From positions 3,720,001-3,784,000 of the forward strand of contig NZ_VIWU01000001.1 in assembly GCF_007994075.1 (NCBI RefSeq): a DNA stretch of 64,000 bases. Direction: 5' to 3'. The position numbers were made by a program, and so were the translations under genes. Below the pieces are notes generated by a model. The model was given only the letters and a program-made list of their open reading frames with translations, was not told the DNA's origin and made no database searches. The stretch comes from Pseudonocardia hierapolitana (GTDB taxonomy: Bacteria > Actinomycetota > Actinomycetes > Mycobacteriales > Pseudonocardiaceae). Shown here in pieces: positions 1 to 64,000 of this stretch (its first letter is position 1; every line of letters begins with the position of its first letter).

Positions 1-36
1 CGTGCGCCGCCTCCCCGATCGTGTGAAAGGCCCTCG

Positions 37-1578
37 ATGCGCAGCGCACACCTGCACCGGTGCTCCGTCCTCACGGTCGTGGTGACGGTGCTGGCACTCT
101 TCGCCGCGTGCGGTCGCGGGCCGGGCACGGACGGCGGCACGCCGGTGCCGGACGGCGAGCTGCGGATCGCCCCGCAGTTCTCCCCGCGCTCGGGGTACGC
201 GATCGACACCGACGACCCGTACATCCTCACCCAGCTCGGCGTCACCGAGGCGCTGACCAGCGCCACGGCCGACGGGCAGGTGCGCCCGGCGCTCGCGGAG
301 TCCTGGACGCAGGTCGATCCGCTCACCTGGCGGTTCGTGCTGCGTGCTGGAGTGACGTTCCACGACGGCACTCCATTGACGCCGGCCGCCGTCGTCACGG
401 CGCTCGGCCATGTGGCCGGGGTCGCGGCGCCGCCGCGGGCGCTGCGCGGGCTCGGCCTGACCGTCGTCGAGGACGGCGCGAACTCCGTGCAGGTCGCGAC
501 GACGCATCCGGACCCGATCCTGCCGCTGCGGATGAGCAGCCCGAACGCTGTGATCCTCGCCGCGTCCGCCTACACCGGCGGCGCGCCTTCCGTGATCGGG
601 ACGGGCACCGGGCCCATGCGGCTCACCGCGGTGGAGGGCGCGCAGCGGGCATCGCTGGAGCGGTTCGACGGCTACTGGGGCGGCCGGCCTGCGCTCGCAC
701 GGGTGACCACAACGTTCGTCACGGACCCGGCCGCACGAGCTCTCGCGCTCCGGGCAGGCGACGTCGACATCGCACAGGGGCTGCCGGAGTCGTCGCTGCT
801 GGAGTTCTCGGCGGGTTCGGGGTTCGACGAGCAGACGGTCGCCGCTCCCCGCACGGTCTTGCTGCTGCTGAACCAGTCGGCCGCCCCGTTCTCCGACCCG
901 CGGATCCGGCAGGCGGTCGCACGAGCCGTCGATCGCACGGCGCTCGCCGAGCAGGCGCTGGCGGGGTCGGCGATCCCGGCCTCCGAGCTGTTCGGCCCCG
1001 CGGTCGCGTGGGGCGCCCACGAGCCGCCGCCCGCGCCCGACATCGAGGGAGCCAAGGCGCTGCTCGTCCAGGCCGGGCACGGTCCCGACAACCCGTTGCC
1101 GGTGCGGCTCTGGACCTACCAGAACCGCCCGGAGCTGCCCACGCTCGCCACGGCCGTGCAGGCGATGCTGCGCGAGGTCGGCATCGACGCCGAGATCCGG
1201 ATCGGCGAGTACGGCACCCAGGAACCGGAGGTGCTCGCGGGCCGCTACGACATGTTCCTGCTCTCCCGCAGCTACCTCACGGATGTGCCGGACGCGGGCG
1301 CGACGCTGCGGAGCGACTACGCCTGCGACGGCTCCTACAACCTCAACCACTACTGCTCGCCCGCGTTCGACTCCTTGGTCGCCAGGCTCGACACGGCCAC
1401 GGATGCCGGCACGCGTCAGGACGTCTTCCGCGCGGCCGCCCGCATGCTCGTCGACGACGTGGTCGGCGTTCCGCTCGTGCACTCGCAGGAGAACGGCGTC
1501 TCCCGGAACGTGGTCGGCTACACGCTCGACCCGATGGCGAAGCAGCTGGTGACGTCGCAGCTCGCCGTCACCGGATGA
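37..1578 (+). CDS. ABC transporter substrate-binding lipoprotein (SBP family 5, peptide/nickel type)
   Basis: The 513-residue product is the extracytoplasmic binding component of an oligopeptide/nickel-class importer. A hydrophobic signal segment is followed by a lipobox (LFAAC) with the lipidated cysteine at residue 25, so the protein should be anchored to the outer face of the membrane. The body has the family-5 architecture, including the early motif ending in TWRFVLRAGVTFHDGTPLT. A purine-rich stretch (GAAAGG) lies just before the ATG. The stop overlaps the ATG of the next permease (ATGA), so the three transporter genes are translationally coupled. The ligand cannot be read from sequence. 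No ATPase gene lies in the window; one could lie upstream of the left edge. Confidence 0.9.
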   Translation: MRSAHLHRCSVLTVVVTVLALFAACGRGPGTDGGTPVPDGELRIAPQFSPRSGYAIDTDDPYILTQLGVTEALTSATADGQVRPALAESWTQVDPLTWRFVLRAGVTFHDGTPLTPAAVVTALGHVAGVAAPPRALRGLGLTVVEDGANSVQVATTHPDPILPLRMSSPNAVILAASAYTGGAPSVIGTGTGPMRLTAVEGAQRASLERFDGYWGGRPALARVTTTFVTDPAARALALRAGDVDIAQGLPESSLLEFSAGSGFDEQTVAAPRTVLLLLNQSAAPFSDPRIRQAVARAVDRTALAEQALAGSAIPASELFGPAVAWGAHEPPPAPDIEGAKALLVQAGHGPDNPLPVRLWTYQNRPELPTLATAVQAMLREVGIDAEIRIGEYGTQEPEVLAGRYDMFLLSRSYLTDVPDAGATLRSDYACDGSYNLNHYCSPAFDSLVARLDTATDAGTRQDVFRAAARMLVDDVVGVPLVHSQENGVSRNVVGYTLDPMAKQLVTSQLAVTG

Positions 1579-2510
1579 TCATCCGTCGCCTCGTGTCGCT
1601 GCCCGCGGCCGTCCTGGTCGCGTCCGTGCTGATCTTCCTGCTGCCGCGGCTCGCCGGCGTGGACACCGTCCGTGCCGTGCTGCGGACCCGGGTGGCGGAG
1701 GCCGAGCCCGACCCGGTGGTCGCGGCGCGGGTGGCCGCCGAGCTCGGGCTCGACCGACCGTTGCCGGAGCAGTTCCTCCGCTGGTTCGGGCACGTCCTCA
1801 CCGGCGATCTCGGGCTGTCGTACGCGACCCGCGCGCCCGTTGCCCCGCAACTCACGTCGGCGCTCGGCGTGTCTGCGGTGCTCACGGTGCTGGCGCTCGC
1901 GCTCGCCGCGGCGATCGGGATACCCGCCGGGGTGCACGCGGCCCGCCGCCCGGGAGGGCTGGTGGACCGGATCGTGACGGTGACGTCGGTGCTGGGGGTC
2001 GCCGTGCCGGAGTTCATCCTCGCGCCGGTGCTGGTCCTGCTGCTCGCGGTGGCGGTGCCGCTGCTCCCGGCATTGGGATGGGGCAGCCCGGCACAGGCCG
2101 TGCTCCCCGCGCTGACGCTCGCGGCGTTCCCGGCGGCGCTGGCGGCCCAGCTCACCCGGGCCGAGACGGCCGACGTGCTGTCGCGCCCGCACGTGGTGCT
2201 GGCGCGGGCGAAGGGCCTCACCGACGGCGTCGTGCTGTGGCGTCACGCGGCTCGGCTGGCGCTCACCGCCGTGACGTCGCTCTCGGGGCTGTTCTTCGCG
2301 GGCCTGCTCAGCGGGGCCGTCGTCGTCGAGGTCGTGTTCGCGGTGCCGGGGCTGGGCAGGCTGCTCTACGACGCCGTGCTCGGCCAGGACCTGCCGATGG
2401 TCCAGGCCGGGTTGCTCGCCGTCGTGGTCGTCGCCGTGGTGGCCGCGCTGGCCGCCGAGGTGCTGCAACTCGCGCTCGACCCGGTCGCCCGGGCGGCGGT
2501 GCAGCGATGA
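1575..2510 (+). CDS. ABC transporter permease, DppB/OppB type
   Basis: This 311-residue integral membrane protein is the first permease of the peptide-type transporter. The N-terminal start (MIIRRLVSLPAAV) leads into a membrane helix and then the periplasmic segment typical of DppB proteins. Further helices follow, with the cytoplasmic EAA-like coupling loop (ARAKGLTDGVVLWRHAAR) at about residues 212-229 that contacts the ATPase. The ATG was chosen because it overlaps the stop of the binding-protein gene by ATGA and gives a standard-length family member. It overlaps the next permease in the same way, supporting one operon. Confidence 0.9.
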   Translation: MIIRRLVSLPAAVLVASVLIFLLPRLAGVDTVRAVLRTRVAEAEPDPVVAARVAAELGLDRPLPEQFLRWFGHVLTGDLGLSYATRAPVAPQLTSALGVSAVLTVLALALAAAIGIPAGVHAARRPGGLVDRIVTVTSVLGVAVPEFILAPVLVLLLAVAVPLLPALGWGSPAQAVLPALTLAAFPAALAAQLTRAETADVLSRPHVVLARAKGLTDGVVLWRHAARLALTAVTSLSGLFFAGLLSGAVVVEVVFAVPGLGRLLYDAVLGQDLPMVQAGLLAVVVVAVVAALAAEVLQLALDPVARAAVQR

Positions 2511-3280
2511 AGCGGCTGTCGGCCGGACTCCTGGTGGCCGCGGTCGCGATCGTGTGGCTGCTTCCGCTGGACCCGGTGGCCACCGATCTCACGGACCGCT
2601 TCGCGGCGCCGTCGCTCGTCCACCCGCTGGGCACCGACCACCTCGGGCGTGACGTGCTCGCCCGCCTGATCGACGGCGCGTGGATATCCGTCGGGCTCAC
2701 CGCCGTCGCCCTGGTCGTCTGCGCGCTGCTGGGCACTGCCGCCGGTGTGCTCTCCGGCTACGCAGGCGGCGTCGCGGCCGGGCTCGTGCAGCGGGCCGTC
2801 GACGTCCTCGTCGCCATCCCCACGATCGTCGTCGGGCTCGTTGTCGCAGCGGTGCGCGAGCCGGGCACCGGCACGCTGCTGCTCGCGGTCCTCGTCACCG
2901 GGTGGTCGCCGTTCGCGCGGCTCGCGCACCACCTCACCCTCCGCGAGCGCGCGCGGGAGTACGTCGAGGGCGCGGTGGCGATCGGCGCCGGACCGGTCCG
3001 CATCGCGGTGCGCCACGTCCTGCCGAACGCGCTGCGCCCGCTCATCGCGCACGCGTGCCTCCGGTTCGCGAACGTTCTGCTGTCGATCGCCGGGCTGTCG
3101 TTCCTCGGCCTCGGCGTCCAGCCCCCGACGCCCGAGTGGGGGGTGATGCTCGCCGAGGGGCGGCAGTTCATGTTCCTCGCCCCGCAGCTGGTGCTGCTGC
3201 CGGCCACGGCGATCGTCCTCGCGGCGACGTGCGTCACCGTCCTCGGGCGCCGCTTGGAGCGCCACTGGTCCGGCACGTAG
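2507..3280 (+). CDS. ABC transporter permease, DppC/OppC type
   Basis: The 257-residue product is the second permease of the transporter. Near the N-terminus it carries the DppC signature HPLGTDHLGRDVLARLIDGA. The EAA loop (EGAVAIGAGPVRIAVRHVLPN) sits in the second half and would dock to the nucleotide-binding subunit. It is a little shorter than typical DppC proteins because the N-terminal cytoplasmic extension is minimal. It starts inside the preceding stop (ATGA) and ends 35 bp before the dioxygenase gene, so all four genes may be cotranscribed. No ATP-binding subunit follows. Confidence 0.9.
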   Translation: MKRLSAGLLVAAVAIVWLLPLDPVATDLTDRFAAPSLVHPLGTDHLGRDVLARLIDGAWISVGLTAVALVVCALLGTAAGVLSGYAGGVAAGLVQRAVDVLVAIPTIVVGLVVAAVREPGTGTLLLAVLVTGWSPFARLAHHLTLRERAREYVEGAVAIGAGPVRIAVRHVLPNALRPLIAHACLRFANVLLSIAGLSFLGLGVQPPTPEWGVMLAEGRQFMFLAPQLVLLPATAIVLAATCVTVLGRRLERHWSGT

Positions 3281-3315
3281 GCTGCTGTTGCAGATCACTG
3301 GCGACAGGAGCGGGT

Positions 3316-4125
3316 GTGGCGACGACCGAGGCGAGCGGCAGGCGGCTGGGCGATGTGCGGCCCGACCTGAAGGATGCGCTCGGCGCGGCCGGTGTCGTGC
3401 CCGCGCGGGTCGACGTGCGGGAGTGCCGCGCCGTGTTCGAGCGCGACGGCGTGGTGATCGTGCCGAACACCCCGACCGACCCCGACGAGCTGGTGGTGGC
3501 CGCCGGCCGGACCCTCGGCGGCCGGTTGCGCGCGCTGACCGGGATCCGCCCCCAGGGCGGCACCGACAGCCCGGCGCTCGGGCTGCACTCGGACGGCGCG
3601 AACGTCGTGGTCGAGGTCCACGGCCGCCGCGTGCCGCTGCGCGAGCCGGATGAGGACTACCTCTACATGCTCTGCTCGTCCCCCGCGCAGTCCGGCGGCG
3701 ACTCGGTTCTGATCGACGGGTACGCCCTTGTCGACCGCCTCGCCGAAGCCGCACCCGAGCTGCACGCGTTCCTCGCCCGCTGCGACGTCGACTACTTCGG
3801 CGGATGGCGCACGCCGGCCCGGGGGGTGCCGGCGACGCCGCTCGTCCGCAGGCTCGTCGAGTGGACCCGCGGGGGGCGGCGCGTGGTGCGGGCGAGCGAC
3901 TACGCCGCTCCCGTGCCCCGCGAACCGCGGTGGGACGAGCACATGGCGTTCCTCGACGAGTACGCCGACGTTCTCGCCACGGCCTTCGACTGCGCCCCGC
4001 GATTCCGGCTCGAGGCGGGCGATCTCATGGCGCTGGACAACTACCGGATCCTGCACGGCCGCGACGCGTTCCGCGGAACACGGGAGCTGCACGTCCTCGC
4101 CGTTCGCTCGGCGGACGCCTGGTAG
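3316..4125 (+). CDS. TauD/TfdA-like Fe(II)/2-oxoglutarate dioxygenase
   Basis: The 269-residue protein fits the TauD/TfdA superfamily of non-haem iron oxygenases. The facial triad is visible as H91-x-D93 (LHSDGA) and a distal histidine at 247 (RILHGRDAF), followed by an arginine at 253 suited to bind the 2-oxoglutarate carboxylate. The GTG start was chosen because GACAGGAG lies 5 nt upstream. The gene sits 35 bp after a complete permease pair, which suggests that it acts on a compound imported by that transporter, but this is inference. The substrate is unknown; taurine, clavaminate-like and amino-acid hydroxylases all share these motifs. Confidence 0.8.
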   Translation: MATTEASGRRLGDVRPDLKDALGAAGVVPARVDVRECRAVFERDGVVIVPNTPTDPDELVVAAGRTLGGRLRALTGIRPQGGTDSPALGLHSDGANVVVEVHGRRVPLREPDEDYLYMLCSSPAQSGGDSVLIDGYALVDRLAEAAPELHAFLARCDVDYFGGWRTPARGVPATPLVRRLVEWTRGGRRVVRASDYAAPVPREPRWDEHMAFLDEYADVLATAFDCAPRFRLEAGDLMALDNYRILHGRDAFRGTRELHVLAVRSADAW

Positions 4126-4640
4126 GAAGTGGTCAGCCGGCGGAGCGGGCTGTTCCCGATCCCTCCGGAAGGACGAAGTCGGGCAGCGCGACGGTTTGCT
4201 CATCGGCCGCCGTCGTAGTGCGAAACCCGAGTTTGACCGAGTTCCCGGAAATGCTGGTTACGGTCCAACTTCGGGATCGAAGCGAAGATCGACTTCGACG
4301 TGCCCTGCTTCCTCATGATGAACGTAGTTGATGCACGGAGGCGGAGGCTGGGCAAAGCCGGTACCTGCTGTTCACATGAGAACGCCGAGAACGGTGACGA
4401 TGACAACGGTAGCTCGGGCCAGTGAACGGCTGCGGACGCTACGGCCATGTCTCTGCACGCACTGAGAGTGGATCTCCCTCTGGGCTCGAACAAGAGAGAT
4501 CGAGAACGGTCAGCCCAGGAGAGGTCACATGCTCATACGGGGAGTTACCGACATCCCCGAATGGCCTAGTCGCGCGAGTGATGTGGTTCCTTTGTGCGAG
4601 CCACCGACGTTCGGTGGAGCGTCCCGCCATGTGCCCGGTA
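4126..4640. other. Gene-poor intergenic stretch with lower GC
   Basis: About 515 bp lie between the dioxygenase and flavohemoprotein stops. The stretch is visibly richer in A and T than its surroundings (notably 4190-4620). Reading frames up to about 100 codons exist on both strands but show no recognisable domain and no third-position G/C bias. It may be decayed or acquired DNA. No transposase motif, tRNA or convincing terminator was seen. Confidence 0.5.
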
Positions 4641-5813
4641 CTAGTCCATCGTGAACGGGTCGTACTTGATCCGGTCGAGCGGCGTGCCGGCGACCAGCAT
4701 CCGGGAGACCGTGGCGCGGATCATCGCGGGCGAACCGCAGACCAGGACGTCGTGGTCGGCCCAGGCGCCGTAGCGGGTGACGACGTCGGCGAGGGTGCCG
4801 TGCTCGGCGCCGGAGGAGCCCTCTTCCTCCTCGACGACGGGGATGACGTCGAGCCAGGTGTTGCTGTAGGAGAACTTGCGCAGGTTGGCGAAGTCGTAGA
4901 GGTCGTCCCAGGTGCGGCCGCCGACGAACACCTGGGTGCGGGGTTGTTCCGGCCGATCCGCGATGTCCTCGAGCAAGGCCTTGATGGGGGCCATGCCGGT
5001 GCCGCCGCTGACCATCAGCAGGTCGCGTCCGGTGGTGGGATCGACGTGCATGCGGCCCATCGGGGGGCCGATGCGCCAGGTGTCGCCGATGCGGGAGTGG
5101 GCGACGATGGCGCGGCTGACCCAGCCGCCGTCGACCGCGCGGACGTGGAACTCGAGCGTCCCGTCCTCGCGTGGGGCGTTGGCGGGCGAGAGGTAGCGCC
5201 ACAGCCGGGGGCGTTGCGGGGTCTCGACGCTGACGTACTGGCCCGCGCGGTACGGGATCGGCTCGCCGGTCTGGACGGTGATGATCGCGAGGTCCCAGCC
5301 GAGGCGCTCGTGGCCGACCACCCGGCCGAGCCACGACGCCGGCCCGCGCTCGGCCTGGGCCGCGGTGCGCATCGCGGTGGACACCGCGGAAAAGGCATCG
5401 ACCCACGCGTCGCGCACGGTGGGAGTCCAGGCGGGGCCCGCGGTGGTGGCGATCGCGGTGATCAACGCTTCGCCGACCGCATCGTAGTGCTGGGCGACGA
5501 CGCCGAACTTGCGGTGGTCGCGCCCGAGCTGCTCCAGGAAGGGCACGAGCTCATCTGGCTGGTCGACCATCTGCACGACGTGCACGAGCGCGCGCATGAG
5601 GCGGCTGCGCTGCACCTCCATGTTGACCGGGAACAGGTCCCGGGTCTCCGGTGCGATCCGGAACAGGGTGGCGTAGAAGAGTCGCCCCATCTCCTCGACC
5701 TGCGGCTCGACCTCCGTCCAGCTGTCCCTGATGAGCTGTGTCAGGCCGTGCTCTTCACCGCGGGGCTCACCGATGCTGGACAGATCAGCAGTGAGCAACT
5801 GTTCAGCGGTCAT
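4641..5813 (-). CDS. Flavohemoprotein (globin plus FAD/NAD reductase), probable NO dioxygenase
   Basis: The 390-residue protein joins an N-terminal globin domain to a ferredoxin-reductase-like module. The globin has the key flavohemoglobin residues: the B10 tyrosine in LFYATLF, the E7 glutamine in VQRSRLM, and the proximal histidine in GRDHRKFG. The reductase half carries an FAD motif (RYLSPAN), the NAD-binding GGTGMAPIKALL and a C-terminal CGSPAMI. Such enzymes convert nitric oxide to nitrate using NADH and O2. The ATG at MTAEQLL is preferred; a GTG 13 codons upstream (5852) is possible. It is divergent from a PNPOx-family gene. A homologue (Rv0385) is recalled beside clpB in M. tuberculosis. 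Confidence 0.88.
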   Translation of the reverse strand: MTAEQLLTADLSSIGEPRGEEHGLTQLIRDSWTEVEPQVEEMGRLFYATLFRIAPETRDLFPVNMEVQRSRLMRALVHVVQMVDQPDELVPFLEQLGRDHRKFGVVAQHYDAVGEALITAIATTAGPAWTPTVRDAWVDAFSAVSTAMRTAAQAERGPASWLGRVVGHERLGWDLAIITVQTGEPIPYRAGQYVSVETPQRPRLWRYLSPANAPREDGTLEFHVRAVDGGWVSRAIVAHSRIGDTWRIGPPMGRMHVDPTTGRDLLMVSGGTGMAPIKALLEDIADRPEQPRTQVFVGGRTWDDLYDFANLRKFSYSNTWLDVIPVVEEEEGSSGAEHGTLADVVTRYGAWADHDVLVCGSPAMIRATVSRMLVAGTPLDRIKYDPFTMD

Positions 5814-5935
5814 GAAGGCCGGCTTCTTCCTGCTCGTCGGAACGGGGAGCACGGGACCGGGGTCCTCGGGGCGCCAGCTTATCGCGCTGAACGGTCTTCG
5901 GTGACTCTTCAGCGCTCGGATGGCACGGTGGAGCG

Positions 5936-6706
5936 GTGGCTCCCCGAACCCAACCTCTCGCCCAGACCCGCCCGACGACCGTCCAACGCACCGTGGAGGT
6001 GGCGTCGCCGTCCGTCGAGTGCGATCCGGTGCCAGGTTCGGCGGGTGAGCATGCCCTCCAGTGCGCTCATGGCACGGAAGCGCGCGCTCACCGCTTCTAC
6101 GCCGAGCAGGTCAGAGATCGTTTGCTGCCGACCATGGTGGCGTTCGTCCAGCGGATGGAGATGGTGTTCGTGGCCTCGGCGGATGCGCGCGGTGAGTGCG
6201 ACGCGTCGCTGCGCGCCGGGCCTCCCGGGTTCATCCGCGTCCTCGACGCCCGCACGCTCGCGTACCCGGAGTACCGCGGCAACGGCGTGCACGCGAGCCT
6301 CGGCAACATCTCGGAGAACGCGCACGTCGGCCTGCTGATGGTCGACTTCGTGGAGGACCTCATCGGGCTGCACGTCAACGGCACGGCCCGGATCGTGGAG
6401 GCGGCGGAGTTCGCCGCGGCGTTCCCGCAGGTGCCGACGGACTCCGAACACGGACGGCGGGCGGAGCGGTGGGTCGTCGTCGAGGTCGAGGAGGCCTACA
6501 TCCACTGCCGCAAGCACATCCCGCGCATGGCGCGCGTGTCCGAGAAGCGGGAGTGGGGCACCGACGACCCGGGCCGCAAGGGTGGCGACTACTTCCGGGC
6601 GAAGGAGACGCCGCGGTGGCGGCCACGCCCGCACGCCGGGCGCAGACGTTTCCCGAGCACCACCCACCTCGGCGGAGGCAGCTCGCGGGTCCTGCGGTCC
6701 CGCTGA
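5936..6706 (+). CDS. Pyridoxamine 5'-phosphate oxidase-family protein
   Basis: The product of up to 256 residues belongs to the split-barrel FMN-binding PNPOx-like superfamily. The core contains VFVASADARGECDAS, the segment FIRVLDARTLAYPEYRGNG, and SLGNISENAHVGLLMVDF, which is typical of this group. An arginine-rich tail of about 50 residues follows the conserved part. The GTG start is tentative because the first 50 residues look poorly conserved. The gene is divergent from the flavohemoprotein, and the two families are often neighbours, suggesting a shared role in nitrosative or oxidative stress. The exact reaction is unknown. Confidence 0.75.
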   Translation: MAPRTQPLAQTRPTTVQRTVEVASPSVECDPVPGSAGEHALQCAHGTEARAHRFYAEQVRDRLLPTMVAFVQRMEMVFVASADARGECDASLRAGPPGFIRVLDARTLAYPEYRGNGVHASLGNISENAHVGLLMVDFVEDLIGLHVNGTARIVEAAEFAAAFPQVPTDSEHGRRAERWVVVEVEEAYIHCRKHIPRMARVSEKREWGTDDPGRKGGDYFRAKETPRWRPRPHAGRRRFPSTTHLGGGSSRVLRSR

Positions 6707-6761
6707 CCGGCGGAGTGGACGCGGTTTCACGTGGAACCGGAGGCCGCGCCCGCCCGCCCGG

Positions 6762-7787
6762 TCAGAACCGGCGTAGCTTTCGCAGCGCCCCGACGACCAG
6801 CGCCAGCACCGCGAGCAGGCCGAGTACGAGCCACACGAGCCCCGCGAACACGCCGAAGCCGGTGACGGCCACCGCGAGGAAGAGGAGCGCGCACGCGGCC
6901 AGCCCGAGGTAGGTGACGCGCAGCGGTCCGTCCCTGCGCATGGCCGCCAGCACCGCCGGCCGGGTGCCGGTGGGCAGGTCGTGCACCGTCCACCAGGTCA
7001 GCAGCCCGATCGCCAGCAGGGAGACGGCGGCGGCGATCCGGGCCGGCCAGGTCGCCTCGTCGACCTGGCCGGCCGAGGCCGCCACACAGGCGATCGTCGC
7101 CGGGATGAACAGCATCCGCAGCCGCCACGACAGCTTCCAGAGCACGAAGGCGATGGTCCGCAGCACGATCGGCATCGTGGGGTCGAGCGACCCGGCCTCG
7201 ACGAGGCCGCGCAGCCCCTTCGCGGGATGACCGGTGTTGATGTCGAGCACGGCGAGGTCGTGGCGGGCGAGGGCGTTCTGCGGGTCCAGCCGCAACGCCT
7301 CCTCGTAGGCCCGGCGGGCGGTCTGCCGGTCGCGGATGTCGTCGGCGATGTCGGCGACCAGGAGATGCGCGGCCGAGGACTCCGGATCGAGCGCGACCGC
7401 GTGCCGCGCGGCGTCGTAGGCCTCGCGCTTGCGGCCCGCGACGGAGAGCACCCGCGCGCAGGTCCGGGCGATCTTGGGATCCTCCGGACGCAATGAGCCT
7501 GCCGTGAACGCGGCCCGCACGGCATCGTCGTGCCGGTTCAGCCCGGAGAGCAGCGAGGCCCGGATCTGGTGGTGGCGGGCCTCCTGGGGCTCGAAGGCGA
7601 TCGCCGCCTCGGCCGCCACGAGCCCCTCCGCCTGCCGGTCGGCGAGATCCAGCACCCACGCCAGCTCGCTCAGCAGCCCGGCGTCGTGCGGAGCGGCGGC
7701 CAGCGCCTCGCGCAACGTCCGCTCGGCGTCGTCGAGCCGGCCGAGCAGGCGCAGGTTCTCGGCGCGCTGCAGCGCGGCATCGCTCAC
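6762..7787 (-). CDS. TPR-repeat membrane protein, partner of the AAA ATPase
   Basis: The 341-residue product has two parts. Residues 1-205 form helical repeats of TPR type (for example [24 protein letters not shown] at 157-180). Residues 225-334 contain about four hydrophobic segments, the last two separated by only a few residues, before a short basic tail. It starts at a GTG overlapping the AAA gene's stop (GTGA), so the two are translationally coupled. The layout suggests a membrane-anchored scaffold that presents substrates or partners to the ATPase. No function is established and no catalytic motif was seen. Confidence 0.8.
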
Positions 7788-9040
7788 AGCTTCTTGTTCT
7801 TCCGCAGGTACGCCGACAGGTCGTCGTACTCGCCGTCGGTGTTGGCGAACGCCACCACGTTGCGGGCGGTGGCGAACCACGGCCCGGTGCTCGGGCGGAT
7901 CTCCCTGACGGCCGCCTCGAGGTCGTTCGTCGTGAGCGCGTGCAACCGGCCGTCCCGCATCGACAGCGCGAGGGCGCGCTCGGCCGCGGTGGTGCAGATG
8001 TGTGCGAGGTCGGCGCCGGAGAAGTGCTCCGTGAGCTTGACGATGCGTTCGAGGTTCACTTCCGACACCGGCCGCTCCCGCAGGTGGTAGCGCAGGATGG
8101 AGGCACGGGCGGGAGCGTCGGGCGGGAGCACGAGCACCATGCGGTCGAACCGGCCGGGCCTGCGCAGCGCGCTGTCGATGTCCCACGGGTGGTTGGTGGC
8201 GCCGAGGACGAACACGCCGTCGTTGTCGGAGGTGACCGAGTCCAACTCGGAGAGCATCTGGTTGACGGTGTTGCGCATGCTCGTCGAGTGCGCGAGGTGC
8301 GACCGCTTCTGGCCGAGCGCGTCCAGCTCGTCGAAGAACAGCACGCAGGGGGCGCGGCGGCGGGCCTCGGCGAAGATCTGGGCGAGGTTGCGCTCGCTCT
8401 GCCCGGTGTACATGTCGAGGACGTCGGAGATGCCGACGCTGAAGAAGCTCGCCCCGAGCTCGCCCGCCACCGCCCGTGCGATGAACGTCTTGCCGCATCC
8501 GGGCGGGCCGTAGAGCAGGAGGCCGCCGGAGAGGCTCTTGCCGAACGCCTTGGCGAGCTGCGGGTTGCGCATCGGACCGAGGAAGGAGAGCTCGAGGCGC
8601 TCCTTGACCTGCTCCATGCCGCCGACGTCGGCGAGCCGGACGCCCGGCTGCTCGATGTCCTCGACCACCGGCGAGGGCGCGTCGTCCTCGGCGGGAACGG
8701 GTTCCGCGATGCCGGCCACGTCGTCCTCGGCCCGGGTCCAGTCGTAGCCGCGCAACCGCTGCGGCTCGGGCCGCGGTGGGGCCGGCGGCGGTGTGACGGG
8801 CGGCGGCGTGACGGGCGGTGGCGCGGCCGGTGGGGCCATCGTGGTGGTGAGACGCTGCAGCAGCGCGAGGGCCTCGGCGTTGCCCGGGTCGCGGGCGAGC
8901 GCCTGGCTGCAGTGCTGCAGGGCGTCGGCGGGCCGGCCGCGCTCGGCGAGGAGCCCGGCCACGTGCAGCCGCAGCGGGACGTCGTCGGGAGCGGCGTCGA
9001 CCGCGGTGAGCAGACTGGTGAGGAGCACGTCATCAGGCAT
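7784..9040 (-). CDS. CDC48-like AAA ATPase with TPR-like N-terminus
   Basis: The 418-residue protein starts with a short TPR-like helical region (about residues 5-65), then a proline-rich linker ([16 protein letters not shown], about 74-90), then one AAA module. Walker A is GPPGCGKT (178-185), Walker B is [10 protein letters not shown] (233-242), sensor 1 lies in LGATNHPWD and the arginine finger in [11 protein letters not shown]-terminal helical lid follows. The MPDDVLL start is chosen because upstream sequence is a palindromic repeat. It overlaps the TPR-membrane gene and is divergent from clpB, hinting at protein quality control, but its substrates are unknown. A classic FtsH-type protease domain is absent. 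Confidence 0.85.
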
Positions 9041-9053
9041 CGGTCGGAGTATC

Positions 9054-9176
9054 GCTTGCGGGCCGACGCCGTCTTGCGGGGGAGGCGCGCGGGGAGCGCG
9101 GGACGAGCGACCGAGCACCGGCGGAGCAAGACGGCGTCGCCGAAGGCCCGCAAGCCCGCCGGAGCGAAGCGGAGGC
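9054..9176 (+). repeat. 102-bp palindromic intergenic repeat (family R1), copy 1, with conserved flank
   Basis: The core at 9054-9155 can fold into a long hairpin. The outer arm GCTTGCGGGCC (9054-9064) pairs with GGCCCGCAAGC (9145-9155), and the inner arm GACGCCGTCTTGC (9065-9077) pairs with GCAAGACGGCGTC (9126-9138). About 20 bp of conserved purine-rich flank follows to 9176. A second copy of identical core length lies inverted at 45361-45462. It fills the space between the AAA gene and the clpB promoter. Confidence 0.85.
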
Positions 9177-9198
9177 AATCGGGCGCCGAAGATTGGCC

Positions 9199-9231
9199 CT
9201 TGAGCGGAACACACTCAACTTTCCTGACGTT
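9199..9231 (+). promoter_or_regulatory. HAIR (HspR) operator overlapping a sigma-H/R-type promoter of clpB
   Basis: CTTGAGC-N7-ACTCAAC (9199-9219) matches the HAIR inverted repeat CTTGAGT-N7-ACTCAAG at 12 of 14 positions. Inside it, GGAAC (9206-9210) is followed after 18 nt by GTT (9229-9231), the spacing expected of actinobacterial sigma-R/SigH promoters. HspR bound here would cover the -35 element. The start codon of clpB lies about 50-60 nt further on. Confidence 0.8.
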
Positions 9232-9289
9232 GTTCCTCTCGACGGGCACGATGGTGCCCGGACGACCACGTGCAGGAGGAACCGAGGGG

Positions 9290-11902
<2,613 letters not shown>

Positions 11903-11956
11903 CGCCCCCGTGGCGTTCACGGTCGTCGGGGCCTTGCGCCGCTACGCTGCTCGACC

Positions 11957-12613
11957 GTGGGCCTCTCGTCGACGGTGTGGTTCGTCATAGCCGTGATCGC
12001 GCTGCTGGTAGGTGCAGTCTTGCTGCTCGCCGACAGCCGTCGCGGCTCCGGGGCGAAGGACCGGAAGCGGTGGGCCGCGCTGCGCGGCTGGGAGTTCCTG
12101 GACACCGATCCGGTGCTTCCCAGCCGCTGGCGCTACGGCACCATCCACCAGGGCGGCCCGGGCGTGGCACGGAACCTGATCAGCGGTGACGTGCCCACGC
12201 CGGACGGGCCCCGGATGGCGTACGTGTTCGACCACGAGCAGGCCGGGCGGCTGACCTCGGTGCTGGTCGCGGTGCAGCTGCAGGAGCCGCTGCCGGCGGC
12301 CGTCGAGCTGCGGCTCCCGTCGGCCCCGCTGCCCGACGACGCAGGGCTGGACCTGCTGCAGCCCGTCGGCGAGCGGTACGCGTTCGTCTCCGACGCCGCC
12401 GCGGTGCGTCCGTTGCTCACGCCGCGGCTCGCCACCGCCGCGGATGCGCTGGGCGACGACGTCGAGCTGCTCTGGGGTGAGGAGTCGTGGGTGCTCGCCA
12501 CGGCGCCGCTGAGCTCGAACGCCGAGCGCGTGCAGGACCTGCTCGCCGACCTCGCCGAGTTCGCCACCGCCCTGGAGCAGGGGCTCGGTGTGCGGCTCCG
12601 CAAGGAGTCCTGA
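11957..12613 (+). CDS. Conserved membrane-anchored protein (Rv0383c-like)
   Basis: The 218-residue protein starts at a GTG and has one N-terminal membrane helix (about residues 7-26), followed by a basic stretch and a soluble domain rich in leucine and acidic residues. No catalytic motif was recognised. Its place directly after clpB and before pyrE matches a conserved actinobacterial neighbourhood recalled from M. tuberculosis (Rv0384c-Rv0382c), so it is probably an orthologue of that uncharacterised family. The soluble part could face either side of the membrane; the basic residues after the helix favour a cytoplasmic C-terminal domain. Confidence 0.75.
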   Translation: MGLSSTVWFVIAVIALLVGAVLLLADSRRGSGAKDRKRWAALRGWEFLDTDPVLPSRWRYGTIHQGGPGVARNLISGDVPTPDGPRMAYVFDHEQAGRLTSVLVAVQLQEPLPAAVELRLPSAPLPDDAGLDLLQPVGERYAFVSDAAAVRPLLTPRLATAADALGDDVELLWGEESWVLATAPLSSNAERVQDLLADLAEFATALEQGLGVRLRKES

Positions 12614-12637
12614 GCGTCCACAAGTAGGGTCGGGGTC

Positions 12638-13426
12638 GTGCCCACCGCATTGATCACCGGGGCGACGTCGGGGATCGGTGCCGCCTTCGCGAGCAGACTC
12701 GCCCGGGACGGCCGTGACCTCGTGCTCGTCGCCCGCGACGGCGAGCGGCTGGAGGCGGCCGCCGCCCGGCACCGCGAGCGCGGGGTGTCCGTGCAGGTGC
12801 TGGCGGCCGACCTCACGACCGTCGAGGGGCGGGAGCGGGTCGCGGAGCGGCTGGCCGATCCGGATGCCCCGGTCGACCTGCTGGTCAACAACGCGGGCGC
12901 CACGCAGCCGCATCGCTTTCTGGCGGCCGACCCGGCCGCGTTGCTCCGCCAGCACGACCTCAACGTCACCGCCGTGCTGCAGCTGACGCGGGCCGCCGTG
13001 CCGGGGATGGTCCAGCGGGGGCGTGGTGCCGTGGTGAACGTGTCGAGCATGCTCGGATTCGTCACCGGCAGCCGCTCGACCTACACGGCCGAGAAGGCGT
13101 GGGTCACCGTCTTCACCGAGGGCATCGCGGCGACGCTCGCCGGCAGTGGGGTGCGCGCGCTCGTGCTGTGCCCCGGATTCGTCCGCACCGAGTTCCACGA
13201 GCGTGCCGGACTGGAGGTGGGCGCACGCCGCGGGCTCATGTGGCTGGACGCGGAGCGCGTCGTCGAGGAGTGTCTCGCCGACCTGGCGAGGGGGAAGGTG
13301 GTTTCCGTGCCGAGCCCGCAGTACAAGGTGCTCGCCGCCCTGATCGATCTGTTGCCGCGGCCGGTGCTGCGGCGGTTGATCGCCGCCGGCGAGCGGCGGG
13401 GTGAACGCAGCGAGGGCGAGCGATGA
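12638..13426 (+). CDS. Short-chain dehydrogenase/reductase (SDR)
   Basis: The 262-residue classical SDR has the cofactor-binding motif GATSGIG at residues 8-14, the NNAG motif (VNNAGATQP), the catalytic serine in NVSSML, and the tyrosine-lysine pair in YTAEKAW. An arginine after the second strand (VARDGE) favours NADP(H). The GTG start gives a standard-length N-terminus (MPTALITGATSG). The stop overlaps the pyrE start by ATGA, so the two are coupled. The substrate is unknown; similar proteins reduce fatty or steroid-like ketones. Confidence 0.88.
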   Translation: MPTALITGATSGIGAAFASRLARDGRDLVLVARDGERLEAAAARHRERGVSVQVLAADLTTVEGRERVAERLADPDAPVDLLVNNAGATQPHRFLAADPAALLRQHDLNVTAVLQLTRAAVPGMVQRGRGAVVNVSSMLGFVTGSRSTYTAEKAWVTVFTEGIAATLAGSGVRALVLCPGFVRTEFHERAGLEVGARRGLMWLDAERVVEECLADLARGKVVSVPSPQYKVLAALIDLLPRPVLRRLIAAGERRGERSEGER

Positions 13427-13992
13427 GCGCGGACAGCGAGCGCGAGGAGCTGGCGGCGCTGGTCCGCGAGCTGGGCGTGGTGCACGGGCGGGTCACGCTG
13501 TCCTCGGGCGCCGAGGCCGACTACTACATCGATCTGCGCCGCGTCACGCTCGAGCACCGGGCCGCCCCGCTCGTCGGGCGGCTGCTGCGGGTGCTCACGG
13601 CCGACTGGGAGTACTCCTCCGTCGGCGGCCTCACCCTCGGCGCCGACCCGGTGGCCGACGCCGTGCTGCACGCCGCGGCCGCCGAGCGCGCCATCGCGCC
13701 CGAGACCCCTCCGGTGGACGCGTTCGTCGTCCGCAAGAACACCAAGCAGCACGGGATGCAGCGGCTCATCGAGGGGCCGGACATCGCGGGCCGCACCGTG
13801 CTCGTCGTGGAGGACACCTCGACGACCGGCGCGTCGGTGCTCACGGCGGTCCACGCGGTTCGGGAGGCCGGAGCCGAGGTCGCCGGTGTCGCGACCGTGG
13901 TGGATCGCGACACCGGCGCCCGTGAAGCCATCGAGGCCGAGGGGGTGCGCTACCGCGCGCTGCTCGGCCTGGCCGACATCGGCCTCGCCTAG
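13423..13992 (+). CDS. pyrE: Orotate phosphoribosyltransferase
   Basis: The 189-residue enzyme makes orotidine 5'-monophosphate from orotate and PRPP in de novo UMP synthesis. The PRPP-binding loop is clear (VLVVEDTSTTGASV, about residues 126-139), as is the RKNTKQHG flexible-loop region that contributes catalytic lysines. Length and start (ATGA overlap with the SDR) are normal. The gene is separate from the rest of the pyrimidine operon, and follows clpB by two genes as in mycobacteria. Confidence 0.95.
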   Translation: MSADSEREELAALVRELGVVHGRVTLSSGAEADYYIDLRRVTLEHRAAPLVGRLLRVLTADWEYSSVGGLTLGADPVADAVLHAAAAERAIAPETPPVDAFVVRKNTKQHGMQRLIEGPDIAGRTVLVVEDTSTTGASVLTAVHAVREAGAEVAGVATVVDRDTGAREAIEAEGVRYRALLGLADIGLA

Positions 13993-14003
13993 CGGGGCAC
14001 TAG

Positions 14004-14996
14004 CTACTGGACGGTGATCCGGACTACGTCGAATGCCGGGGTCTGGTTCGCCCGCTGCATCATCGGGACGCGGTGGGACCCGTCACCGGCCCACACGGCG
14101 CACTGGGCGGTGCCGGCCGGTAGGCCGCTCACCGTGATGTTCACGGTGTCCGGGGCCTCACCGCCGCCGTTGTCCTGGGTGGCCAGGAAGAACTCCGGGG
14201 CCGGTGCCGCGTCGGGCGCCTCATCAGTGCTCTCGAGCATGCGGCAGGCCGTGTGGAAGTGGCCGCGCTGGATGCCGTCCTCGTTCAGGAACGAGCTCTC
14301 CCGGTAGTAGCCGCCGGCGGCGGCGCCGAGGAAGCGGTCGCGGATGAGGTTGCGGGTGCTCACCGAGATCGTGAACTCCTGGTCGGCGCCGACGGTCTGC
14401 GGCGCGTCCGTGATGAGCAGCGACGGGCTGTTGTCCTCATCCGCGACCTCCCCGAAGGAGGTCGAGACGCAGGCCGGCGCCACCTCGAACCCGGTGTGCG
14501 GTTCCAGCCGGCTGTTGGTGCAGTCCGTGCCGAGGACGTCGAGCTCGTCGTCGTCTTGTTTCTCGTCCTTCTCGTCCTTCTCGTCTTTCCCGTCCTCACC
14601 GTCGGCGGGAGGCGGCTTCTCCTCTTCATCGCGGCCGTTCCCCGGGTCGTTCTCGTCGCCCCGTGCGTCGTCCCCGTCGGTCTGACCGTCGTTCTGCTCG
14701 CCCTGCGCCGGGTCCCCGTCCTCCGAGGCATTTCCCTCATCGGCGGGTTCATCCTCGCCATCGGACTCGCCGGACTGCTCCTCGTCGGCTCCGCCCTCCG
14801 CGGCGGCGCCGTCCTCGTCGTCGATCGGCTCAGCGGCGTCGACACCACCAACCTCCACGGTGGTAGTGCCGGTGTCGCCGCTGTCGGCCAAGGCGGTTCC
14901 GCACGCGGTGGGTAGGAGCGTCACCACAACGGCGGCGGCGTAGAGAGCGATCTTGCGAGTGGTCGAGGGATGCCGGGCGGTGCTGTTCGGGGACAT
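14004..14996 (-). CDS. Secreted or lipid-anchored acidic protein, duplicate B
   Basis: The 330-residue exported protein has a signal segment ending in LLPTACGTALA. This could be a weak lipobox (cysteine at about 32) or a signal-peptidase I site after ALA. A disordered, extremely acidic linker (about residues 45-150, mostly D, E, G with runs such as KDEKDEKDEK) leads to a compact C-terminal domain with four cysteines (DCTNS, PACVS, HTACR, AQCAV) and an HFHTAC motif. The C-terminal domain is very similar to that of the adjacent gene, so the pair arose by tandem duplication. The domain was not recognised; four conserved cysteines suggest two disulfides. Confidence 0.75.
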   Translation of the reverse strand: MSPNSTARHPSTTRKIALYAAAVVVTLLPTACGTALADSGDTGTTTVEVGGVDAAEPIDDEDGAAAEGGADEEQSGESDGEDEPADEGNASEDGDPAQGEQNDGQTDGDDARGDENDPGNGRDEEEKPPPADGEDGKDEKDEKDEKQDDDELDVLGTDCTNSRLEPHTGFEVAPACVSTSFGEVADEDNSPSLLITDAPQTVGADQEFTISVSTRNLIRDRFLGAAAGGYYRESSFLNEDGIQRGHFHTACRMLESTDEAPDAAPAPEFFLATQDNGGGEAPDTVNITVSGLPAGTAQCAVWAGDGSHRVPMMQRANQTPAFDVVRITVQ

Positions 14997-15071
14997 GGGT
15001 CCTCAGTTCGGGGTCCGGGACGCGGCGGCCGGCGGGGAAGCACGGCCGCCGCGCTCCGATGCGGTCTTCTG

Positions 15072-16097
15072 CTACTGAACCGTGATGCGGACGGCGTCGA
15101 ATGCCGGTGTCTGGTTCGCCCGCTGCATCATCGGGGTGCGGTGAGAACCGTCGCCGGCCCACGACGCGCACTGGACGGTGCCCGCGGTGTCTATGCCGGG
15201 CACCGTGATCTCCACCGTGTCCGGAGCCGCACCGCCACCGTTGTCCTGCGTGGCGACGAAGAACTCCGGGGCCGGTGCCGCGTCGGGCGCCTCAGCGGTG
15301 CTATCGAGCACCCGGCACGCCGTGTGGAAGTGACCACGCTGGAGGCCCTCCTCGTTCAGGAAAGAGCTCTCCAGGTAGTAGCCGCCGGCGGCGGCGCCGA
15401 GGAAGCGGTCGCGGACGAGGTTGCGGGTGCTCACCGCGATCGTGAAGTCCTCGCCGACGGCCACGGTCTGCGGGGCCTCCGTGATGAGCAGCGACGGGCT
15501 GTTCTCCTCCGCCGCGACCTCACCGAAGGAGGTGGAGACGCAGGCCGGTGCCACCTCGAACCCGGTGTGCGGTTCCAGCTGGCTGTTGGTGCAGTCCGTG
15601 CCGAGGACGTCGAGCCCGTTGTTGCCTTCGTTGCCGCCTTCGTTGGCGGGGGGCGGCGGCTCCACTCCGCCGTCGGGCTTGCCGGGTCGGCCTCCGGCCT
15701 GGCCGCCCTCATTACCGCGACCGTCGCCGATGTCCCGGCCGCCTCGGCCATCGCCTCGGCCATCGTTGTTCCGGCCGTCGTTCCGACCGCGCTGCTGGGC
15801 CGCCTCACCTTCCTCGGGTGGCGGTTCCTCCGCAACGGCGCCGGCCGGCTCCTCGCCCTGTTGGGCGCCTTGCTCTGCGGCGCCTTCCTCCGCGGGGGCG
15901 TCGTTCGCAGCGGCGTCGCCCTCGTCAGGGATCGGCTCAGCTGCCGATACACCACCGACCTCCACGACTTCAGGAGCGCTGTCGTCGGCGTAGGCGGCGC
16001 CACAAGCGGTGGGTAACACTGTCACTACGAGAGCGGCGGCGCAGAGACCGATCTTCCGCCGGGTAGAGAAATGTCGGGCTGTACTGCTCGGGGACAT
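15072..16097 (-). CDS. Secreted or lipid-anchored acidic protein, duplicate A
   Basis: The 341-residue paralogue of the next gene has the same plan: signal segment with VLPTACGAAYA, a low-complexity linker (here rich in E, G, N, R and P, about 40-160) and the conserved C-terminal domain with four cysteines and HFHTAC. Both genes share a near-identical leader (CCCCGAAC, then GGA-rich, then CCCATG), so the ribosome-binding region was duplicated as well. The linkers have diverged while the C-terminal domain is preserved, implying selection on that domain. Function is unknown; an extracellular structural, metal-binding or electron-transfer role is possible given the neighbours. Confidence 0.75.
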   Translation of the reverse strand: MSPSSTARHFSTRRKIGLCAAALVVTVLPTACGAAYADDSAPEVVEVGGVSAAEPIPDEGDAAANDAPAEEGAAEQGAQQGEEPAGAVAEEPPPEEGEAAQQRGRNDGRNNDGRGDGRGGRDIGDGRGNEGGQAGGRPGKPDGGVEPPPPANEGGNEGNNGLDVLGTDCTNSQLEPHTGFEVAPACVSTSFGEVAAEENSPSLLITEAPQTVAVGEDFTIAVSTRNLVRDRFLGAAAGGYYLESSFLNEEGLQRGHFHTACRVLDSTAEAPDAAPAPEFFVATQDNGGGAAPDTVEITVPGIDTAGTVQCASWAGDGSHRTPMMQRANQTPAFDAVRITVQ

Positions 16098-16173
16098 GGG
16101 TCCTCCGTTCGGGGATCGGGGACAGGCACACCGGCGGATGGGCCGCCGGTGCTGCGGCGCGGAGAGCGGGGAG

Positions 16174-17325
16174 CTAGCGCCGCGTCGAGTGCCGTGCTCG
16201 CCGGGAGCGCGGCATCCGGTGGGAACCGGACGTGGAGGCGGATCGGTGTGAGCCGGTGTCGCTGACGGCTCGCTGGGAGCCGGTGTCGGTGACCGATCGG
16301 TATGAGCCGGAGTCGTCGACGGACCGGTGGGAGCCGGAGTCGGTCGCGGCCCGCTGGGGCCCGGTGTCGACCAGCGCGGTGGTGCTGCGGGTCCTCCTGA
16401 CCGCGGCGTGTCCGCCGGAGTCCGGGGACAGCCGGTAGGCGCCGGTGTCCGAGACCGTGGCCACGGGGACGTCGCTGATCACGGGGATCGGGCCGGTGTC
16501 GTCGATGCCCATGCCGCGCGGTGCCGGAATCGCGGCCACCGCGGTGAGCTCCGGGAGGCGCGTGGCGGGATGCGAGATCGGAGGCTGGGGGACGGTGACG
16601 CGCTGACGGCGGCTGGGGGCCGTCCGGTTGCGCAGGCCCCAGAAGAGGGCGATCGCGGCGAGCAGCGCGGCGATGAACACGAGGAACGGCACGAGCAGGT
16701 CGCTCATCTCGGTGCCGCCGCCGAGCAGGCCGGGGCCGTGGTGGGGCAGCGCCGAGTAGTCGACCAGCCCGGTGCTCTCCAGGTACTGGTGATGGCGAGT
16801 GACGAACTCGTTGCCCGTTTCGGCGAACGTTCGGATGAGGTCGTTCTGGGTGCTGCTGCGCACCTCGGAGATCACCGGGAGGATCTGCCCGTGGGCCTCG
16901 CGCACGATCTGCACGAACGTGCGGTCGTAGTCCGAGCCGGTCTTCGACGAGATCTCGGACATCCACGCCATCTGCTGGGCGTTGGGCCCGCTGGGCAGCG
17001 GAACGCCGAGCTGGTCGGCGACCTTGCGCACCTCCTCGTCGAGCTGGGCGTGTTCCTCGGCGAGCTTGCGGCCGACCTCGCGTACCTCGCCGCGGGTGGC
17101 CATCTGCTCGGCCTGCTGGCCGGTGGGACCTTCCCACAGCCCGGCGAGCCGGACCCTGACGAGCAGGTCCCGATCGGCGGGCCCGAGCGGGCCCCACTGC
17201 GTCTGCGTCCAACCGCTCGTGCCGGGTGCCCCGGTGGCCCAGGACTGGTACACCGAGGCCGAGACGGCGAGCAGCACCGTGATGACGACGGCACCGCGGA
17301 GTATTCGGGGGATCCGGCGGAGCAT
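16174..17325 (-). CDS. DUF4142 protein with C-terminal membrane helix and nonapeptide repeats
   Basis: The 383-residue protein has an N-terminal signal or anchor helix (about 10-28), then a helical DUF4142-type (ferritin-like fold) domain (about 45-200) with the characteristic LVRVRLAGLWEGPTGQQA start. A second membrane helix follows (about 210-230), then a low-complexity tail. The tail holds six D-[ST]-G-x-x-R nonapeptides (residues 320-373) and ends in an arginine-rich segment. The two helices would put the DUF4142 domain outside and the repeat tail inside. DUF4142 has no settled function. The gene lies between the ferric-reductase-like gene and the secreted pair on the same strand. Confidence 0.8.
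   Translation of the reverse strand: MLRRIPRILRGAVVITVLLAVSASVYQSWATGAPGTSGWTQTQWGPLGPADRDLLVRVRLAGLWEGPTGQQAEQMATRGEVREVGRKLAEEHAQLDEEVRKVADQLGVPLPSGPNAQQMAWMSEISSKTGSDYDRTFVQIVREAHGQILPVISEVRSSTQNDLIRTFAETGNEFVTRHHQYLESTGLVDYSALPHHGPGLLGGGTEMSDLLVPFLVFIAALLAAIALFWGLRNRTAPSRRQRVTVPQPPISHPATRLPELTAVAAIPAPRGMGIDDTGPIPVISDVPVATVSDTGAYRLSPDSGGHAAVRRTRSTTALVDTGPQRAATDSGSHRSVDDSGSYRSVTDTGSQRAVSDTGSHRSASTSGSHRMPRSRRARHSTRR
16207..16368 (-). repeat. Six tandem 27-bp units inside the DUF4142 gene
   Basis: Each 27-bp unit encodes nine residues of the form D-T/S-G-S-H/Y/Q-R-S/A-x-x. Units differ by several bases, so the array is old rather than freshly expanded. It encodes the cytoplasmic tail and may vary in copy number between strains. 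Confidence 0.8.
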
Positions 17326-17373
17326 GGGGGCCTTCCTCTTGGGGAGCGAGGGGGGAGCTGGGGGAGCGCTCGC

Positions 17374-18729
17374 TCAAGCCATGTCGAACTGTTCGGTGTA
17401 GATGCGGTCGGGAGCGGCGCCGAGGAGGTCCAGGGCGCCGAGGGCGTCGGTGACGAGGGCCGGCGGACCGCAGATGAAGTAGTCCACCTCCGCCGGGGGC
17501 GGGGTTCCGCCGAGCACCGCCGAGAGCAGCTCGGCGTTGACGTCCCCGGTGGGACCCGACCAGCCCTCCACGGGCCGGCGCAGCACCTCGGTGACCTCGA
17601 GGTCGACGATGCGCCGCAGCTGCGCGAGCTCCGCCCGGAACAGCAGGTCCTCCGGGGCGCTCGCGACGACGATGAGTCGGTACGGGCGCGGGTCGCACCG
17701 ATGGGCGGCGGTACGCAGCATGCTCATCATCGGGGTGATGCCGACGCCGCCGGCGATCATGACGAAGCCTGCCGACGTCTCGACGTCGTTGGTGAAGGCA
17801 CCGTGCGGCCCGTCCACCCACACGGTGGCGCCGATGGGGAGGCGGCGCAGCGCGCGGGTGAAGTCGCCCGTGTGGCGGATCGTGAACTCGGTGGCGTCGG
17901 AGTGGGCGCTCGACGCGATGGTGAAGGGGTGTTCCTCGGCCATCGCGGAGCGGCCCAGGCGGATCCAGGCGAACTGGCCGGGGGCGAACGCCCATGTCGT
18001 CGCGGGCCCGCCGGACCGGCTGCACGGTTCGAGCACCAGCGTGCTCACCGTGGGGTTCTCGCGGCGGATGTCGCGGACGACGAACTCGGTGGACGGGTCG
18101 AACAGCCGGCGCCATACCCAGCGGTGCCCGAAGACCACCGCGAGCAGCAGGACGAGGAGCACGAACATCGGGCCGATCGTGGCGTCGCGCACCAGCTGGT
18201 CGAGCAGCCAGACGTGCAGCGCCGCGGCGACGAGCGCGGTGGCCGCGAGCGTGACGTGCGACCACTTCCACAGCTCGTAGGACAGCCGGGCCTGGTTCCG
18301 CATCACGGTCAGGCCGGCCAGTGCGACGAGCGCCAGCGTCGAGACGGTGGCCGCCTTCGCCCGGCCGGGGGCCGAGGTGAGGTCGAGCAGGGTGACGTTG
18401 GCCGGGTCGGCCGCCACCACGCAGGCGAGGTGGGCGAACACGAGCGCCGCGGTGACCACCCCGAGGAATCGGTGCAGGTCGATCACCGACTCGATGCCGA
18501 AGGCGCGGTTGAGCGAGCGCAAGCGTGACGGCAGCACGGCGGCGGACACGAGTGCCGACAGCGCGAGAAGACCGGTGAGCACCGAGAGCCGGTGCCAGAG
18601 CCCACCGGACGACGACAGCGCGAGGTAGGCGAGCGCCGGGACGCCGATGACGGCCCCGAGTCCGCTCAACCACGACACGCGCAGTAGCCGCTGCTCCATG
18701 GCCGGTGACCGTAAGAGGTGGCGCGGCAT
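17374..18729 (-). CDS. Ferric-reductase-like transmembrane flavoprotein
   Basis: The product of up to 451 residues has about six membrane helices in its first 220 residues (ferric-reductase-like transmembrane domain, with histidines in DLHRFLG, FAHLA, KWSHV and ALHVWLL that could bind haem). A cytoplasmic FAD domain follows (APGQFAWI, HPFTIASS), then an NAD(P) domain (IAGGVGITPMMSML) and a terminal CGPPALV. It should pass electrons from NAD(P)H across the membrane. The start could be the ATG at 18729 or at 18699 (MEQRLL). It leads a four-gene same-strand cluster with a DUF4142 protein and two secreted acidic proteins, suggesting a joint envelope redox function. Confidence 0.85.
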   Translation of the reverse strand: MPRHLLRSPAMEQRLLRVSWLSGLGAVIGVPALAYLALSSSGGLWHRLSVLTGLLALSALVSAAVLPSRLRSLNRAFGIESVIDLHRFLGVVTAALVFAHLACVVAADPANVTLLDLTSAPGRAKAATVSTLALVALAGLTVMRNQARLSYELWKWSHVTLAATALVAAALHVWLLDQLVRDATIGPMFVLLVLLLAVVFGHRWVWRRLFDPSTEFVVRDIRRENPTVSTLVLEPCSRSGGPATTWAFAPGQFAWIRLGRSAMAEEHPFTIASSAHSDATEFTIRHTGDFTRALRRLPIGATVWVDGPHGAFTNDVETSAGFVMIAGGVGITPMMSMLRTAAHRCDPRPYRLIVVASAPEDLLFRAELAQLRRIVDLEVTEVLRRPVEGWSGPTGDVNAELLSAVLGGTPPPAEVDYFICGPPALVTDALGALDLLGAAPDRIYTEQFDMA

Positions 18730-19426
18730 CGTGGTTGCGAAGCTGAGAGTGCAGTGGGCCGGAAGCGGTTGCCGGCGCGACGAATGGCGTCGGATTGCAC
18801 CGTTTGCCGTAATGGTTGGACCGAACGCGACGTAACGCCTTCAGGCAGTGACCGCTCATCCTTGCGATTCGGACGGATCACGCCATTCGTCGACGGCCCT
18901 GTACCGCAGGGGGACGTCACTGCGTGCGAGCGGCGCCGGCGCGTCGCCGGACGGGTCGACGACCGGGCGACCCGTGATCATTCCGAGACGAAAAGCGCCG
19001 CAACCGTTCGGCGCATTCCCAGGCCGGAGGCTCGCCGCGTACCCCGAGATCACCGCCAGGTCACGGCAGGGGACGCCACGGCTCGCCGTCCCGATGCCCG
19101 GCTCGGCCCCTGCTGGTCGTCCTGGCGACGGCGCTCCCGCCGTCGGTGGCGCCCCGAATACGACTTCGGGAGACCGGCAAACCCCATGCCTTCCTCGATG
19201 CCGGCGCGTTCATGAACATGTTCTCAGGTGCCGGCATCGTCGAGATCGAGTCGCTGTTCCGGAAGCGCGTTGCGCTACGGCGCTCGCGTTTCCCGCCCGC
19301 CGACCCGCGAGCCGACCGACACCGGTATCGCTGCCTCGGCGGCTCCCTGACGCATCGCCGGGAACCCCTCCCCGGGTCCGTGACGATCCTGCGCGACGTG
19401 GAGAGCGCCTTCGGGAACGCGGCGGC
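18730..19426. other. Non-coding or decayed stretch
   Basis: About 700 bp hold no recognisable intact gene. Open frames exist on both strands but lack domain signatures, ribosome-binding sites and typical codon bias. The part nearest 18730-18850 is probably the promoter region of the ferric-reductase cluster. The rest leads into a kinase-like remnant and could be the decayed upstream part of an old locus. Confidence 0.5.
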
Positions 19427-19642
19427 CTGCTCGTCGGGGGTCGTTACCGGCTGCACGAGCAGCTCGGCGGTGACGATCGTTCCCAGGTGTGGCGGGCCAC
19501 CGACGAGGTGCGGGGCCGGATCGTCGCGTACGTCGAAGCGGTGTCGGTCTACGTCTACGACCAGCGCGCGGGCGCCGATACGTGCGGTGCGGCGACGGCG
19601 GTCGCCGGTGCCGCGGTGGCGAAGCTCCCCGCGCCGAGCTGA
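19427..19642 (+). pseudogene. Remnant of a Ser/Thr protein kinase N-terminus
   Basis: The frame beginning near LLVGGRYRLHEQLGG and continuing with SQVWRATDEVRGRIVAY resembles the start of an actinobacterial PknB-type kinase, with the glycine-rich loop after GRYRL. The glycine loop is damaged (GGDDRS instead of GxGxxG) and the VAVK lysine is replaced by VAYV. The frame then runs into unrelated alanine-rich sequence and stops at 19642. No catalytic loop exists. It is read as a fragment, not a working kinase. Confidence 0.5.
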
Positions 19643-19671
19643 GGCGGGCGTCCGGCAGGCATCATCGCCGC

Positions 19672-20340
19672 ATGGATGTGGAGGCCGACGTGGCCGGGCC
19701 CAGCGAGTGGGCGGTTGCGGGCCAGGTGGGTGTGGGGCCGTGGCCGGGTGGACCCGCGGCGTGGCCGCGCGACGAACGGTACGACCCCGAGCTGCTCGAG
19801 CACGGCGACTCGCGCAACGTGGTGGACGCGTACCGCTACTGGCGCCGCGACGCGGTGGCCGCCGACCTGGTGCGCCGCGCCCACCCGTTCCACGTCGCCA
19901 TCGAGAACTTCGGCCACGACCACAACATCGGCACCGTGGTGCGCACGGCCAACGCGTTCGCCGCGGCGGGCGTGCACATCGTCGGCCGCAGGCGGTGGAA
20001 CCGGCGCGGCGCGATGGTGACCGACCGCTATCTGCGGGTGCATCACCACGACGACGTGGCAGGCCTCGAGGAGTTCGCCCGCGCGCACGGCCTCACCTTG
20101 GTGGCGGTGGACAACACCCCCGGAGCTGCGCGGATCGAGACCGCCCGCCTGCCGCGGGAGTGCATGCTGCTCTTCGGCCAGGAAGGCCCCGGGGTGACCG
20201 ATGAGGCCCACGCCGCGGCCGCGCTGACCGTCTCCATCGCCCAGTTCGGCTCCACCCGGTCGATCAACGCGGGCGTGGCCGCCGGCATCGCGATGCACGC
20301 TTGGATCCGGCAGCACGCCGACCTCGAGGCCGCGTGGTAG
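19672..20340 (+). CDS. TrmH/SpoU-family RNA 2'-O-methyltransferase
   Basis: The 222-residue protein belongs to the SPOUT methyltransferases, which use S-adenosylmethionine bound in a knotted fold. Motif 1 is visible as ENFGHDHNIGTVVRTANAF, motif 2 as LLFGQEGPGVTDEA, and motif 3 as SIAQFGSTRSINAGVAAGI. The N-terminal 60 residues are a lineage-specific extension. It modifies a ribose in tRNA or rRNA; the exact target cannot be read. A similar gene (Rv0380c) lies near pyrE in M. tuberculosis, supporting vertical inheritance. Confidence 0.9.
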   Translation: MDVEADVAGPSEWAVAGQVGVGPWPGGPAAWPRDERYDPELLEHGDSRNVVDAYRYWRRDAVAADLVRRAHPFHVAIENFGHDHNIGTVVRTANAFAAAGVHIVGRRRWNRRGAMVTDRYLRVHHHDDVAGLEEFARAHGLTLVAVDNTPGAARIETARLPRECMLLFGQEGPGVTDEAHAAAALTVSIAQFGSTRSINAGVAAGIAMHAWIRQHADLEAAW

Positions 20341-20431
20341 TGGGACAGCGCGGCCACGCGCCCCACATGGGCCGGGAGGCCTGCGAGGACCGTGTCGAGC
20401 GCGCGGTGCCGCCATCGCCCGCGTTCAGGCG

Positions 20432-20839
20432 TCAGACCGGCGCGAGCTCGTCGGCCGGCACAACCAGTAGCGCGCTGACCGGCGGACCGCCCGGTGCGCG
20501 GTAGAGGTCGTTGGCGGCGAAGAGCCAGTCGGCCGACTCGGGGAACGTGAGCAGGTGGACGTCGCCGCAGCGCAGCCGGACCCGCTCGCCGGGCGCGAGG
20601 CCGCGGCCGAGGCGGACCAGCTCGCCCAGGTCGTTCAGCACCCTGGCCGCGACGCCGGGAGCGGTGGCGAAGAGTATGAGCTCGGGGTGGCCGAAGCCGG
20701 ACAGACCGACCGTGTAGACGTACGACGGGCCGTCCTCGTCGCCGGGCATGGGCTGCAGCGCCCAGCCGTGGCGACGGATCGTGTCGCGTTGCCAGGCGTC
20801 GTACTGGTCGGCCTGGTGGGTGGATGCGATGTGCTCCAT
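20432..20839 (-). CDS. DUF4262 domain protein
   Basis: The 135-residue cytoplasmic protein matches the DUF4262 family, with SYVYTVGLSGFGHPELILF near residues 37-55 and the later HLLTFPESADWLFAAN. No enzyme activity is known for the family. Start MEHIAST is used; an ATG five codons upstream (20854) also fits and would begin MYVRHMEH. It is flanked by the convergently oriented methyltransferase gene and a divergent HAD gene. Confidence 0.8.
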   Translation of the reverse strand: MEHIASTHQADQYDAWQRDTIRRHGWALQPMPGDEDGPSYVYTVGLSGFGHPELILFATAPGVAARVLNDLGELVRLGRGLAPGERVRLRCGDVHLLTFPESADWLFAANDLYRAPGGPPVSALLVVPADELAPV

Positions 20840-20909
20840 GTGTCGAACATACATTCGATCCCCGACAAATCCAGTGAGGCTCGCGCGCCGGGATTTGTAC
20901 GCTCGGCCC

Positions 20910-21602
20910 GTGCCGACCCACCGCCAGACGCTCGTCTTCGACGCCGACGACACCCTGTGGGAGAACAACGTCCTGTTCGAGCGGGTCATCGACGCGTACC
21001 TCGACTGGCTCGCCCACCCCACCCTCGACCGCGCCGCCACGCGCGCCGTGCTCGACGAGGTCGAGCGCGCCAACGTCGTCGTGCACGGGTACGGCACCGC
21101 GAGCTTCCTGCGCAGCCTGCACGACTGCTTCGAGCGGCTCAGCGAGCGACCCGTCGGCCCCGCAGAGGCGCGGGAGATCGAGGAGCTGGCGGCGGCTCTC
21201 GTGTTCGACGAGGTCGAGCTCGTGCCAGGGGTCGCGGACACCCTCGCCGAGCTCGGTCGCCGCCACGAGCTCCTGCTGCTGACGAAGGGCGATCCGGCCG
21301 AGCAGCAGCGCAAGATCGACGCCTCGACCCTCGCGCACCACTTCGCGAGCGTGCACATCGTGGCCGAGAAGCACGCCGGCACCTACCGGTCGCTCGTCGC
21401 CGAGCAGGGCCTCGTGCCGGGCGCGACCTGGATGATCGGCAACTCCCCCCGCTCGGACATCCTCCCGGCCCGCGCGGCGGGCCTGAACGCCGTCTTCATC
21501 CCGAACCAGCACACGTGGGTGCTCGAGCACGACGAGCTCGACCCCACGGACCGGGGGGTGCTGCACCTCGAGCACTTCCGAGCGCTGACGGAGCACTTCT
21601 AG
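20910..21602 (+). CDS. HAD-superfamily hydrolase
   Basis: The 230-residue protein has HAD motif I as FDADDT (nucleophile Asp and acid/base Asp), motif II as LLTKGD, the motif III lysine in HIVAEKHAGTY, and motif IV as MIGNSPRSD. Such enzymes remove phosphate from small molecules. It starts at a GTG. A Nudix gene follows after 15 bp in the same direction, so the two may be an operon for metabolite housekeeping. The substrate is unknown. Confidence 0.88.
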   Translation: MPTHRQTLVFDADDTLWENNVLFERVIDAYLDWLAHPTLDRAATRAVLDEVERANVVVHGYGTASFLRSLHDCFERLSERPVGPAEAREIEELAAALVFDEVELVPGVADTLAELGRRHELLLLTKGDPAEQQRKIDASTLAHHFASVHIVAEKHAGTYRSLVAEQGLVPGATWMIGNSPRSDILPARAAGLNAVFIPNQHTWVLEHDELDPTDRGVLHLEHFRALTEHF

Positions 21603-21617
21603 CCCGGAGGGTTTGTC

Positions 21618-22043
21618 ATGGCCGTTGATCCGCAGAAGGACCCGGCCGTCTCGGTCGTCTTCATCTGCCACGACGGGCGGGGCCGGGTGCTGCTCGCCCG
21701 GCGCGGTGCAGGCGCGCGGGACGAGCCGGGTACGTGGGACACCGGCGCGGGAGCACTGGAGCACGGCGAGTCGTTCGCCGATGCCGTCAGGCGCGAGGTG
21801 CGAGAGGAGTACACGGCCGACGCGCTGGACGTCGAGACGATCGGTGTCCGGAACGTCCTGCGCGACGGATCGCACTGGGTGGCCGTCGTCAACGCCGTGC
21901 ACGTGGACCCGGCAGCGGTCGCCATCGGGGAACCGCACAAGTTCGACGAGCTGGGCTGGTTCGGCCTCGGCGAGCTGCCGGTGCCACTGCACTCGCAGCT
22001 GGCCGAGACGATCGCCCTCTTCCGCGTCTGGTCGGGAGCCTGA
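21618..22043 (+). CDS. Nudix hydrolase
   Basis: The 141-residue protein carries a Nudix box from about residue 41 (GALEHGESFADAVRREVREE), with the metal-binding glutamates in REVREE. The usual EExGU end is EEYTA here, a small deviation. It hydrolyses a nucleoside diphosphate-linked compound; the substrate cannot be inferred. The ATG is preceded by a GGAGG-like stretch 8 nt upstream. Confidence 0.87.
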   Translation: MAVDPQKDPAVSVVFICHDGRGRVLLARRGAGARDEPGTWDTGAGALEHGESFADAVRREVREEYTADALDVETIGVRNVLRDGSHWVAVVNAVHVDPAAVAIGEPHKFDELGWFGLGELPVPLHSQLAETIALFRVWSGA

Positions 22044-22046
22044 CGC

Positions 22047-22685
22047 TCAGGCGCGCACCTTCGCGTACTCCGCCACCCGTTCCATTACGGCGGCGTCGAC
22101 CTTGCTCGGGTGCCCGGCGTCGAACGGGGGCTGCGGGTCGTACTCGATGAACACCTGCGCGGCCTTCGCCGCCACGTCGTCGACGAGCAGCTCGACGAGC
22201 CGGATGGCCATGTCGATGCCGGAGGACACGCCCGCGGCGGTGATGATCCGCCGGTCGAGGTGCTCCACCACCCGTTCCTGGACGGGCTCGGCACCGAACC
22301 GGCGCAGGTGCTCGTAGGCGCTCCAGTGCGTCGTGGCGGTGAGCCCGTCGAGCAGGCCGGCCGCTGCGAGGGCGATCGAGCCGCTGCAGACCGACGTCGT
22401 GTACCGGGTGCCGGGGTGTACGGCGCGCAGCCACTCGAGGTACGGCCCGCCTGCGAGCAGGTCGCCGGTGCCGACCCCGCCGGGCACGACCACCACGTCC
22501 GGGGCGGGCACGTCGGCGAAGGTGGCGTCGACCGTGATGCCGAGGAACCCGTTGTCGGCGCGGACCTCGCCGCGCCGCTCGCCGGTGAACACGACGTCCA
22601 GCTCCGGAACGCGCTGCAGCACCTCGTAGGGCCCGATGGCGTCGAGTGCGGTGACGCGGGGGAACAGGGCGATCGCGACCTGCAT
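22047..22685 (-). CDS. DJ-1/PfpI-family protein
   Basis: The 212-residue protein is a class-I glutamine-amidotransferase-like (DJ-1/PfpI) protein. The nucleophile-elbow cysteine lies in SVCSGSIALAAAGLL, and the strand VVVVPGGVG is characteristic. Similar stand-alone proteins act as isonitrile hydratases or deglycase-like enzymes, so the reaction is uncertain. The gene lies 11 bp after a GlxA-type regulator that contains a related domain, so the two are probably cotranscribed. Confidence 0.82.
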   Translation of the reverse strand: MQVAIALFPRVTALDAIGPYEVLQRVPELDVVFTGERRGEVRADNGFLGITVDATFADVPAPDVVVVPGGVGTGDLLAGGPYLEWLRAVHPGTRYTTSVCSGSIALAAAGLLDGLTATTHWSAYEHLRRFGAEPVQERVVEHLDRRIITAAGVSSGIDMAIRLVELLVDDVAAKAAQVFIEYDPQPPFDAGHPSKVDAAVMERVAEYAKVRA

Positions 22686-22696
22686 GGGAATCCTCT

Positions 22697-23668
22697 CTAG
22701 TGGACCGCGAAGCGGCGGCGGTAGTGGTCGGGTGCGACGCCGAGGCGGCGCAGGAAGGCGCGGCGCATCGTCTCGGCGGAACCGAAGCCGGCGCGGGCGG
22801 CGGCCACCGTGACGAGCACCGGCTCGGTCTCCAGCAGGCGGCGGGCGGTGTCGACGCGCACCTGCTCGACGTAGTCCCCGGGCGGGCAGCCGAGCGCACG
22901 GGTGAACTCCCGGCTGAAGTGCCGCTCGCTCATCCCCACCCGGGAGGCGAGCACCGATACGCGCAGGTCGGCGGTCGGGTCGCCGTGGATGAGGTCCTGG
23001 GCCTCGCGGACGCCCGGCCGGCGCGCCGGCGGCGTCCACACCGGGCCGGCGAACTGGCTCTGCCCGCCGGGCCTGCGCAGGAACACCACGAGGTGGCGGG
23101 CCACGTGTTGGGCGACCTCGGCACCGTGGTCGGCTTCCACGAGCGCGAGCGCGAGGTCGATGCCCGCGGTGACGCCCGCTGACGTCCAGATCCGGCCCTG
23201 CCGCAGGTAGATCGCGTCGGGGCGGACGTCGACGGACGGGTGGGCGCGGGCGAGGTCGAGCGCGTAGTGCCAGTGGGTGGTGGCGCACAGCCCGTCCAGC
23301 AGACCGGCGGCGGCGAGTGCGAAGGATCCGGTGCACACGGACACGACCCGCTCGGCGCGGCCGGCCGCACGGCGCAGCCAGTCGACGAACGGGTCGGCGC
23401 CGGACATACCGGTTGCGGTCTCGCCGCCGGGCACGAGCAGGGTGCCGATCGGTCCCGACTCGGGCAACGGGACGTCGGCCACCAGCTGCAGGCCGCTGAG
23501 CCCGCGGACCGGGCCCGGCCGCTCCGCCGCCAGCGTCACGCGGTAGCCGGAGCCGCGTCCACGGTGCTCCAGCAGCTGTCCGGCACCGGCCAGCACCTCG
23601 TGGGGCCCCGCCACGTCGAGCGGCTGAACCCCGTCGAACAGCGGGATCAGGACCTCGTGGACGGGCAC
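22697..23668 (-). CDS. GlxA-type AraC-family transcriptional regulator
   Basis: The 323-residue protein has an N-terminal DJ-1/PfpI-like domain (about residues 1-190, with SVCTGSFALAAAGLL) and a C-terminal AraC helix-turn-helix pair (about 215-320, with SERHFSREFTRALG and GFGSAETMRRAFLRRLGV). It likely senses a small molecule and controls itself and the following PfpI gene. The GTG start (VPVHEVLIPLFDG) fits the domain start. The regulator's sensor and the downstream protein share local motifs, for example the CxGSxALAAAGLLDGL core. Confidence 0.9.
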   Translation of the reverse strand: MPVHEVLIPLFDGVQPLDVAGPHEVLAGAGQLLEHRGRGSGYRVTLAAERPGPVRGLSGLQLVADVPLPESGPIGTLLVPGGETATGMSGADPFVDWLRRAAGRAERVVSVCTGSFALAAAGLLDGLCATTHWHYALDLARAHPSVDVRPDAIYLRQGRIWTSAGVTAGIDLALALVEADHGAEVAQHVARHLVVFLRRPGGQSQFAGPVWTPPARRPGVREAQDLIHGDPTADLRVSVLASRVGMSERHFSREFTRALGCPPGDYVEQVRVDTARRLLETEPVLVTVAAARAGFGSAETMRRAFLRRLGVAPDHYRRRFAVH

Positions 23669-23746
23669 GAACCCAGCGTCACCCGGCCCGATCTTGGCGT
23701 CAACGACGCGGATCCCTCGGTTTCGGACATCGGGCAGACTGGCCAG

Positions 23747-24811
23747 ATGGCTGCGGCGGACGTCGACTGGAGGGAGCGGGCGGGCATCGCCGAGCGCGCT
23801 GTCGTCCGCCGGCATCTGCGCCGCATCGGTGGCGTGCTGCCGGGCACCCGGATCGGTCGGGTCCGCTGGCCGCGCCGGGCGCCCGCCGCGCTCGCGCCGT
23901 GGCACTACTGGTGGCAGGCGCACCTGCTCGACTGCCTGATCGACGCGCAGCTGCGCGCACCGAACCGGTCGCGGCCCAAGGCGATCGCGGCGTTCGCCCG
24001 CAGCGTGCGGCTGCGCAACGGCGGGTCGTGGCTGAACCGCTACTACGACGACATCGCCTGGCTCGGTCTCGCGCTGCAACGCGGGGGCACCCTGGTCGGG
24101 CGGTCCGGCCATTCGGCGCTGCCGAGGATCATGATCCGGTTGCACGACGGCTGGACCGAAGGCGGTGGCGGCGGGATCTGGTGGCGCCGCGACGACGACT
24201 TCAAGGCGGCTCCCGCCAACGGCCCGGCGGCCATCCTGCTGGCGCGCGACGGGCAGTCCGCATTCGCCGCCGCCATCACCGACTGGATGGCCGAGACGCT
24301 GGTCGATCCCGACTCCGGGCTGGTCCGCGACGGCGTGCGGATCGCGGCCGACGGCACTGTGCGCGCCGTCGAGCCGTACATCTACACCTACAACCAGGGC
24401 GTCTACCTGGGGGCGTGCGTGGAGCTCGCCGCCCGCGACGGCCACCAGCGCTGGACCGACCGGGCGCTCGCCCTCGTCGACGCGGTACGGCGGCGGCTCG
24501 CCGGGCCGGACGGCGTGCTGCCCGGTTCGGGCGGGGGCGATGGCGGCCTCTTCGCCGGCATCACGGCCCGCTACCTCGCCGACGCGGCCCTGCGCGTCCC
24601 CGAGCTGGCAGTCGCCACGCGCGAGCTGGTGTTCGCCAACGCCGAGGCGGTCTGGAAGGGCCGGGCCGAGATCGGGGGTGGGCCGGTGTTCTCGGCCGAG
24701 TGGCGTGACCCCGCGCCGGAGCCGCGGCCCGGGCTGCCGGAGGCCGACCTGTCCGTGCAGCTGTCCGGCTGGATGCTCCTGGAGGCCGCCGCACGCCTGC
24801 AGGAGGCCTGA
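23747..24811 (+). CDS. Glycoside hydrolase family 76 protein (alpha-1,6-mannanase type)
   Basis: The 354-residue protein shows the GH76 core: WHYWWQAHLLDCLIDAQ, the catalytic Asp-Asp region YYDDIAWLGLAL, and YTYNQGVYLGACVEL. GH76 enzymes cleave alpha-1,6-mannan backbones. There is no signal peptide, so it would act in the cytoplasm unless exported otherwise. Divergent from the GlxA gene, with less than 80 bp between. A homologue is recalled near fba and dedA in M. tuberculosis (Rv0365c), supporting an old locus; substrates there are not settled. Confidence 0.85.
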   Translation: MAAADVDWRERAGIAERAVVRRHLRRIGGVLPGTRIGRVRWPRRAPAALAPWHYWWQAHLLDCLIDAQLRAPNRSRPKAIAAFARSVRLRNGGSWLNRYYDDIAWLGLALQRGGTLVGRSGHSALPRIMIRLHDGWTEGGGGGIWWRRDDDFKAAPANGPAAILLARDGQSAFAAAITDWMAETLVDPDSGLVRDGVRIAADGTVRAVEPYIYTYNQGVYLGACVELAARDGHQRWTDRALALVDAVRRRLAGPDGVLPGSGGGDGGLFAGITARYLADAALRVPELAVATRELVFANAEAVWKGRAEIGGGPVFSAEWRDPAPEPRPGLPEADLSVQLSGWMLLEAAARLQEA

Positions 24812-24865
24812 GGCCGTCGCGACGATCCACGACGCGCGTGCACGGAGAGCGCGACTCGCGGGAGG

Positions 24866-25558
24866 TCAGGCGGCGTCGCGCAGGTCCTCGGGCCCGTCCT
24901 CGGGGTGGGGGGCGGCCTCGTCGACCGGCTTGCGCACGTCCTGCAGGTACCGGTAGAGCCCGTAGCCGCTGCCGACGACGAAGAAGCCGACGGCGAGGAT
25001 CGTGGCCACCTCCTTGAGCCACGGGAGCGTGTCGAGCAGACCGGCGCCGTAGTACCCGAGCATGATCAGGGTGGGCACCCACAGGAGCGCGCCGACGGCG
25101 TTGGCCACGATGTAGCGGCGGTTGTCCATCCGGGCGGCGCCGGCGATCATCGGCGCGAGGGTGCGCACCCACGGCAGCCAGCGGGCCACCACGATGGCCC
25201 AGAAACCCCAGCGCTCGAAGAACGCGGCGGCGCGTTCGAGGTTGGCGCGGTTGAGGATGCGGCCCTCGCGGCGGGCGAGCATGCGGGTGCCCGCGTAGCG
25301 GCCCACGAGGTAGCCCACCTGGTTGCCCCCGACGGCGACGGCCGCGGCCACGAACCCGAGCGTCCACGCGGTGGCCTCATGGGAGCCGTGGGCGAGCACC
25401 ACCCCGGCTGCCAGCAGGAGCGAGTCGCCGGGCAGGAACATCCCGATGATGAAGGCGCACTCGAGGAAGACGAAGGTGAGGACGATCGCCCACACCGTGA
25501 TCGGGCCCGCCTGGTCGAGCGGGCCGGCGAGGGCGAGCTGCGGCAGGGCGACGGTCAC
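24866..25558 (-). CDS. DedA-family membrane protein
   Basis: The 230-residue protein has the DedA (SNARE-associated/VTT) pattern: an early re-entrant loop with IGMFLPGDSLLLAAG, the basic segment with FFERWGFWAIVVARWLPWVRT, and GAARMDNRRYIVANA before the last helices. DedA proteins move polyprenyl or other phospholipids across the membrane. It has a charged C-terminal tail. A second family member lies directly upstream on the same strand. Confidence 0.9.
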   Translation of the reverse strand: MTVALPQLALAGPLDQAGPITVWAIVLTFVFLECAFIIGMFLPGDSLLLAAGVVLAHGSHEATAWTLGFVAAAVAVGGNQVGYLVGRYAGTRMLARREGRILNRANLERAAAFFERWGFWAIVVARWLPWVRTLAPMIAGAARMDNRRYIVANAVGALLWVPTLIMLGYYGAGLLDTLPWLKEVATILAVGFFVVGSGYGLYRYLQDVRKPVDEAAPHPEDGPEDLRDAA

Positions 25559-25610
25559 GGGACTCCAGACTAGGCGGCTTCCCGGACGGTCGTCGGCGCT
25601 CGGCCGTGCG

Positions 25611-26252
25611 TTACGCCGCCTGCCTGCCCGGCTTGCGCCGCGCGCGCAGCAATTCGACGACGATCGGCAGCACCGAGAGCGCGACGATGAGGATCAGCAT
25701 CAGCTCGATGTTCGCGCGCACGAACGCGAACTGGCCCAGCCAGAAGCCGAGGACGGTGACGCCCGCGGCCCACACGACGCCGCCGATCACGGAGTAGGTG
25801 AAGTAGCGGCGCGCGTCCATCCGGCCGACACCCGCCATGACCGTGATGAAGGTGCGCACGATCGGCACGAACCGCGCGAGCACGATGGCGCGGTTGCCGT
25901 ACTTGTCGAAGAAGCCCTGTGTCTTCACGACGTGCTCGGGCTTGAACAAGCGGGACTGCGGCTTGTCGAAGATCGCCGGCCCCGCCTTGTACCCCACCCA
26001 GTAACCGGTGGCGTTGCCGATGACGGCGGCGGCCACCAGGATCGTGCACACCAGCCACAGCGGTGCGTCGATCGCGCCCTGCGCGACGAAGAGTCCCGCG
26101 GTGAACAGCAGCGAGTCACCTGGCAGGAAGAAGCCGAGAAGCAGGCCGCACTCGGCGAAGATGATCAGGGCGAGCCCGACGAGCGCCCATGGCCCGAGCC
26201 ACGAGATGATCGTGTCGGGCTGCAGCCACTCCGGGCCGAGTGCGAGCGTCAC
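25611..26252 (-). CDS. DedA-family membrane protein
   Basis: This 213-residue family member shows GFFLPGDSLLFTAG, FFDKYGNRAIVLARFVPIVRTF and AGVGRMDARRYFTY. The pair are paralogues that differ mainly in the ends. The 52-bp gap to the next dedA gene suggests cotranscription. The role is probably lipid-carrier recycling in cell-wall synthesis or membrane integrity, from family knowledge only. Confidence 0.9.
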   Translation of the reverse strand: MTLALGPEWLQPDTIISWLGPWALVGLALIIFAECGLLLGFFLPGDSLLFTAGLFVAQGAIDAPLWLVCTILVAAAVIGNATGYWVGYKAGPAIFDKPQSRLFKPEHVVKTQGFFDKYGNRAIVLARFVPIVRTFITVMAGVGRMDARRYFTYSVIGGVVWAAGVTVLGFWLGQFAFVRANIELMLILIVALSVLPIVVELLRARRKPGRQAA

Positions 26253-26270
26253 GACAAGAGACGGTACCGG

Positions 26271-26498
26271 TCACCCCAGCGGGGGCAGCACGCCTGGGGC
26301 CAGCAGGGACATCAGGCCGAGCATCGTGCCCAGCGCGGCACCGCCGAGCAGGGCGAGCAGGAGTGCGGTTGCGGTGCTCGTGCCGGCCCGCCCGGAGACG
26401 TGGCGCGCCGGGCGCGTGGCGCCCCGGCCGCCGGCGCCGGTGGCCCTTGCCTGCAGCGCTTCGGCGAGCCGACGCTCGGACTCGTCGGTCGCGGTCAC
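26271..26498 (-). CDS. Small hypothetical membrane protein
   Basis: The 75-residue protein begins at a GTG, has a charged N-terminal half (DESERRLAEALQARA) and one hydrophobic helix (about residues 44-68, rich in L, G and A). It lies 18 bp upstream of the dedA gene on the same strand and could be cotranscribed. No family was recognised. The acidic start and single membrane span are consistent with a real gene, but proof is thin. Confidence 0.55.
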   Translation of the reverse strand: MTATDESERRLAEALQARATGAGGRGATRPARHVSGRAGTSTATALLLALLGGAALGTMLGLMSLLAPGVLPPLG

Positions 26499-26653
26499 AG
26501 GCCTATCGTGCCGTAAAAGGGCGCGTCCGGCCGATCTGGGTCGACGGGCCCGGCGATCCGGGCCGCTCCCGGACGCTCTGTCGAGCCCCGGGATTGACGA
26601 GGCGGAGGAGGCCACCGTGGCGGCCGTCCGCGCACACGTCGGCGACCTCCGCC

Positions 26654-27553
26654 CTACGCGGTAGGCGGATCGAGCGTCCCGGCCACCGCTGCAGCGGCGC
26701 GGATGGTGGCGTTCTCGTGGGACGTGCACCAGACCAGGCACAGGTCCAACGGTGGGAGGTCGTTGATCGGGACGTACGTCAGATCGTCACGGTTCACCAC
26801 CTCGGACAGCGAACGCACGGTGGGGTGCACGAACGAGCCCTTCGAGACATGGGCGACGTACTCGGCCATCGTGCTGATCGTGGTCTCCACCCGCACCCGC
26901 GGGATGGGGGTTCCGTCGACGTTCATGGGCGGGAGGATCGTGTCGAGGACTTGTGGTGGTGCGAAGTTGGTCATCAGCGTCCAGTGGTCGACCTCCAACG
27001 CCGATATCGACCGGCGCCCGGCGAGCGGGTGGTCGGCGGTCATCACGGCCACCCGCTCCTGCCGGTCGATCGCAGGACCTTCGGTGAGGTCGCCGCCCGC
27101 CGCCCCGGTCCGCCACATCAGGAGGACGTCGATCTCACCGGTCCGCAGATCGTCGTACGGCCGTGCGAAGGTGACTTCCCGGTGGATCACGGAAACGTCG
27201 GGGTGCCGGCGCTCGAACGCCCGCACGAAGTCGGCGAGCGCCCTGCCTGCCGTCGTCGGGGTGAAACCGATCCGGATCTCCCCGGCGAGCCGCCGGCCGG
27301 CGTCCCGTACGCACTGACCGGCGGCGAGCAGCTGCTCGTAGGCCGTGCCGACCTCGTCGCGGAATCGCATGCCCAGTGGTGTCAGCCGAACCCGGCGGCT
27401 CGTCCGGTCGAACAGCATCCCGCCGAGCTCGCGTTCCAGCGCGGCCAGCCGCTGTGAGACCCGTGGTTGGGAGATGTGCAGCCGGCTCGCGGTGCGTCCG
27501 AAGTGCAGCTCCTCGCCGAGCACCAGCGCGATGCGTATCTGATCGAGGTCCAT
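26654..27553 (-). CDS. LysR-type transcriptional regulator
   Basis: The 299-residue protein has the LysR winged helix at residues 1-60 (HFGRTASRLHISQPRVSQRLAALE recognition region) and a periplasmic-binding-like effector domain from about residue 90 (IRIGFTPTTAGRAL). It is divergent from an MFS exporter, with a perfect palindrome between them, so it very likely controls that exporter and itself. The ATG starting MDLDQIR was chosen as the canonical LysR start. Confidence 0.92.
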   Translation of the reverse strand: MDLDQIRIALVLGEELHFGRTASRLHISQPRVSQRLAALERELGGMLFDRTSRRVRLTPLGMRFRDEVGTAYEQLLAAGQCVRDAGRRLAGEIRIGFTPTTAGRALADFVRAFERRHPDVSVIHREVTFARPYDDLRTGEIDVLLMWRTGAAGGDLTEGPAIDRQERVAVMTADHPLAGRRSISALEVDHWTLMTNFAPPQVLDTILPPMNVDGTPIPRVRVETTISTMAEYVAHVSKGSFVHPTVRSLSEVVNRDDLTYVPINDLPPLDLCLVWCTSHENATIRAAAAVAGTLDPPTA

Positions 27554-27563
27554 GACCACCCCG

Positions 27564-27588
27564 GATCGATTCGTGCGACGAATCGATC
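27564..27588. promoter_or_regulatory. Perfect palindrome, probable LysR operator
   Basis: GATCGATTCGT and ACGAATCGATC form a perfect 11-bp inverted repeat with a GCG centre. It contains the LysR hallmark T-N11-A. It lies 11 bp upstream of the regulator's start codon and about 50 bp upstream of the exporter start, so it could control both. Confidence 0.75.
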
Positions 27589-27639
27589 GTAGCGAAGTCC
27601 GCCGTTGATCGGATCGAAGCGGCACCGAACCATCGACGC

Positions 27640-29109
27640 ATGGATGCCGCGATGCCGACGAGTGTCCGGTTGGCCGAACCGGCCGGCAGGTGGGTGCTGG
27701 CCGTCACCGCGCTCGGCTCCGGGTTGGTGCTGCTGGAGACGACCGTGGTGAACGTGGCCCTGCCCGCGCTCGAGCGCGGCCTGGACGCGTCCCTGGCCGA
27801 GTTGCAGTGGACGGTCAACGCGTTCACCTTGGTCCTGTCCGCGTTGATCCTCTTGGGCGGTGGGCTCGGTGACCGCTTCGGCAGGCGGCGGGTCTACCTG
27901 GTCGGTGTGGTGTGGTTCGCGGCCGCGTCGCTGCTGTGCGGTCTCGCGCCCAGCGCGGCCTGGCTGATCGCGGGGCGGGTGTTGCAGGGCATCGGCGGAG
28001 CGCTGATCGTCCCGGGGTCCCTTGCTCTGATCCAGGCCTCGTTCCATCCGGACGATCGGGCGCGAGCAGTGGGCTGGTGGTCGGGGTTGAGCGGGATGGC
28101 AGGCGCTGCCGGCCCGCTGGTCGGCGGCGCGCTGGTGGACGCGGCGGGCTGGCGGTGGGTGTTCCTCGTCAACCTCCCGATCGCGGTCGTGATCGCGGTG
28201 CTCCTGGCCCGCCACGTGCCCGAAAGCCGGGACGACCGCCCCGCTCACCGCTTCGACGTGGCGGGAGCGCTGCTGGCGGCGGTGGGACTCGGTGGCGTGA
28301 CCTATGCACTGATCCAGCCCTCCAGCGGCGGTTGGATCGCCGCAGCGGTGGGTCTGGTCGCCTTCGCGGGCTTCGTGCGGGTCGAGCGCCGCAGCCAGGC
28401 CCCGATGCTGCCGCTGGGACTGTTCGCGTCACGACGGTTCAGCGCCGCCAATCTCGCCAGCTTCTTCCTGTACGGCGCGCTGGCCGGGTTCATCTTCTTC
28501 CTGCCGATCCAGTTGCAGCTCACCGTCGGCTACGCCCCGCTGGCGACCGGGCTGGCGCTGCTCCCGCTCACCGTGCTGACGTTGGCGCTGTCGGCGAGGG
28601 CCGGTGCGCTCACCGCCCGCATCGGTCCGCACGTCCCGCTGGCGGCCGGCTCGCTGTGTTGTGCCGTGGCGCTGCTGCTCGCAACCCGGATCGGCACCCA
28701 GTCGTCCTATCCGGCCGAGGTGCTCCCTGTCGTCGTCCTCACCGGCATCGGCATCCCGCTGATCACCCCACCCATCACCACCACCGTGCTCAGCGCCGTT
28801 CCCGACGCGCGCGCGGGTATCGCCAGCGCGGTCAACAACGGGGTGGCCAGAGCCGCCGGTCTGATCGTGGTCGCCGCGCTCCCGCTGCTGGCCGGGCTGC
28901 CGCAGGACGCCGCCGACGACCCGGCCGCCCTCGACCGGGGATTCGACGCCGCCATGCTGATCTGCGCGGGCATGTTCCTGCTGGGCGGCCTTGTGGCATG
29001 GCTCGGAGTTCCACGCCGGGCTTCCGCCGCGCCCGCCCCGGCCTCCCCGTACCACTGGACGGCGAGCTGCCCGCAGCTCGAGCCCGCTGCAGAGAGGCCC
29101 GCCCGCTGA
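27640..29109 (+). CDS. MFS drug:proton antiporter, DHA2 type (about 14 helices)
   Basis: The 489-residue protein has MFS motif A (GDRFGRRRVYLVG) in the first loop and the DHA2 motif WRWVFLVNLPIAVV after helix 5. Hydrophobic segments fit about 14 helices. It probably exports a toxic compound or antibiotic. The divergent LysR gene and shared operator suggest inducible expression. The C-terminus ends in a short non-conserved tail rich in proline and alanine. Confidence 0.9.
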   Translation: MDAAMPTSVRLAEPAGRWVLAVTALGSGLVLLETTVVNVALPALERGLDASLAELQWTVNAFTLVLSALILLGGGLGDRFGRRRVYLVGVVWFAAASLLCGLAPSAAWLIAGRVLQGIGGALIVPGSLALIQASFHPDDRARAVGWWSGLSGMAGAAGPLVGGALVDAAGWRWVFLVNLPIAVVIAVLLARHVPESRDDRPAHRFDVAGALLAAVGLGGVTYALIQPSSGGWIAAAVGLVAFAGFVRVERRSQAPMLPLGLFASRRFSAANLASFFLYGALAGFIFFLPIQLQLTVGYAPLATGLALLPLTVLTLALSARAGALTARIGPHVPLAAGSLCCAVALLLATRIGTQSSYPAEVLPVVVLTGIGIPLITPPITTTVLSAVPDARAGIASAVNNGVARAAGLIVVAALPLLAGLPQDAADDPAALDRGFDAAMLICAGMFLLGGLVAWLGVPRRASAAPAPASPYHWTASCPQLEPAAERPAR

Positions 29110-29127
29110 CCGGCAGACGCGCCCTCG

Positions 29128-29706
29128 TCAGGTACGCGAACCCATGACCCGGGCGACGGCGTCGAGGGCCCGGCTGGCCGTGGACTTGACCGTGCCGCGG
29201 CTGATGCCGGTGGCGTCGGCGATCTCGGCCTCGGTCAGGCCTCCGTAGTACCGCAGTACCAGCACCTCGCGCTGCCGGGGCGGCAGCGTGGAGAGCGCGT
29301 CGACCACCGCCTGGTGCTCGGCGGAGAGCATCGCGAGGGACTCGGCCGAGCGGGCGTTCACCTGGTGCGGGGGCACGTAGTCGCGCGCGGTGCGCCTGCG
29401 GCGCAGCACCGAGCGCGACCCGTTCACGACCGCGGTGCGCAGGTAGCCGACGGCCGCGGCCTCGTCGCGCAGCCCCGACCAGTGCCGGTGCAACCCGGCG
29501 AACGCCTCCTGCACGACGTCCTCGGCCGTGCTCGGGTCGTCGACGAGCAGCACGGCGAGGCGCACCATCCGCATGCGGTGGTCGCGGTACAGGTCGGAGA
29601 TCGTGAGGGGGGCGCCCGGCGCGTGGGCGTGCTCGGGCCGCGCGTCGAGGCGTCGCAGTCGCGACAGCGTGGCCTCGACGGCATTTCCCCCGCCATCCCC
29701 CAGCAC
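29128..29706 (-). CDS. ECF sigma factor, SigE-like (sigma-70 family)
   Basis: The 192-residue protein has region 2 (ISDLYRDHRMRMVRLAVLLVDDPSTAEDVVQEAF) and region 4 (LPPRQREVLVLRYYGGLTEAEIADATGISRGTVKS). It resembles the actinobacterial SigE-like ECF group. The chosen GTG begins VLGDGGG; longer frames would run into the fba promoter. No anti-sigma gene is adjacent. The target promoters are unknown. Confidence 0.82.
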   Translation of the reverse strand: MLGDGGGNAVEATLSRLRRLDARPEHAHAPGAPLTISDLYRDHRMRMVRLAVLLVDDPSTAEDVVQEAFAGLHRHWSGLRDEAAAVGYLRTAVVNGSRSVLRRRRTARDYVPPHQVNARSAESLAMLSAEHQAVVDALSTLPPRQREVLVLRYYGGLTEAEIADATGISRGTVKSTASRALDAVARVMGSRT

Positions 29707-29794
29707 CCCACCAAGACTAGTGGGCGCCGCCGCCGGGGACGGCGAGCGGGCCGTGCGGGATACTGATGCAAGCCGCGAGTCGAGGAGGTCAGCC

Positions 29795-30826
<1,032 letters not shown>

Positions 30827-30875
30827 GCGAGCGTCAGCGAGCGAATCATCGGCAGAGCGTCAGCGAGGCCGCACG

Positions 30876-31289
30876 ATGAGTCTTCAGGGGAACCTGCTCG
30901 GGCCGGAGCCGACGCTGCTGCCGGTCGACCCGGCCGCCGCCGAGCTGGACCGGGGCACCGACGCCGCGCAGGTCGCGGCGGCACACCCGACGTCGAGCCT
31001 CGCATGGGCGGTGCTCGCCGAAGGCGCGCTCGCCGCCGGGGAGACGATCACCGGGTACGCCTACGCCCGCACCGGCTACCACCGGGGGCTCGACCAGCTG
31101 CGCCGCTCGGGGTGGAAGGGGTTCGGCCCGGTGCCGTGGTCGCACGAGCCGAACCGGGGCTTCCTGCGGGCACTGGCCGCCCTCCACAAGGCCGCCGCGG
31201 CGATCGGGGAGACCGACGAGGCGGAACGCTGCCGTGTCTTCCTCTCCGACTCCGACCCCGAGGCGGCGGCCGCGCTCGGCCTCGGCTGA
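30876..31289 (+). CDS. DUF3151 domain protein
   Basis: The 137-residue protein matches DUF3151, with an N-terminal GNLLGPEPTLLP segment and the conserved GYHRGLDQLRRSGWKG and WSHEPNRGFLRAL. The family is confined to Actinobacteria and is usually beside fba; M. tuberculosis Rv0360c is recalled as a member. The function is unknown. It is probably cotranscribed with fba. Confidence 0.85.
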   Translation: MSLQGNLLGPEPTLLPVDPAAAELDRGTDAAQVAAAHPTSSLAWAVLAEGALAAGETITGYAYARTGYHRGLDQLRRSGWKGFGPVPWSHEPNRGFLRALAALHKAAAAIGETDEAERCRVFLSDSDPEAAAALGLG

Positions 31290-31294
31290 CCGAA

Positions 31295-32392
31295 GTGGTG
31301 CCCACGGCCCGGCTGGGCACCCGGCTCGCGGCCGGAAGCCGCAGGCTGCAGCTGTCCGCCCTGCCGATCGCGCAGTGCGCCGTCGCCGCGGGCGGCGCGT
31401 GGTTCGTCGCGAACGACCTGGTCGGGCACGCCCGCCCGTTCTTCGCGCCGATCGCCGCGGTGATCAGCCTCGGGGTCTCGCTGGGCAGCCGCCTGCGCCG
31501 GGTGGCCGAGCTGGTCGTCGGGGTGAGCCTCGGCGTGCTCGTCGGTGACCTGCTGATCTCCGTGATCGGCAGCGGCACGTGGCAGATCACGCTCGTGGTC
31601 GCGCTCGCCATGGCCGTGGCAGTGTTCACCGACGGGGCCACCCTGCTCGTCGCCCAAGCGGGCGCGTCCGCCGTGCTCGTGGCCACCCTCCTGCCACCGG
31701 GCGACGCCGGTGGCTTCGACCGCTGCATCGACGCCTTGATCGGCGGAACCGTCGGTCTCCTCGTGGCCGCCGTGCTGCCGTCGGACCCGGTGGGCCCGGT
31801 CCGCCGCGAGTCGCGGGCCCTGCTCGACGAGCTCGCCGCCGTGCTCGTCGAGACCGCGGAGGCGCTGCGGAAGCGCGACGCCGAGGGCGCGTCCGCCGCG
31901 CTGGCGAGGGCCAGGGCCAGCCAGCCGCTCATCGACGAGTTGCGCGGCGCGCTGCGGGGCGGCCACGAGGTCACCCGGGTCTCCCCGCTGCTGCGCCGTC
32001 GCCGCCGGGAGCTCGCCCGGTTCGCGGAGCTCGCCGAGCGCGCCGACTACGCCATGCGCAACGCCCGCGTGCTCGTGCGCCGCACCTACACCGCGCTCTG
32101 CGACGACGAGCCCGCCGCGCCCGAGCTCGCCGACGTCCTGAACGAGCTGGCCAATGCCGTCCGGACGCTCACCGCGCAGCTGGGACGCGACGGAGACCGG
32201 GAGCAGGCCCGCGAACCCGTGATCGACGTCGTGCGGCACGTGCGGGCCATCGCCGGCACGTTCACGCCCGGCCCGTCGGAGGTCGTGATCGTGGCGCAGG
32301 CGCGCTCGATCGCCCTGGACCTGCTGCAGGCCACCGGGCTGCCCCGGCAGGAGGCCCTCGCGGCGATGCGCGGCGACCAGGACGAGGACTGA
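31295..32392 (+). CDS. FUSC-like membrane protein (aromatic acid exporter family)
   Basis: The product of about 365 residues has five or six hydrophobic segments in its first 160 residues, with the family-typical HARPFFAPIAAVISLGVSLG. A long soluble helical domain rich in R, L and E follows (about 165-360). Such proteins resemble AaeB/YccS/FUSC transporters. Two adjacent GTG codons at 31295 and 31298 could be starts. It is only 5 bp after the DUF3151 stop. The substrate is unknown. Confidence 0.75.
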   Translation: MVPTARLGTRLAAGSRRLQLSALPIAQCAVAAGGAWFVANDLVGHARPFFAPIAAVISLGVSLGSRLRRVAELVVGVSLGVLVGDLLISVIGSGTWQITLVVALAMAVAVFTDGATLLVAQAGASAVLVATLLPPGDAGGFDRCIDALIGGTVGLLVAAVLPSDPVGPVRRESRALLDELAAVLVETAEALRKRDAEGASAALARARASQPLIDELRGALRGGHEVTRVSPLLRRRRRELARFAELAERADYAMRNARVLVRRTYTALCDDEPAAPELADVLNELANAVRTLTAQLGRDGDREQAREPVIDVVRHVRAIAGTFTPGPSEVVIVAQARSIALDLLQATGLPRQEALAAMRGDQDED

Positions 32393-32481
32393 CGCGCCCG
32401 TTCCATGCGGCCGTCCGGGTGGTCCTTCGGGCGGTTGTTCCCGGTCGGGAACCCAGCGGACCCGATCGACGTTCCTCGCCC

Positions 32482-33144
32482 GTGCATCTGCTCGTGCGCT
32501 GGTTGCTCGCCCCGCTCGCCAGGTTCATCTACCGCCCGGTGGTGCACGGCGCGGAGTGGGTGCCGCGGAAGGGCGCGGTGATCCTCGCGTCCAACCACCG
32601 CGCCGCCGTCGACACCGCGGTGATCGCGTTGACGGCCGGGCGGCCGGTGTCCTTCCTGGGCAAGGCGGAGTACTTCGTCCGCAGTGGCCTGCGCGGCCGC
32701 GCGCTGGCGTCGTTCCTGTCGGCGCTGGGGTACGTACCCGTCGACCGCGCGAACGCCAAGGCGGGGCTGGCGGCCCTGCACGCGGCGCGCGAGGTGCTCG
32801 ACGGAGGCGGTGCGTTCGCGATCTACCCCGAGGGCACGCGGTCGCTCGACGGCCGGTTGCACCGCGGGCACACCGGTGTGGCCAGCCTCGCGCTCGCCAC
32901 CGGCGCACCGGTCGTGCCGGTCGGGCTGATCGGCACCGAGCGGGTGCAGCCGGTGGGCAAGCGGTTCCCCCGGCCGTACCGGGTGGTCGTCCGGTTCGGG
33001 CAGCCGCTCGACTTCAGCCGGTACGAGGGCCTGGAGGGCTCCAACGCCATCCGCCGCGCCGTCACCGACGAGGTGATGGACGCGATCGCACGGCTGTCGC
33101 ACCAGGAGTACGTCGACACCTACCACGAACGTCCGGCGGCCTAG
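32482..33144 (+). CDS. 1-acyl-sn-glycerol-3-phosphate acyltransferase (PlsC-like)
   Basis: The 220-residue protein shows the acyltransferase motif I as NHRAAVD (H-x4-D), the PEGT motif in YPEGTRSLDGRL, and motif IV as VPVGLIGTE. These mark glycerophospholipid acyltransferases of the PlsC superfamily, which make phosphatidic acid at the membrane. The start is a GTG. It follows the FUSC-like gene by 89 bp, and the next 800 bp to the right are repeat DNA without genes. Confidence 0.88.
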   Translation: MHLLVRWLLAPLARFIYRPVVHGAEWVPRKGAVILASNHRAAVDTAVIALTAGRPVSFLGKAEYFVRSGLRGRALASFLSALGYVPVDRANAKAGLAALHAAREVLDGGGAFAIYPEGTRSLDGRLHRGHTGVASLALATGAPVVPVGLIGTERVQPVGKRFPRPYRVVVRFGQPLDFSRYEGLEGSNAIRRAVTDEVMDAIARLSHQEYVDTYHERPAA

Positions 33145-33257
33145 CGCCCCTGTGATCGCGCGCTCTATGGTCGGCGGCCGGCGCGGCACCTGCCGCGAAC
33201 CGTTCATCACATGTAGCGGTTGAGGGGCGCCGCGACCGTGCTCTTGGTTGTCGGTGG

Positions 33258-33432
33258 GCCTGCTGGCGGCGCCGCGCAGTGTGCGGGGCCGCCCCTCCCA
33301 GGTCAAGGGCGCTGCGCGTCGCTCCGCGAGCCGCTCCGCGGCCCCTTGACCTGCGAGCCTCTGCGACCCCTCGGGCAAGCCTTGCGGGCAGGCCGGGGCC
33401 TGCCCGGTGGGTGCGCGGCGCCGCCAGCAGGC
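33258..33432 (+). repeat. R2 palindromic element, copy 1
   Basis: Outer arms are GCCTGCTGGCGGCGCCGCGC (33258-33277) and its exact complement (33413-33432). Internally there is a second hairpin around CAAGGGC/CCTTGACC and a third around GGCAGGCC/GGCCTGCC. The outer arm differs from copies 2 and 3 (CTGCTGGCG against CCTTCGGTG) but the matching changes are on both sides, so pairing is kept. About 70 bp of related flank follow to about 33500. Confidence 0.85.
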
Positions 33433-33677
33433 GGTGCCACGGGCACATGATGGCGATCTCCGCGGCCGGCGCGAAGGGGCGTGTGAGCGGCGGTGATCAC
33501 TCCGAGCTGGACGCCACAGCCCCGGCGAGGACCCTGACGCGCGTCTCGCCGCGATCATGGCGGCCGCTGCCGGTGTTGTCGTCCTCGCCCGCGCCATGAT
33601 CGCCGGTTCGGTGCGCTCACGGCCACTCGGACAGCCGTGGGTGCGCCGAATCGCTGATCACCGGCCCGTTCTGGCCT

Positions 33678-33871
33678 CATGATCGGTGTTCCGGCGCATC
33701 CACGGCGACAGACGGCCGCAGAGGCACCGACGCGTCGATCATGCCCGTCGGACCGGCCTTCGGTGGCGCCGCGCACCCAACGGGCAGGCCCCGGCCTGCC
33801 CACGTAAGACTGCCCGGAGGGGCCGCAGAGGCTCTGAGGGGCCCCGCACACTGCGCGGCGCCACCGAAGGC
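33678..33871 (-). repeat. R2 palindromic element, copy 2 (inverted, internally shortened)
   Basis: Arms GCCTTCGGTGGCGCCGCGC (33756-33774) and its complement (33853-33871) enclose 78 bp, and the CAAGGGC hairpin present in copies 1 and 3 is missing. Left of it, 33678-33755 matches the right flank of copy 3 (CGACGCGTCGGTGC and GATCA-type end) on the opposite strand. It is oriented opposite to copy 1. Confidence 0.85.
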
Positions 33872-33941
33872 CCTGGTCAGGCGCGCCACCGAAGGCCCTG
33901 GCACGCGCGCGACAACCGGCGAACGCGCCGAGGCCGTCGTG

Positions 33942-35399
33942 CTAGGCCCGCCTGGAGATCGCCAGGTACCCGGCGAACGCGAGCCCGGCGCCGATGAACC
34001 AGCTGAACGCGGCGGCGTCGGCGGAGCCGAGGAACACCACGAGCATGGCGACGGTCGCGCCCACCGCTGTGGCGCCGATCGCCACCGGGTTGTAACCGCC
34101 CCGGTAGTGGTAGGTGCCGTCCGGGCGCATCGTGTACAGGTCGTCGACCACCACGTGTCGCTTCTTCACCAGGTAGTAGTCGGCGATGAGCACGCCGTAG
34201 AGCGGGCCGATGAAGGCGCCGAGCGTGTCGAGCGTGTAGTGGATGACCTCGGGGCTGGAGTAGAGGTTCCACGGTGTGATCAGCACCGAGCCGACGGCGG
34301 CGATCATCCCGCCGGCGCGCCAGCTGATCCGCTGCGGCGCGACGTTGGAGAAGTCGAAGGCGGGCGAGACGAAGTTCGCGACGATGTTGATCCCGATCGT
34401 CGCGATCATGAACGTCAGCGCGCCGAGCACCACGGCGTAGGTGTTGTCCAGCCGCGCCACCGTCTCGACCGGGTCGGTGATCAGCTCGCCGAAGACGGGC
34501 AGGGTGGCCGCCGTGGTGATGACCGTGAGCAGTGCGAAAGCCAGGAAGTTCACGGGGAGCCCGAGGAAGTTGCCCCGTTTGACGGCGGCGAACGCGCGCC
34601 CGTAGCGGGCGAAGTCGCCGTAGTTGAGCATCGGCCCGGAGAAGTAGGACACGACGAGCGCGATCGCCGTGAGCATCACCGGCACCGAGGCCCACCCGGT
34701 GATGCTGACCTCCACCAGGTTCAGGTCGATCGCATCCCAGCCCGCCTCGATCACGAGGTAGCCGGCGAGCAGGAACATCACCACGTAGACCGCGGGGCCA
34801 CAGAAGTCGATGAACTTGCGGATGGCCTCCATCCCGTTCCAGAACACCGCGGCCTGCAGCACCCACATCGCGAGGAACGCACCCCAGCCGAGCAGCGAGA
34901 GGCCGGCGAACCCGTACGCCTCGGCGTCGGCATAGGGCGCGACGTACGGCCACAGCTTCAGCGCGACGACCACGAGTGACGCCGACGCGAGGTAGGTCTG
35001 GATCCCGTACCAGGCCACGGCGATGAGGCCGCGGATGATCGCCGGGATGTTCGCGCCGAGCACGCCGAACGCCACCCGGGAGATCACCGGGTACGGGGTG
35101 CCGGTGGCCTGGCTCGGCCGCGCCACCAGGTTGCACAGCAGGTAGACGATCGAGATCCCGATCAGCAGCGCGACGAGGACCTGCCAGGCGGCGAGCCCGA
35201 GCGCGAACAGGCTGCCCGCCGTGACGTAGCCGCCGACGCTGTGCACGTCGGACATCCAGAACGCGAAGAAGTTGTACGAGCCCCAGCGCTGCTCCCGCAG
35301 CGGCGCCAGGTCCTCGTTCGTGAGGCGGGGGTCGTAGTGGGGACGGCCCGGAGAATCGGGCTCAGTCGCGTCGGAGTGGGTGAGGGAATCGGTCATCAC
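33942..35399 (-). CDS. NCS1-family nucleobase/hydantoin/allantoin permease
   Basis: The 485-residue protein has about 12 hydrophobic segments and the NCS1 start region (NEDLAPLREQRWGSYNFFAFWMSDVHSVGGY). These carriers import uracil, hydantoin, allantoin or related bases with Na+ or H+. The start may be either of two adjacent ATG codons (35399 or 35396). It lies 112 bp downstream of a hydantoin-type racemase on the same strand, supporting hydantoin or allantoin as substrate. Confidence 0.9.
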   Translation of the reverse strand: MMTDSLTHSDATEPDSPGRPHYDPRLTNEDLAPLREQRWGSYNFFAFWMSDVHSVGGYVTAGSLFALGLAAWQVLVALLIGISIVYLLCNLVARPSQATGTPYPVISRVAFGVLGANIPAIIRGLIAVAWYGIQTYLASASLVVVALKLWPYVAPYADAEAYGFAGLSLLGWGAFLAMWVLQAAVFWNGMEAIRKFIDFCGPAVYVVMFLLAGYLVIEAGWDAIDLNLVEVSITGWASVPVMLTAIALVVSYFSGPMLNYGDFARYGRAFAAVKRGNFLGLPVNFLAFALLTVITTAATLPVFGELITDPVETVARLDNTYAVVLGALTFMIATIGINIVANFVSPAFDFSNVAPQRISWRAGGMIAAVGSVLITPWNLYSSPEVIHYTLDTLGAFIGPLYGVLIADYYLVKKRHVVVDDLYTMRPDGTYHYRGGYNPVAIGATAVGATVAMLVVFLGSADAAAFSWFIGAGLAFAGYLAISRRA

Positions 35400-35511
35400 G
35401 CCTCCCGCAGCAGTCCGGATACGATCCCGCTCGGGACGGTAAGCGACATCCCGGCGCGTCAGTGGGTCTCGCCCGATGATTCACGCCGTATTGCGCTGAA
35501 GGAAACAAATC

Positions 35512-36267
35512 TCAACTTATAATTCGCGGCGCGACCTGGAAATCGCGCAGCAACCCGGTGTACGGCTTGGCAGGCGGACGGGCGAACTCACCGCGGTCGC
35601 CGGTGCGCAGACCCAGCGCCACCAGCGTCTCCACGGTCCGGGTGGCGGCCGCCACCCCGTCCACCACGGGCACGCCGATCTCCGCGCTGATCTCCGCGCA
35701 CAGCTCCGCCATGCCCGCGCAGCCCAGCACCACGGCGTCCGAGCCGTCCTCGGTGACGGCCCGCCTGCACTCGGCGAGCACCACCTCCCGCGCGCCGGGC
35801 TCCTCGAGGGCGAGCACGCCGATCTCGCACGCCCGTACACGGCGGCAGAAGCGGGCGAGCCCGTAGTGGGCGGCGAGGTCCTCGGCGCGTCCCCGGGTGC
35901 GGTCGAGGGTGGTGACCACGCTGAACCCGCGCCCCAGGTAGGCGGCGGTGCGCATCGCGGCCTCGGCGATCCCGACCACCGGTCCGCGGGCCAGCTCGCG
36001 CGCGGCGTCGAGCCCGGGGTCGCCGAAGCAGGCGATCACGTAGCCGTCGGCGGATCCGTCCGCCTCGGCGCGGGCGATCTCGGCGAGCATGCCGGGCACG
36101 GCGAGCGCCTCGTCGTAGTGGCTCTCGATCGAGGCGGGCCCCATCGCAGGCGTCACGGCGGTGACGGTGGTGCCCGGGCTCGCAGCGGCCGCGGCACAGG
36201 CTCCGATCGAGTCGGTCATCGCGGCGGTGGTGTTCGGGTTGATCACGAGGATCCGCGGGGACGCCAT
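35512..36267 (-). CDS. Hydantoin/allantoin racemase (Asp/Glu racemase superfamily)
   Basis: The 251-residue protein has the Asp/Glu/hydantoin racemase fold, with two catalytic cysteines in IACFGDPGLD (about residue 80) and VLGCAGMAEL (about 188). The N-terminal ILVINPNTT motif is typical. It converts the stereoisomers of hydantoins or allantoin before ring opening. With the NCS1 permease and nearby urease, it suggests nitrogen recovery from ureides. The downstream intergenic DNA is AT-rich for this genome. Confidence 0.85.
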   Translation of the reverse strand: MASPRILVINPNTTAAMTDSIGACAAAAASPGTTVTAVTPAMGPASIESHYDEALAVPGMLAEIARAEADGSADGYVIACFGDPGLDAARELARGPVVGIAEAAMRTAAYLGRGFSVVTTLDRTRGRAEDLAAHYGLARFCRRVRACEIGVLALEEPGAREVVLAECRRAVTEDGSDAVVLGCAGMAELCAEISAEIGVPVVDGVAAATRTVETLVALGLRTGDRGEFARPPAKPYTGLLRDFQVAPRIIS

Positions 36268-36277
36268 GAGCGCAACC

Positions 36278-36442
36278 TAGGCCGTGTTCAGGAGGTCCGG
36301 GTCGATGGGCTTCGTGATCCAGGCGGCCGCTGGCAAGGCGGAGGTTCGAGCCGTCGTACTGGAATACCCGGTCGGGCCGACAACGCAGCCAGCGGCCGCC
36401 TGGGCGCGAAGACCGCGATCCGGACCTCCTGAACGCGGCCTA
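36278..36442. repeat. 165-bp palindromic element (family R3), copy A
   Basis: The ends TAGGCCGTGTTCAGGAGGTC (from 36278) and GACCTCCTGAACGCGGCCTA (to 36442) are inverted repeats with one mismatch. An inner perfect 16-bp inverted repeat, CCAGGCGGCCGCTGGC, lies at 36319-36334 and 36388-36403. The terminal CTA is the stop codon of the GntR gene read on the minus strand. The other copy (43706-43870) is the same length and shares the GCTGCGTTGTCG and CCTCCGCCTTGC internal blocks on one strand. Confidence 0.85.
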
Positions 36443-37159
36443 TGGCCGCACGCCGTCGGCTGTGCCCGACACCGTCCGGCGCAGGTGCTCGTGGTGGGCC
36501 GCGGCCCGCTCCCGCAGCGTCTCCGCGTCGCCTGCCACGAACGCCGCCAGCATCTGCTCGTGCTCGGCGTGCAGGGCGCGCCGCTCCGCGAGCGGCACCT
36601 GCGCCATCGGCTGGTACGGCTCGGTGAGGTTCCACGCCGACTCCAGCATCGCCTGCAACCGGTGCATCCCAGCCGGGGCGACGAGCGCGAGGTGGAACCG
36701 GCGGCTCTCGCGGTTGTAGCGCCGCACGTCGCCGTCCTCGATGGCGGCGGCGAGCGCGTGGTGGGCCTCCCGGGCACCGGCGTGGTCCGCGCCGTCCGCC
36801 TGCGCGACGGCCGCCGCCAGTGCGGCCTGCTCCAGCACGCCGCGCACCACGTACAGCTCGTCGAGCTCGGCCGGGGTCAGGCACGCCACGGTGTAGCCGC
36901 CGCGCCGCCGGTGTTCCACCAGGCCCTCGCCGACCAGCGTCTTCAAGGCCTCGCGCACCGGGATCACGCTGACCTCGAACAGCGCCGCCACCTCGTCGCA
37001 GGGGATCGCGAGGCCGGGAGGGGCGTCGCCGGCGAGGATCACGCGGCGCAGCTCGTCGAGCACCGCCTCCGGCGCGCCGGTGCGGCGCGACCGCGACAGC
37101 TCCGCCACGAACGTGGAGACGTCGTCCGGCAGGCGGCGCCGGGGCCCGTGACCGGTCAT
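36440..37159 (-). CDS. GntR-family regulator, FadR/FCD type
   Basis: The 239-residue protein has a winged-helix domain near residues 20-85 (CDEVAALFEVSVIPVREALKTLVGEGLVEH) and a helical FCD ligand domain in the C-terminal half with metal-type histidines (RRFHLALV, HAEHEQML). It lies between the racemase/permease genes and urease on the same strand, so it may control ureide and urea use. Its stop codon lies in the end of an R3 repeat. The ligand is unknown. Confidence 0.88.
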   Translation of the reverse strand: MTGHGPRRRLPDDVSTFVAELSRSRRTGAPEAVLDELRRVILAGDAPPGLAIPCDEVAALFEVSVIPVREALKTLVGEGLVEHRRRGGYTVACLTPAELDELYVVRGVLEQAALAAAVAQADGADHAGAREAHHALAAAIEDGDVRRYNRESRRFHLALVAPAGMHRLQAMLESAWNLTEPYQPMAQVPLAERRALHAEHEQMLAAFVAGDAETLRERAAAHHEHLRRTVSGTADGVRP

Positions 37160-37163
37160 CGCC

Positions 37164-37943
37164 TCACCGTACGGCCGGCTGGTCGCCGACCACGCCCGCC
37201 GACCAGCCGGGGTGGGCGGCAACGGCATCGGCGAGCGCGCGCTGCGCGGAGACCGCGTCGCTGCCGACGGCCGTGGCCAGGCTGCCCCGGCCGGGCAGCG
37301 GGCTGAGCGACCACCAGCCCCCGGCCACCGCCTCAGCAGGGTCCTCCCCCCACACGAGCACCTCGGTGCCCAGCACCCGCCGGCCCGCCAGGTGCGCGGG
37401 TGAGGCCTGGAGCGCGGCGTCGCCCAGCTCCTGCTCCTGCACGAGCAGCGGCCGGGCCCCGTCCCGCACGCGGACGAGCCCGCGGAACCGGCCGGACGCC
37501 TCGCCGCTGCGGCCCGCCACCAGCACCTCCCGGCACCGCAGCCGCGACCCGGCGCCGAGCCCGACGTGCAGCTCGCCGTGGTGGTCGGCGCGCCGCGTGA
37601 CCACGGTCGGTTCGGGGAGGAACTGCAGCCCGGCGCCGTCGGCCACCAGCAACCGGATCACGAGGCGGCTGGGCCTGCCGGTCTGCCCGGGCAGCGCCAG
37701 TGCTGCGGCCACCCCGGTGAGCACGAGGTCGGCGCCCGGCCCGACCTCGACGTCGAGGGCCACGTCGTCGCCGCCCAGCGGGCTCGTGGCCGAGCCGACC
37801 ATGTGCACGGTGGCCACCGGCGAACGTGCGGCCGCGGCGCCCCGCTGGGGCAGCAGCGCCAACGGAGGCTGCGAGCGCAGCTCCCGTACGACGCTGCGCC
37901 CGTCCGGGCCGAGCTCGACGACGACGCGTGCCCTCCCTCGCAC
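37164..37943 (-). CDS. ureD: Urease accessory protein UreD (UreH)
   Basis: The 259-residue protein is a nickel-insertion scaffold that binds apo-urease with UreF and UreG. Recognisable segments are [16 protein letters not shown] and FLPEPTVV, followed by [18 protein letters not shown]. It is the last gene of ureABCFGD. It starts at a GTG that shares one base with the ureG stop (TAGTG), so translation is coupled. The sequence is divergent, as usual for UreD. Confidence 0.88.
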
Positions 37944-38650
37944 TAGACCGGGGTGCTGACGGTCGCCACCTGGGCGAGGACCCACTCGGCGACCTCCGTG
38001 GCGGCCGGGTCGGCCACCAGCGACTGCGCGATCACGGGCAGCTCGCCGCGCATGCGGTGCGCGTCCGAGGTCATGACGTCCAGGTCGGCGCCGACGAGCG
38101 GGGCGAGATCGATCTTGTTGATCACGAGCAGGTCGGCGGTGGTGACCCCCGGCCCGCCCTTGCGCGGCACCTTGTCCCCGCCTGCCACGTCCACCACGAA
38201 GATCTGCCGGTCCACCAGCCCGCGGCTGAACACCGCGGTGAGGTTGTCGCCGCCGCTCTCGACCAGCACCAGGTCGAGGTCGCCGAACCGCTCCTCGAGC
38301 AGCTCGATCGCGTCGAGGTTGGCGGTGATGTCGTCGCGGATCGCGGTGTGCGGGCAGCAGCCGGTCTGCACGGCCTCGATCCGCTCGGGCGCGAGCACCG
38401 CGTTGCGACGCAGGAAGTCGGCGTCCTCGGTGGTGTAGATGTCGTTGGTCACGACGGCGAGGTTCAGCCGCTCGCCCAGCGCGCGGGCCAGGGCCGCCAC
38501 CAGCGCGGTCTTGCCGCTGCCGACGGGCCCGCCGATGCCGATCCGCACCGCGCGACCGCGCGGCTCCAGCGGTTCGTGCCGGTCGGGCTCCGACTCTGTC
38601 GGGTCGAGACTGATCAGGTGATCGTGGCCATGACCATGACTAGTGCTCAT
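37943..38650 (-). CDS. ureG: Urease accessory GTPase UreG
   Basis: The 235-residue GTPase delivers nickel to urease. The P-loop is [11 protein letters not shown] (about residues 41-51), the conserved metal motif CPH is in [11 protein letters not shown], and the NKID motif is present. The N-terminus is histidine-rich (HGHGHDH) and may store nickel. ureE is absent from the cluster, so the His stretch may take over its role. It overlaps ureD by one base and is 20 bp downstream of ureF. Confidence 0.95.
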
Positions 38651-38670
38651 GTTCGCTCCGCACGCTCCGC

Positions 38671-39347
38671 TCAGCTGACAAAGAGACGCACCTGCTCCCG
38701 GTGTTGACGAACGTGGGCCTGGGCCATGAGGTCGAGCACCGGCGCGCCGGGCGCAGGCAGCCGGTCGGCAGGCCGGGACGCGGCCGCCTCGGCGACGACC
38801 GCGTCGAGCGCGGGCCGCAGCGCGACCACCGCGGCGTTGACGGCGAACGGGTCCAGGCCGAGCAGCCGCACGGCGGCCGACGCCGGCCCGCTCAGGGCGA
38901 GGTAGGCGGCACACTGCGCGGCCTCTGCCGGGCTCCCGCCGTCGATTCCGATCACGGCCCCGACCAGCAGCGGATGGTGCGGCCGGGCCGCTGCGGCCAC
39001 GAGCGTGTCCAGCACCGGCGACGGCCATGCCACGCGTGCCGCGCGCAGGGCGGCCCGGCCCTGGGCCCGGGACGCCTCGCGCTGGGCGGCGGCAGGCGTC
39101 CTGGCGTCCAGCTCCGCGTCGAGGACGGCGAACGGGTCCCCGGCGCCGCGGGCGGTCGCGACCGCCGCGGCGGCGAACGCGGCCGCGACCAGCCCGGCCG
39201 TCCGCAGCCGGCCGTGCAGGAACGGCGCCAGGTCGGCCACGCCCGTGACGAGCCCGCGGGCGACGGCCTCCTCCAGCCCGCCGGAGTGCACGTGGCCGCC
39301 CCCGGGGAAGCGGGCGTCGGCGAGGGTGAGGGCGGCGAGCGAGCTCA

Positions 39348-39348
<1 letters not shown>
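38671..39348 (-). CDS. ureF: Urease accessory protein UreF
   Basis: The 225-residue helical protein acts with UreD and UreG in nickel-site assembly. The N-terminal block [24 protein letters not shown] is diagnostic. The start ATG overlaps the ureC stop by one base (TGATG). The C-terminus ends in [20 protein letters not shown], as expected for the family. It is of normal length. Confidence 0.93.
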
Positions 39349-41059
<1,711 letters not shown>

Positions 41060-41063
<4 letters not shown>

Positions 41064-41413
41064 GGTGTGGGCTCCGATCCGCGCTCGTCGAGAGCGCCTG
41101 CGAACTCGGGGCGCAGGCCGGGCACCCGGCGGGCGCCGGCGAGCGGCACGAGCACGACCTCGCGCTCGACGCCCGGTTCGAACCGCACGGACGTGCCCGC
41201 GGGGATGTCGAGGTGGCGGCCCCACGCAGCGGCCCGGTCGAACTCCAGGCCGGGGTTCACCGCGGCGAAGTGGAAGTGGGAACCGACCTGCACGGGCCGG
41301 TCCGCCGCGTTGGTGACGACGACGGTGACCCGATCCCGGCCGGGGTTGAGCGGCACGGCCCCCTCCCCGGGGATGATCTCACCGGGGCCACCCGGTCCTG
41401 CTGAGCCGGCCAT
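41060..41413 (-). CDS. ureB: Urease beta subunit
   Basis: The 117-residue subunit shows the family core: a start near [13 protein letters not shown], then [18 protein letters not shown] and [12 protein letters not shown]. It forms the outer layer of the (alpha-beta-gamma)3 complex. It overlaps ureC by four bases and ureA by one, so the structural genes are coupled. The N-terminus has an unusual glycine/proline lead-in ([10 protein letters not shown]). Confidence 0.95.
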
Positions 41414-41715
41414 CAGACGATCGGGCTGTGGACGGTGACGAGCTTGGTGCCGTCCGGGAAGGTGGCCTCGACCTGCACCGAGTCGAGCATCTCGCCCACG
41501 CCGTCGAGCACGTCGTCCTTCGAGAGCACTTCTCGTCCGCTCGACATGAGCTCCCCGACCGTGCGCCCGTCTCGCGCACCCTCCAGCACGTGGTCGGTGA
41601 TCAGCGCGACCGCCTCGGGGTAGTTCATCCGCAGCCCGCGTGCCTTGCGGGCCCGCGCGACGTCGGCCGCGACGTGGACGAGCAGCTTGTCGCGCTCCTG
41701 GGGGCTCAGGTGCAT
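41413..41715 (-). CDS. ureA: Urease gamma subunit
   Basis: The 100-residue subunit opens [20 protein letters not shown] and continues with [14 protein letters not shown] sequence (here [21 protein letters not shown]) and the typical C-terminal VTVHSPI. It leads the ureABCFGD operon. The upstream 120 bp are shared with a divergent membrane-protein gene and hold the operon promoter, which was not resolved. Confidence 0.96.
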
Positions 41716-41837
41716 GGCGCCATCCTCACCGCGGTTTGTTACTCGGATGCTTCGATCATGTTTCTGCGGCGGCCTCCGTGACGGAGCGCATGCGCCTGCA
41801 CCGGGCAGCCCTCACCTGATCGTGAGAGGGTGCCCGG

Positions 41838-42560
41838 ATGAGCGAGCCAACGCAGTGGGGCCCGCCACGTTTCGATGCGGCTCCCCGACCGACAGCTCAC
41901 TACCCGACCGCTCCCCATCCGACCGCTCCCCACCCGGCCGGCCACCGACCCGCCGGCCCGCCCCCGGCGGCGCAGGACAGGACGGCGTTCCTCCCCACCA
42001 CGCCGATCCCGACCGTGCGGGCGGAGATCCCGCGAAGCCCGGTGCCGCGCCACCCTCCCGATGACGACTACGACGACTACTCGTCGGGGCGGCCGCGCAG
42101 GCGCGGGCAGGTCTTCGCAGGCCTGGTGCTGCTCCTGGCGCTGGCCGTGTCGGCGCTGATGTACTACCTGACCTACCAGACGCTCGCGTCGGTCCGCATC
42201 ACGTCCGGCGACGGGGTCGGTGGCGTCGGCGGCCAGGTGTTGAGCCTGGGCACGGTGATGTTCGCGGCGCTCGTGGTGTTCGTGCTCGCCGTGATCGCCC
42301 TCGTGATCGCCCGCCCCAAGGCGCTCGCCGGGCTCGGCCTCGCCGCGTCGCTGCTGCTGCCGGTCGCCGCCCTCGTGATGGGCCTCTGGTACGGCGGCTC
42401 GGTGCTGCGGCAGAACGTCGAGAGCGAGATCGCGCAGGCGGGGCCCGAGGTCGCGGCCCAGGGTGCGGCCGCGGTGGCCGACGCCATCGTCCAGGAGCTG
42501 GAGAACCGCGGGATCGACGCCGGCCCGGTGCGCGATCTGATCAGGAGCGCCGTGGGGTAG
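41838..42560 (+). CDS. Proline-rich N-terminal membrane protein, unknown function
   Basis: The 240-residue protein has a disordered N-terminus (about residues 1-85) rich in P, T and H, with short repeats such as YPTAPHPTAPHP, then an acidic DDDYDDYS patch and a basic stop-transfer-like RPRRRGQ. Three hydrophobic segments follow (about 95-115, 135-160, 165-190), then a soluble helical tail. No enzyme motif was seen. It resembles Rv0361-type actinobacterial membrane proteins in plan only. Its last 20 bp overlap the convergent TetR gene. Confidence 0.72.
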   Translation: MSEPTQWGPPRFDAAPRPTAHYPTAPHPTAPHPAGHRPAGPPPAAQDRTAFLPTTPIPTVRAEIPRSPVPRHPPDDDYDDYSSGRPRRRGQVFAGLVLLLALAVSALMYYLTYQTLASVRITSGDGVGGVGGQVLSLGTVMFAALVVFVLAVIALVIARPKALAGLGLAASLLLPVAALVMGLWYGGSVLRQNVESEIAQAGPEVAAQGAAAVADAIVQELENRGIDAGPVRDLIRSAVG

Positions 42561-43173
42561 CAGACGGGTAGTCCAGACCTCCCGCCAGCAGGTCGAACGC
42601 CTCCTCGAGCAGGTTCGACAGGGGCGCGTCCGGCCGGTGGACCTGCCATTCGCCCACCGCGGCCTCGAGCGCGCACAGCACGATCGTCGCCACCAGCTGC
42701 GGCCGTCCGTCGCGGGCCGGGTCGACGCCCATCCGCATCGCGAGCAGGCGCGCCATCTCGCCGCTGCGGAGCGCTCCCCGGTGCAGCGATGCCGCCCGCA
42801 CGGTCGGGCTGCTGAGCAGCAGTGCGCGGACGCTCCGGAGGCGGATCCCGCCGTCTTCCGACCCTGCGTCCTCGTGTGCGCGCACCGTCCCGACGACGGC
42901 CCGGCGCAACGCCGTGAGCACCGACTCCGCGGGCGGGCGCGCCTCCAGCGCGCGGATCACCTCGGTGACCTGCTGGTCCAGCACCGAGACGGCGACGTCC
43001 TCCTTCGACGAGAAGTAGCGGAAGAACGTCCGCGGCGAGATGTCGATGGCCACCGCGATCTGCTCGACGGTGGTGTTCTCGACTCCCTGGCGCGCGAACA
43101 GCGCGCAGGCGGCGTCGGTCAGGGCCTCGCGCGTTCGCTGCTTCTTGCGTTCGCGCAGCCCGGATCCACTCAC
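42541..43173 (-). CDS. TetR-family transcriptional regulator
   Basis: The 210-residue protein has a TetR helix-turn-helix near residues 15-60 (ALTDAACALFARQGVENTTVEQIA, then ISPRTFFRYFSSKEDV) and a C-terminal ligand domain with no clear homology. The GTG at VSGSGLRERKK is used. It is divergent from the F420-type reductase gene, with a palindrome between them, and likely represses it. Its 3' end overlaps the convergent membrane-protein gene by 20 bp. Confidence 0.88.
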   Translation of the reverse strand: MSGSGLRERKKQRTREALTDAACALFARQGVENTTVEQIAVAIDISPRTFFRYFSSKEDVAVSVLDQQVTEVIRALEARPPAESVLTALRRAVVGTVRAHEDAGSEDGGIRLRSVRALLLSSPTVRAASLHRGALRSGEMARLLAMRMGVDPARDGRPQLVATIVLCALEAAVGEWQVHRPDAPLSNLLEEAFDLLAGGLDYPSATPRRS

Positions 43174-43233
43174 CGGGGCACCGTACGCCGAGCACGATCG
43201 CGACACAAAGCGCCATGTGTCACTTGCTGTCAA

Positions 43234-43250
43234 CTGTCATACTATGACAG
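43234..43250. promoter_or_regulatory. Perfect palindrome overlapping a start codon, probable TetR operator
   Basis: CTGTCAT-ACT-ATGACAG is a perfect 7-bp inverted repeat. The ATG of the following gene lies inside the right arm. TGTCA half-sites also occur just upstream (TGTCAC and TGTCAA), so several operator-like boxes are stacked. A bound repressor would block initiation directly. Confidence 0.65.
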
Positions 43251-43708
43251 AATCTGGCATGCCCAAGGCCCCGCCTGCCTCGTCCCCGTTCTGGAAGTTG
43301 CACCGCCATGGCGCCCGCCTGAACCGGGTCCTCTTCCGCTGGAGCGGAGGGCGCGTCGGGGGGACCTTCCGCGGTGCACCCGTCCTGCTGCTCGACCACG
43401 TCGGCCGCAGGTCGGGCGTCCCGCGCACCAACCCCCTGATCTACCTGGACGACGCCCCGAACCTCGTCGTCGTGGGGTCGAAAGGGGGCACCGACACGCA
43501 CCCGGCCTGGTTCCACAACCTCATGTCGATGCCGATGACGGAGGTCGAACTGCCGGGCGGCGTGCGTCGCCGGGTGCGGCCGCGGGTCGCGGAAGGGGAG
43601 GAACGCGAGCGGCTGTGGGGTCGGCTCGTGCAGGTCTACCGGCCCTATGCGGCCTACGCGACCTACACCGACCGGGAGATCCCGGTCGTCGTCCTCGAGC
43701 CCATGTAG
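43244..43708 (+). CDS. F420/FMN-type nitroreductase (deazaflavin-dependent oxidoreductase family)
   Basis: The 154-residue protein resembles the Ddn-like nitroreductase family of the split-barrel fold, with PFWKLHRHGARLNRVLFRWSGGRVGG and the conserved LDHVGRRSGVPRTNPLIYL, then GGTDTHPAWFHNL. Members reduce substrates with F420H2 or FMN, including quinones and nitroimidazoles. Start and stop are both unusual: the ATG lies in an operator palindrome, and the TAG stop is the first triplet of an R3 repeat. Confidence 0.82.
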   Translation: MTESGMPKAPPASSPFWKLHRHGARLNRVLFRWSGGRVGGTFRGAPVLLLDHVGRRSGVPRTNPLIYLDDAPNLVVVGSKGGTDTHPAWFHNLMSMPMTEVELPGGVRRRVRPRVAEGEERERLWGRLVQVYRPYAAYATYTDREIPVVVLEPM

Positions 43709-43870
43709 GAGCGTGCTGAAGAGCCCCGACCTACTGCGCGACGCCCAGGCGGCCACCTCGCTGCGTTGTCGTCGTCGCAGATACGACCCGGTATCGGCCT
43801 CCTCCTCCGCCTTGCGATGTGGCCACCTGGACGCCGCTCGCTACGGCCGGGGCCCTTCAGCACGCTCCTA
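43706..43870. repeat. 165-bp palindromic element (family R3), copy B
   Basis: TAGGAGCGTGCTGAAG (from 43706) and CTTCAGCACGCTCCTA (to 43870) are perfect terminal inverted repeats. The internal arms CCAGGCGGCCACCTCGC and GCGATGTGGCCACCTGG pair with two mismatches. The left TAG is the stop of the F420 gene, and the right CTA (TAG on the minus strand) is the stop of urtE. The length is identical to copy A. Confidence 0.85.
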
Positions 43871-44560
43871 GATCGCCATCGCCGACCGCACGTCGGTGAC
43901 CGAGTCGGCGCCGCCGCTGCCCTCCGCCGTCACCCGCCCCGAAGCGAGCACGTAGTAGTGGTTCGCGGCGTCGAGGGCGAAGCCGACGTGCTGCTCGACC
44001 AGCAGCACCGACAGCCCGCCGCGGCGGGTGAGCCCACGGATCGCGTCCTCGATCTCGGCCACCACGGAGGGCTGGATGCCCTCGGTGGGCTCGTCGAGGA
44101 TGAGCATCCGCGGCTGGGTGATCAGCGCGCGGGCGATGGCGAGCTGCTGGCGCTGCCCGCCAGACAGCAGCCCGGCGCGCCGCCCGAGCAGGTCCTTCAG
44201 CGCCGGGAAGAGGTCGAGCGCCTCGTCGATCAGGCCCTTGCCGCGGGGCTTCGTGTCGGCGACGACCTGCAGGTTCTCCAGCGTGGTCAGCTGCCCGAAC
44301 GACTGCTGGCCCTGCGGCACGTACGCGAGACCGCGTCGCACCCGCTGGTGCGGATGGGTGCCGGTGACGTCCTCGCCGTCCAGCAGGATCCGGCCCGACC
44401 GGGTGGGCAACAGCCCGACGGCCGCACGCAGCAGGGTGGTCTTGCCTGCGCCGTTGTGGCCCATCACGGCGACGACCCCGTCGGCGGGCACCCCGATCGT
44501 GACGCCGTGGATCACGGACGTGCGGCCGTAGCCGACCTCGACGTCGGTCATGGTCAGCAT
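43868..44560 (-). CDS. urtE: Urea ABC transporter ATP-binding protein UrtE
   Basis: The 230-residue ATPase has Walker A GHNGAGKT (about residues 34-41), signature LLSGGQRQQLAIARAL and Walker B MLILDEPTEGIQP. It resembles the LivF-like UrtE subunit of high-affinity urea importers. It starts directly at the urtD stop with no gap, and its own stop is supplied by an R3 repeat. It is the last gene of urtABCDE. Confidence 0.9.
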   Translation of the reverse strand: MLTMTDVEVGYGRTSVIHGVTIGVPADGVVAVMGHNGAGKTTLLRAAVGLLPTRSGRILLDGEDVTGTHPHQRVRRGLAYVPQGQQSFGQLTTLENLQVVADTKPRGKGLIDEALDLFPALKDLLGRRAGLLSGGQRQQLAIARALITQPRMLILDEPTEGIQPSVVAEIEDAIRGLTRRGGLSVLLVEQHVGFALDAANHYYVLASGRVTAEGSGGADSVTDVRSAMAI

Positions 44561-45337
44561 CTACGACACCTCTCCGAGGACCGTCTCGACCTCGGCCTGC
44601 GAGTGGTGGCCGGGTCCGAGGTAGACCTCCTGCACGCGGGGGTCGGCCTGCACCTCGCGGACGCTGCCCTCGGCGAGCACCTTCCCGGCGTGGAGCACGG
44701 TGACGGAGTTCGCGAAGGAGCGCATGAAGTCCATGTCGTGCTCCACGACCACGACGGTTCGGTCGGCGCCGATGCGCTGCAGCAGCCGGCCCGTCTCGTC
44801 CTTCTCCTCCGCGCTCATGCCCGCCACGGGCTCGTCCAGCATGAGCAAGCGGGCGTCCTGCACGAGCAGCATGCCGATCTCGAGCCACTGCTTCTGGCCG
44901 TGCGCGAGCACCCCGGCCGGGGCGTCGACCAGCTCGGTCAGCCCGACCGTTTCGAGGGCCCGCTCGACCTCCTCCGGGATGTCCCGCCTGCGCCGGACCA
45001 GCGTGAGGGGCCCGCGGCGGTGGCCGGCGGCGATGTCGAGGTTCTGCAGCACCGTGAGCTCCTCGAACACGGTGGCGGTCTGGAAGGTGCGGCCCACGCC
45101 GAGCCGGGCGATCCGGTGCACCTTGCGGCCGGTGAGCTCGTGCCCGCCGTAGCGGACCGACCCGGTGGCCGGCACGAGCCCGGAGACGGCGTCGATCAGG
45201 GTGGTCTTGCCTGCGCCGTTGGGCCCGATGAGGAACCGCAGGTCGCCCGGCAGCACCGAGAGGTCCACGCCGTCGACGGCCACGAACCCGTCGAAGCTGA
45301 CGGTGAGGCCCGAGATCTCCAAGTAGTCCCTGTTCAT
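44561..45337 (-). CDS. urtD: Urea ABC transporter ATP-binding protein UrtD
   Basis: The 258-residue ATPase has Walker A GPNGAGKT (about 38-45), a LivG-like insert, the signature LAHGQKQWLEIGMLL (a variant of LSGGQ, as in UrtD) and Walker B RLLMLDEPVAGMS. It pairs with UrtE. The ATG has GGAGG supplied by the end of an R1 repeat 3 nt upstream (GGAGGCAGATG). A 166-bp gap to urtC, filled by the repeat, is the only break in the operon. Confidence 0.9.
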   Translation of the reverse strand: MNRDYLEISGLTVSFDGFVAVDGVDLSVLPGDLRFLIGPNGAGKTTLIDAVSGLVPATGSVRYGGHELTGRKVHRIARLGVGRTFQTATVFEELTVLQNLDIAAGHRRGPLTLVRRRRDIPEEVERALETVGLTELVDAPAGVLAHGQKQWLEIGMLLVQDARLLMLDEPVAGMSAEEKDETGRLLQRIGADRTVVVVEHDMDFMRSFANSVTVLHAGKVLAEGSVREVQADPRVQEVYLGPGHHSQAEVETVLGEVS

Positions 45338-45339
45338 CT

Positions 45340-45462
45340 GCCTCCGCTCCGCTCCGGCGGGCTTGCGGGCCCTTGATGACGCCGCCTTGCTCCTCCGGTG
45401 CTCGGTCGCTCGTTCCTCGCTCCCTGCGCGCCTCCCCCGCAAGACGGCGCCGGCCGGCAAGC
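45340..45462 (-). repeat. R1 palindromic element, copy 2, inserted between urtC and urtD
   Basis: The core 45361-45462 (102 bp, the same as copy 1) pairs GCTTGCGGGCC with GGCCGGCAAGC at the ends and GACGCCGCCTTGC with GCAAGACGGCGCC inside. The conserved purine-rich flank (45340-45360) ends in GGAGGCA on the minus strand and abuts the urtD start. It is inverted relative to copy 1. Confidence 0.85.
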
Positions 45463-45503
45463 GGCACTCAGCGGGTCTCCCCCACAGGGAGACGTGCGCT
45501 CGC

Positions 45504-46571
45504 TCATTGCGTAGCCGGAAGGGGTGCCGGGACCGGAGCCGGTCCCGCCGCACGCGCCCGCCGCCGCCACGCCAGCGACGCGAGCCCGCCGGGCAGGAAG
45601 GCGATCACCAGCATGAACAGCAGCCCCTGGGCGTAGGTCCAGCCCGACGGGAACTGCTCGGAGAGCGCGCTGCCCGCCCACGCCACCGCGATCGCGCCCA
45701 GCACCGGCCCGAACAGCGTGGTGCGTCCGCCGATGGCGACGCCGATGAGCATCCCGATGGACGGCACGATGCCGACGTCGTTGGGCGAGACGATGCCGAC
45801 GATCGGCACGAACAGCGCCCCCGCGATGCCGGCCATGAACGCCGCCACCACGAACGCGACCGTCTTGACGTTCGCCGGGTCGTAGCCGAGGAACCGCACC
45901 CGCTCCTCGGCGTCGCGGCAGGCCACGAGCAGCTCGCCGAAGCGGCTCACCATGAGCTGGCGGACGAGCGCGAGCACGAGCAGCAGCACGCCTGCTGCCG
46001 TGAAGAACAGCACCAGGCGGTTCGCGGGGTCGGAGAGCGCGAACCCGAAGAAGCCGCGGAAGCCGGACAGGCCGGTGGAGCCGCCGGTACCGGTCGGATT
46101 GCCGATCAACAGGATCGCGAAGGCCGCGGCGAGGGCCTGGGACAGGATCGCGAAGTACGCCCCGCGCACCCTGCGCCGGAACGTCGCGAGGCCCAGCACG
46201 GCGGCGACGGCTGCGGGCAGCAGCAGGATCGCGAGCAGCGTGACGACCTCGGAGCGGAACGGCTCCCACCACCACGGCACGCCGTCCGACGAGATCAGCG
46301 CCATGAAGTCGGGCGTGCCGCCGGGACCGGCGTCGGCGAGCTTCAGGTGCATCGCCATCAGGTAGGCGCCCATCCCGAAGAACACGCCCTGGCCGAGGGT
46401 CAGCATCCCGCCGCGGCCCCACGCCAGCCCGATCCCGACCGCGACGATGGCGAAGCAGAGGTAGCGGCCGAGCTGGTCGAGCCGGAACGGGCTGAGCGCG
46501 AGCGGGGCCACGGCGAAGAGCAGCACGGCGGCCACGGCGAACGCGGCGGGCACCGCCCAGCGCCGGTTCAT
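45504..46571 (-). CDS. urtC: Urea ABC transporter permease UrtC
   Basis: The 355-residue LivM-like permease has about ten hydrophobic segments. The ABC-contact region with CRDAEERVRFLGYDPANVK is characteristic of UrtC/LivM. Its start overlaps the urtB stop (ATGA). The distal end has a proline/alanine tail. Function as the urea channel subunit is inferred from the complete urt cluster and adjacent urease. Confidence 0.9.
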   Translation of the reverse strand: MNRRWAVPAAFAVAAVLLFAVAPLALSPFRLDQLGRYLCFAIVAVGIGLAWGRGGMLTLGQGVFFGMGAYLMAMHLKLADAGPGGTPDFMALISSDGVPWWWEPFRSEVVTLLAILLLPAAVAAVLGLATFRRRVRGAYFAILSQALAAAFAILLIGNPTGTGGSTGLSGFRGFFGFALSDPANRLVLFFTAAGVLLLVLALVRQLMVSRFGELLVACRDAEERVRFLGYDPANVKTVAFVVAAFMAGIAGALFVPIVGIVSPNDVGIVPSIGMLIGVAIGGRTTLFGPVLGAIAVAWAGSALSEQFPSGWTYAQGLLFMLVIAFLPGGLASLAWRRRARAAGPAPVPAPLPATQ

Positions 46572-47452
46572 GCGAGGCTCCTGGTGCGCACGGTGAAGAT
46601 CCCCTGGGGTCGGACCTGCAGGAACGCGACGATCAGCGCGAACACCAGCACCTTCGCGATCGACGCGGTGGTGGAGTACTCGATCCAGCTCTGCGCCACG
46701 CCGAGCAGGAACGCGGCGATCACCGCGCCCCTGATCTGGCCGATCCCGCCGACGACGACCACGAGGAACGCGTCGACGATGTAGGACGTACCGAGGTTGG
46801 GCGAGATCGAGCCCATCAGCGTGAGCGCCACCCCCGCGACGCCCGCGAGACCGGACCCGATGAAGAACGTCAGGCGGTCCGTGGCGCGCGTGGAGATCCC
46901 GGAGGTCTCCGCGAGGGGCCGGTTCTGCACGGTGGCGCGGATCCGCCGCCCGAGCGCGGTGTAGCGCAGCGCGGCGGCGAGCGCGACGAACGCCGCCACC
47001 GCGAGCAGCAGGATGAACAGCCGCGTGCGCGGGAACGAGAACCCGAGCAGCTCGACCGGCCCGGAGAGCCAGCCGGGCGCCGGCACGTCGACGCCCGCCG
47101 TGCCGAACACGTCCCGGGCCAGTTGCTGCAGCACCAGCGAGACCCCCCAGGTGACGAGCAGGGTGTCCAGCGGCCGGTGGTACATCCGGCGCAGCAGCGT
47201 GGCCTCGAGGACCACCCCGAGCACGCCGCCGACCGCGAACGCGATCGGCAGCGACACCACCAGTGACAGCCCGGCGGAGCCCAGCACGTTCTGCGTGACG
47301 TAGGCGGTGTAGGCGCCGGCCATGATGAACTCGCCGTGCGCCATGTTGATCACGCCCATCTGGCCGAACGTGAGGGCGAGGCCGAGCGCCGCGAGCAGCA
47401 GGATCGAGCCGCCGGACAGGCCGTTGAAGATCTGCGTGACGAGGACGTCCAC
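46568..47452 (-). CDS. urtB: Urea ABC transporter permease UrtB
   Basis: The 294-residue LivH-like permease begins with QIFNGLSGGSILLLAALGLAL and has the GVINMAHGEFIMAGAY motif. The contact loop has TVQNRPLAETSGISTRATD. It starts at a GTG one base after the urtA stop and overlaps urtC by four bases. Together with UrtC it forms the membrane channel. Confidence 0.92.
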   Translation of the reverse strand: MDVLVTQIFNGLSGGSILLLAALGLALTFGQMGVINMAHGEFIMAGAYTAYVTQNVLGSAGLSLVVSLPIAFAVGGVLGVVLEATLLRRMYHRPLDTLLVTWGVSLVLQQLARDVFGTAGVDVPAPGWLSGPVELLGFSFPRTRLFILLLAVAAFVALAAALRYTALGRRIRATVQNRPLAETSGISTRATDRLTFFIGSGLAGVAGVALTLMGSISPNLGTSYIVDAFLVVVVGGIGQIRGAVIAAFLLGVAQSWIEYSTTASIAKVLVFALIVAFLQVRPQGIFTVRTRSLA

Positions 47453-47453
47453 G

Positions 47454-48713
47454 TCAGCTCGCGAGGCCGGAGGCCCACGGGTACGTCGTCAGGTACGGGT
47501 CCGGCTCGATCGGCGCGCCCGAGGACCACTCGGTGTGGATGAGGCCGTCGGCGCCGATCTTGCCGATCAGGGCGGTCTTGGCGATGTGGTGGTTCTCGCC
47601 GTTGACGGTGACGGTGCCTTCGGGGGCGTCGTAGCTCACCCCGCCGGCCGCGGCCTGCACGGCGGCGACGTCGAACGAGCCGGCCTTCTCGACCATGCCC
47701 TTCCACAGGAACAGCGACGCGTACGCCGCCTCCATCGGGTCCGACGTCACGCGGGTCGCCCCGTACTTCGCCTTGAAGGCCTCGACGAACTGCTGGTTCG
47801 TGGGCGTGTCGATCGTCTGGTAGTAGTTCCAGGCCACCGGCTGGCCGACGATGTTGTCCACGCCGATGCCGCCGACCTCCTCCTCGGCGATCGACACGCT
47901 GATCACCGGCATCGCGGCCGGCGTCAGGCCGAGGTTCTTGTACTCCTTGAAGAACGCGACGTTGGAGTCGCCGTTGAGCGTGTTGAACACCGCGCCGGCG
48001 CCGGCGTCGCGGACCTTGGCGACGATCGTGGCGAAGTCGGTGTGGCCGAGCGGTGCGTACTCCTCGCCCTTGACCTCGATGCCGTTCGCGGCCGCGTACG
48101 CCTTGATGATCTTGTTGGCGGTCTGCGGGAAGACGTAGTCGCTGCCCACGAGGAACAGGCTCGTGACGCCCTGCTCCTTCAGGTAGTCCAGCGCCGGGAT
48201 GATCTGCTGGTTGGTGGTGGCGCCGGTGTAGAAGATGTTCTTCGACGACTCCAGGCCCTCGTACTGCACCGGGTAGAAGAGCAGCGAGTTGTTGCTCTCG
48301 AACACCGGCAGCATCGCCTTGCGCGACGAGGAGGTCCAGCCGCCGAACACCGCCGCTACGCAGTCGCTGCGGATCAGCTTCTGCGCCTTCTCGGCGAAGA
48401 TCGTGGGCTCCGACGCGCCGTCCTCCGCGACGACCGAGAGCTGCTTGCCCAGCACCCCGCCTGCGGCGTTGATCTGCTCCGCGGCGAGGGACAGCGAGTC
48501 GAAGACGGTGTTCTCGCTGATCGCCATCGTGCCGGAGCGCGAGTTCAGGAAACCGATCTTGATCTCGTTGCCCGATGTGTCGACGCAGGACGGGGCGGCG
48601 GCCGGGCCGCCGGATCCGGCGGCGTCGACGCGGGCGCCGCAGGCGGACAGCATCAGGCCGGCTGTCAGCAGGGCAGCGGCCCTGATGGCCCGGCGAGATC
48701 GAGATGTGGTCAC
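47454..48713 (-). CDS. urtA: Urea-binding lipoprotein UrtA
   Basis: The 419-residue protein is the periplasmic-type urea receptor. A signal peptide ends in a lipobox (LMLSAC, cysteine near residue 25). The binding domain follows ([17 protein letters not shown]) with family hallmarks [17 protein letters not shown] and [16 protein letters not shown]. It leads urtABCDE from a GTG. The 135 bp upstream should contain the nitrogen-regulated promoter; a clear GlnR box was not proven. Confidence 0.93.
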
Positions 48714-48848
48714 AGGCGTTCCTTCCGAGACGACGGGCCGCCGTGCTCCGGCCCTCGGCCGAACGTAGGAACGCGATGTTTCGCGCGTGATCTGATCAGG
48801 TGAACACGGTGTGTCCTGCCCTCACTCGGTGTGACCCTGCTCCTGCGT

Positions 48849-50910
<2,062 letters not shown>

Positions 50911-51270
50911 CCGCGGCCGCACGGCCGGCGCGAACACGAGCACCACCGCCACCACCGCCAGCACCACAGCGGCCACCGCACCCACCTGCCCGGGCAGCGG
51001 TGGCCGCTGAGGCCAGCCGAGCAGCAGCACGGAGGCCGCGGCAGCCACTGCCCCGGACAACAGCGGTGCGATCACCCCGAGGGCGGCAGTCGATCGAGGT
51101 CCGACCCGGTTCACGCTGGGAGAATAGGCCGAACTCGGCGCGTTGTTGACCCGATCGCGTGAAGGCGTGTGTGTGTGTCGGTCTCGGGAGTGAGCGAGCA
51201 CGGCAGTGGGATTCCCGATCCCGGGTTTCCCCGTGCCACGATCCGTGATCGAGACGGAGCGGGGGGTCAC
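50911..51270 (-). other. Intergenic region with a possible small membrane ORF on the minus strand
   Basis: From a GTG at 51114 the minus strand reads MNRVGPRSTAALG, then two hydrophobic segments of good codon bias ending near 50930. No stop occurs before purA is entered antisense, and the frame runs to 50452. If real, the protein would overlap the end of purA. The 51115-51270 part is the promoter side of the XRE gene. The ORF is not trusted. Confidence 0.3.
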
Positions 51271-52113
51271 GTGACGCGGCACGAGGGATCGATGATCCGA
51301 CGGCGGGTGCTGGCCCGGCAGCTGAAGCTGCTGCGCGAGCAGTCCGGGCTCACCCTGGAGCAGGCGGCGCCGAAGCTGGACTTCTCGGTGAGCAAGCTCA
51401 GCCGGATCGAGAACGCCCAGGTCGTGATCGACGTGCACTGGGTGAAGAGCATGCTCGACGTGTACGACGTCGGCGGGGTCCGGTGGAACGAGCTGCTCGA
51501 ACTCGCCAGGGAGGCCCAGCAGCCCGGATGGTGGCGGGCCTACGGGCTGGGCAACAACAGCTACATCGCCTTCGAGACCGAGGCGCGTCGGGTCCAGGTC
51601 TTCACCCTCGGCTACGTACCCGGCCTGTTGCAGACCGCCGATTACGCCAGGGCCCTGATGCGGGGGGTTCCGGTGCGGCGCACCGATGAGGAGCTGGACA
51701 ACGAGGTCGCGGCCCGGATGTACCGCCAGCAGCGGTTGAACTCCGAGGAGAACCCGTTGGAGCTGGTGACGGTGGTCGACGAGTCGGCCCTGTACCGGCC
51801 GGTGGGCGGCCCGGAGGTCCTGCGCAGGCAGCTCGAGCAGATCGCCGTGCTCGCCGACCTGGACACGGTGACGCTGAGGGTGCTGCCGAGCGCTGTCGGC
51901 GCCCATGCCGGCTTGGCCTCCAGCTTCACAATCCTCAGCTTCGGTGAGCTCGGCGAGCCCGAAATGGCCCACGTCGAGCACACCATCGGCGCTCTGATAC
52001 TCCACAAGGAGGCGGAGGTCGCGCGGGCTAGGGTGGCGTTCGAGTGCGTGCTGTCCGACGCGCTCGACCCGGCCGAGTCACTGGCGCTGATCCAGCGGCT
52101 GGCCCGGAGGTGA
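51271..52113 (+). CDS. XRE-family regulator with DUF5753 domain
   Basis: The 280-residue protein has an N-terminal helix-turn-helix (LRRRQLKLLREQSGLT-like, with LEQAAPKLDFSVSKLSRIE) and a C-terminal DUF5753 domain from about residue 85 (RRVQVFTLGYVPGLLQTADYARAL). Such proteins, abundant in Streptomyces-like bacteria, act with DUF397 partners in developmental and antibiotic control. GTG at 51271 follows GGAGCGGGG. The next gene is a DUF397 protein, completing the pair. Confidence 0.9.
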   Translation: MTRHEGSMIRRRVLARQLKLLREQSGLTLEQAAPKLDFSVSKLSRIENAQVVIDVHWVKSMLDVYDVGGVRWNELLELAREAQQPGWWRAYGLGNNSYIAFETEARRVQVFTLGYVPGLLQTADYARALMRGVPVRRTDEELDNEVAARMYRQQRLNSEENPLELVTVVDESALYRPVGGPEVLRRQLEQIAVLADLDTVTLRVLPSAVGAHAGLASSFTILSFGELGEPEMAHVEHTIGALILHKEAEVARARVAFECVLSDALDPAESLALIQRLARR

Positions 52114-52134
52114 GCCCGTCCGAAGGAGAAGGCC

Positions 52135-52350
52135 GTGGGCGACGACGAGCTCCGCTGGTTCACGAGCAGTTTCAGCGGTGGCAACGGCGAGAACTGCGTC
52201 GAGGTGGCGTTCCTGCCCGGCGCGGTCGCGGTGCGGGACACGAAGAACCGCGCCCTCCCCGCGCACCGCCATGCCGCCGCCGACTGGGCGGCCTTCCTCG
52301 CAGGCGTTCGTGGCGGCGAGTTCGACAGCGCTGATCCGGCGGTCGGCTGA
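52135..52350 (+). CDS. DUF397 domain protein
   Basis: The 71-residue protein has the DUF397 hallmarks: LRWFTSSFSGGNGENCVEVAF near the start, then VAVRDTKNRALPAHRH and WAAFLAGVRGGEFD. It starts 21 bp after the XRE/DUF5753 gene. DUF397 proteins are thought to modulate their XRE partners; toxin-like roles have been suggested but not established here. It is of typical length. Confidence 0.9.
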   Translation: MGDDELRWFTSSFSGGNGENCVEVAFLPGAVAVRDTKNRALPAHRHAAADWAAFLAGVRGGEFDSADPAVG

Positions 52351-52382
52351 AGCGGGCCCGATGGTTCGAGTAGGCGCTCGGG

Positions 52383-52635
52383 GCCTTCGGTGGCGCCGCG
52401 CATTGTGCGGGGCCGCCCCTCAGAGCTCAAGGGCGCCTGCGGCGTCGCTCCGCGATCGCTGCGCGACCCTTGACCTCCGAGCCTCTGCGGCCCCTCTCGG
52501 GCAGCACAACAGGGGCAGGCCACCGGCCTGCCCTTCGGGCGCGCGGCGCCACCGAAGGCGGTCCGACGGGCGTGATCAACGCGTCGGTGCGAAAGCGGCC
52601 GTATTCAGCCGGGAATGCGCCGAACTGCGGATCAC
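52383..52635 (+). repeat. R2 palindromic element, copy 3, with long right flank
   Basis: Outer arms GCCTTCGGTGGCGCCGCGC (52383-52401) and its complement (52541-52559) are the same as copy 2. The CAAGGGC/GACCCTTGACC hairpin is kept inside. The 52560-52635 flank resembles copy 2's flank (CGACGGGCGTGATC, CGCGTCGGTGC, end GATCACG). It fills the 476-bp gap between the DUF397 gene and marP; no gene was seen there. Confidence 0.85.
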
Positions 52636-52826
52636 GCCGCCCGAGGGCTCCCGGGATCGGCCCGAGGTGTACATCAACGTCCTCGCCGAGCCCGTGGTGT
52701 GCTGATCGGAACGATCTGCGCCGCTCACGCGCCCGTTCTCCGCCCGCGCCCCTGCTGTCCGCCCGCGCTACCTGTCGACGGGTAGCGCCGGGCGACCCGG
52801 GGTGCGTCGGCGGCCCGTTGGCACGG

Positions 52827-54023
52827 TCAGGCGGCGCAGCTGCCCGTGTCGACCTCGCGGCGCAGGCTGTTGGCCGCCTGCACGGCGCCGCGGACCTGCT
52901 CGACGGTGAGGACGAAGCCGGTCTCCTGGTCGTCGAGCGCGGCGCCGAACACGACGCCGATCACGCGGCCGTCCGGCGCGATCATCGGGCCGCCGGAGTT
53001 GCCGGAACGGACCACGGCCCGCACCGTGTACACCTCGCGGGTGACCTCGCCGTCGTCGTAGATGTCGGGGCCCTTGAGCCGGATCATGGAGCGGACCTTG
53101 GCCGCCGTGGCCGTGTACGGGCCGTCGAGCGGGTAGCCGACGATGATCGCGTCGTCGCCCGCCGACGCGGGGCGGGGGTCGAACGGGAGCGGTTCGGCGG
53201 CGAGGTCGGGCACGCGGAGCACCGCGACGTCCACGGCCGGGTCGTAGAGCACCACCTCGGCGTCGAGCTCCTGCACCCGGCCGCGCCTGCCGACCACCTC
53301 CACGCCCGTCTCGGCCGTGCCCGCGACGACGTGCGCGTTGGTCATCACCAGTTCCGGGGCGATCACGAACCCGGTGCCTTCGAGCTGCCGGGCGCACGAG
53401 GGCGCGCGGCCGCGGACCTTGAGCACGCTGCTCGCGACGTCGGAGACGATCGGGCTCTGCGCCAGCGCGGGGTCGGGCGCGCCGACCTCGGTGATCGGGG
53501 TCTCCGCGAACGGGCTCAGCACGTCCGGGAAGCCGGAGTTGTTGAGCAGCTGCCGCAGCTCCTCGGGCAACGCCTTGGCCGCCTCGGGCATCACGTTGTC
53601 GACCGCGCGCAGGACCTCGGAGCCGCGCACCCCGGCGGCGAGGCCGGGGAAGCTGGCCGAGGCGAGCGGGAGCGCGACGAGCCATGCCGCCACGACGACC
53701 GTGATCGCCTGCAGCACCGAACCCAGCGTGGAGTCGACCTGCAGGGACCGGTGCCCGGTGATGCGGTCGCGGATGCGCCTGCCGAAGAAGACGCCGGTGG
53801 TCTCACCGAGCGCCACCAGCAGCACCACCACGACGATGCTGACGATCACGCGCGTGGTGGGCGCCTCGACGCCCGCCGCGAGCAGGGGCGCGAGCCGCAC
53901 GCCGAGCACCGCGCCGGTGAGCACGCCGACGAACGACAGCAGCGCCACGGCCATGCCGTGGCGCCATCCCGATACGGCCGCGATCAGGGCGAGCAGGACG
54001 ACGACGAGATCAACCCAACTCAC
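52827..54023 (-). CDS. marP: MarP-like membrane serine protease
   Basis: The 398-residue protein has four N-terminal membrane helices and a periplasmic chymotrypsin-like domain. The catalytic triad is H in MTNAHVVAG, D in VDVAVL and S in RSGNSGGPMI. Two cysteines (APSCARQLE and the C-terminal GSC) match the disulfide that regulates MarP. In mycobacteria MarP supports acid and oxidative resistance. The gene leads toward a Nudix, TlpA-like and nth run on the same strand, the Rv3671c order. Confidence 0.92.
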   Translation of the reverse strand: MSWVDLVVVLLALIAAVSGWRHGMAVALLSFVGVLTGAVLGVRLAPLLAAGVEAPTTRVIVSIVVVVLLVALGETTGVFFGRRIRDRITGHRSLQVDSTLGSVLQAITVVVAAWLVALPLASASFPGLAAGVRGSEVLRAVDNVMPEAAKALPEELRQLLNNSGFPDVLSPFAETPITEVGAPDPALAQSPIVSDVASSVLKVRGRAPSCARQLEGTGFVIAPELVMTNAHVVAGTAETGVEVVGRRGRVQELDAEVVLYDPAVDVAVLRVPDLAAEPLPFDPRPASAGDDAIIVGYPLDGPYTATAAKVRSMIRLKGPDIYDDGEVTREVYTVRAVVRSGNSGGPMIAPDGRVIGVVFGAALDDQETGFVLTVEQVRGAVQAANSLRREVDTGSCAA

Positions 54024-54042
54024 GCCGCCCCTGCCCCCACCC

Positions 54043-54732
54043 TCACGATCCTGCGATCTCCTGCTGACGGGCCCGCGCCAACGACCACGCTGCGTCGAGG
54101 TCCATCACCCGAGTGGTGTCCCACGGACGCGCCCATCCGCCTCGATCCAACAGCGCGGACAATAGGCCCCCGGTGAAACCCCAGACGAGCAACCCCGCCG
54201 TGACGAAGGCAGGACCGGTGAACCCGGACGGGTGACGGACCAGGATGCGGTGCGTCGGGTCGGCGAGGGCGGCGATGGGCACCCGCACCACGCTGGCCGT
54301 TTCGCGCGGGTCGACCGCGTGCACCGCCACCGGGCGCGCCCAGTGGGCGAGCACGGGCGTGACGATGAACCCGGACGGCGGCACGACCAGGTCGGGGAGC
54401 ACCGCGAGCGGCACCACCCCGTCCGGCTCGACGCCCGCCTCCTCCTCCGCCTCCCGCAGAGCGGTGGCCACCGCGTCGGGGTCGTCGGCGTCGGCGCCCC
54501 CGCCCGGGAAGGCGACCTGCCCGGCGTGCTGGCGCAGCGTGCTGGCGCGCTCGAGGAGCAGGACGTCCGGCCCGTGGGCGGCCTCGTCGCCGAAGAGCAC
54601 CAGCACGGATGCGCGCCGGCCGCGGGCAGGCGGCGGCAGGCGGTGGCGCACCAGCTCGGCGGCGTCGATCCCGTGGACGCCGGACAGCAGCGGTCGAAGC
54701 CACTCCGGGGCGAGCTCGGGTCGGAGGTTCAC
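54043..54732 (-). CDS. CoA pyrophosphatase-type Nudix hydrolase
   Basis: The 229-residue protein has a CoA-type Nudix box: LRQHAGQVAFPGGGAD followed by ALREAEEEAGV. The preceding LLLERASTLRQHAG region is the UPF0035 signature. It probably cleaves CoA or acyl-CoA. It starts at a GTG overlapping the tlpA stop (GTGA) and lies 19 bp upstream of marP, in a conserved order. Confidence 0.9.
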   Translation of the reverse strand: MNLRPELAPEWLRPLLSGVHGIDAAELVRHRLPPPARGRRASVLVLFGDEAAHGPDVLLLERASTLRQHAGQVAFPGGGADADDPDAVATALREAEEEAGVEPDGVVPLAVLPDLVVPPSGFIVTPVLAHWARPVAVHAVDPRETASVVRVPIAALADPTHRILVRHPSGFTGPAFVTAGLLVWGFTGGLLSALLDRGGWARPWDTTRVMDLDAAWSLARARQQEIAGS

Positions 54733-55367
54733 GAGAGGCGCTCCACGGCGGCGGCGACCTCGTCGGCGGTGCGGAACGGCGTGGGCGGGTCGACGCGGGC
54801 GACCGAGCCGTCGGCTCGCACGACGTACGAGGCGGGCAGCGCGGGGGGCACGTGGAGCGCAGCGCGCAGCACGCCGTCGGCGTCGATGACCGATGGCAGC
54901 CTGATCTGGAGCTCGGCGAGCAGCGAGAGCGCGGCCCGCGGGTCGTCGCGGGTGTCGACGGTGAGCACCGGCACCGCCCCCGGCCGCGCCGCGTACTCGG
55001 CGAGTGCAGGCAGCTCCTCGCGGCAGGGCACGCACCAGGACGCCCACACGTTGACCAGCGCCGGACGGCCCGCGAGCGCCGCCCCGACGTCCACGGCGCC
55101 GGGGGCGCCCAGGCACGGGGCCGTGACCCCGGCGAGTGGACCTGCAGGAGCCGCGCCCGTGGGGCCCGGGCACGGTACGGATCCCGCGGCCGCCCTGGGT
55201 GCGGCGAGGTCGGCGTCGGAGACCTGCACCTGCTCCATGGTCCCAGCAGGGGGCGCGGAGGTGTCGCTATCGCGCGGCCACAGCGCGAACACCGCCACCG
55301 CCGCGAGCAGCACGACCACCAGCGTGGCGACGACCTCCGAGCGGCGCACCCGGAGCTCCCCGCTCAC
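54729..55367 (-). CDS. TlpA/ResA-like thioredoxin-fold protein
   Basis: The 212-residue protein has one N-terminal membrane helix and an extracytoplasmic thioredoxin fold. The redox motif is [12 protein letters not shown]. Three further cysteines (SVPCPG, APCLG) lie in the linker. It likely reduces or maintains disulfides of exported proteins, such as the MarP disulfide nearby; that link is inference. GTG start and coupling to nth by GTGA match mycobacterial Rv3673c order. Confidence 0.88.
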
Positions 55368-56203
55368 GGGGCGTCGGCGTCCTCGCCGCCTGCCGCGGGA
55401 GGTGCCTCGTCGTCGGGGATGCCGACCATGGCCAGCAGGTGGGGGCGCGACGGGCCCTTCACCAGGGCGGCGGCCTGTACCGGGTCGGTGGGGCCTGCGC
55501 CGTAGGCGGGGCAGTCGGCGGAGAGCGTGCACGCGCCGCACGCCGGCTTGCGCGCGTGGCAGACGCGCCGGCCGTGGAAGATCACGTAGTGGGACACCAT
55601 CGTCCAGTCCCGCTTGGGCACGAGCGCGCCGACCGCGTGCTCGACCTTGACCGGGTCCTCCTCGCCGGTCCAGCCCCAGCGCCGCACCAGGCGCCCGAAG
55701 TGGGTGTCGACCGTGATGCCGGGGATGCCGAACGCGTTGCCGAGGATCACGTTGGCGGTCTTGCGGCCGATCCCGGGCAGGGCCACGAGCTCCTCGAGCG
55801 TGTGCGGCAGCACGCCGTCGTGCTTCTCGACGACGGCCCGGCCCATCCCGATCAGCGAGTTGGCCTTGTTCCGGAAGAAGCCGGTGCTGTGGATCATCTC
55901 CTCGAGCTCGGCGCGGTCGGCCTGCGCGTAGTCGAGCGCGGTGGGGTAGCGCCGGAAGAGCGCAGGCGTGACGGAGTTGACCATCTTGTCGGTGGACTGC
56001 GCGGACAGGATCGTGGCGACGGCGAGCTCGAGCGGCGTGGTGAAGTCGAGCTCGCAGTGGGCATCGGGGTGGGTGGCGGCCAGCGTGCGCAGCATGCGCG
56101 CGACGCGCCGGGAGCGGCCGAGCGCAGGCTCCCCGGCGGCGACCCGCTTGGCGAGCCGCGCCGCGCTGCGTGCCGTCGGCGTGCTCCGGGAGGCGATGGT
56201 CAC
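55364..56203 (-). CDS. nth: Endonuclease III (DNA glycosylase/AP lyase)
   Basis: The 279-residue enzyme removes oxidised pyrimidines. The helix-hairpin-helix [14 protein letters not shown] carries the catalytic lysine, and the aspartate lies in VDTHFGRL. The iron-sulfur cluster cysteines are spaced C-x6-C-x2-C-x5-C ([17 protein letters not shown]). It carries N- and C-terminal extensions of about 35 residues. It begins the minus-strand run nth-tlpA-nudix-marP. Confidence 0.95.
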
Positions 56204-56372
56204 GGTGGAGGAGCCTACGGAAGCCCTCCGACAACCTGTGACGCCGGCGGGTCACCGGGCGTGTGGATCGTCACGGAGAGTGCTGGTCCAGGTCACGAAG
56301 TGGTAACGGGATGGGAACTCGTCGACCCCCGGCGCGAGTTGCCCGGCGCGGTGCGAGAGCATCGGACGCGAT

Positions 56373-56624
56373 ATGACTGCCTGGTTGTCCGTCCTCGTGC
56401 CGCTACTGGTGATGTTCTTCGCGCTCGGGATGGAGCGCGTCGAGTCCCGGCTGCGGGAGGCGACCGTGCGCCCTGAAGAGGTCGAAGAGCTCCTCGAACG
56501 CCCTCGCCCCGACGAGGTGCGCGCCCTCTTCCGACAGGGGTCGGGGCGAGCACTGGAGCTCTTCCGGCTGCGCAACCGGGGCTCGCGAGGGCGCAAGTCG
56601 ACCCGGCGCAGCAAGGCGGCTTGA
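56373..56624 (+). CDS. Small membrane protein (Rv3675-like)
   Basis: The 83-residue protein has one N-terminal hydrophobic helix (residues 4-21) and a charged tail with several E and R residues ending in basic RGSRGRKSTRRSKAA. No domain was recognised. Its position between nth and crp fits a conserved mycobacterial small-membrane gene. It is probably cotranscribed in the crp direction only loosely, as a hairpin and promoter lie before crp. Confidence 0.7.
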   Translation: MTAWLSVLVPLLVMFFALGMERVESRLREATVRPEEVEELLERPRPDEVRALFRQGSGRALELFRLRNRGSRGRKSTRRSKAA

Positions 56625-56641
56625 CCGGGCCACGAGGGCGA

Positions 56642-56664
56642 GACCGGGTGAAACTCGCCCGGTC
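56642..56664 (+). terminator. Hairpin after the small membrane gene
   Basis: GACCGGG and CCCGGTC form a 7-bp stem with a 9-nt loop. There is no T tract, so its strength is uncertain. It lies before the crp promoter and would separate the two transcripts. Confidence 0.45.
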
Positions 56665-56689
56665 GGGCAGGGAATTCGACGGCTGCGGC

Positions 56690-56719
56690 GTCACACAGGG
56701 TGCGCGCAACCCCTAGACT
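56690..56719 (+). promoter_or_regulatory. Probable sigma-70-type promoter of crp
   Basis: GTCACA (56690-56695) and TAGACT (56714-56719) lie 18 bp apart and match the -35/-10 pattern moderately (4/6 and a good TANNNT). The start codon is about 50 nt beyond the predicted transcription start. The evidence is pattern only. Confidence 0.45.
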
Positions 56720-56772
56720 GACCGGCCGGTGATCCGGCCGCGGGGCAGCGGCCTGGGACGAGGAGCGACGCA

Positions 56773-57447
56773 GTGGACGAGATACTGATCCGCGCAGGGA
56801 TTTTCCAGGGTGTTGAGCCCCACGCGGCCGAGGCGCTGGCCCAGGCGCTCGAGCCCGCGGAGTTCCCGCGTGGCCACGTGATCTTCGCCGAGGGTGAGCC
56901 GGGCGACCGGCTGTACATCGTGGGCAGCGGCAAGGTCAAGATCGGGCGGAAGTCGCCCGACGGCCGGGAGAACCTGCTCATGGTGGCCGGCCCGTCGGAC
57001 ATGTTCGGCGAGCTGTCCATCTTCGACCCGGGCCCGCGCACGTCGTCGGCCACCGCCGTCACCGAGGTCCGCACGTACACGATGGACCGGCCCGCGCTGC
57101 GGGAGTGGATCGGCAAGCGCCCGGAGATCGCCGAGCAGCTGCTGCGCGTGCTGGCCCGCCGGCTGCGGCGCACGAACAACGCGCTCGCCGACCTCATCTT
57201 CACCGACGTCCCCGGGCGTGTCGCGAAGGCGCTGCTGCAGCTCGCGCGCCAGTTCGGTTCGCAGGAGTCGGGCCTGCTGCGCGTCACGCACGACCTCACG
57301 CAGGAGGAGATCGCCCAGCTCGTCGGGGCGAGCCGGGAGACCGTCAACAAGGCGCTCGCGGACTTCGCCCACCGCGGCTGGCTGCGCCTGGAGGGCAAGA
57401 GCGTGCTGATCCTCGAGCCGGAGCGGCTCGCCCGCCGCGCCCGGTAG
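56773..57447 (+). CDS. crp: CRP-family cyclic-nucleotide-responsive regulator
   Basis: The 224-residue protein has the cNMP-binding barrel (residues about 10-115) with [18 protein letters not shown], including the arginine and serine that bind the cyclic phosphate. The C-terminal helix-turn-helix ([21 protein letters not shown]) is canonical. It is the counterpart of mycobacterial Rv3676 Crp. The GTG start and a strong terminator after it mark a single-gene unit. Confidence 0.95.
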
Positions 57448-57466
57448 CCCTCGAGATCCTCACCTG

Positions 57467-57500
57467 ACGGACGGCACTGCCTCTCGGCAGTGCCGTCCGT
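57467..57500 (+). terminator. Strong intrinsic hairpin after crp
   Basis: ACGGACGGCACTGCC and GGCAGTGCCGTCCGT form a perfect 15-bp stem with a TCTC loop. A short TTC follows. In this high-GC genome such hairpins usually terminate without long T tracts. Confidence 0.8.
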
Positions 57501-57520
57501 TCATGTTCGGCCGAAATTAG

Positions 57521-57536
57521 TGGTACGGCCGTACCA
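57521..57536. promoter_or_regulatory. Perfect 16-bp palindrome before an MFS gene
   Basis: TGGTACGG and CCGTACCA are exact complements with no spacer. It lies 21 bp before the ATG of the MFS gene, where a repressor would block transcription. The cognate regulator is not adjacent, so the identity is open. Confidence 0.5.
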
Positions 57537-57556
57537 GAATGTGCGACCCTGGGGCC

Positions 57557-58795
57557 ATGTCGTCATCAGCGTCGCTCGCCGACTACCGCGCCGCCCTCAC
57601 GGCTCCAGGGGCCGTGGTGCCGGTCCTCGCCTCCGCCGTCGGCCGGTTCCCGATCGCGATGCTGCCGCTGGCGACGCTGCTCTACGTCCAGCGGGAGACC
57701 GGGTCGTTCGCCGCGGCGGGCCTGGTCTCGGCCGGGCAGATGATCGGTGTGGCCGCGGGCTCGGTGGCCCAGGGCCGGGTGGTCGACCGGCTGGGCCCGA
57801 GCCGACCGCTGCTGACGGTCGTCGTGCTCTTCGTGCTGGCCGTCACGGCTCTGGTGACCGCCATCGAGACCGGGCAGCCGCTGCCGGTGGTGGTGGCGCT
57901 GGCCACCGGCGCGGGGATCGTCCGGCCCGCGCTCGAGGGGGCCTCCCGATCGCTGTGGACGGTGCTCGTGCCGGCAGGCTCCGCCCGCTCGGCAGCCCTC
58001 ACGTACGAGGCCATCAGCCTGGAGGTCTTCTTCATCCTCGGCCCGGCGATCGCCGCGTTCCTGGTGGCGGCGCCCTGGCCGGGCCTAGGCCTCGTCGTGG
58101 CCGGCTCCGCGATGGCGCTCGGGGCAGGCGCGTTCGCGCTGAGCGGCCCGGCCCGCGGGATCGGGCGCACCCCCGCTCACGGCGGTGTCTCCCTCCTGGG
58201 CGCGCTCGGCAGGCCGGGGATGCGCACGGTGGCCGTGGCCTCCCTCGGGTTCGGGCTGGTCATCGGCTCGGTGGAGGTCGGCCTCCCCGCGGTCACCGCG
58301 GCGGCGGGCTCACCCACGCTGGGCGGCGTGCTCCTGTCGGCGTGGTCGATCTCTTCGGTGCTCGCAGGCGTGCTCTACGGGATGCGCCCGTGGCCGCGCC
58401 CGCTGCACCTGCGCATGCCGGCGCTGCTCGGCGGCTTCGCGGTGCTGGTGGCCGCGATGGCGCTCGTCGGACCCACCGGCTCGATGGCGGTGCTCGTGAT
58501 CACGATGATCGTGTCGGGAGCGCTGATCACACCCCAGGTCACCGGCCACTCCCTCGCCGTCGACATCGCGGCCCCGCCCGGCGCCGCCGCCGAGGCGTTC
58601 GGATGGGTGATCACGGCCGCCACCCTCGGTATCGCCACCGGCCAGTCGAGCGCGGGGCTCGTCGTGGAGGCGTTCGGCCCGCCCGCGGCGTTCGTGTCCG
58701 GCGGGGCGGCAGGCGTGGTGCTGGCGATGGTGCTGTGGCTGCGCCGGTCGACGCTGCTGCCGCAGCCGGTGGAGGCGCCGGCCCCGGTCGCCTGA
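57557..58795 (+). CDS. MFS transporter (about 12 helices)
   Basis: The 412-residue protein has about 12 hydrophobic segments and the MFS-like loop GRVVDRLGPSRPLLTV. Residues such as GIVRPALEGASRSLW mark the second half-loop. Substrate unknown. A perfect operator-like palindrome precedes it. It lies between crp and the metallo-hydrolase, an insertion relative to mycobacterial order. It converges with the next gene on a perfect 20-bp inverted repeat. Confidence 0.85.
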   Translation: MSSSASLADYRAALTAPGAVVPVLASAVGRFPIAMLPLATLLYVQRETGSFAAAGLVSAGQMIGVAAGSVAQGRVVDRLGPSRPLLTVVVLFVLAVTALVTAIETGQPLPVVVALATGAGIVRPALEGASRSLWTVLVPAGSARSAALTYEAISLEVFFILGPAIAAFLVAAPWPGLGLVVAGSAMALGAGAFALSGPARGIGRTPAHGGVSLLGALGRPGMRTVAVASLGFGLVIGSVEVGLPAVTAAAGSPTLGGVLLSAWSISSVLAGVLYGMRPWPRPLHLRMPALLGGFAVLVAAMALVGPTGSMAVLVITMIVSGALITPQVTGHSLAVDIAAPPGAAAEAFGWVITAATLGIATGQSSAGLVVEAFGPPAAFVSGGAAGVVLAMVLWLRRSTLLPQPVEAPAPVA

Positions 58796-58850
58796 TTGCA
58801 GCATGGCCACCTTCACGCAACGAGGTGGCATGAAGGTGGCCATGCTGCAA
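58796..58850. terminator. Perfect 20-bp inverted repeat between convergent genes
   Basis: The arms lie at 58796-58815 and 58831-58850 with a 15-nt loop; they begin TTGCAGCATGGCC and are exact complements. The element fills nearly the entire gap between two convergent stops, so it probably terminates both. Its perfection suggests a repeat or recent insertion rather than drift. Confidence 0.65.
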
Positions 58851-58854
58851 CGGG

Positions 58855-59643
58855 TCAGGGCGTGCGGAGGTGGTCCAGCTGGGCGCGGACCGAGAGTTCC
58901 GCAGCGGGCCAGAGCACCCGGTCGACGTCGGCGTAGACCAGCTCCACCACCTGGCGGGGCGTGGCGTCCTGACCGAGCTGCGCGAGCGCTGCCCGCACCT
59001 GCTCCAGCCGCTCCTCGCGGTGGGCGAGGTACGCCGTGGCGACGGACGGCGCGTCCGGGAGCTCGGGTCCGTGGCCCGGCAGCACCGCGGTGCCCGGCTC
59101 GAGGTCGGCGAGCCGGCGCAGCGAGGCGAGGTAGGGGCCGAGCGCACCGTCCGGGTGGGCGATCACGGTGGTGCCGCGGCCGAGGATCGTGTCTCCGGTG
59201 AGCACGGCCTGGTCGGCGCCCGGCCCGTCGAGCAGGAACGACAGCGAGTCGGACGTGTGGCCGGGGGTGGCGACCACCCGCAGCTCGACGCCCGCGGCCG
59301 CCACGACGTCTCCGTCGCCGAGTGCCTCCGACCCGAGCACGAGCGAGGGATCGAGGGCCCGCACCGGGGCGCCCGTGAGCGCGGCGAAGCGGCGCGCGCC
59401 GCCTGCGTGGTCGTGGTGGCGGTGGGTGAGCAGCACCAGCGCGACCGGGCCCTGAGCGGCCACCCGCCGCAGGTGCACGTCGTCCTCCTCACCGGGGTCG
59501 ACCACCACGCACCTCTCCTCGCCCGGCGCCCGCAGCACCCAGGTGTTCGTGCCGTCGAGGGTCATCGGGGAGGGGTTCTCGGCGAGCAGCACCGAGGCCA
59601 GCGGGGTCACCGGCCGCTGCACGCCGTAGGCGGGGCCGGTCAT
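58855..59643 (-). CDS. Metallo-beta-lactamase-fold hydrolase
   Basis: The 262-residue protein has the MBL metal motif HRHHDHAGG, the later GHTSDSLSF histidine and GDTILG aspartate, and GHGP for the last ligand. It is a hydrolase of unknown substrate, like Rv3677c. Its ATG overlaps the stop of the following Nudix gene on the same strand (ATGA), so the two are coupled. Confidence 0.88.
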   Translation of the reverse strand: MTGPAYGVQRPVTPLASVLLAENPSPMTLDGTNTWVLRAPGEERCVVVDPGEEDDVHLRRVAAQGPVALVLLTHRHHDHAGGARRFAALTGAPVRALDPSLVLGSEALGDGDVVAAAGVELRVVATPGHTSDSLSFLLDGPGADQAVLTGDTILGRGTTVIAHPDGALGPYLASLRRLADLEPGTAVLPGHGPELPDAPSVATAYLAHREERLEQVRAALAQLGQDATPRQVVELVYADVDRVLWPAAELSVRAQLDHLRTP

Positions 59644-60440
59644 GCGAGGTGGCCGGGGAAGCCGACGGCGGGGAACGTCGTGCGGTCGGGCAGCACGGAG
59701 ACGAGCCGGTCGCCGTCCCTGCGCACCACGGGTGTGATCGGCCGGATCACCCGCTCCGCCGCCGCGCCGAGCACCGCGGCGCTCTCGCCGAACCCGGCGA
59801 TCTCCTGCAGGGTGCGCGCCGTCGGCGGCATCAGCTGCATCTCGTCCTCCTGCCAGCGTTCGAGGGCCTCGTCGGGATGCCACCAGACGGCCTCGACCGC
59901 CTCCGTGGTGTGCGCGTCCGCCTCCTGCCCGTCGGGCACCCGCGCCACGAAGAACGCGGTGTCGTAGCGGCGCGGGTAGTCGTGAGGCGTGATCCAGCGG
60001 GCCCAGGCGTGCAGCAGGTCGGCCCGCAGCACCAGCCCGGCGCCGGCCAGCACGTCGTCGAACGACCGGCGCCGGGCGACGACATCGGCCCGGAGCCGGT
60101 CCAGCCCGGCCGGTGTGCGCGGCCCGGCCAGCAGCACCCCGCACTCCTCGAAGGTCTCGCGGACAGCGGCGTGCACGAAGGCACCTGCCAGGTCGGCGTC
60201 GACCCCGAGCCGCTCGGCCCACCACCGCGGTTCCGGGCCCGCCCAGCGGTCCGGGTGGGGGCGGTCGCTCGCGTCCACCCCGCCGCCGGGGAACACCGTC
60301 ATCCCGCCCGCGAACGCCATCTCCGTCACGCGGCGCTGCAGGAAGACCTGCAGCGGGGAGCGCCCGGGTGGCGGATGGGGGTGGTCACGCACCAGCAGCA
60401 CGGTCGCGGCAGGCCGCGGGATCACCGGTGCGGAGGTCAT
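59640..60440 (-). CDS. Nudix hydrolase with extended box
   Basis: The 266-residue protein has a split Nudix motif: FPGGGVD, then a long insert, then VRETFEECGVLL. This resembles the NUDT8/NUDT19-like acyl-CoA or RNA-cap-related subgroup. It lies upstream of the metallo-hydrolase and is coupled to it. The substrate is unknown. Confidence 0.87.
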   Translation of the reverse strand: MTSAPVIPRPAATVLLVRDHPHPPPGRSPLQVFLQRRVTEMAFAGGMTVFPGGGVDASDRPHPDRWAGPEPRWWAERLGVDADLAGAFVHAAVRETFEECGVLLAGPRTPAGLDRLRADVVARRRSFDDVLAGAGLVLRADLLHAWARWITPHDYPRRYDTAFFVARVPDGQEADAHTTEAVEAVWWHPDEALERWQEDEMQLMPPTARTLQEIAGFGESAAVLGAAAERVIRPITPVVRRDGDRLVSVLPDRTTFPAVGFPGHLA

Positions 60441-60491
60441 GCAGGCGAGGCTAGTGGGGGCGGCGCTGCTGCTCGGGGCAGGATGTGCGCC

Positions 60492-61382
60492 ATGGATCGG
60501 CTGCGGGTGGGACTGGTCGGCGGCGGCCCGTGGGCCCGCACGGTGCACGCGCCGGGCCTCGCGGCCCACGCCGGCACCGAGCTCGCAGCCGTGTGGACCC
60601 GCCGTCCGCAGGCCGCATCCGAGCTCGCCGCCGAGTTCGGCGCGCGCGCCTACACCGACCTCGAGGTGCTGTTCGACGCGGTGGACGCGGTCGCCTTCGC
60701 CGTGCCGCCGCAGGCGCAGGGCCGGCTCGCGCTCTTCGCCGCGGCCGCGGGCAAGCACCTGATCTGCGAGAAGCCGCTCGCGGGCACCGTCGAGGACGCC
60801 CGGGCGGTGGTCGACGCGGTCGAGCGGGCCGGCGTGCGGTCGACGATGGTTCTGACGATGCGGCACGCCCCTTCCGTGCGCGACTGGCTCGCGGAGATGC
60901 CTGCTGAGCCGGCCGGGGCGGACACCGTGGCGTTCGCCCGCTGGATCTCCGGGTCGCTGCTGGGCGGGCCGTACTCCGCGTCGCCATGGCGGGCCGACGA
61001 GGGCGCGCTGTCCGACCTCGGGCCGCACGTGATCGATCTCCTCGACGCCGCGCTCGGGCCGGTCGTCGACGTGCCGTGGGCGCGGTACGAGGAGCCCGAC
61101 TTCTGGCGCTTCGGGCTCCTGCACACCGGCGGGGCGCAGAGCACCGTGACGCTGTCGATGCGCGTGCCCGTCGACCCGTCGGAGATCGAGTTCACGGTGT
61201 TCGGCGGCGCAGGGAGGCACCGGCTCGCCGGCCGCGGCGCCGACGCCCCCACCTGCTACGCCGCGCTGCTCGACGAGCTCGTCGCCGCCGTTGACGGCTC
61301 CGGCCCGCCGCCCGCCCTCGACGTCACCCGCGGCCTGCGCGTGCAGGAGCTCGTGGAAGCCGTCCGCATCGCGGTGGCCTGA
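60492..61382 (+). CDS. Gfo/Idh/MocA-family oxidoreductase
   Basis: The 296-residue protein has the N-terminal Rossmann motif VGLVGGGPWARTVHAPGL and the conserved EKPLAG with the catalytic lysine. It oxidises or reduces a sugar-like or other polar substrate with NAD(P). An ATG three codons earlier (60483) is an alternative start. It is divergent from the Nudix gene. Confidence 0.88.
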   Translation: MDRLRVGLVGGGPWARTVHAPGLAAHAGTELAAVWTRRPQAASELAAEFGARAYTDLEVLFDAVDAVAFAVPPQAQGRLALFAAAAGKHLICEKPLAGTVEDARAVVDAVERAGVRSTMVLTMRHAPSVRDWLAEMPAEPAGADTVAFARWISGSLLGGPYSASPWRADEGALSDLGPHVIDLLDAALGPVVDVPWARYEEPDFWRFGLLHTGGAQSTVTLSMRVPVDPSEIEFTVFGGAGRHRLAGRGADAPTCYAALLDELVAAVDGSGPPPALDVTRGLRVQELVEAVRIAVA

Positions 61383-61421
61383 CGCGAGTCGCCGCGTGGG
61401 TGTGCGCGAGCCGAGCGCGTC

Positions 61422-63545
61422 TCAGTTGGTGTAGTCGGGCGGGGTGCCGCGGTGGCTGCCGTTCGTGGGCACTCCGTTGGTGATGCGGCGGCCGATCCGC
61501 TGCCGGCGTCCCTCGAGGAGCTCGGCCTGCAGGCGGGCCAGCAGCTGACGGTCGGCGTCGCTCAGCCGGGCGATCGAATCGGGGCGCAGCCCGATCTCCT
61601 CGCGTTCCTCACGATCCTGCCCGGACGGCTCGTCGCCGGCCTCCTCCGTCCGGTCGCGATCGGCGGAGGAGCCGTTCGCGGGCGGGTCGTCCGGGAAGCG
61701 GTGCCGGGCCGGGGAGCGGGGCACCGGGCGTGGCGCCGGACGGCCGGGTTCGACGTCCTCGACGGGCCCTCGCTCGGGCTCCGGCTCCCGCCGGGTGTCG
61801 GCGGGCTCGTCTAGGGCCGACGGGGCCATCGCCCAAGTGCCCGAGAGCCAGTCCTGCGACCAGTCGTCGTCGCTCTGCGGGGCGGCGGGTTCGGCGCGCC
61901 TGTCGTCAGCGCGCCTGTCGTCGGGGCGCCTGTCGTCGGGGCGCCCGTCGCCGGACGGCTTGTCGGCGGAGCCGAGGGGGTCGTCCTCCGGCCTGGTGGG
62001 GTCGAGCAGCGGCGCGAGCAGGGGCTGGTGCAACGGCCCGTTCAGCGGATCGCTCAGCGACTCGAAGGCAGGCGTGTCGCGCCGCGCGGGTGGCGGCTCC
62101 TGTGGCGGCTCGGGGCGCTCGTCGACGGGCGGCTGGAGCTCGTCCCGGTCGTCGTCGGCGCGCCGCAGCGACGGGCGTGGGTCGGTGACCGGGAGCGGCC
62201 GCGGGATCGGGTTGGGGCCGCCGCGCCTGACCAGCGGGATCGGGTTCGCCGCCGGCCGCGAGATCGGTGTGACGGTGGGCCGGGGCCGGCCGTCGCGCGA
62301 CGGCATCGGCGTGGGTGGGGGTGGCGGCGGGGCCGACGGCAGCGGGGTGGGCCGCACGGGACGCGGCTCGTCGCGCACCGGCAGCGGCCGGGGGGCCGCG
62401 AGCGGGTGCGGCGACGGCGGTTCCGGGAACGCCTCCTCCGCGTGGGCCGTCGCCTGCTCGTCGTCCGGCTGTTCGGCGTCGTCGCCGTCCCCGTCGTGGT
62501 CGCCGTCGTAGCGGTCGCCGTCGTAACGGCCGCCGTCGTCGTAGCGGTCCTCGACGTCGTCCTCGTCGTCCGGCGCGTCGTCCTCGTACTCGTCGTGCTG
62601 GTCGTCGGGGGAGTCGCCGAGACGATGTGAGGGCTCGGCCGTCAGCCGGGTGGTGGGCTCGGGCCCTTGCGGCCGCTCGCCGGCAGGTCGCAGCCGCGCG
62701 GTGGCGGCGGCGCTGTCCTCCGCAGCGCGGCCGTCGACCTGGGGCTCGGGATCACGCGGACGGTCCACCTCGTTCGCGTACCGCGGCGCAGGCGTGGGCG
62801 GCTCGGGGGCGAGGGGGTGGGGATCGGGGGCCCGTCGCCGGGGCGGCGGGCCGAGGGGTGGGGCGAGCGCGTGGCGCTGCACTGGGGGTGCCGGCTGCGG
62901 GCGCGGCGCGGGCGCGGGCTCGGGTGCGGGCCGCCACGGGCGTTCGTCGGCCACGTCGTCGCGCAGCTCGACGGCGGCGTCGAGCGCCGCGGCGTGGTAG
63001 GCCGGCACCGGGCCGTCGGCCGGCAGCACCTCGACCGACGCCGGGGCGCCTGCCCGCTCGAGGGCCGCCCCGAGCTGGTAGGCGAGCACGTCGGCACGGC
63101 GGGTGTGGTCGTGCACCCTGACCAGGACGACCGGATGCGGGAGCGGTCCCGGGGCAGCGCCTGCTGGGGTGAGACGACGGGCGAGCAGCACGCGGCAGCC
63201 GGTGAGCGGGCGAGCCGGGAACTCCAGCACCGCCCCGGCCACCGGGTCGTCGCCGACGGGTGCGGCGAACCGGTGCTCGGTGCCGTTCTCGGGCAGGGGC
63301 GGCGGCAGCGCGGCGGCGGGTCCGAGATCGGTGCGGGCGGTGCGGGCCGCGGCCACGAGGGCGGAACGGACCGGCGATGGCAGGACCGCTCTCGCGGCGA
63401 CCAGGCTCGCGGTGAGCATCTCGACGGCACGGGCGTCCTCGCCGAGTGCGACCAGCTCGCGTGCCCAGCGCAACAGGTCGTCGTCGACCCGCCCGGCCAG
63501 TGCCAGCAGCAGGTCGTGCGTCGTGCCCGACGTCGGGTCCTCCAC
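61422..63545 (-). CDS. Large proline/aspartate-rich protein, unknown function
   Basis: The 707-residue protein has a folded-looking N-terminal region (about 1-200, with EDPTSGTTHDLLLALAGR and a block ending SVEVLPADGPVPAYHAAALDA). The rest is a long low-complexity stretch of P, A, D, E and R, with runs such as APPLGPPPRRRAP and DRRPDDRRADDRR, and ends in RRQRIGRRITNG. The GTG start fits. The N-terminal block resembles the 3' neighbour's SVEVLP/YHQAA segment, so they may share a domain. No enzyme motif was recognised. Confidence 0.7.
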   Translation of the reverse strand: MEDPTSGTTHDLLLALAGRVDDDLLRWARELVALGEDARAVEMLTASLVAARAVLPSPVRSALVAAARTARTDLGPAAALPPPLPENGTEHRFAAPVGDDPVAGAVLEFPARPLTGCRVLLARRLTPAGAAPGPLPHPVVLVRVHDHTRRADVLAYQLGAALERAGAPASVEVLPADGPVPAYHAAALDAAVELRDDVADERPWRPAPEPAPAPRPQPAPPVQRHALAPPLGPPPRRRAPDPHPLAPEPPTPAPRYANEVDRPRDPEPQVDGRAAEDSAAATARLRPAGERPQGPEPTTRLTAEPSHRLGDSPDDQHDEYEDDAPDDEDDVEDRYDDGGRYDGDRYDGDHDGDGDDAEQPDDEQATAHAEEAFPEPPSPHPLAAPRPLPVRDEPRPVRPTPLPSAPPPPPPTPMPSRDGRPRPTVTPISRPAANPIPLVRRGGPNPIPRPLPVTDPRPSLRRADDDRDELQPPVDERPEPPQEPPPARRDTPAFESLSDPLNGPLHQPLLAPLLDPTRPEDDPLGSADKPSGDGRPDDRRPDDRRADDRRAEPAAPQSDDDWSQDWLSGTWAMAPSALDEPADTRREPEPERGPVEDVEPGRPAPRPVPRSPARHRFPDDPPANGSSADRDRTEEAGDEPSGQDREEREEIGLRPDSIARLSDADRQLLARLQAELLEGRRQRIGRRITNGVPTNGSHRGTPPDYTN
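61896..61955 (-). repeat. Four tandem 15-bp units in a coding region
   Basis: Four 15-bp units based on GCGCCTGTCGTC encode RPDDRR-type pentads in the protein above. Two are identical, so recent slippage is plausible. Copy number may vary between strains. Confidence 0.75.
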
Positions 63546-63577
63546 CTGGCCTCCTCCCCTAGAGTCGGTCGCTCCCC

Positions 63578-64000
63578 TCACGCGCCGACCAGCGCGGTGG
63601 CGGATCGCCACAGCGGCCTGGATCCGATGATGGCTGCCTGGTGGTACGAGGAGCGCTCCCCGTGCGGTGGGAGCACCTCCACGCACGGTGTGCGGTCGCC
63701 GTGGGCGCGCATCACCCGCTGGAGCGTCCCGGCGAGTTCCCACGGCCGTTCGGCGCCGAGCACCAGCACGATCCGTTGCGACTCGCGCCACGACTGGCGG
63801 AGCTCGACACATCCGGCGTGGCCGCGGACGACCGCGAGCACGGCGAGCGCGGGGGTGTCGACCGCGCCGCCGCCCGGCTGGAACGTGGCGCGGGTCGGCG
63901 GCGGCTCTGCGGCGGGCAGCACCGCGTCGAGCAGCGGGTGCGCGGAACCGACGGCCGTCTCGAGCAGCTCGCGCTCGGTGTCGGTGATGCCGACCCGGTG
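63578..64000 (-). CDS. Partial gene of unknown function, 5' end beyond the window
   Basis: The frame remains open to the right edge; the visible 140 residues include HRVGITDTERELLETAVGSA at the edge and CVEVLPPHGERSSYHQAAIIG near the C-terminus. The C-terminal block resembles one in the large neighbour downstream on the same strand (EVLP, YHxAA), 32 bp away. They are probably cotranscribed relatives. A GTG at about 63922 is possible as an internal start but is not needed. Function unknown. Confidence 0.6.
   Translation of the reverse strand, partial: HRVGITDTERELLETAVGSAHPLLDAVLPAAEPPPTRATFQPGGGAVDTPALAVLAVVRGHAGCVELRQSWRESQRIVLVLGAERPWELAGTLQRVMRAHGDRTPCVEVLPPHGERSSYHQAAIIGSRPLWRSATALVGA

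Follow-up and report, generated by a model that had tools for sequence, protein, structure and literature searches.

Predicted IS630-type MITEs with a conserved, strand-specific core in Pseudonocardia hierapolitana and other bacteria

Two imperfect 165-bp palindromes in the genome of Pseudonocardia hierapolitana, elements A and B, belong to one dispersed family, and we consider it likely (probability of roughly 0.8) that they are nonautonomous MITEs, predicted to be mobilized in trans by a DDE transposase of the IS630/Tc1-mariner type, with a strand-specific core motif. Both lie in the 64,000-nucleotide stretch of DNA that we analyzed (the window). Element A is a full-length copy at positions 36278 to 36442, and its plus strand is the better-folding one and bears GCAAGGCGGAGG; element B is a full-length copy at 43706 to 43870, and there the minus strand folds better and bears GCAAGGCGGAGG. 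In agreement with the original prediction, both are exactly 165 bp long, start with TAG, and end with CTA, and their terminal inverted repeats are near perfect, with the outer arms matching at 22 of the outermost 24 positions in A and B alike. The internal blocks said to be common to the two copies were also found after one copy was reversed: GCTGCGTTGTCG (43760 to 43771, plus strand) and CCTCCGCCTTGC (43804 to 43815, plus strand) of element B are the reverse complements of CGACAACGCAGC (36378 to 36389, plus strand) and GCAAGGCGGAGG (36333 to 36344, plus strand) of element A. RNA folding, which the original prediction had proposed as a check, gave −134.4 kcal/mol for A and −121.7 kcal/mol for B on the best strand; random 165-mers of the window (n = 1491) had a mean of −81.7 kcal/mol and a minimum of −114.8 kcal/mol. 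Judged by eye, both elements are noncoding, with no evident gene of their own.

The palindromes had been described as possibly mobile, and this was borne out by at least 15 dispersed full-length copies in the genome and by empty sites in relatives. Ten B-type copies cover at least 161 of the 165 bp, and the same genome holds A-type and third-type copies in addition. Among 20 aligned loci of relatives, 9 (covering 6 of 9 insertion sites) had the flanks joined with one TA, where the filled sites have the element between two TAs; three loci, all of one insertion site, lacked a TA. At site B, the junction in relative G012 was 95% identical. The empty site of element A was too diverged in relatives to be read, and its left TA (36278 to 36279) is probably a target duplication, judging by the rule at other sites. 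The usual target of the family is CTAG, with insertion at the TA: in one Streptomyces genome, C precedes the left TA in 11 of 12 fetched copies and G follows the right TA in 10 of 12. With ends as placed by script, TA was not seen at both ends in 45 of 110 elements. The family thus combines the traits by which MITEs are recognized (short, noncoding, terminal inverted repeats, dispersed copies, and empty sites) with the duplicated TA target of IS630/Tc1-mariner elements, seen both at the empty sites and in the Streptomyces copies. A query with B against plasmids gave zero matches, and the exact core pattern was absent from the viral contigs searched. Among openly available papers, judged by listings and passages, our literature search turned up no report of the family.

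The neighboring genes were as predicted. The right TA of element A plus its terminal base form the TAG stop (36440 to 36442, minus strand) of a GntR/FCD regulator gene (36440 to 37228, minus strand). Element B lies between a gene for an F420H2-dependent quinone reductase (43040 to 43708; PF04075), with its TAG stop at 43706 to 43708 on the plus strand, and an ABC transporter ATPase gene (43868 to 44560, minus strand), with its TAG stop at 43868 to 43870 on the minus strand; the latter gene had been named urtE, and Pfam gives the general PF00005 only. The claim that the element supplies these stops failed at B, where both predate the insertion: the CTAG, which provides both stops in G012, already served the two convergent genes, indicating that the element keeps existing stops intact and does not create them. 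The first base of the element is G and its last is C; TA plus G therefore gives TAG on either side.

The view that the family inserts at gene ends held as an outcome. A stop codon coincided with an element end in 8 of 11 copies of this genome (those with TA at both ends) and in 18 of 48 copies in other genomes, counts that, like those of window CTAGs and gene orientation, come from a crude gene caller that missed the F420 gene beside B. CTAG is rare in this GC-rich genome and is often a stop codon: 19 other CTAGs of the window comprised 7 stops, 7 only inside called genes, and 5 elsewhere. The coincidence in this genome is about what TA/CTAG targeting and loss of in-gene insertions would give; in other genomes the CTAG background was 4 stops out of 55, below the 18 of 48 for elements (Fisher P value = 0.0002). 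That excess over background, the 8 of 11 own copies, and the very stable hairpin would suit a palindrome selected at gene ends as a bidirectional transcription terminator or mRNA 3′-end stabilizer. We nevertheless regard such a role as improbable, since CTAG availability in the window largely accounts for the stop coincidence, the conserved core is left unexplained, and convergent gene pairs are not in excess: of 48 copies, 14 sat between convergent genes, 12 and 9 between tandem genes, and 12 between divergent genes (12 of the 47 that could be assigned, with 1 undetermined), and the better-folding strand showed no bias in its orientation to these genes (14/12/9/12). Orientation this even gives no sign of a terminator role, and the bidirectional terminator originally suggested is unsupported; so strong a hairpin may still terminate transcription. 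By eye, neither end of A or of B is followed by the T run of an intrinsic terminator.

We also looked for a parent transposon. The ends of three of nine IS630-type elements fit MITE ends at 14 to 17 of 18 positions, and none of 500 shuffles was as good; these three elements enclose PF13358 matches, their ends were set from single copies, and the matching concerns family members ending in CTAGTGC/CTAGCGC, including one third-type copy of this genome. A CTAG preference of IS630 insertion was reportedly described by Tenzen and Ohtsubo in 1991 and would be common to IS630 and this family. Together, the TA duplication, the CTAG preference, and the end matches point to an IS630-type MITE. Mobilization of the IS5/IS427 type, our first guess, was dropped after the PF13358 elements with matching ends (CTAGTGC/CTAGCGC types) appeared, and an NF041680/IS701-type transposase gene beside a Streptomyces plasmid copy was rejected as a neighbor, not a parent; within the locus, every end examined on its far side had at least 7 mismatches in 20. 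The resident IS630 agrees with the MITE ends at 12 of 18 positions only. Among the matches listed in a scan of 62 genomes, no transposase-bearing parent with B-type ends was found, and the two B-end pairs at transposon length were both split copies, whose scanned ORFs gave no transposase match. BLAST within this genome returned no parent with A-type ends, and PF13358 had no match in G034 or G012, although both carry B-type copies. For the TAAGGGCTGTCCCG end type, 30 loci returned from five genomes contained no end pair at transposon length: the partner end lay 165 to 172 bp away in 27 and was absent within the locus in 3 (L239, L248, and L253). The IS630 loci scanned have no core of their own, so the transposase seemingly does not need it; moreover, coreless versions exist at several loci (mostly 56 to 72 bp), suggesting that the core may be dispensable for movement.

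The core itself, GCAAGGC followed by a hairpin and AACGCNGC, was found in Actinomycetota, Clostridia, and one Myxococcales MAG; it is multicopy in the clostridial and Myxococcales genomes, and at least 118 stretches of species genomes carry identical core blocks. The motif reads GC-AAG-GCG and CAA-CGC-N-GC on the two sides of a variable hairpin, with AAG and CAA as predicted internal loops. Its 24 invariant positions are the search pattern itself; variants found without that pattern still keep GCAAGGC and AACGCNGC (by eye), in a search limited to 13 scored candidates per genome, where at least 3 of 28 genomes rest on spurious-looking matches (L393 to L395). Element ends vary by clade while the center stays conserved, and such conservation of the body from actinomycetes to clostridia calls for a function.

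The strand bearing GCAAGG was the better-folding one in 108 of 110 elements (109 of 110 for the arms alone). Furthermore, arm mismatches on this strand were mostly G containing (1000 versus 148 of the mirror types), with G types exceeding C types in 74 of the 75 end families; the outer 25 bp by themselves gave 56 versus 10. The ratios were alike across classes (GT/AC, 6.8; AG/CT, 7.8; GG/CC, 5.1), which indicates an asymmetry of G over C generally rather than one specific to G-U, and for that reason the asymmetry cannot decide between RNA and ssDNA. Folding on one strand and G-rich mismatches suggest, from sequence, a predicted strand-specific structured RNA (or ssDNA) borne by changing transposon ends. 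Neither A nor B matched an Rfam model at the gathering threshold, and no match was found at the element up to an E value of 2 in five loci of other genomes, where two weak hits were to microRNA models.

The elements might be ordinary IS630 MITEs whose core is only a conserved DNA spacer or a DNA-binding site and has no RNA function: long palindromes are unstable and a spacer would stabilize them, coreless copies are shorter, and the scanned IS630 loci do without a core. A mere spacer, however, need not keep its motif across phyla or yield strand asymmetry in the arms, and we hold this reading to be unlikely, if plausible. We give still less credence to a mutational origin, in which an element-linked bias produced the asymmetry and template-switch correction between arms alone kept the pairing. 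The about equal skew of the mismatch classes and the compensated pairs among little-differing copies (L406 and L008) agree with it; however, recent single-copy changes at paired sites gave 6 G-type versus 5 C-type mismatches (17 close copies, small numbers, excluding seven copies that the rule applied failed to orient as well as L412, L413, and L420, which stayed wrongly oriented), against the long-run 1000:148, and L009 carries the G-U step that links the two states of L008, A-U and G-C. An ssDNA element of the REP/RAYT or IS200/IS605 type, with the folded strand as transposition substrate, would fit the strand-specific folding and the conserved unpaired motif, but is very unlikely given two TAs around the element versus one in empty sites, the long inverted repeats, and the ends matching PF13358 elements.

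For the IS630-type MITEs that we favor, cut-and-paste insertion would duplicate TA, and purging of in-gene insertions would leave those on stop codons or on CTAGs between genes. The arms would serve both as transposase inverted repeats and as hairpin stem, drifting jointly, probably via arm-to-arm correction plus folding selection, and the strongly conserved, strand-specific central motif would most likely work as folded RNA or ssDNA. More tentatively, at somewhat under even odds, we predict a structured RNA outside Rfam that has spread across phyla by swapping its arms for available IS630-type ends and that acts in trans for itself or the host. If true, a mobile RNA module would change transposon coats across bacterial phyla. 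The family yields a concrete motif and test organisms, and TA/CTAG targeting with a TAG-rebuilding end would provide a simple rule for stop-codon siting in GC-rich genomes.

In the available text of PMC2229807, MITEs have ends in common with a parent, and their descriptions stay within species or narrow groups. The RUP element of Streptococcus pneumoniae (107 bp, with TA termini and the IS630-Spn1 transposase proposed) is, like this family, a small noncoding repeat with inverted ends, terminal TA, and target duplication; in contrast to the clade-varying ends and cross-phylum center seen here, that text describes it for a single species and reports no functional motif (PMC2229807). Correia/NEMIS and ERIC are also TA-flanked MITEs forming long hairpins, but, compared by the description given there, they have other hosts, and the motif of the present family is central and strand specific (PMC2229807). 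IS630/ISY100 transposons likewise insert at TA with duplication, as described in PMC2170065; unlike this family, they are autonomous, and the IS630 loci scanned have no core of their own. REP elements share the many-copy palindromic character, but the definition in the passages of PMC3733652 (20 to 40 bp with a GTAG or CGTC tag) does not cover a 165-bp element with TA ends. The Haloquadratum PATEs and SMRs are small mobile repeats without transposase, as here; according to PMC3119063, PATEs lack terminal inverted repeats and SMRs lack target duplication, unlike this family.

Three long loci with B-type ends, L073 (3.16 kb, this genome), L258 (1.56 kb), and L259 (5.99 kb), were rejected as autonomous parents: nine ORFs scanned in them had no match to transposase families, and we therefore read them as copies split by inserts. 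By eye, the split point falls directly after GCAAG of the folding strand in all three, and GTGATACC is common to two of them at the opposite junction. Such a pattern would be expected if gene-bearing inserts used the core as a landing or attachment site; with three cases only, no recombinase identified, and the majority of copies unsplit, it may reflect the preference of one other mobile element, and we consider a landing site most improbable. L073 contains an aldo/keto reductase and a GntR/aminotransferase regulator; L258 and L259 contain a weak ribbon-helix-helix match and dehydrogenase, MFS transporter, polysaccharide deacetylase, and LysR genes. A stretch of L258, outside the nine scanned ORFs, resembles part of a tyrosine recombinase by eye.

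Direct reading and comparison by script confirmed that elements A (36278-36442) and B (43706-43870) are 165-bp palindromes running from TAG to CTA. Their outer arms pair at 22 of 24 positions, the centre common to both is asymmetric and lies in opposite orientations in the two copies, and their best-strand fold energies were lower than those of all 1,491 random 165-mers from the window. The 8.86-Mb chromosome holding the window belongs to a genome with at least 15 full-length copies: B as a BLAST query gave 10 matches (at least 161 of 165 bp covered, 79 to 100% identity), to which we added three with A-type ends (L044, L045 and L046) and two with a third end type (L032 and L037). Split and truncated copies were also present. 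Arms-only versions without the core, 56 to 68 bp long with TA at both ends, were seen at L260 to L265 (in G042, G011, G033 and G058), and two in G042 (L261 and L262) share an identical junction, which points either to mobility of their own or to recurrent deletion.

The original prediction proposed a mobile or selected element that inserts at gene ends, and empty sites were indeed found. We joined the flanks of 12 copies, keeping a single TA, searched 62 genomes of the genus with them, and fetched 20 relative loci covering nine insertion sites; in 9 of these loci (six of the nine sites) the flanks were joined at one TA. Two loci at the L046 site retain the TA beside a 14-bp gap, and three at the L008 site have no TA, which is also missing from the left end of the L008 copy itself. 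At the site orthologous to B, the relative G034 has no empty site but some 227 bp of different sequence (L316, contig C22 near 63344-63572), and the other five loci were too diverged or differently spaced. The idea that the element supplies the stops of its neighbors held only in part: B does border the stop codons of the convergent quinone reductase and ABC transporter genes, but a relative at this site reads ...GAACCCGCC-TAG-ATCGCC, and both stops are already contained in its CTAG. The empty site of A was unreadable in relatives; because the left flank of A is C-TA, its presence should make no difference to the GntR stop, which would be TAG either way.

IS630 is said to prefer CTAG, going by the title of a 1991 report by Tenzen and Ohtsubo. 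Within the window, both TA (479 observed versus 1,183 expected) and CTAG (21 versus 157) are scarce. Seven of the 19 CTAGs outside A and B are stops of called genes (one also lying inside another gene), seven lie only inside genes, and five lie elsewhere, while stop codons account for 21 of 469 TAs. Of this genome's 11 copies that both begin and end with TA, 8 coincide with a stop codon at an end, which is not far from expectation if insertions within genes are lost. In other genomes, 65 of 110 elements had TA at both ends and 48 were usable; an element end was a stop in 18 of 48, compared with 4 of 55 background CTAGs (Fisher test, P value = 0.0002), a possible enrichment beyond CTAG availability, to be read with two cautions: a gene interrupted by insertion also ends within the element, and gene calling was crude.

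Work on ISY100 shows that transposases of the IS630 family insert at TA and duplicate it (PMC2170065). Transposases of this type (PF13358) were present in 8 of 10 genomes searched, and of three multicopy IS630-type groups examined, two had CTAG at both ends and one had CTAAG and CTTAG. We compared the ends of nine IS630-type elements with 148 MITE ends, using 500 shuffles. In L341, 17 of 18 end positions are identical to those of L121, a MITE from a different actinomycete. Two elements found in genus genomes, L331 and L332, agree with third-type MITEs of the genus, including this genome's own copy L198, at 14 to 15 of 18 positions. For all three elements, 0 of 500 shuffles equalled the observed match. 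The remaining six showed weak or no end matches (12 of 18 for the resident IS630), and the searches made found no parent transposon with A-type or B-type ends. By mechanism, the family is well supported as an IS630-type MITE. Loci around PF13358 matches had strong covariance-model hits to the centre in 3 of 36 cases: L338 and L365 are a single MITE adjoining an IS630, and L353 reads as a complete stand-alone copy. The Streptomyces copy L369 (NZ_CP109476.1) has an NF041680/IS701-type transposase gene 138 bp away, which looks like a neighbor, not a parent. Some Streptomyces copies (L112, L369 and L370) contain within an arm an additional GC-rich hairpin (CTCCCCC...GGGGGA type; about 30 bp), possibly a separate small repeat.

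The centre extends well beyond the genus. An exact two-block pattern with 24 fixed bases, for which we estimate less than one chance match, found at least 118 stretches in the genome contigs database; among the 80 matches listed with titles, 60 were actinobacterial, 18 clostridial, one from bacterium D16-56 and one from a Myxococcales MAG, many matches being MAGs in which contamination is possible for single cases. The exact pattern occurred in 5 of the 62 genus genomes, and the core in G034 is identical to that in Pseudonocardia record L116. The arms vary between clades yet remain inverted. A covariance model built from 65 centres, whose matches need not contain the exact pattern, matched 28 of 296 phylum genomes, with at least three matches looking spurious, and one class that it matched reads GCAAGGCGCGAGGAG...CGACGAGCAACGCAGC. 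In nine genomes picked as copy holders it gave 6 to 24 matches per genome in eight and a single match in one. By eye, the part common to the centres is GCAAGGC...AACGCNGC. RNAalifold paired GC with GC, GCG with CGC and a single G with C, with AAG and GA/AA mismatches in between; 13 of 19 pairs had two-sided changes, which a palindrome maintained as DNA would give too. Rfam gave no match at the element. Elsewhere in the window, 40610-40899 matches Rfam 5_ureB_sRNA (62.3 bits; gathering threshold, 40), and the host looks actinomycete.

The elements are also strongly asymmetric between strands. Across 110 elements with located arms, selected by a filter of their own (a separate parse had given 135 matches), the GCAAGG strand was the better folder in 108, by a mean of 21.6 kcal/mol, and with arms alone in 109. 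Arm mismatches on this strand were GT (609), AG (264) and GG (127) versus AC (89), CT (34) and CC (25). The bias is thus of G over C in general; it held by end family at 74 to 1 and in the outer 25 bp alone at 56 to 10, counts that are not fully independent, as end families share inner-arm ancestry. Mismatches containing G are the more stable ones, and G over C is what a need of the GCAAGG strand to fold would produce. A mutation bias linked to the element would produce the same excess, but single-copy changes at paired sites in 17 close copies gave six G-type and five C-type mismatches, which argues against such a bias, albeit in small numbers. Gene orientation around the elements is even, indicating that host transcription does not dictate which strand folds. 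We infer that the cross-phylum, strand-specific core, of which we found no report in the literature searched, may have an RNA function. How the arms stay paired fits both arm-to-arm correction and selection: of 15 single-copy changes on paired sites in the 17 close copies, 8 break the pair, 4 preserve it as G-U and 3 are partner matched, these last three affecting one base pair each in L406 and L008, two in all.

Three copies are split by gene-bearing inserts: L073 in this genome (G000:C1:3888808-3891967, about 3.1 kb), L258 (G042:C1:5302740-5304299, about 1.4 kb) and L259 (G036:C56:215393-221377, about 5.8 kb). CAAG is a target of IS91-type elements. By eye, all three breaks lie directly 3' of GCAAG on the folding strand; the core may thus be targeted by a second mobile element. 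At the other junction, GTGATACC is common to L258 and L259, by eye, before the core resumes.
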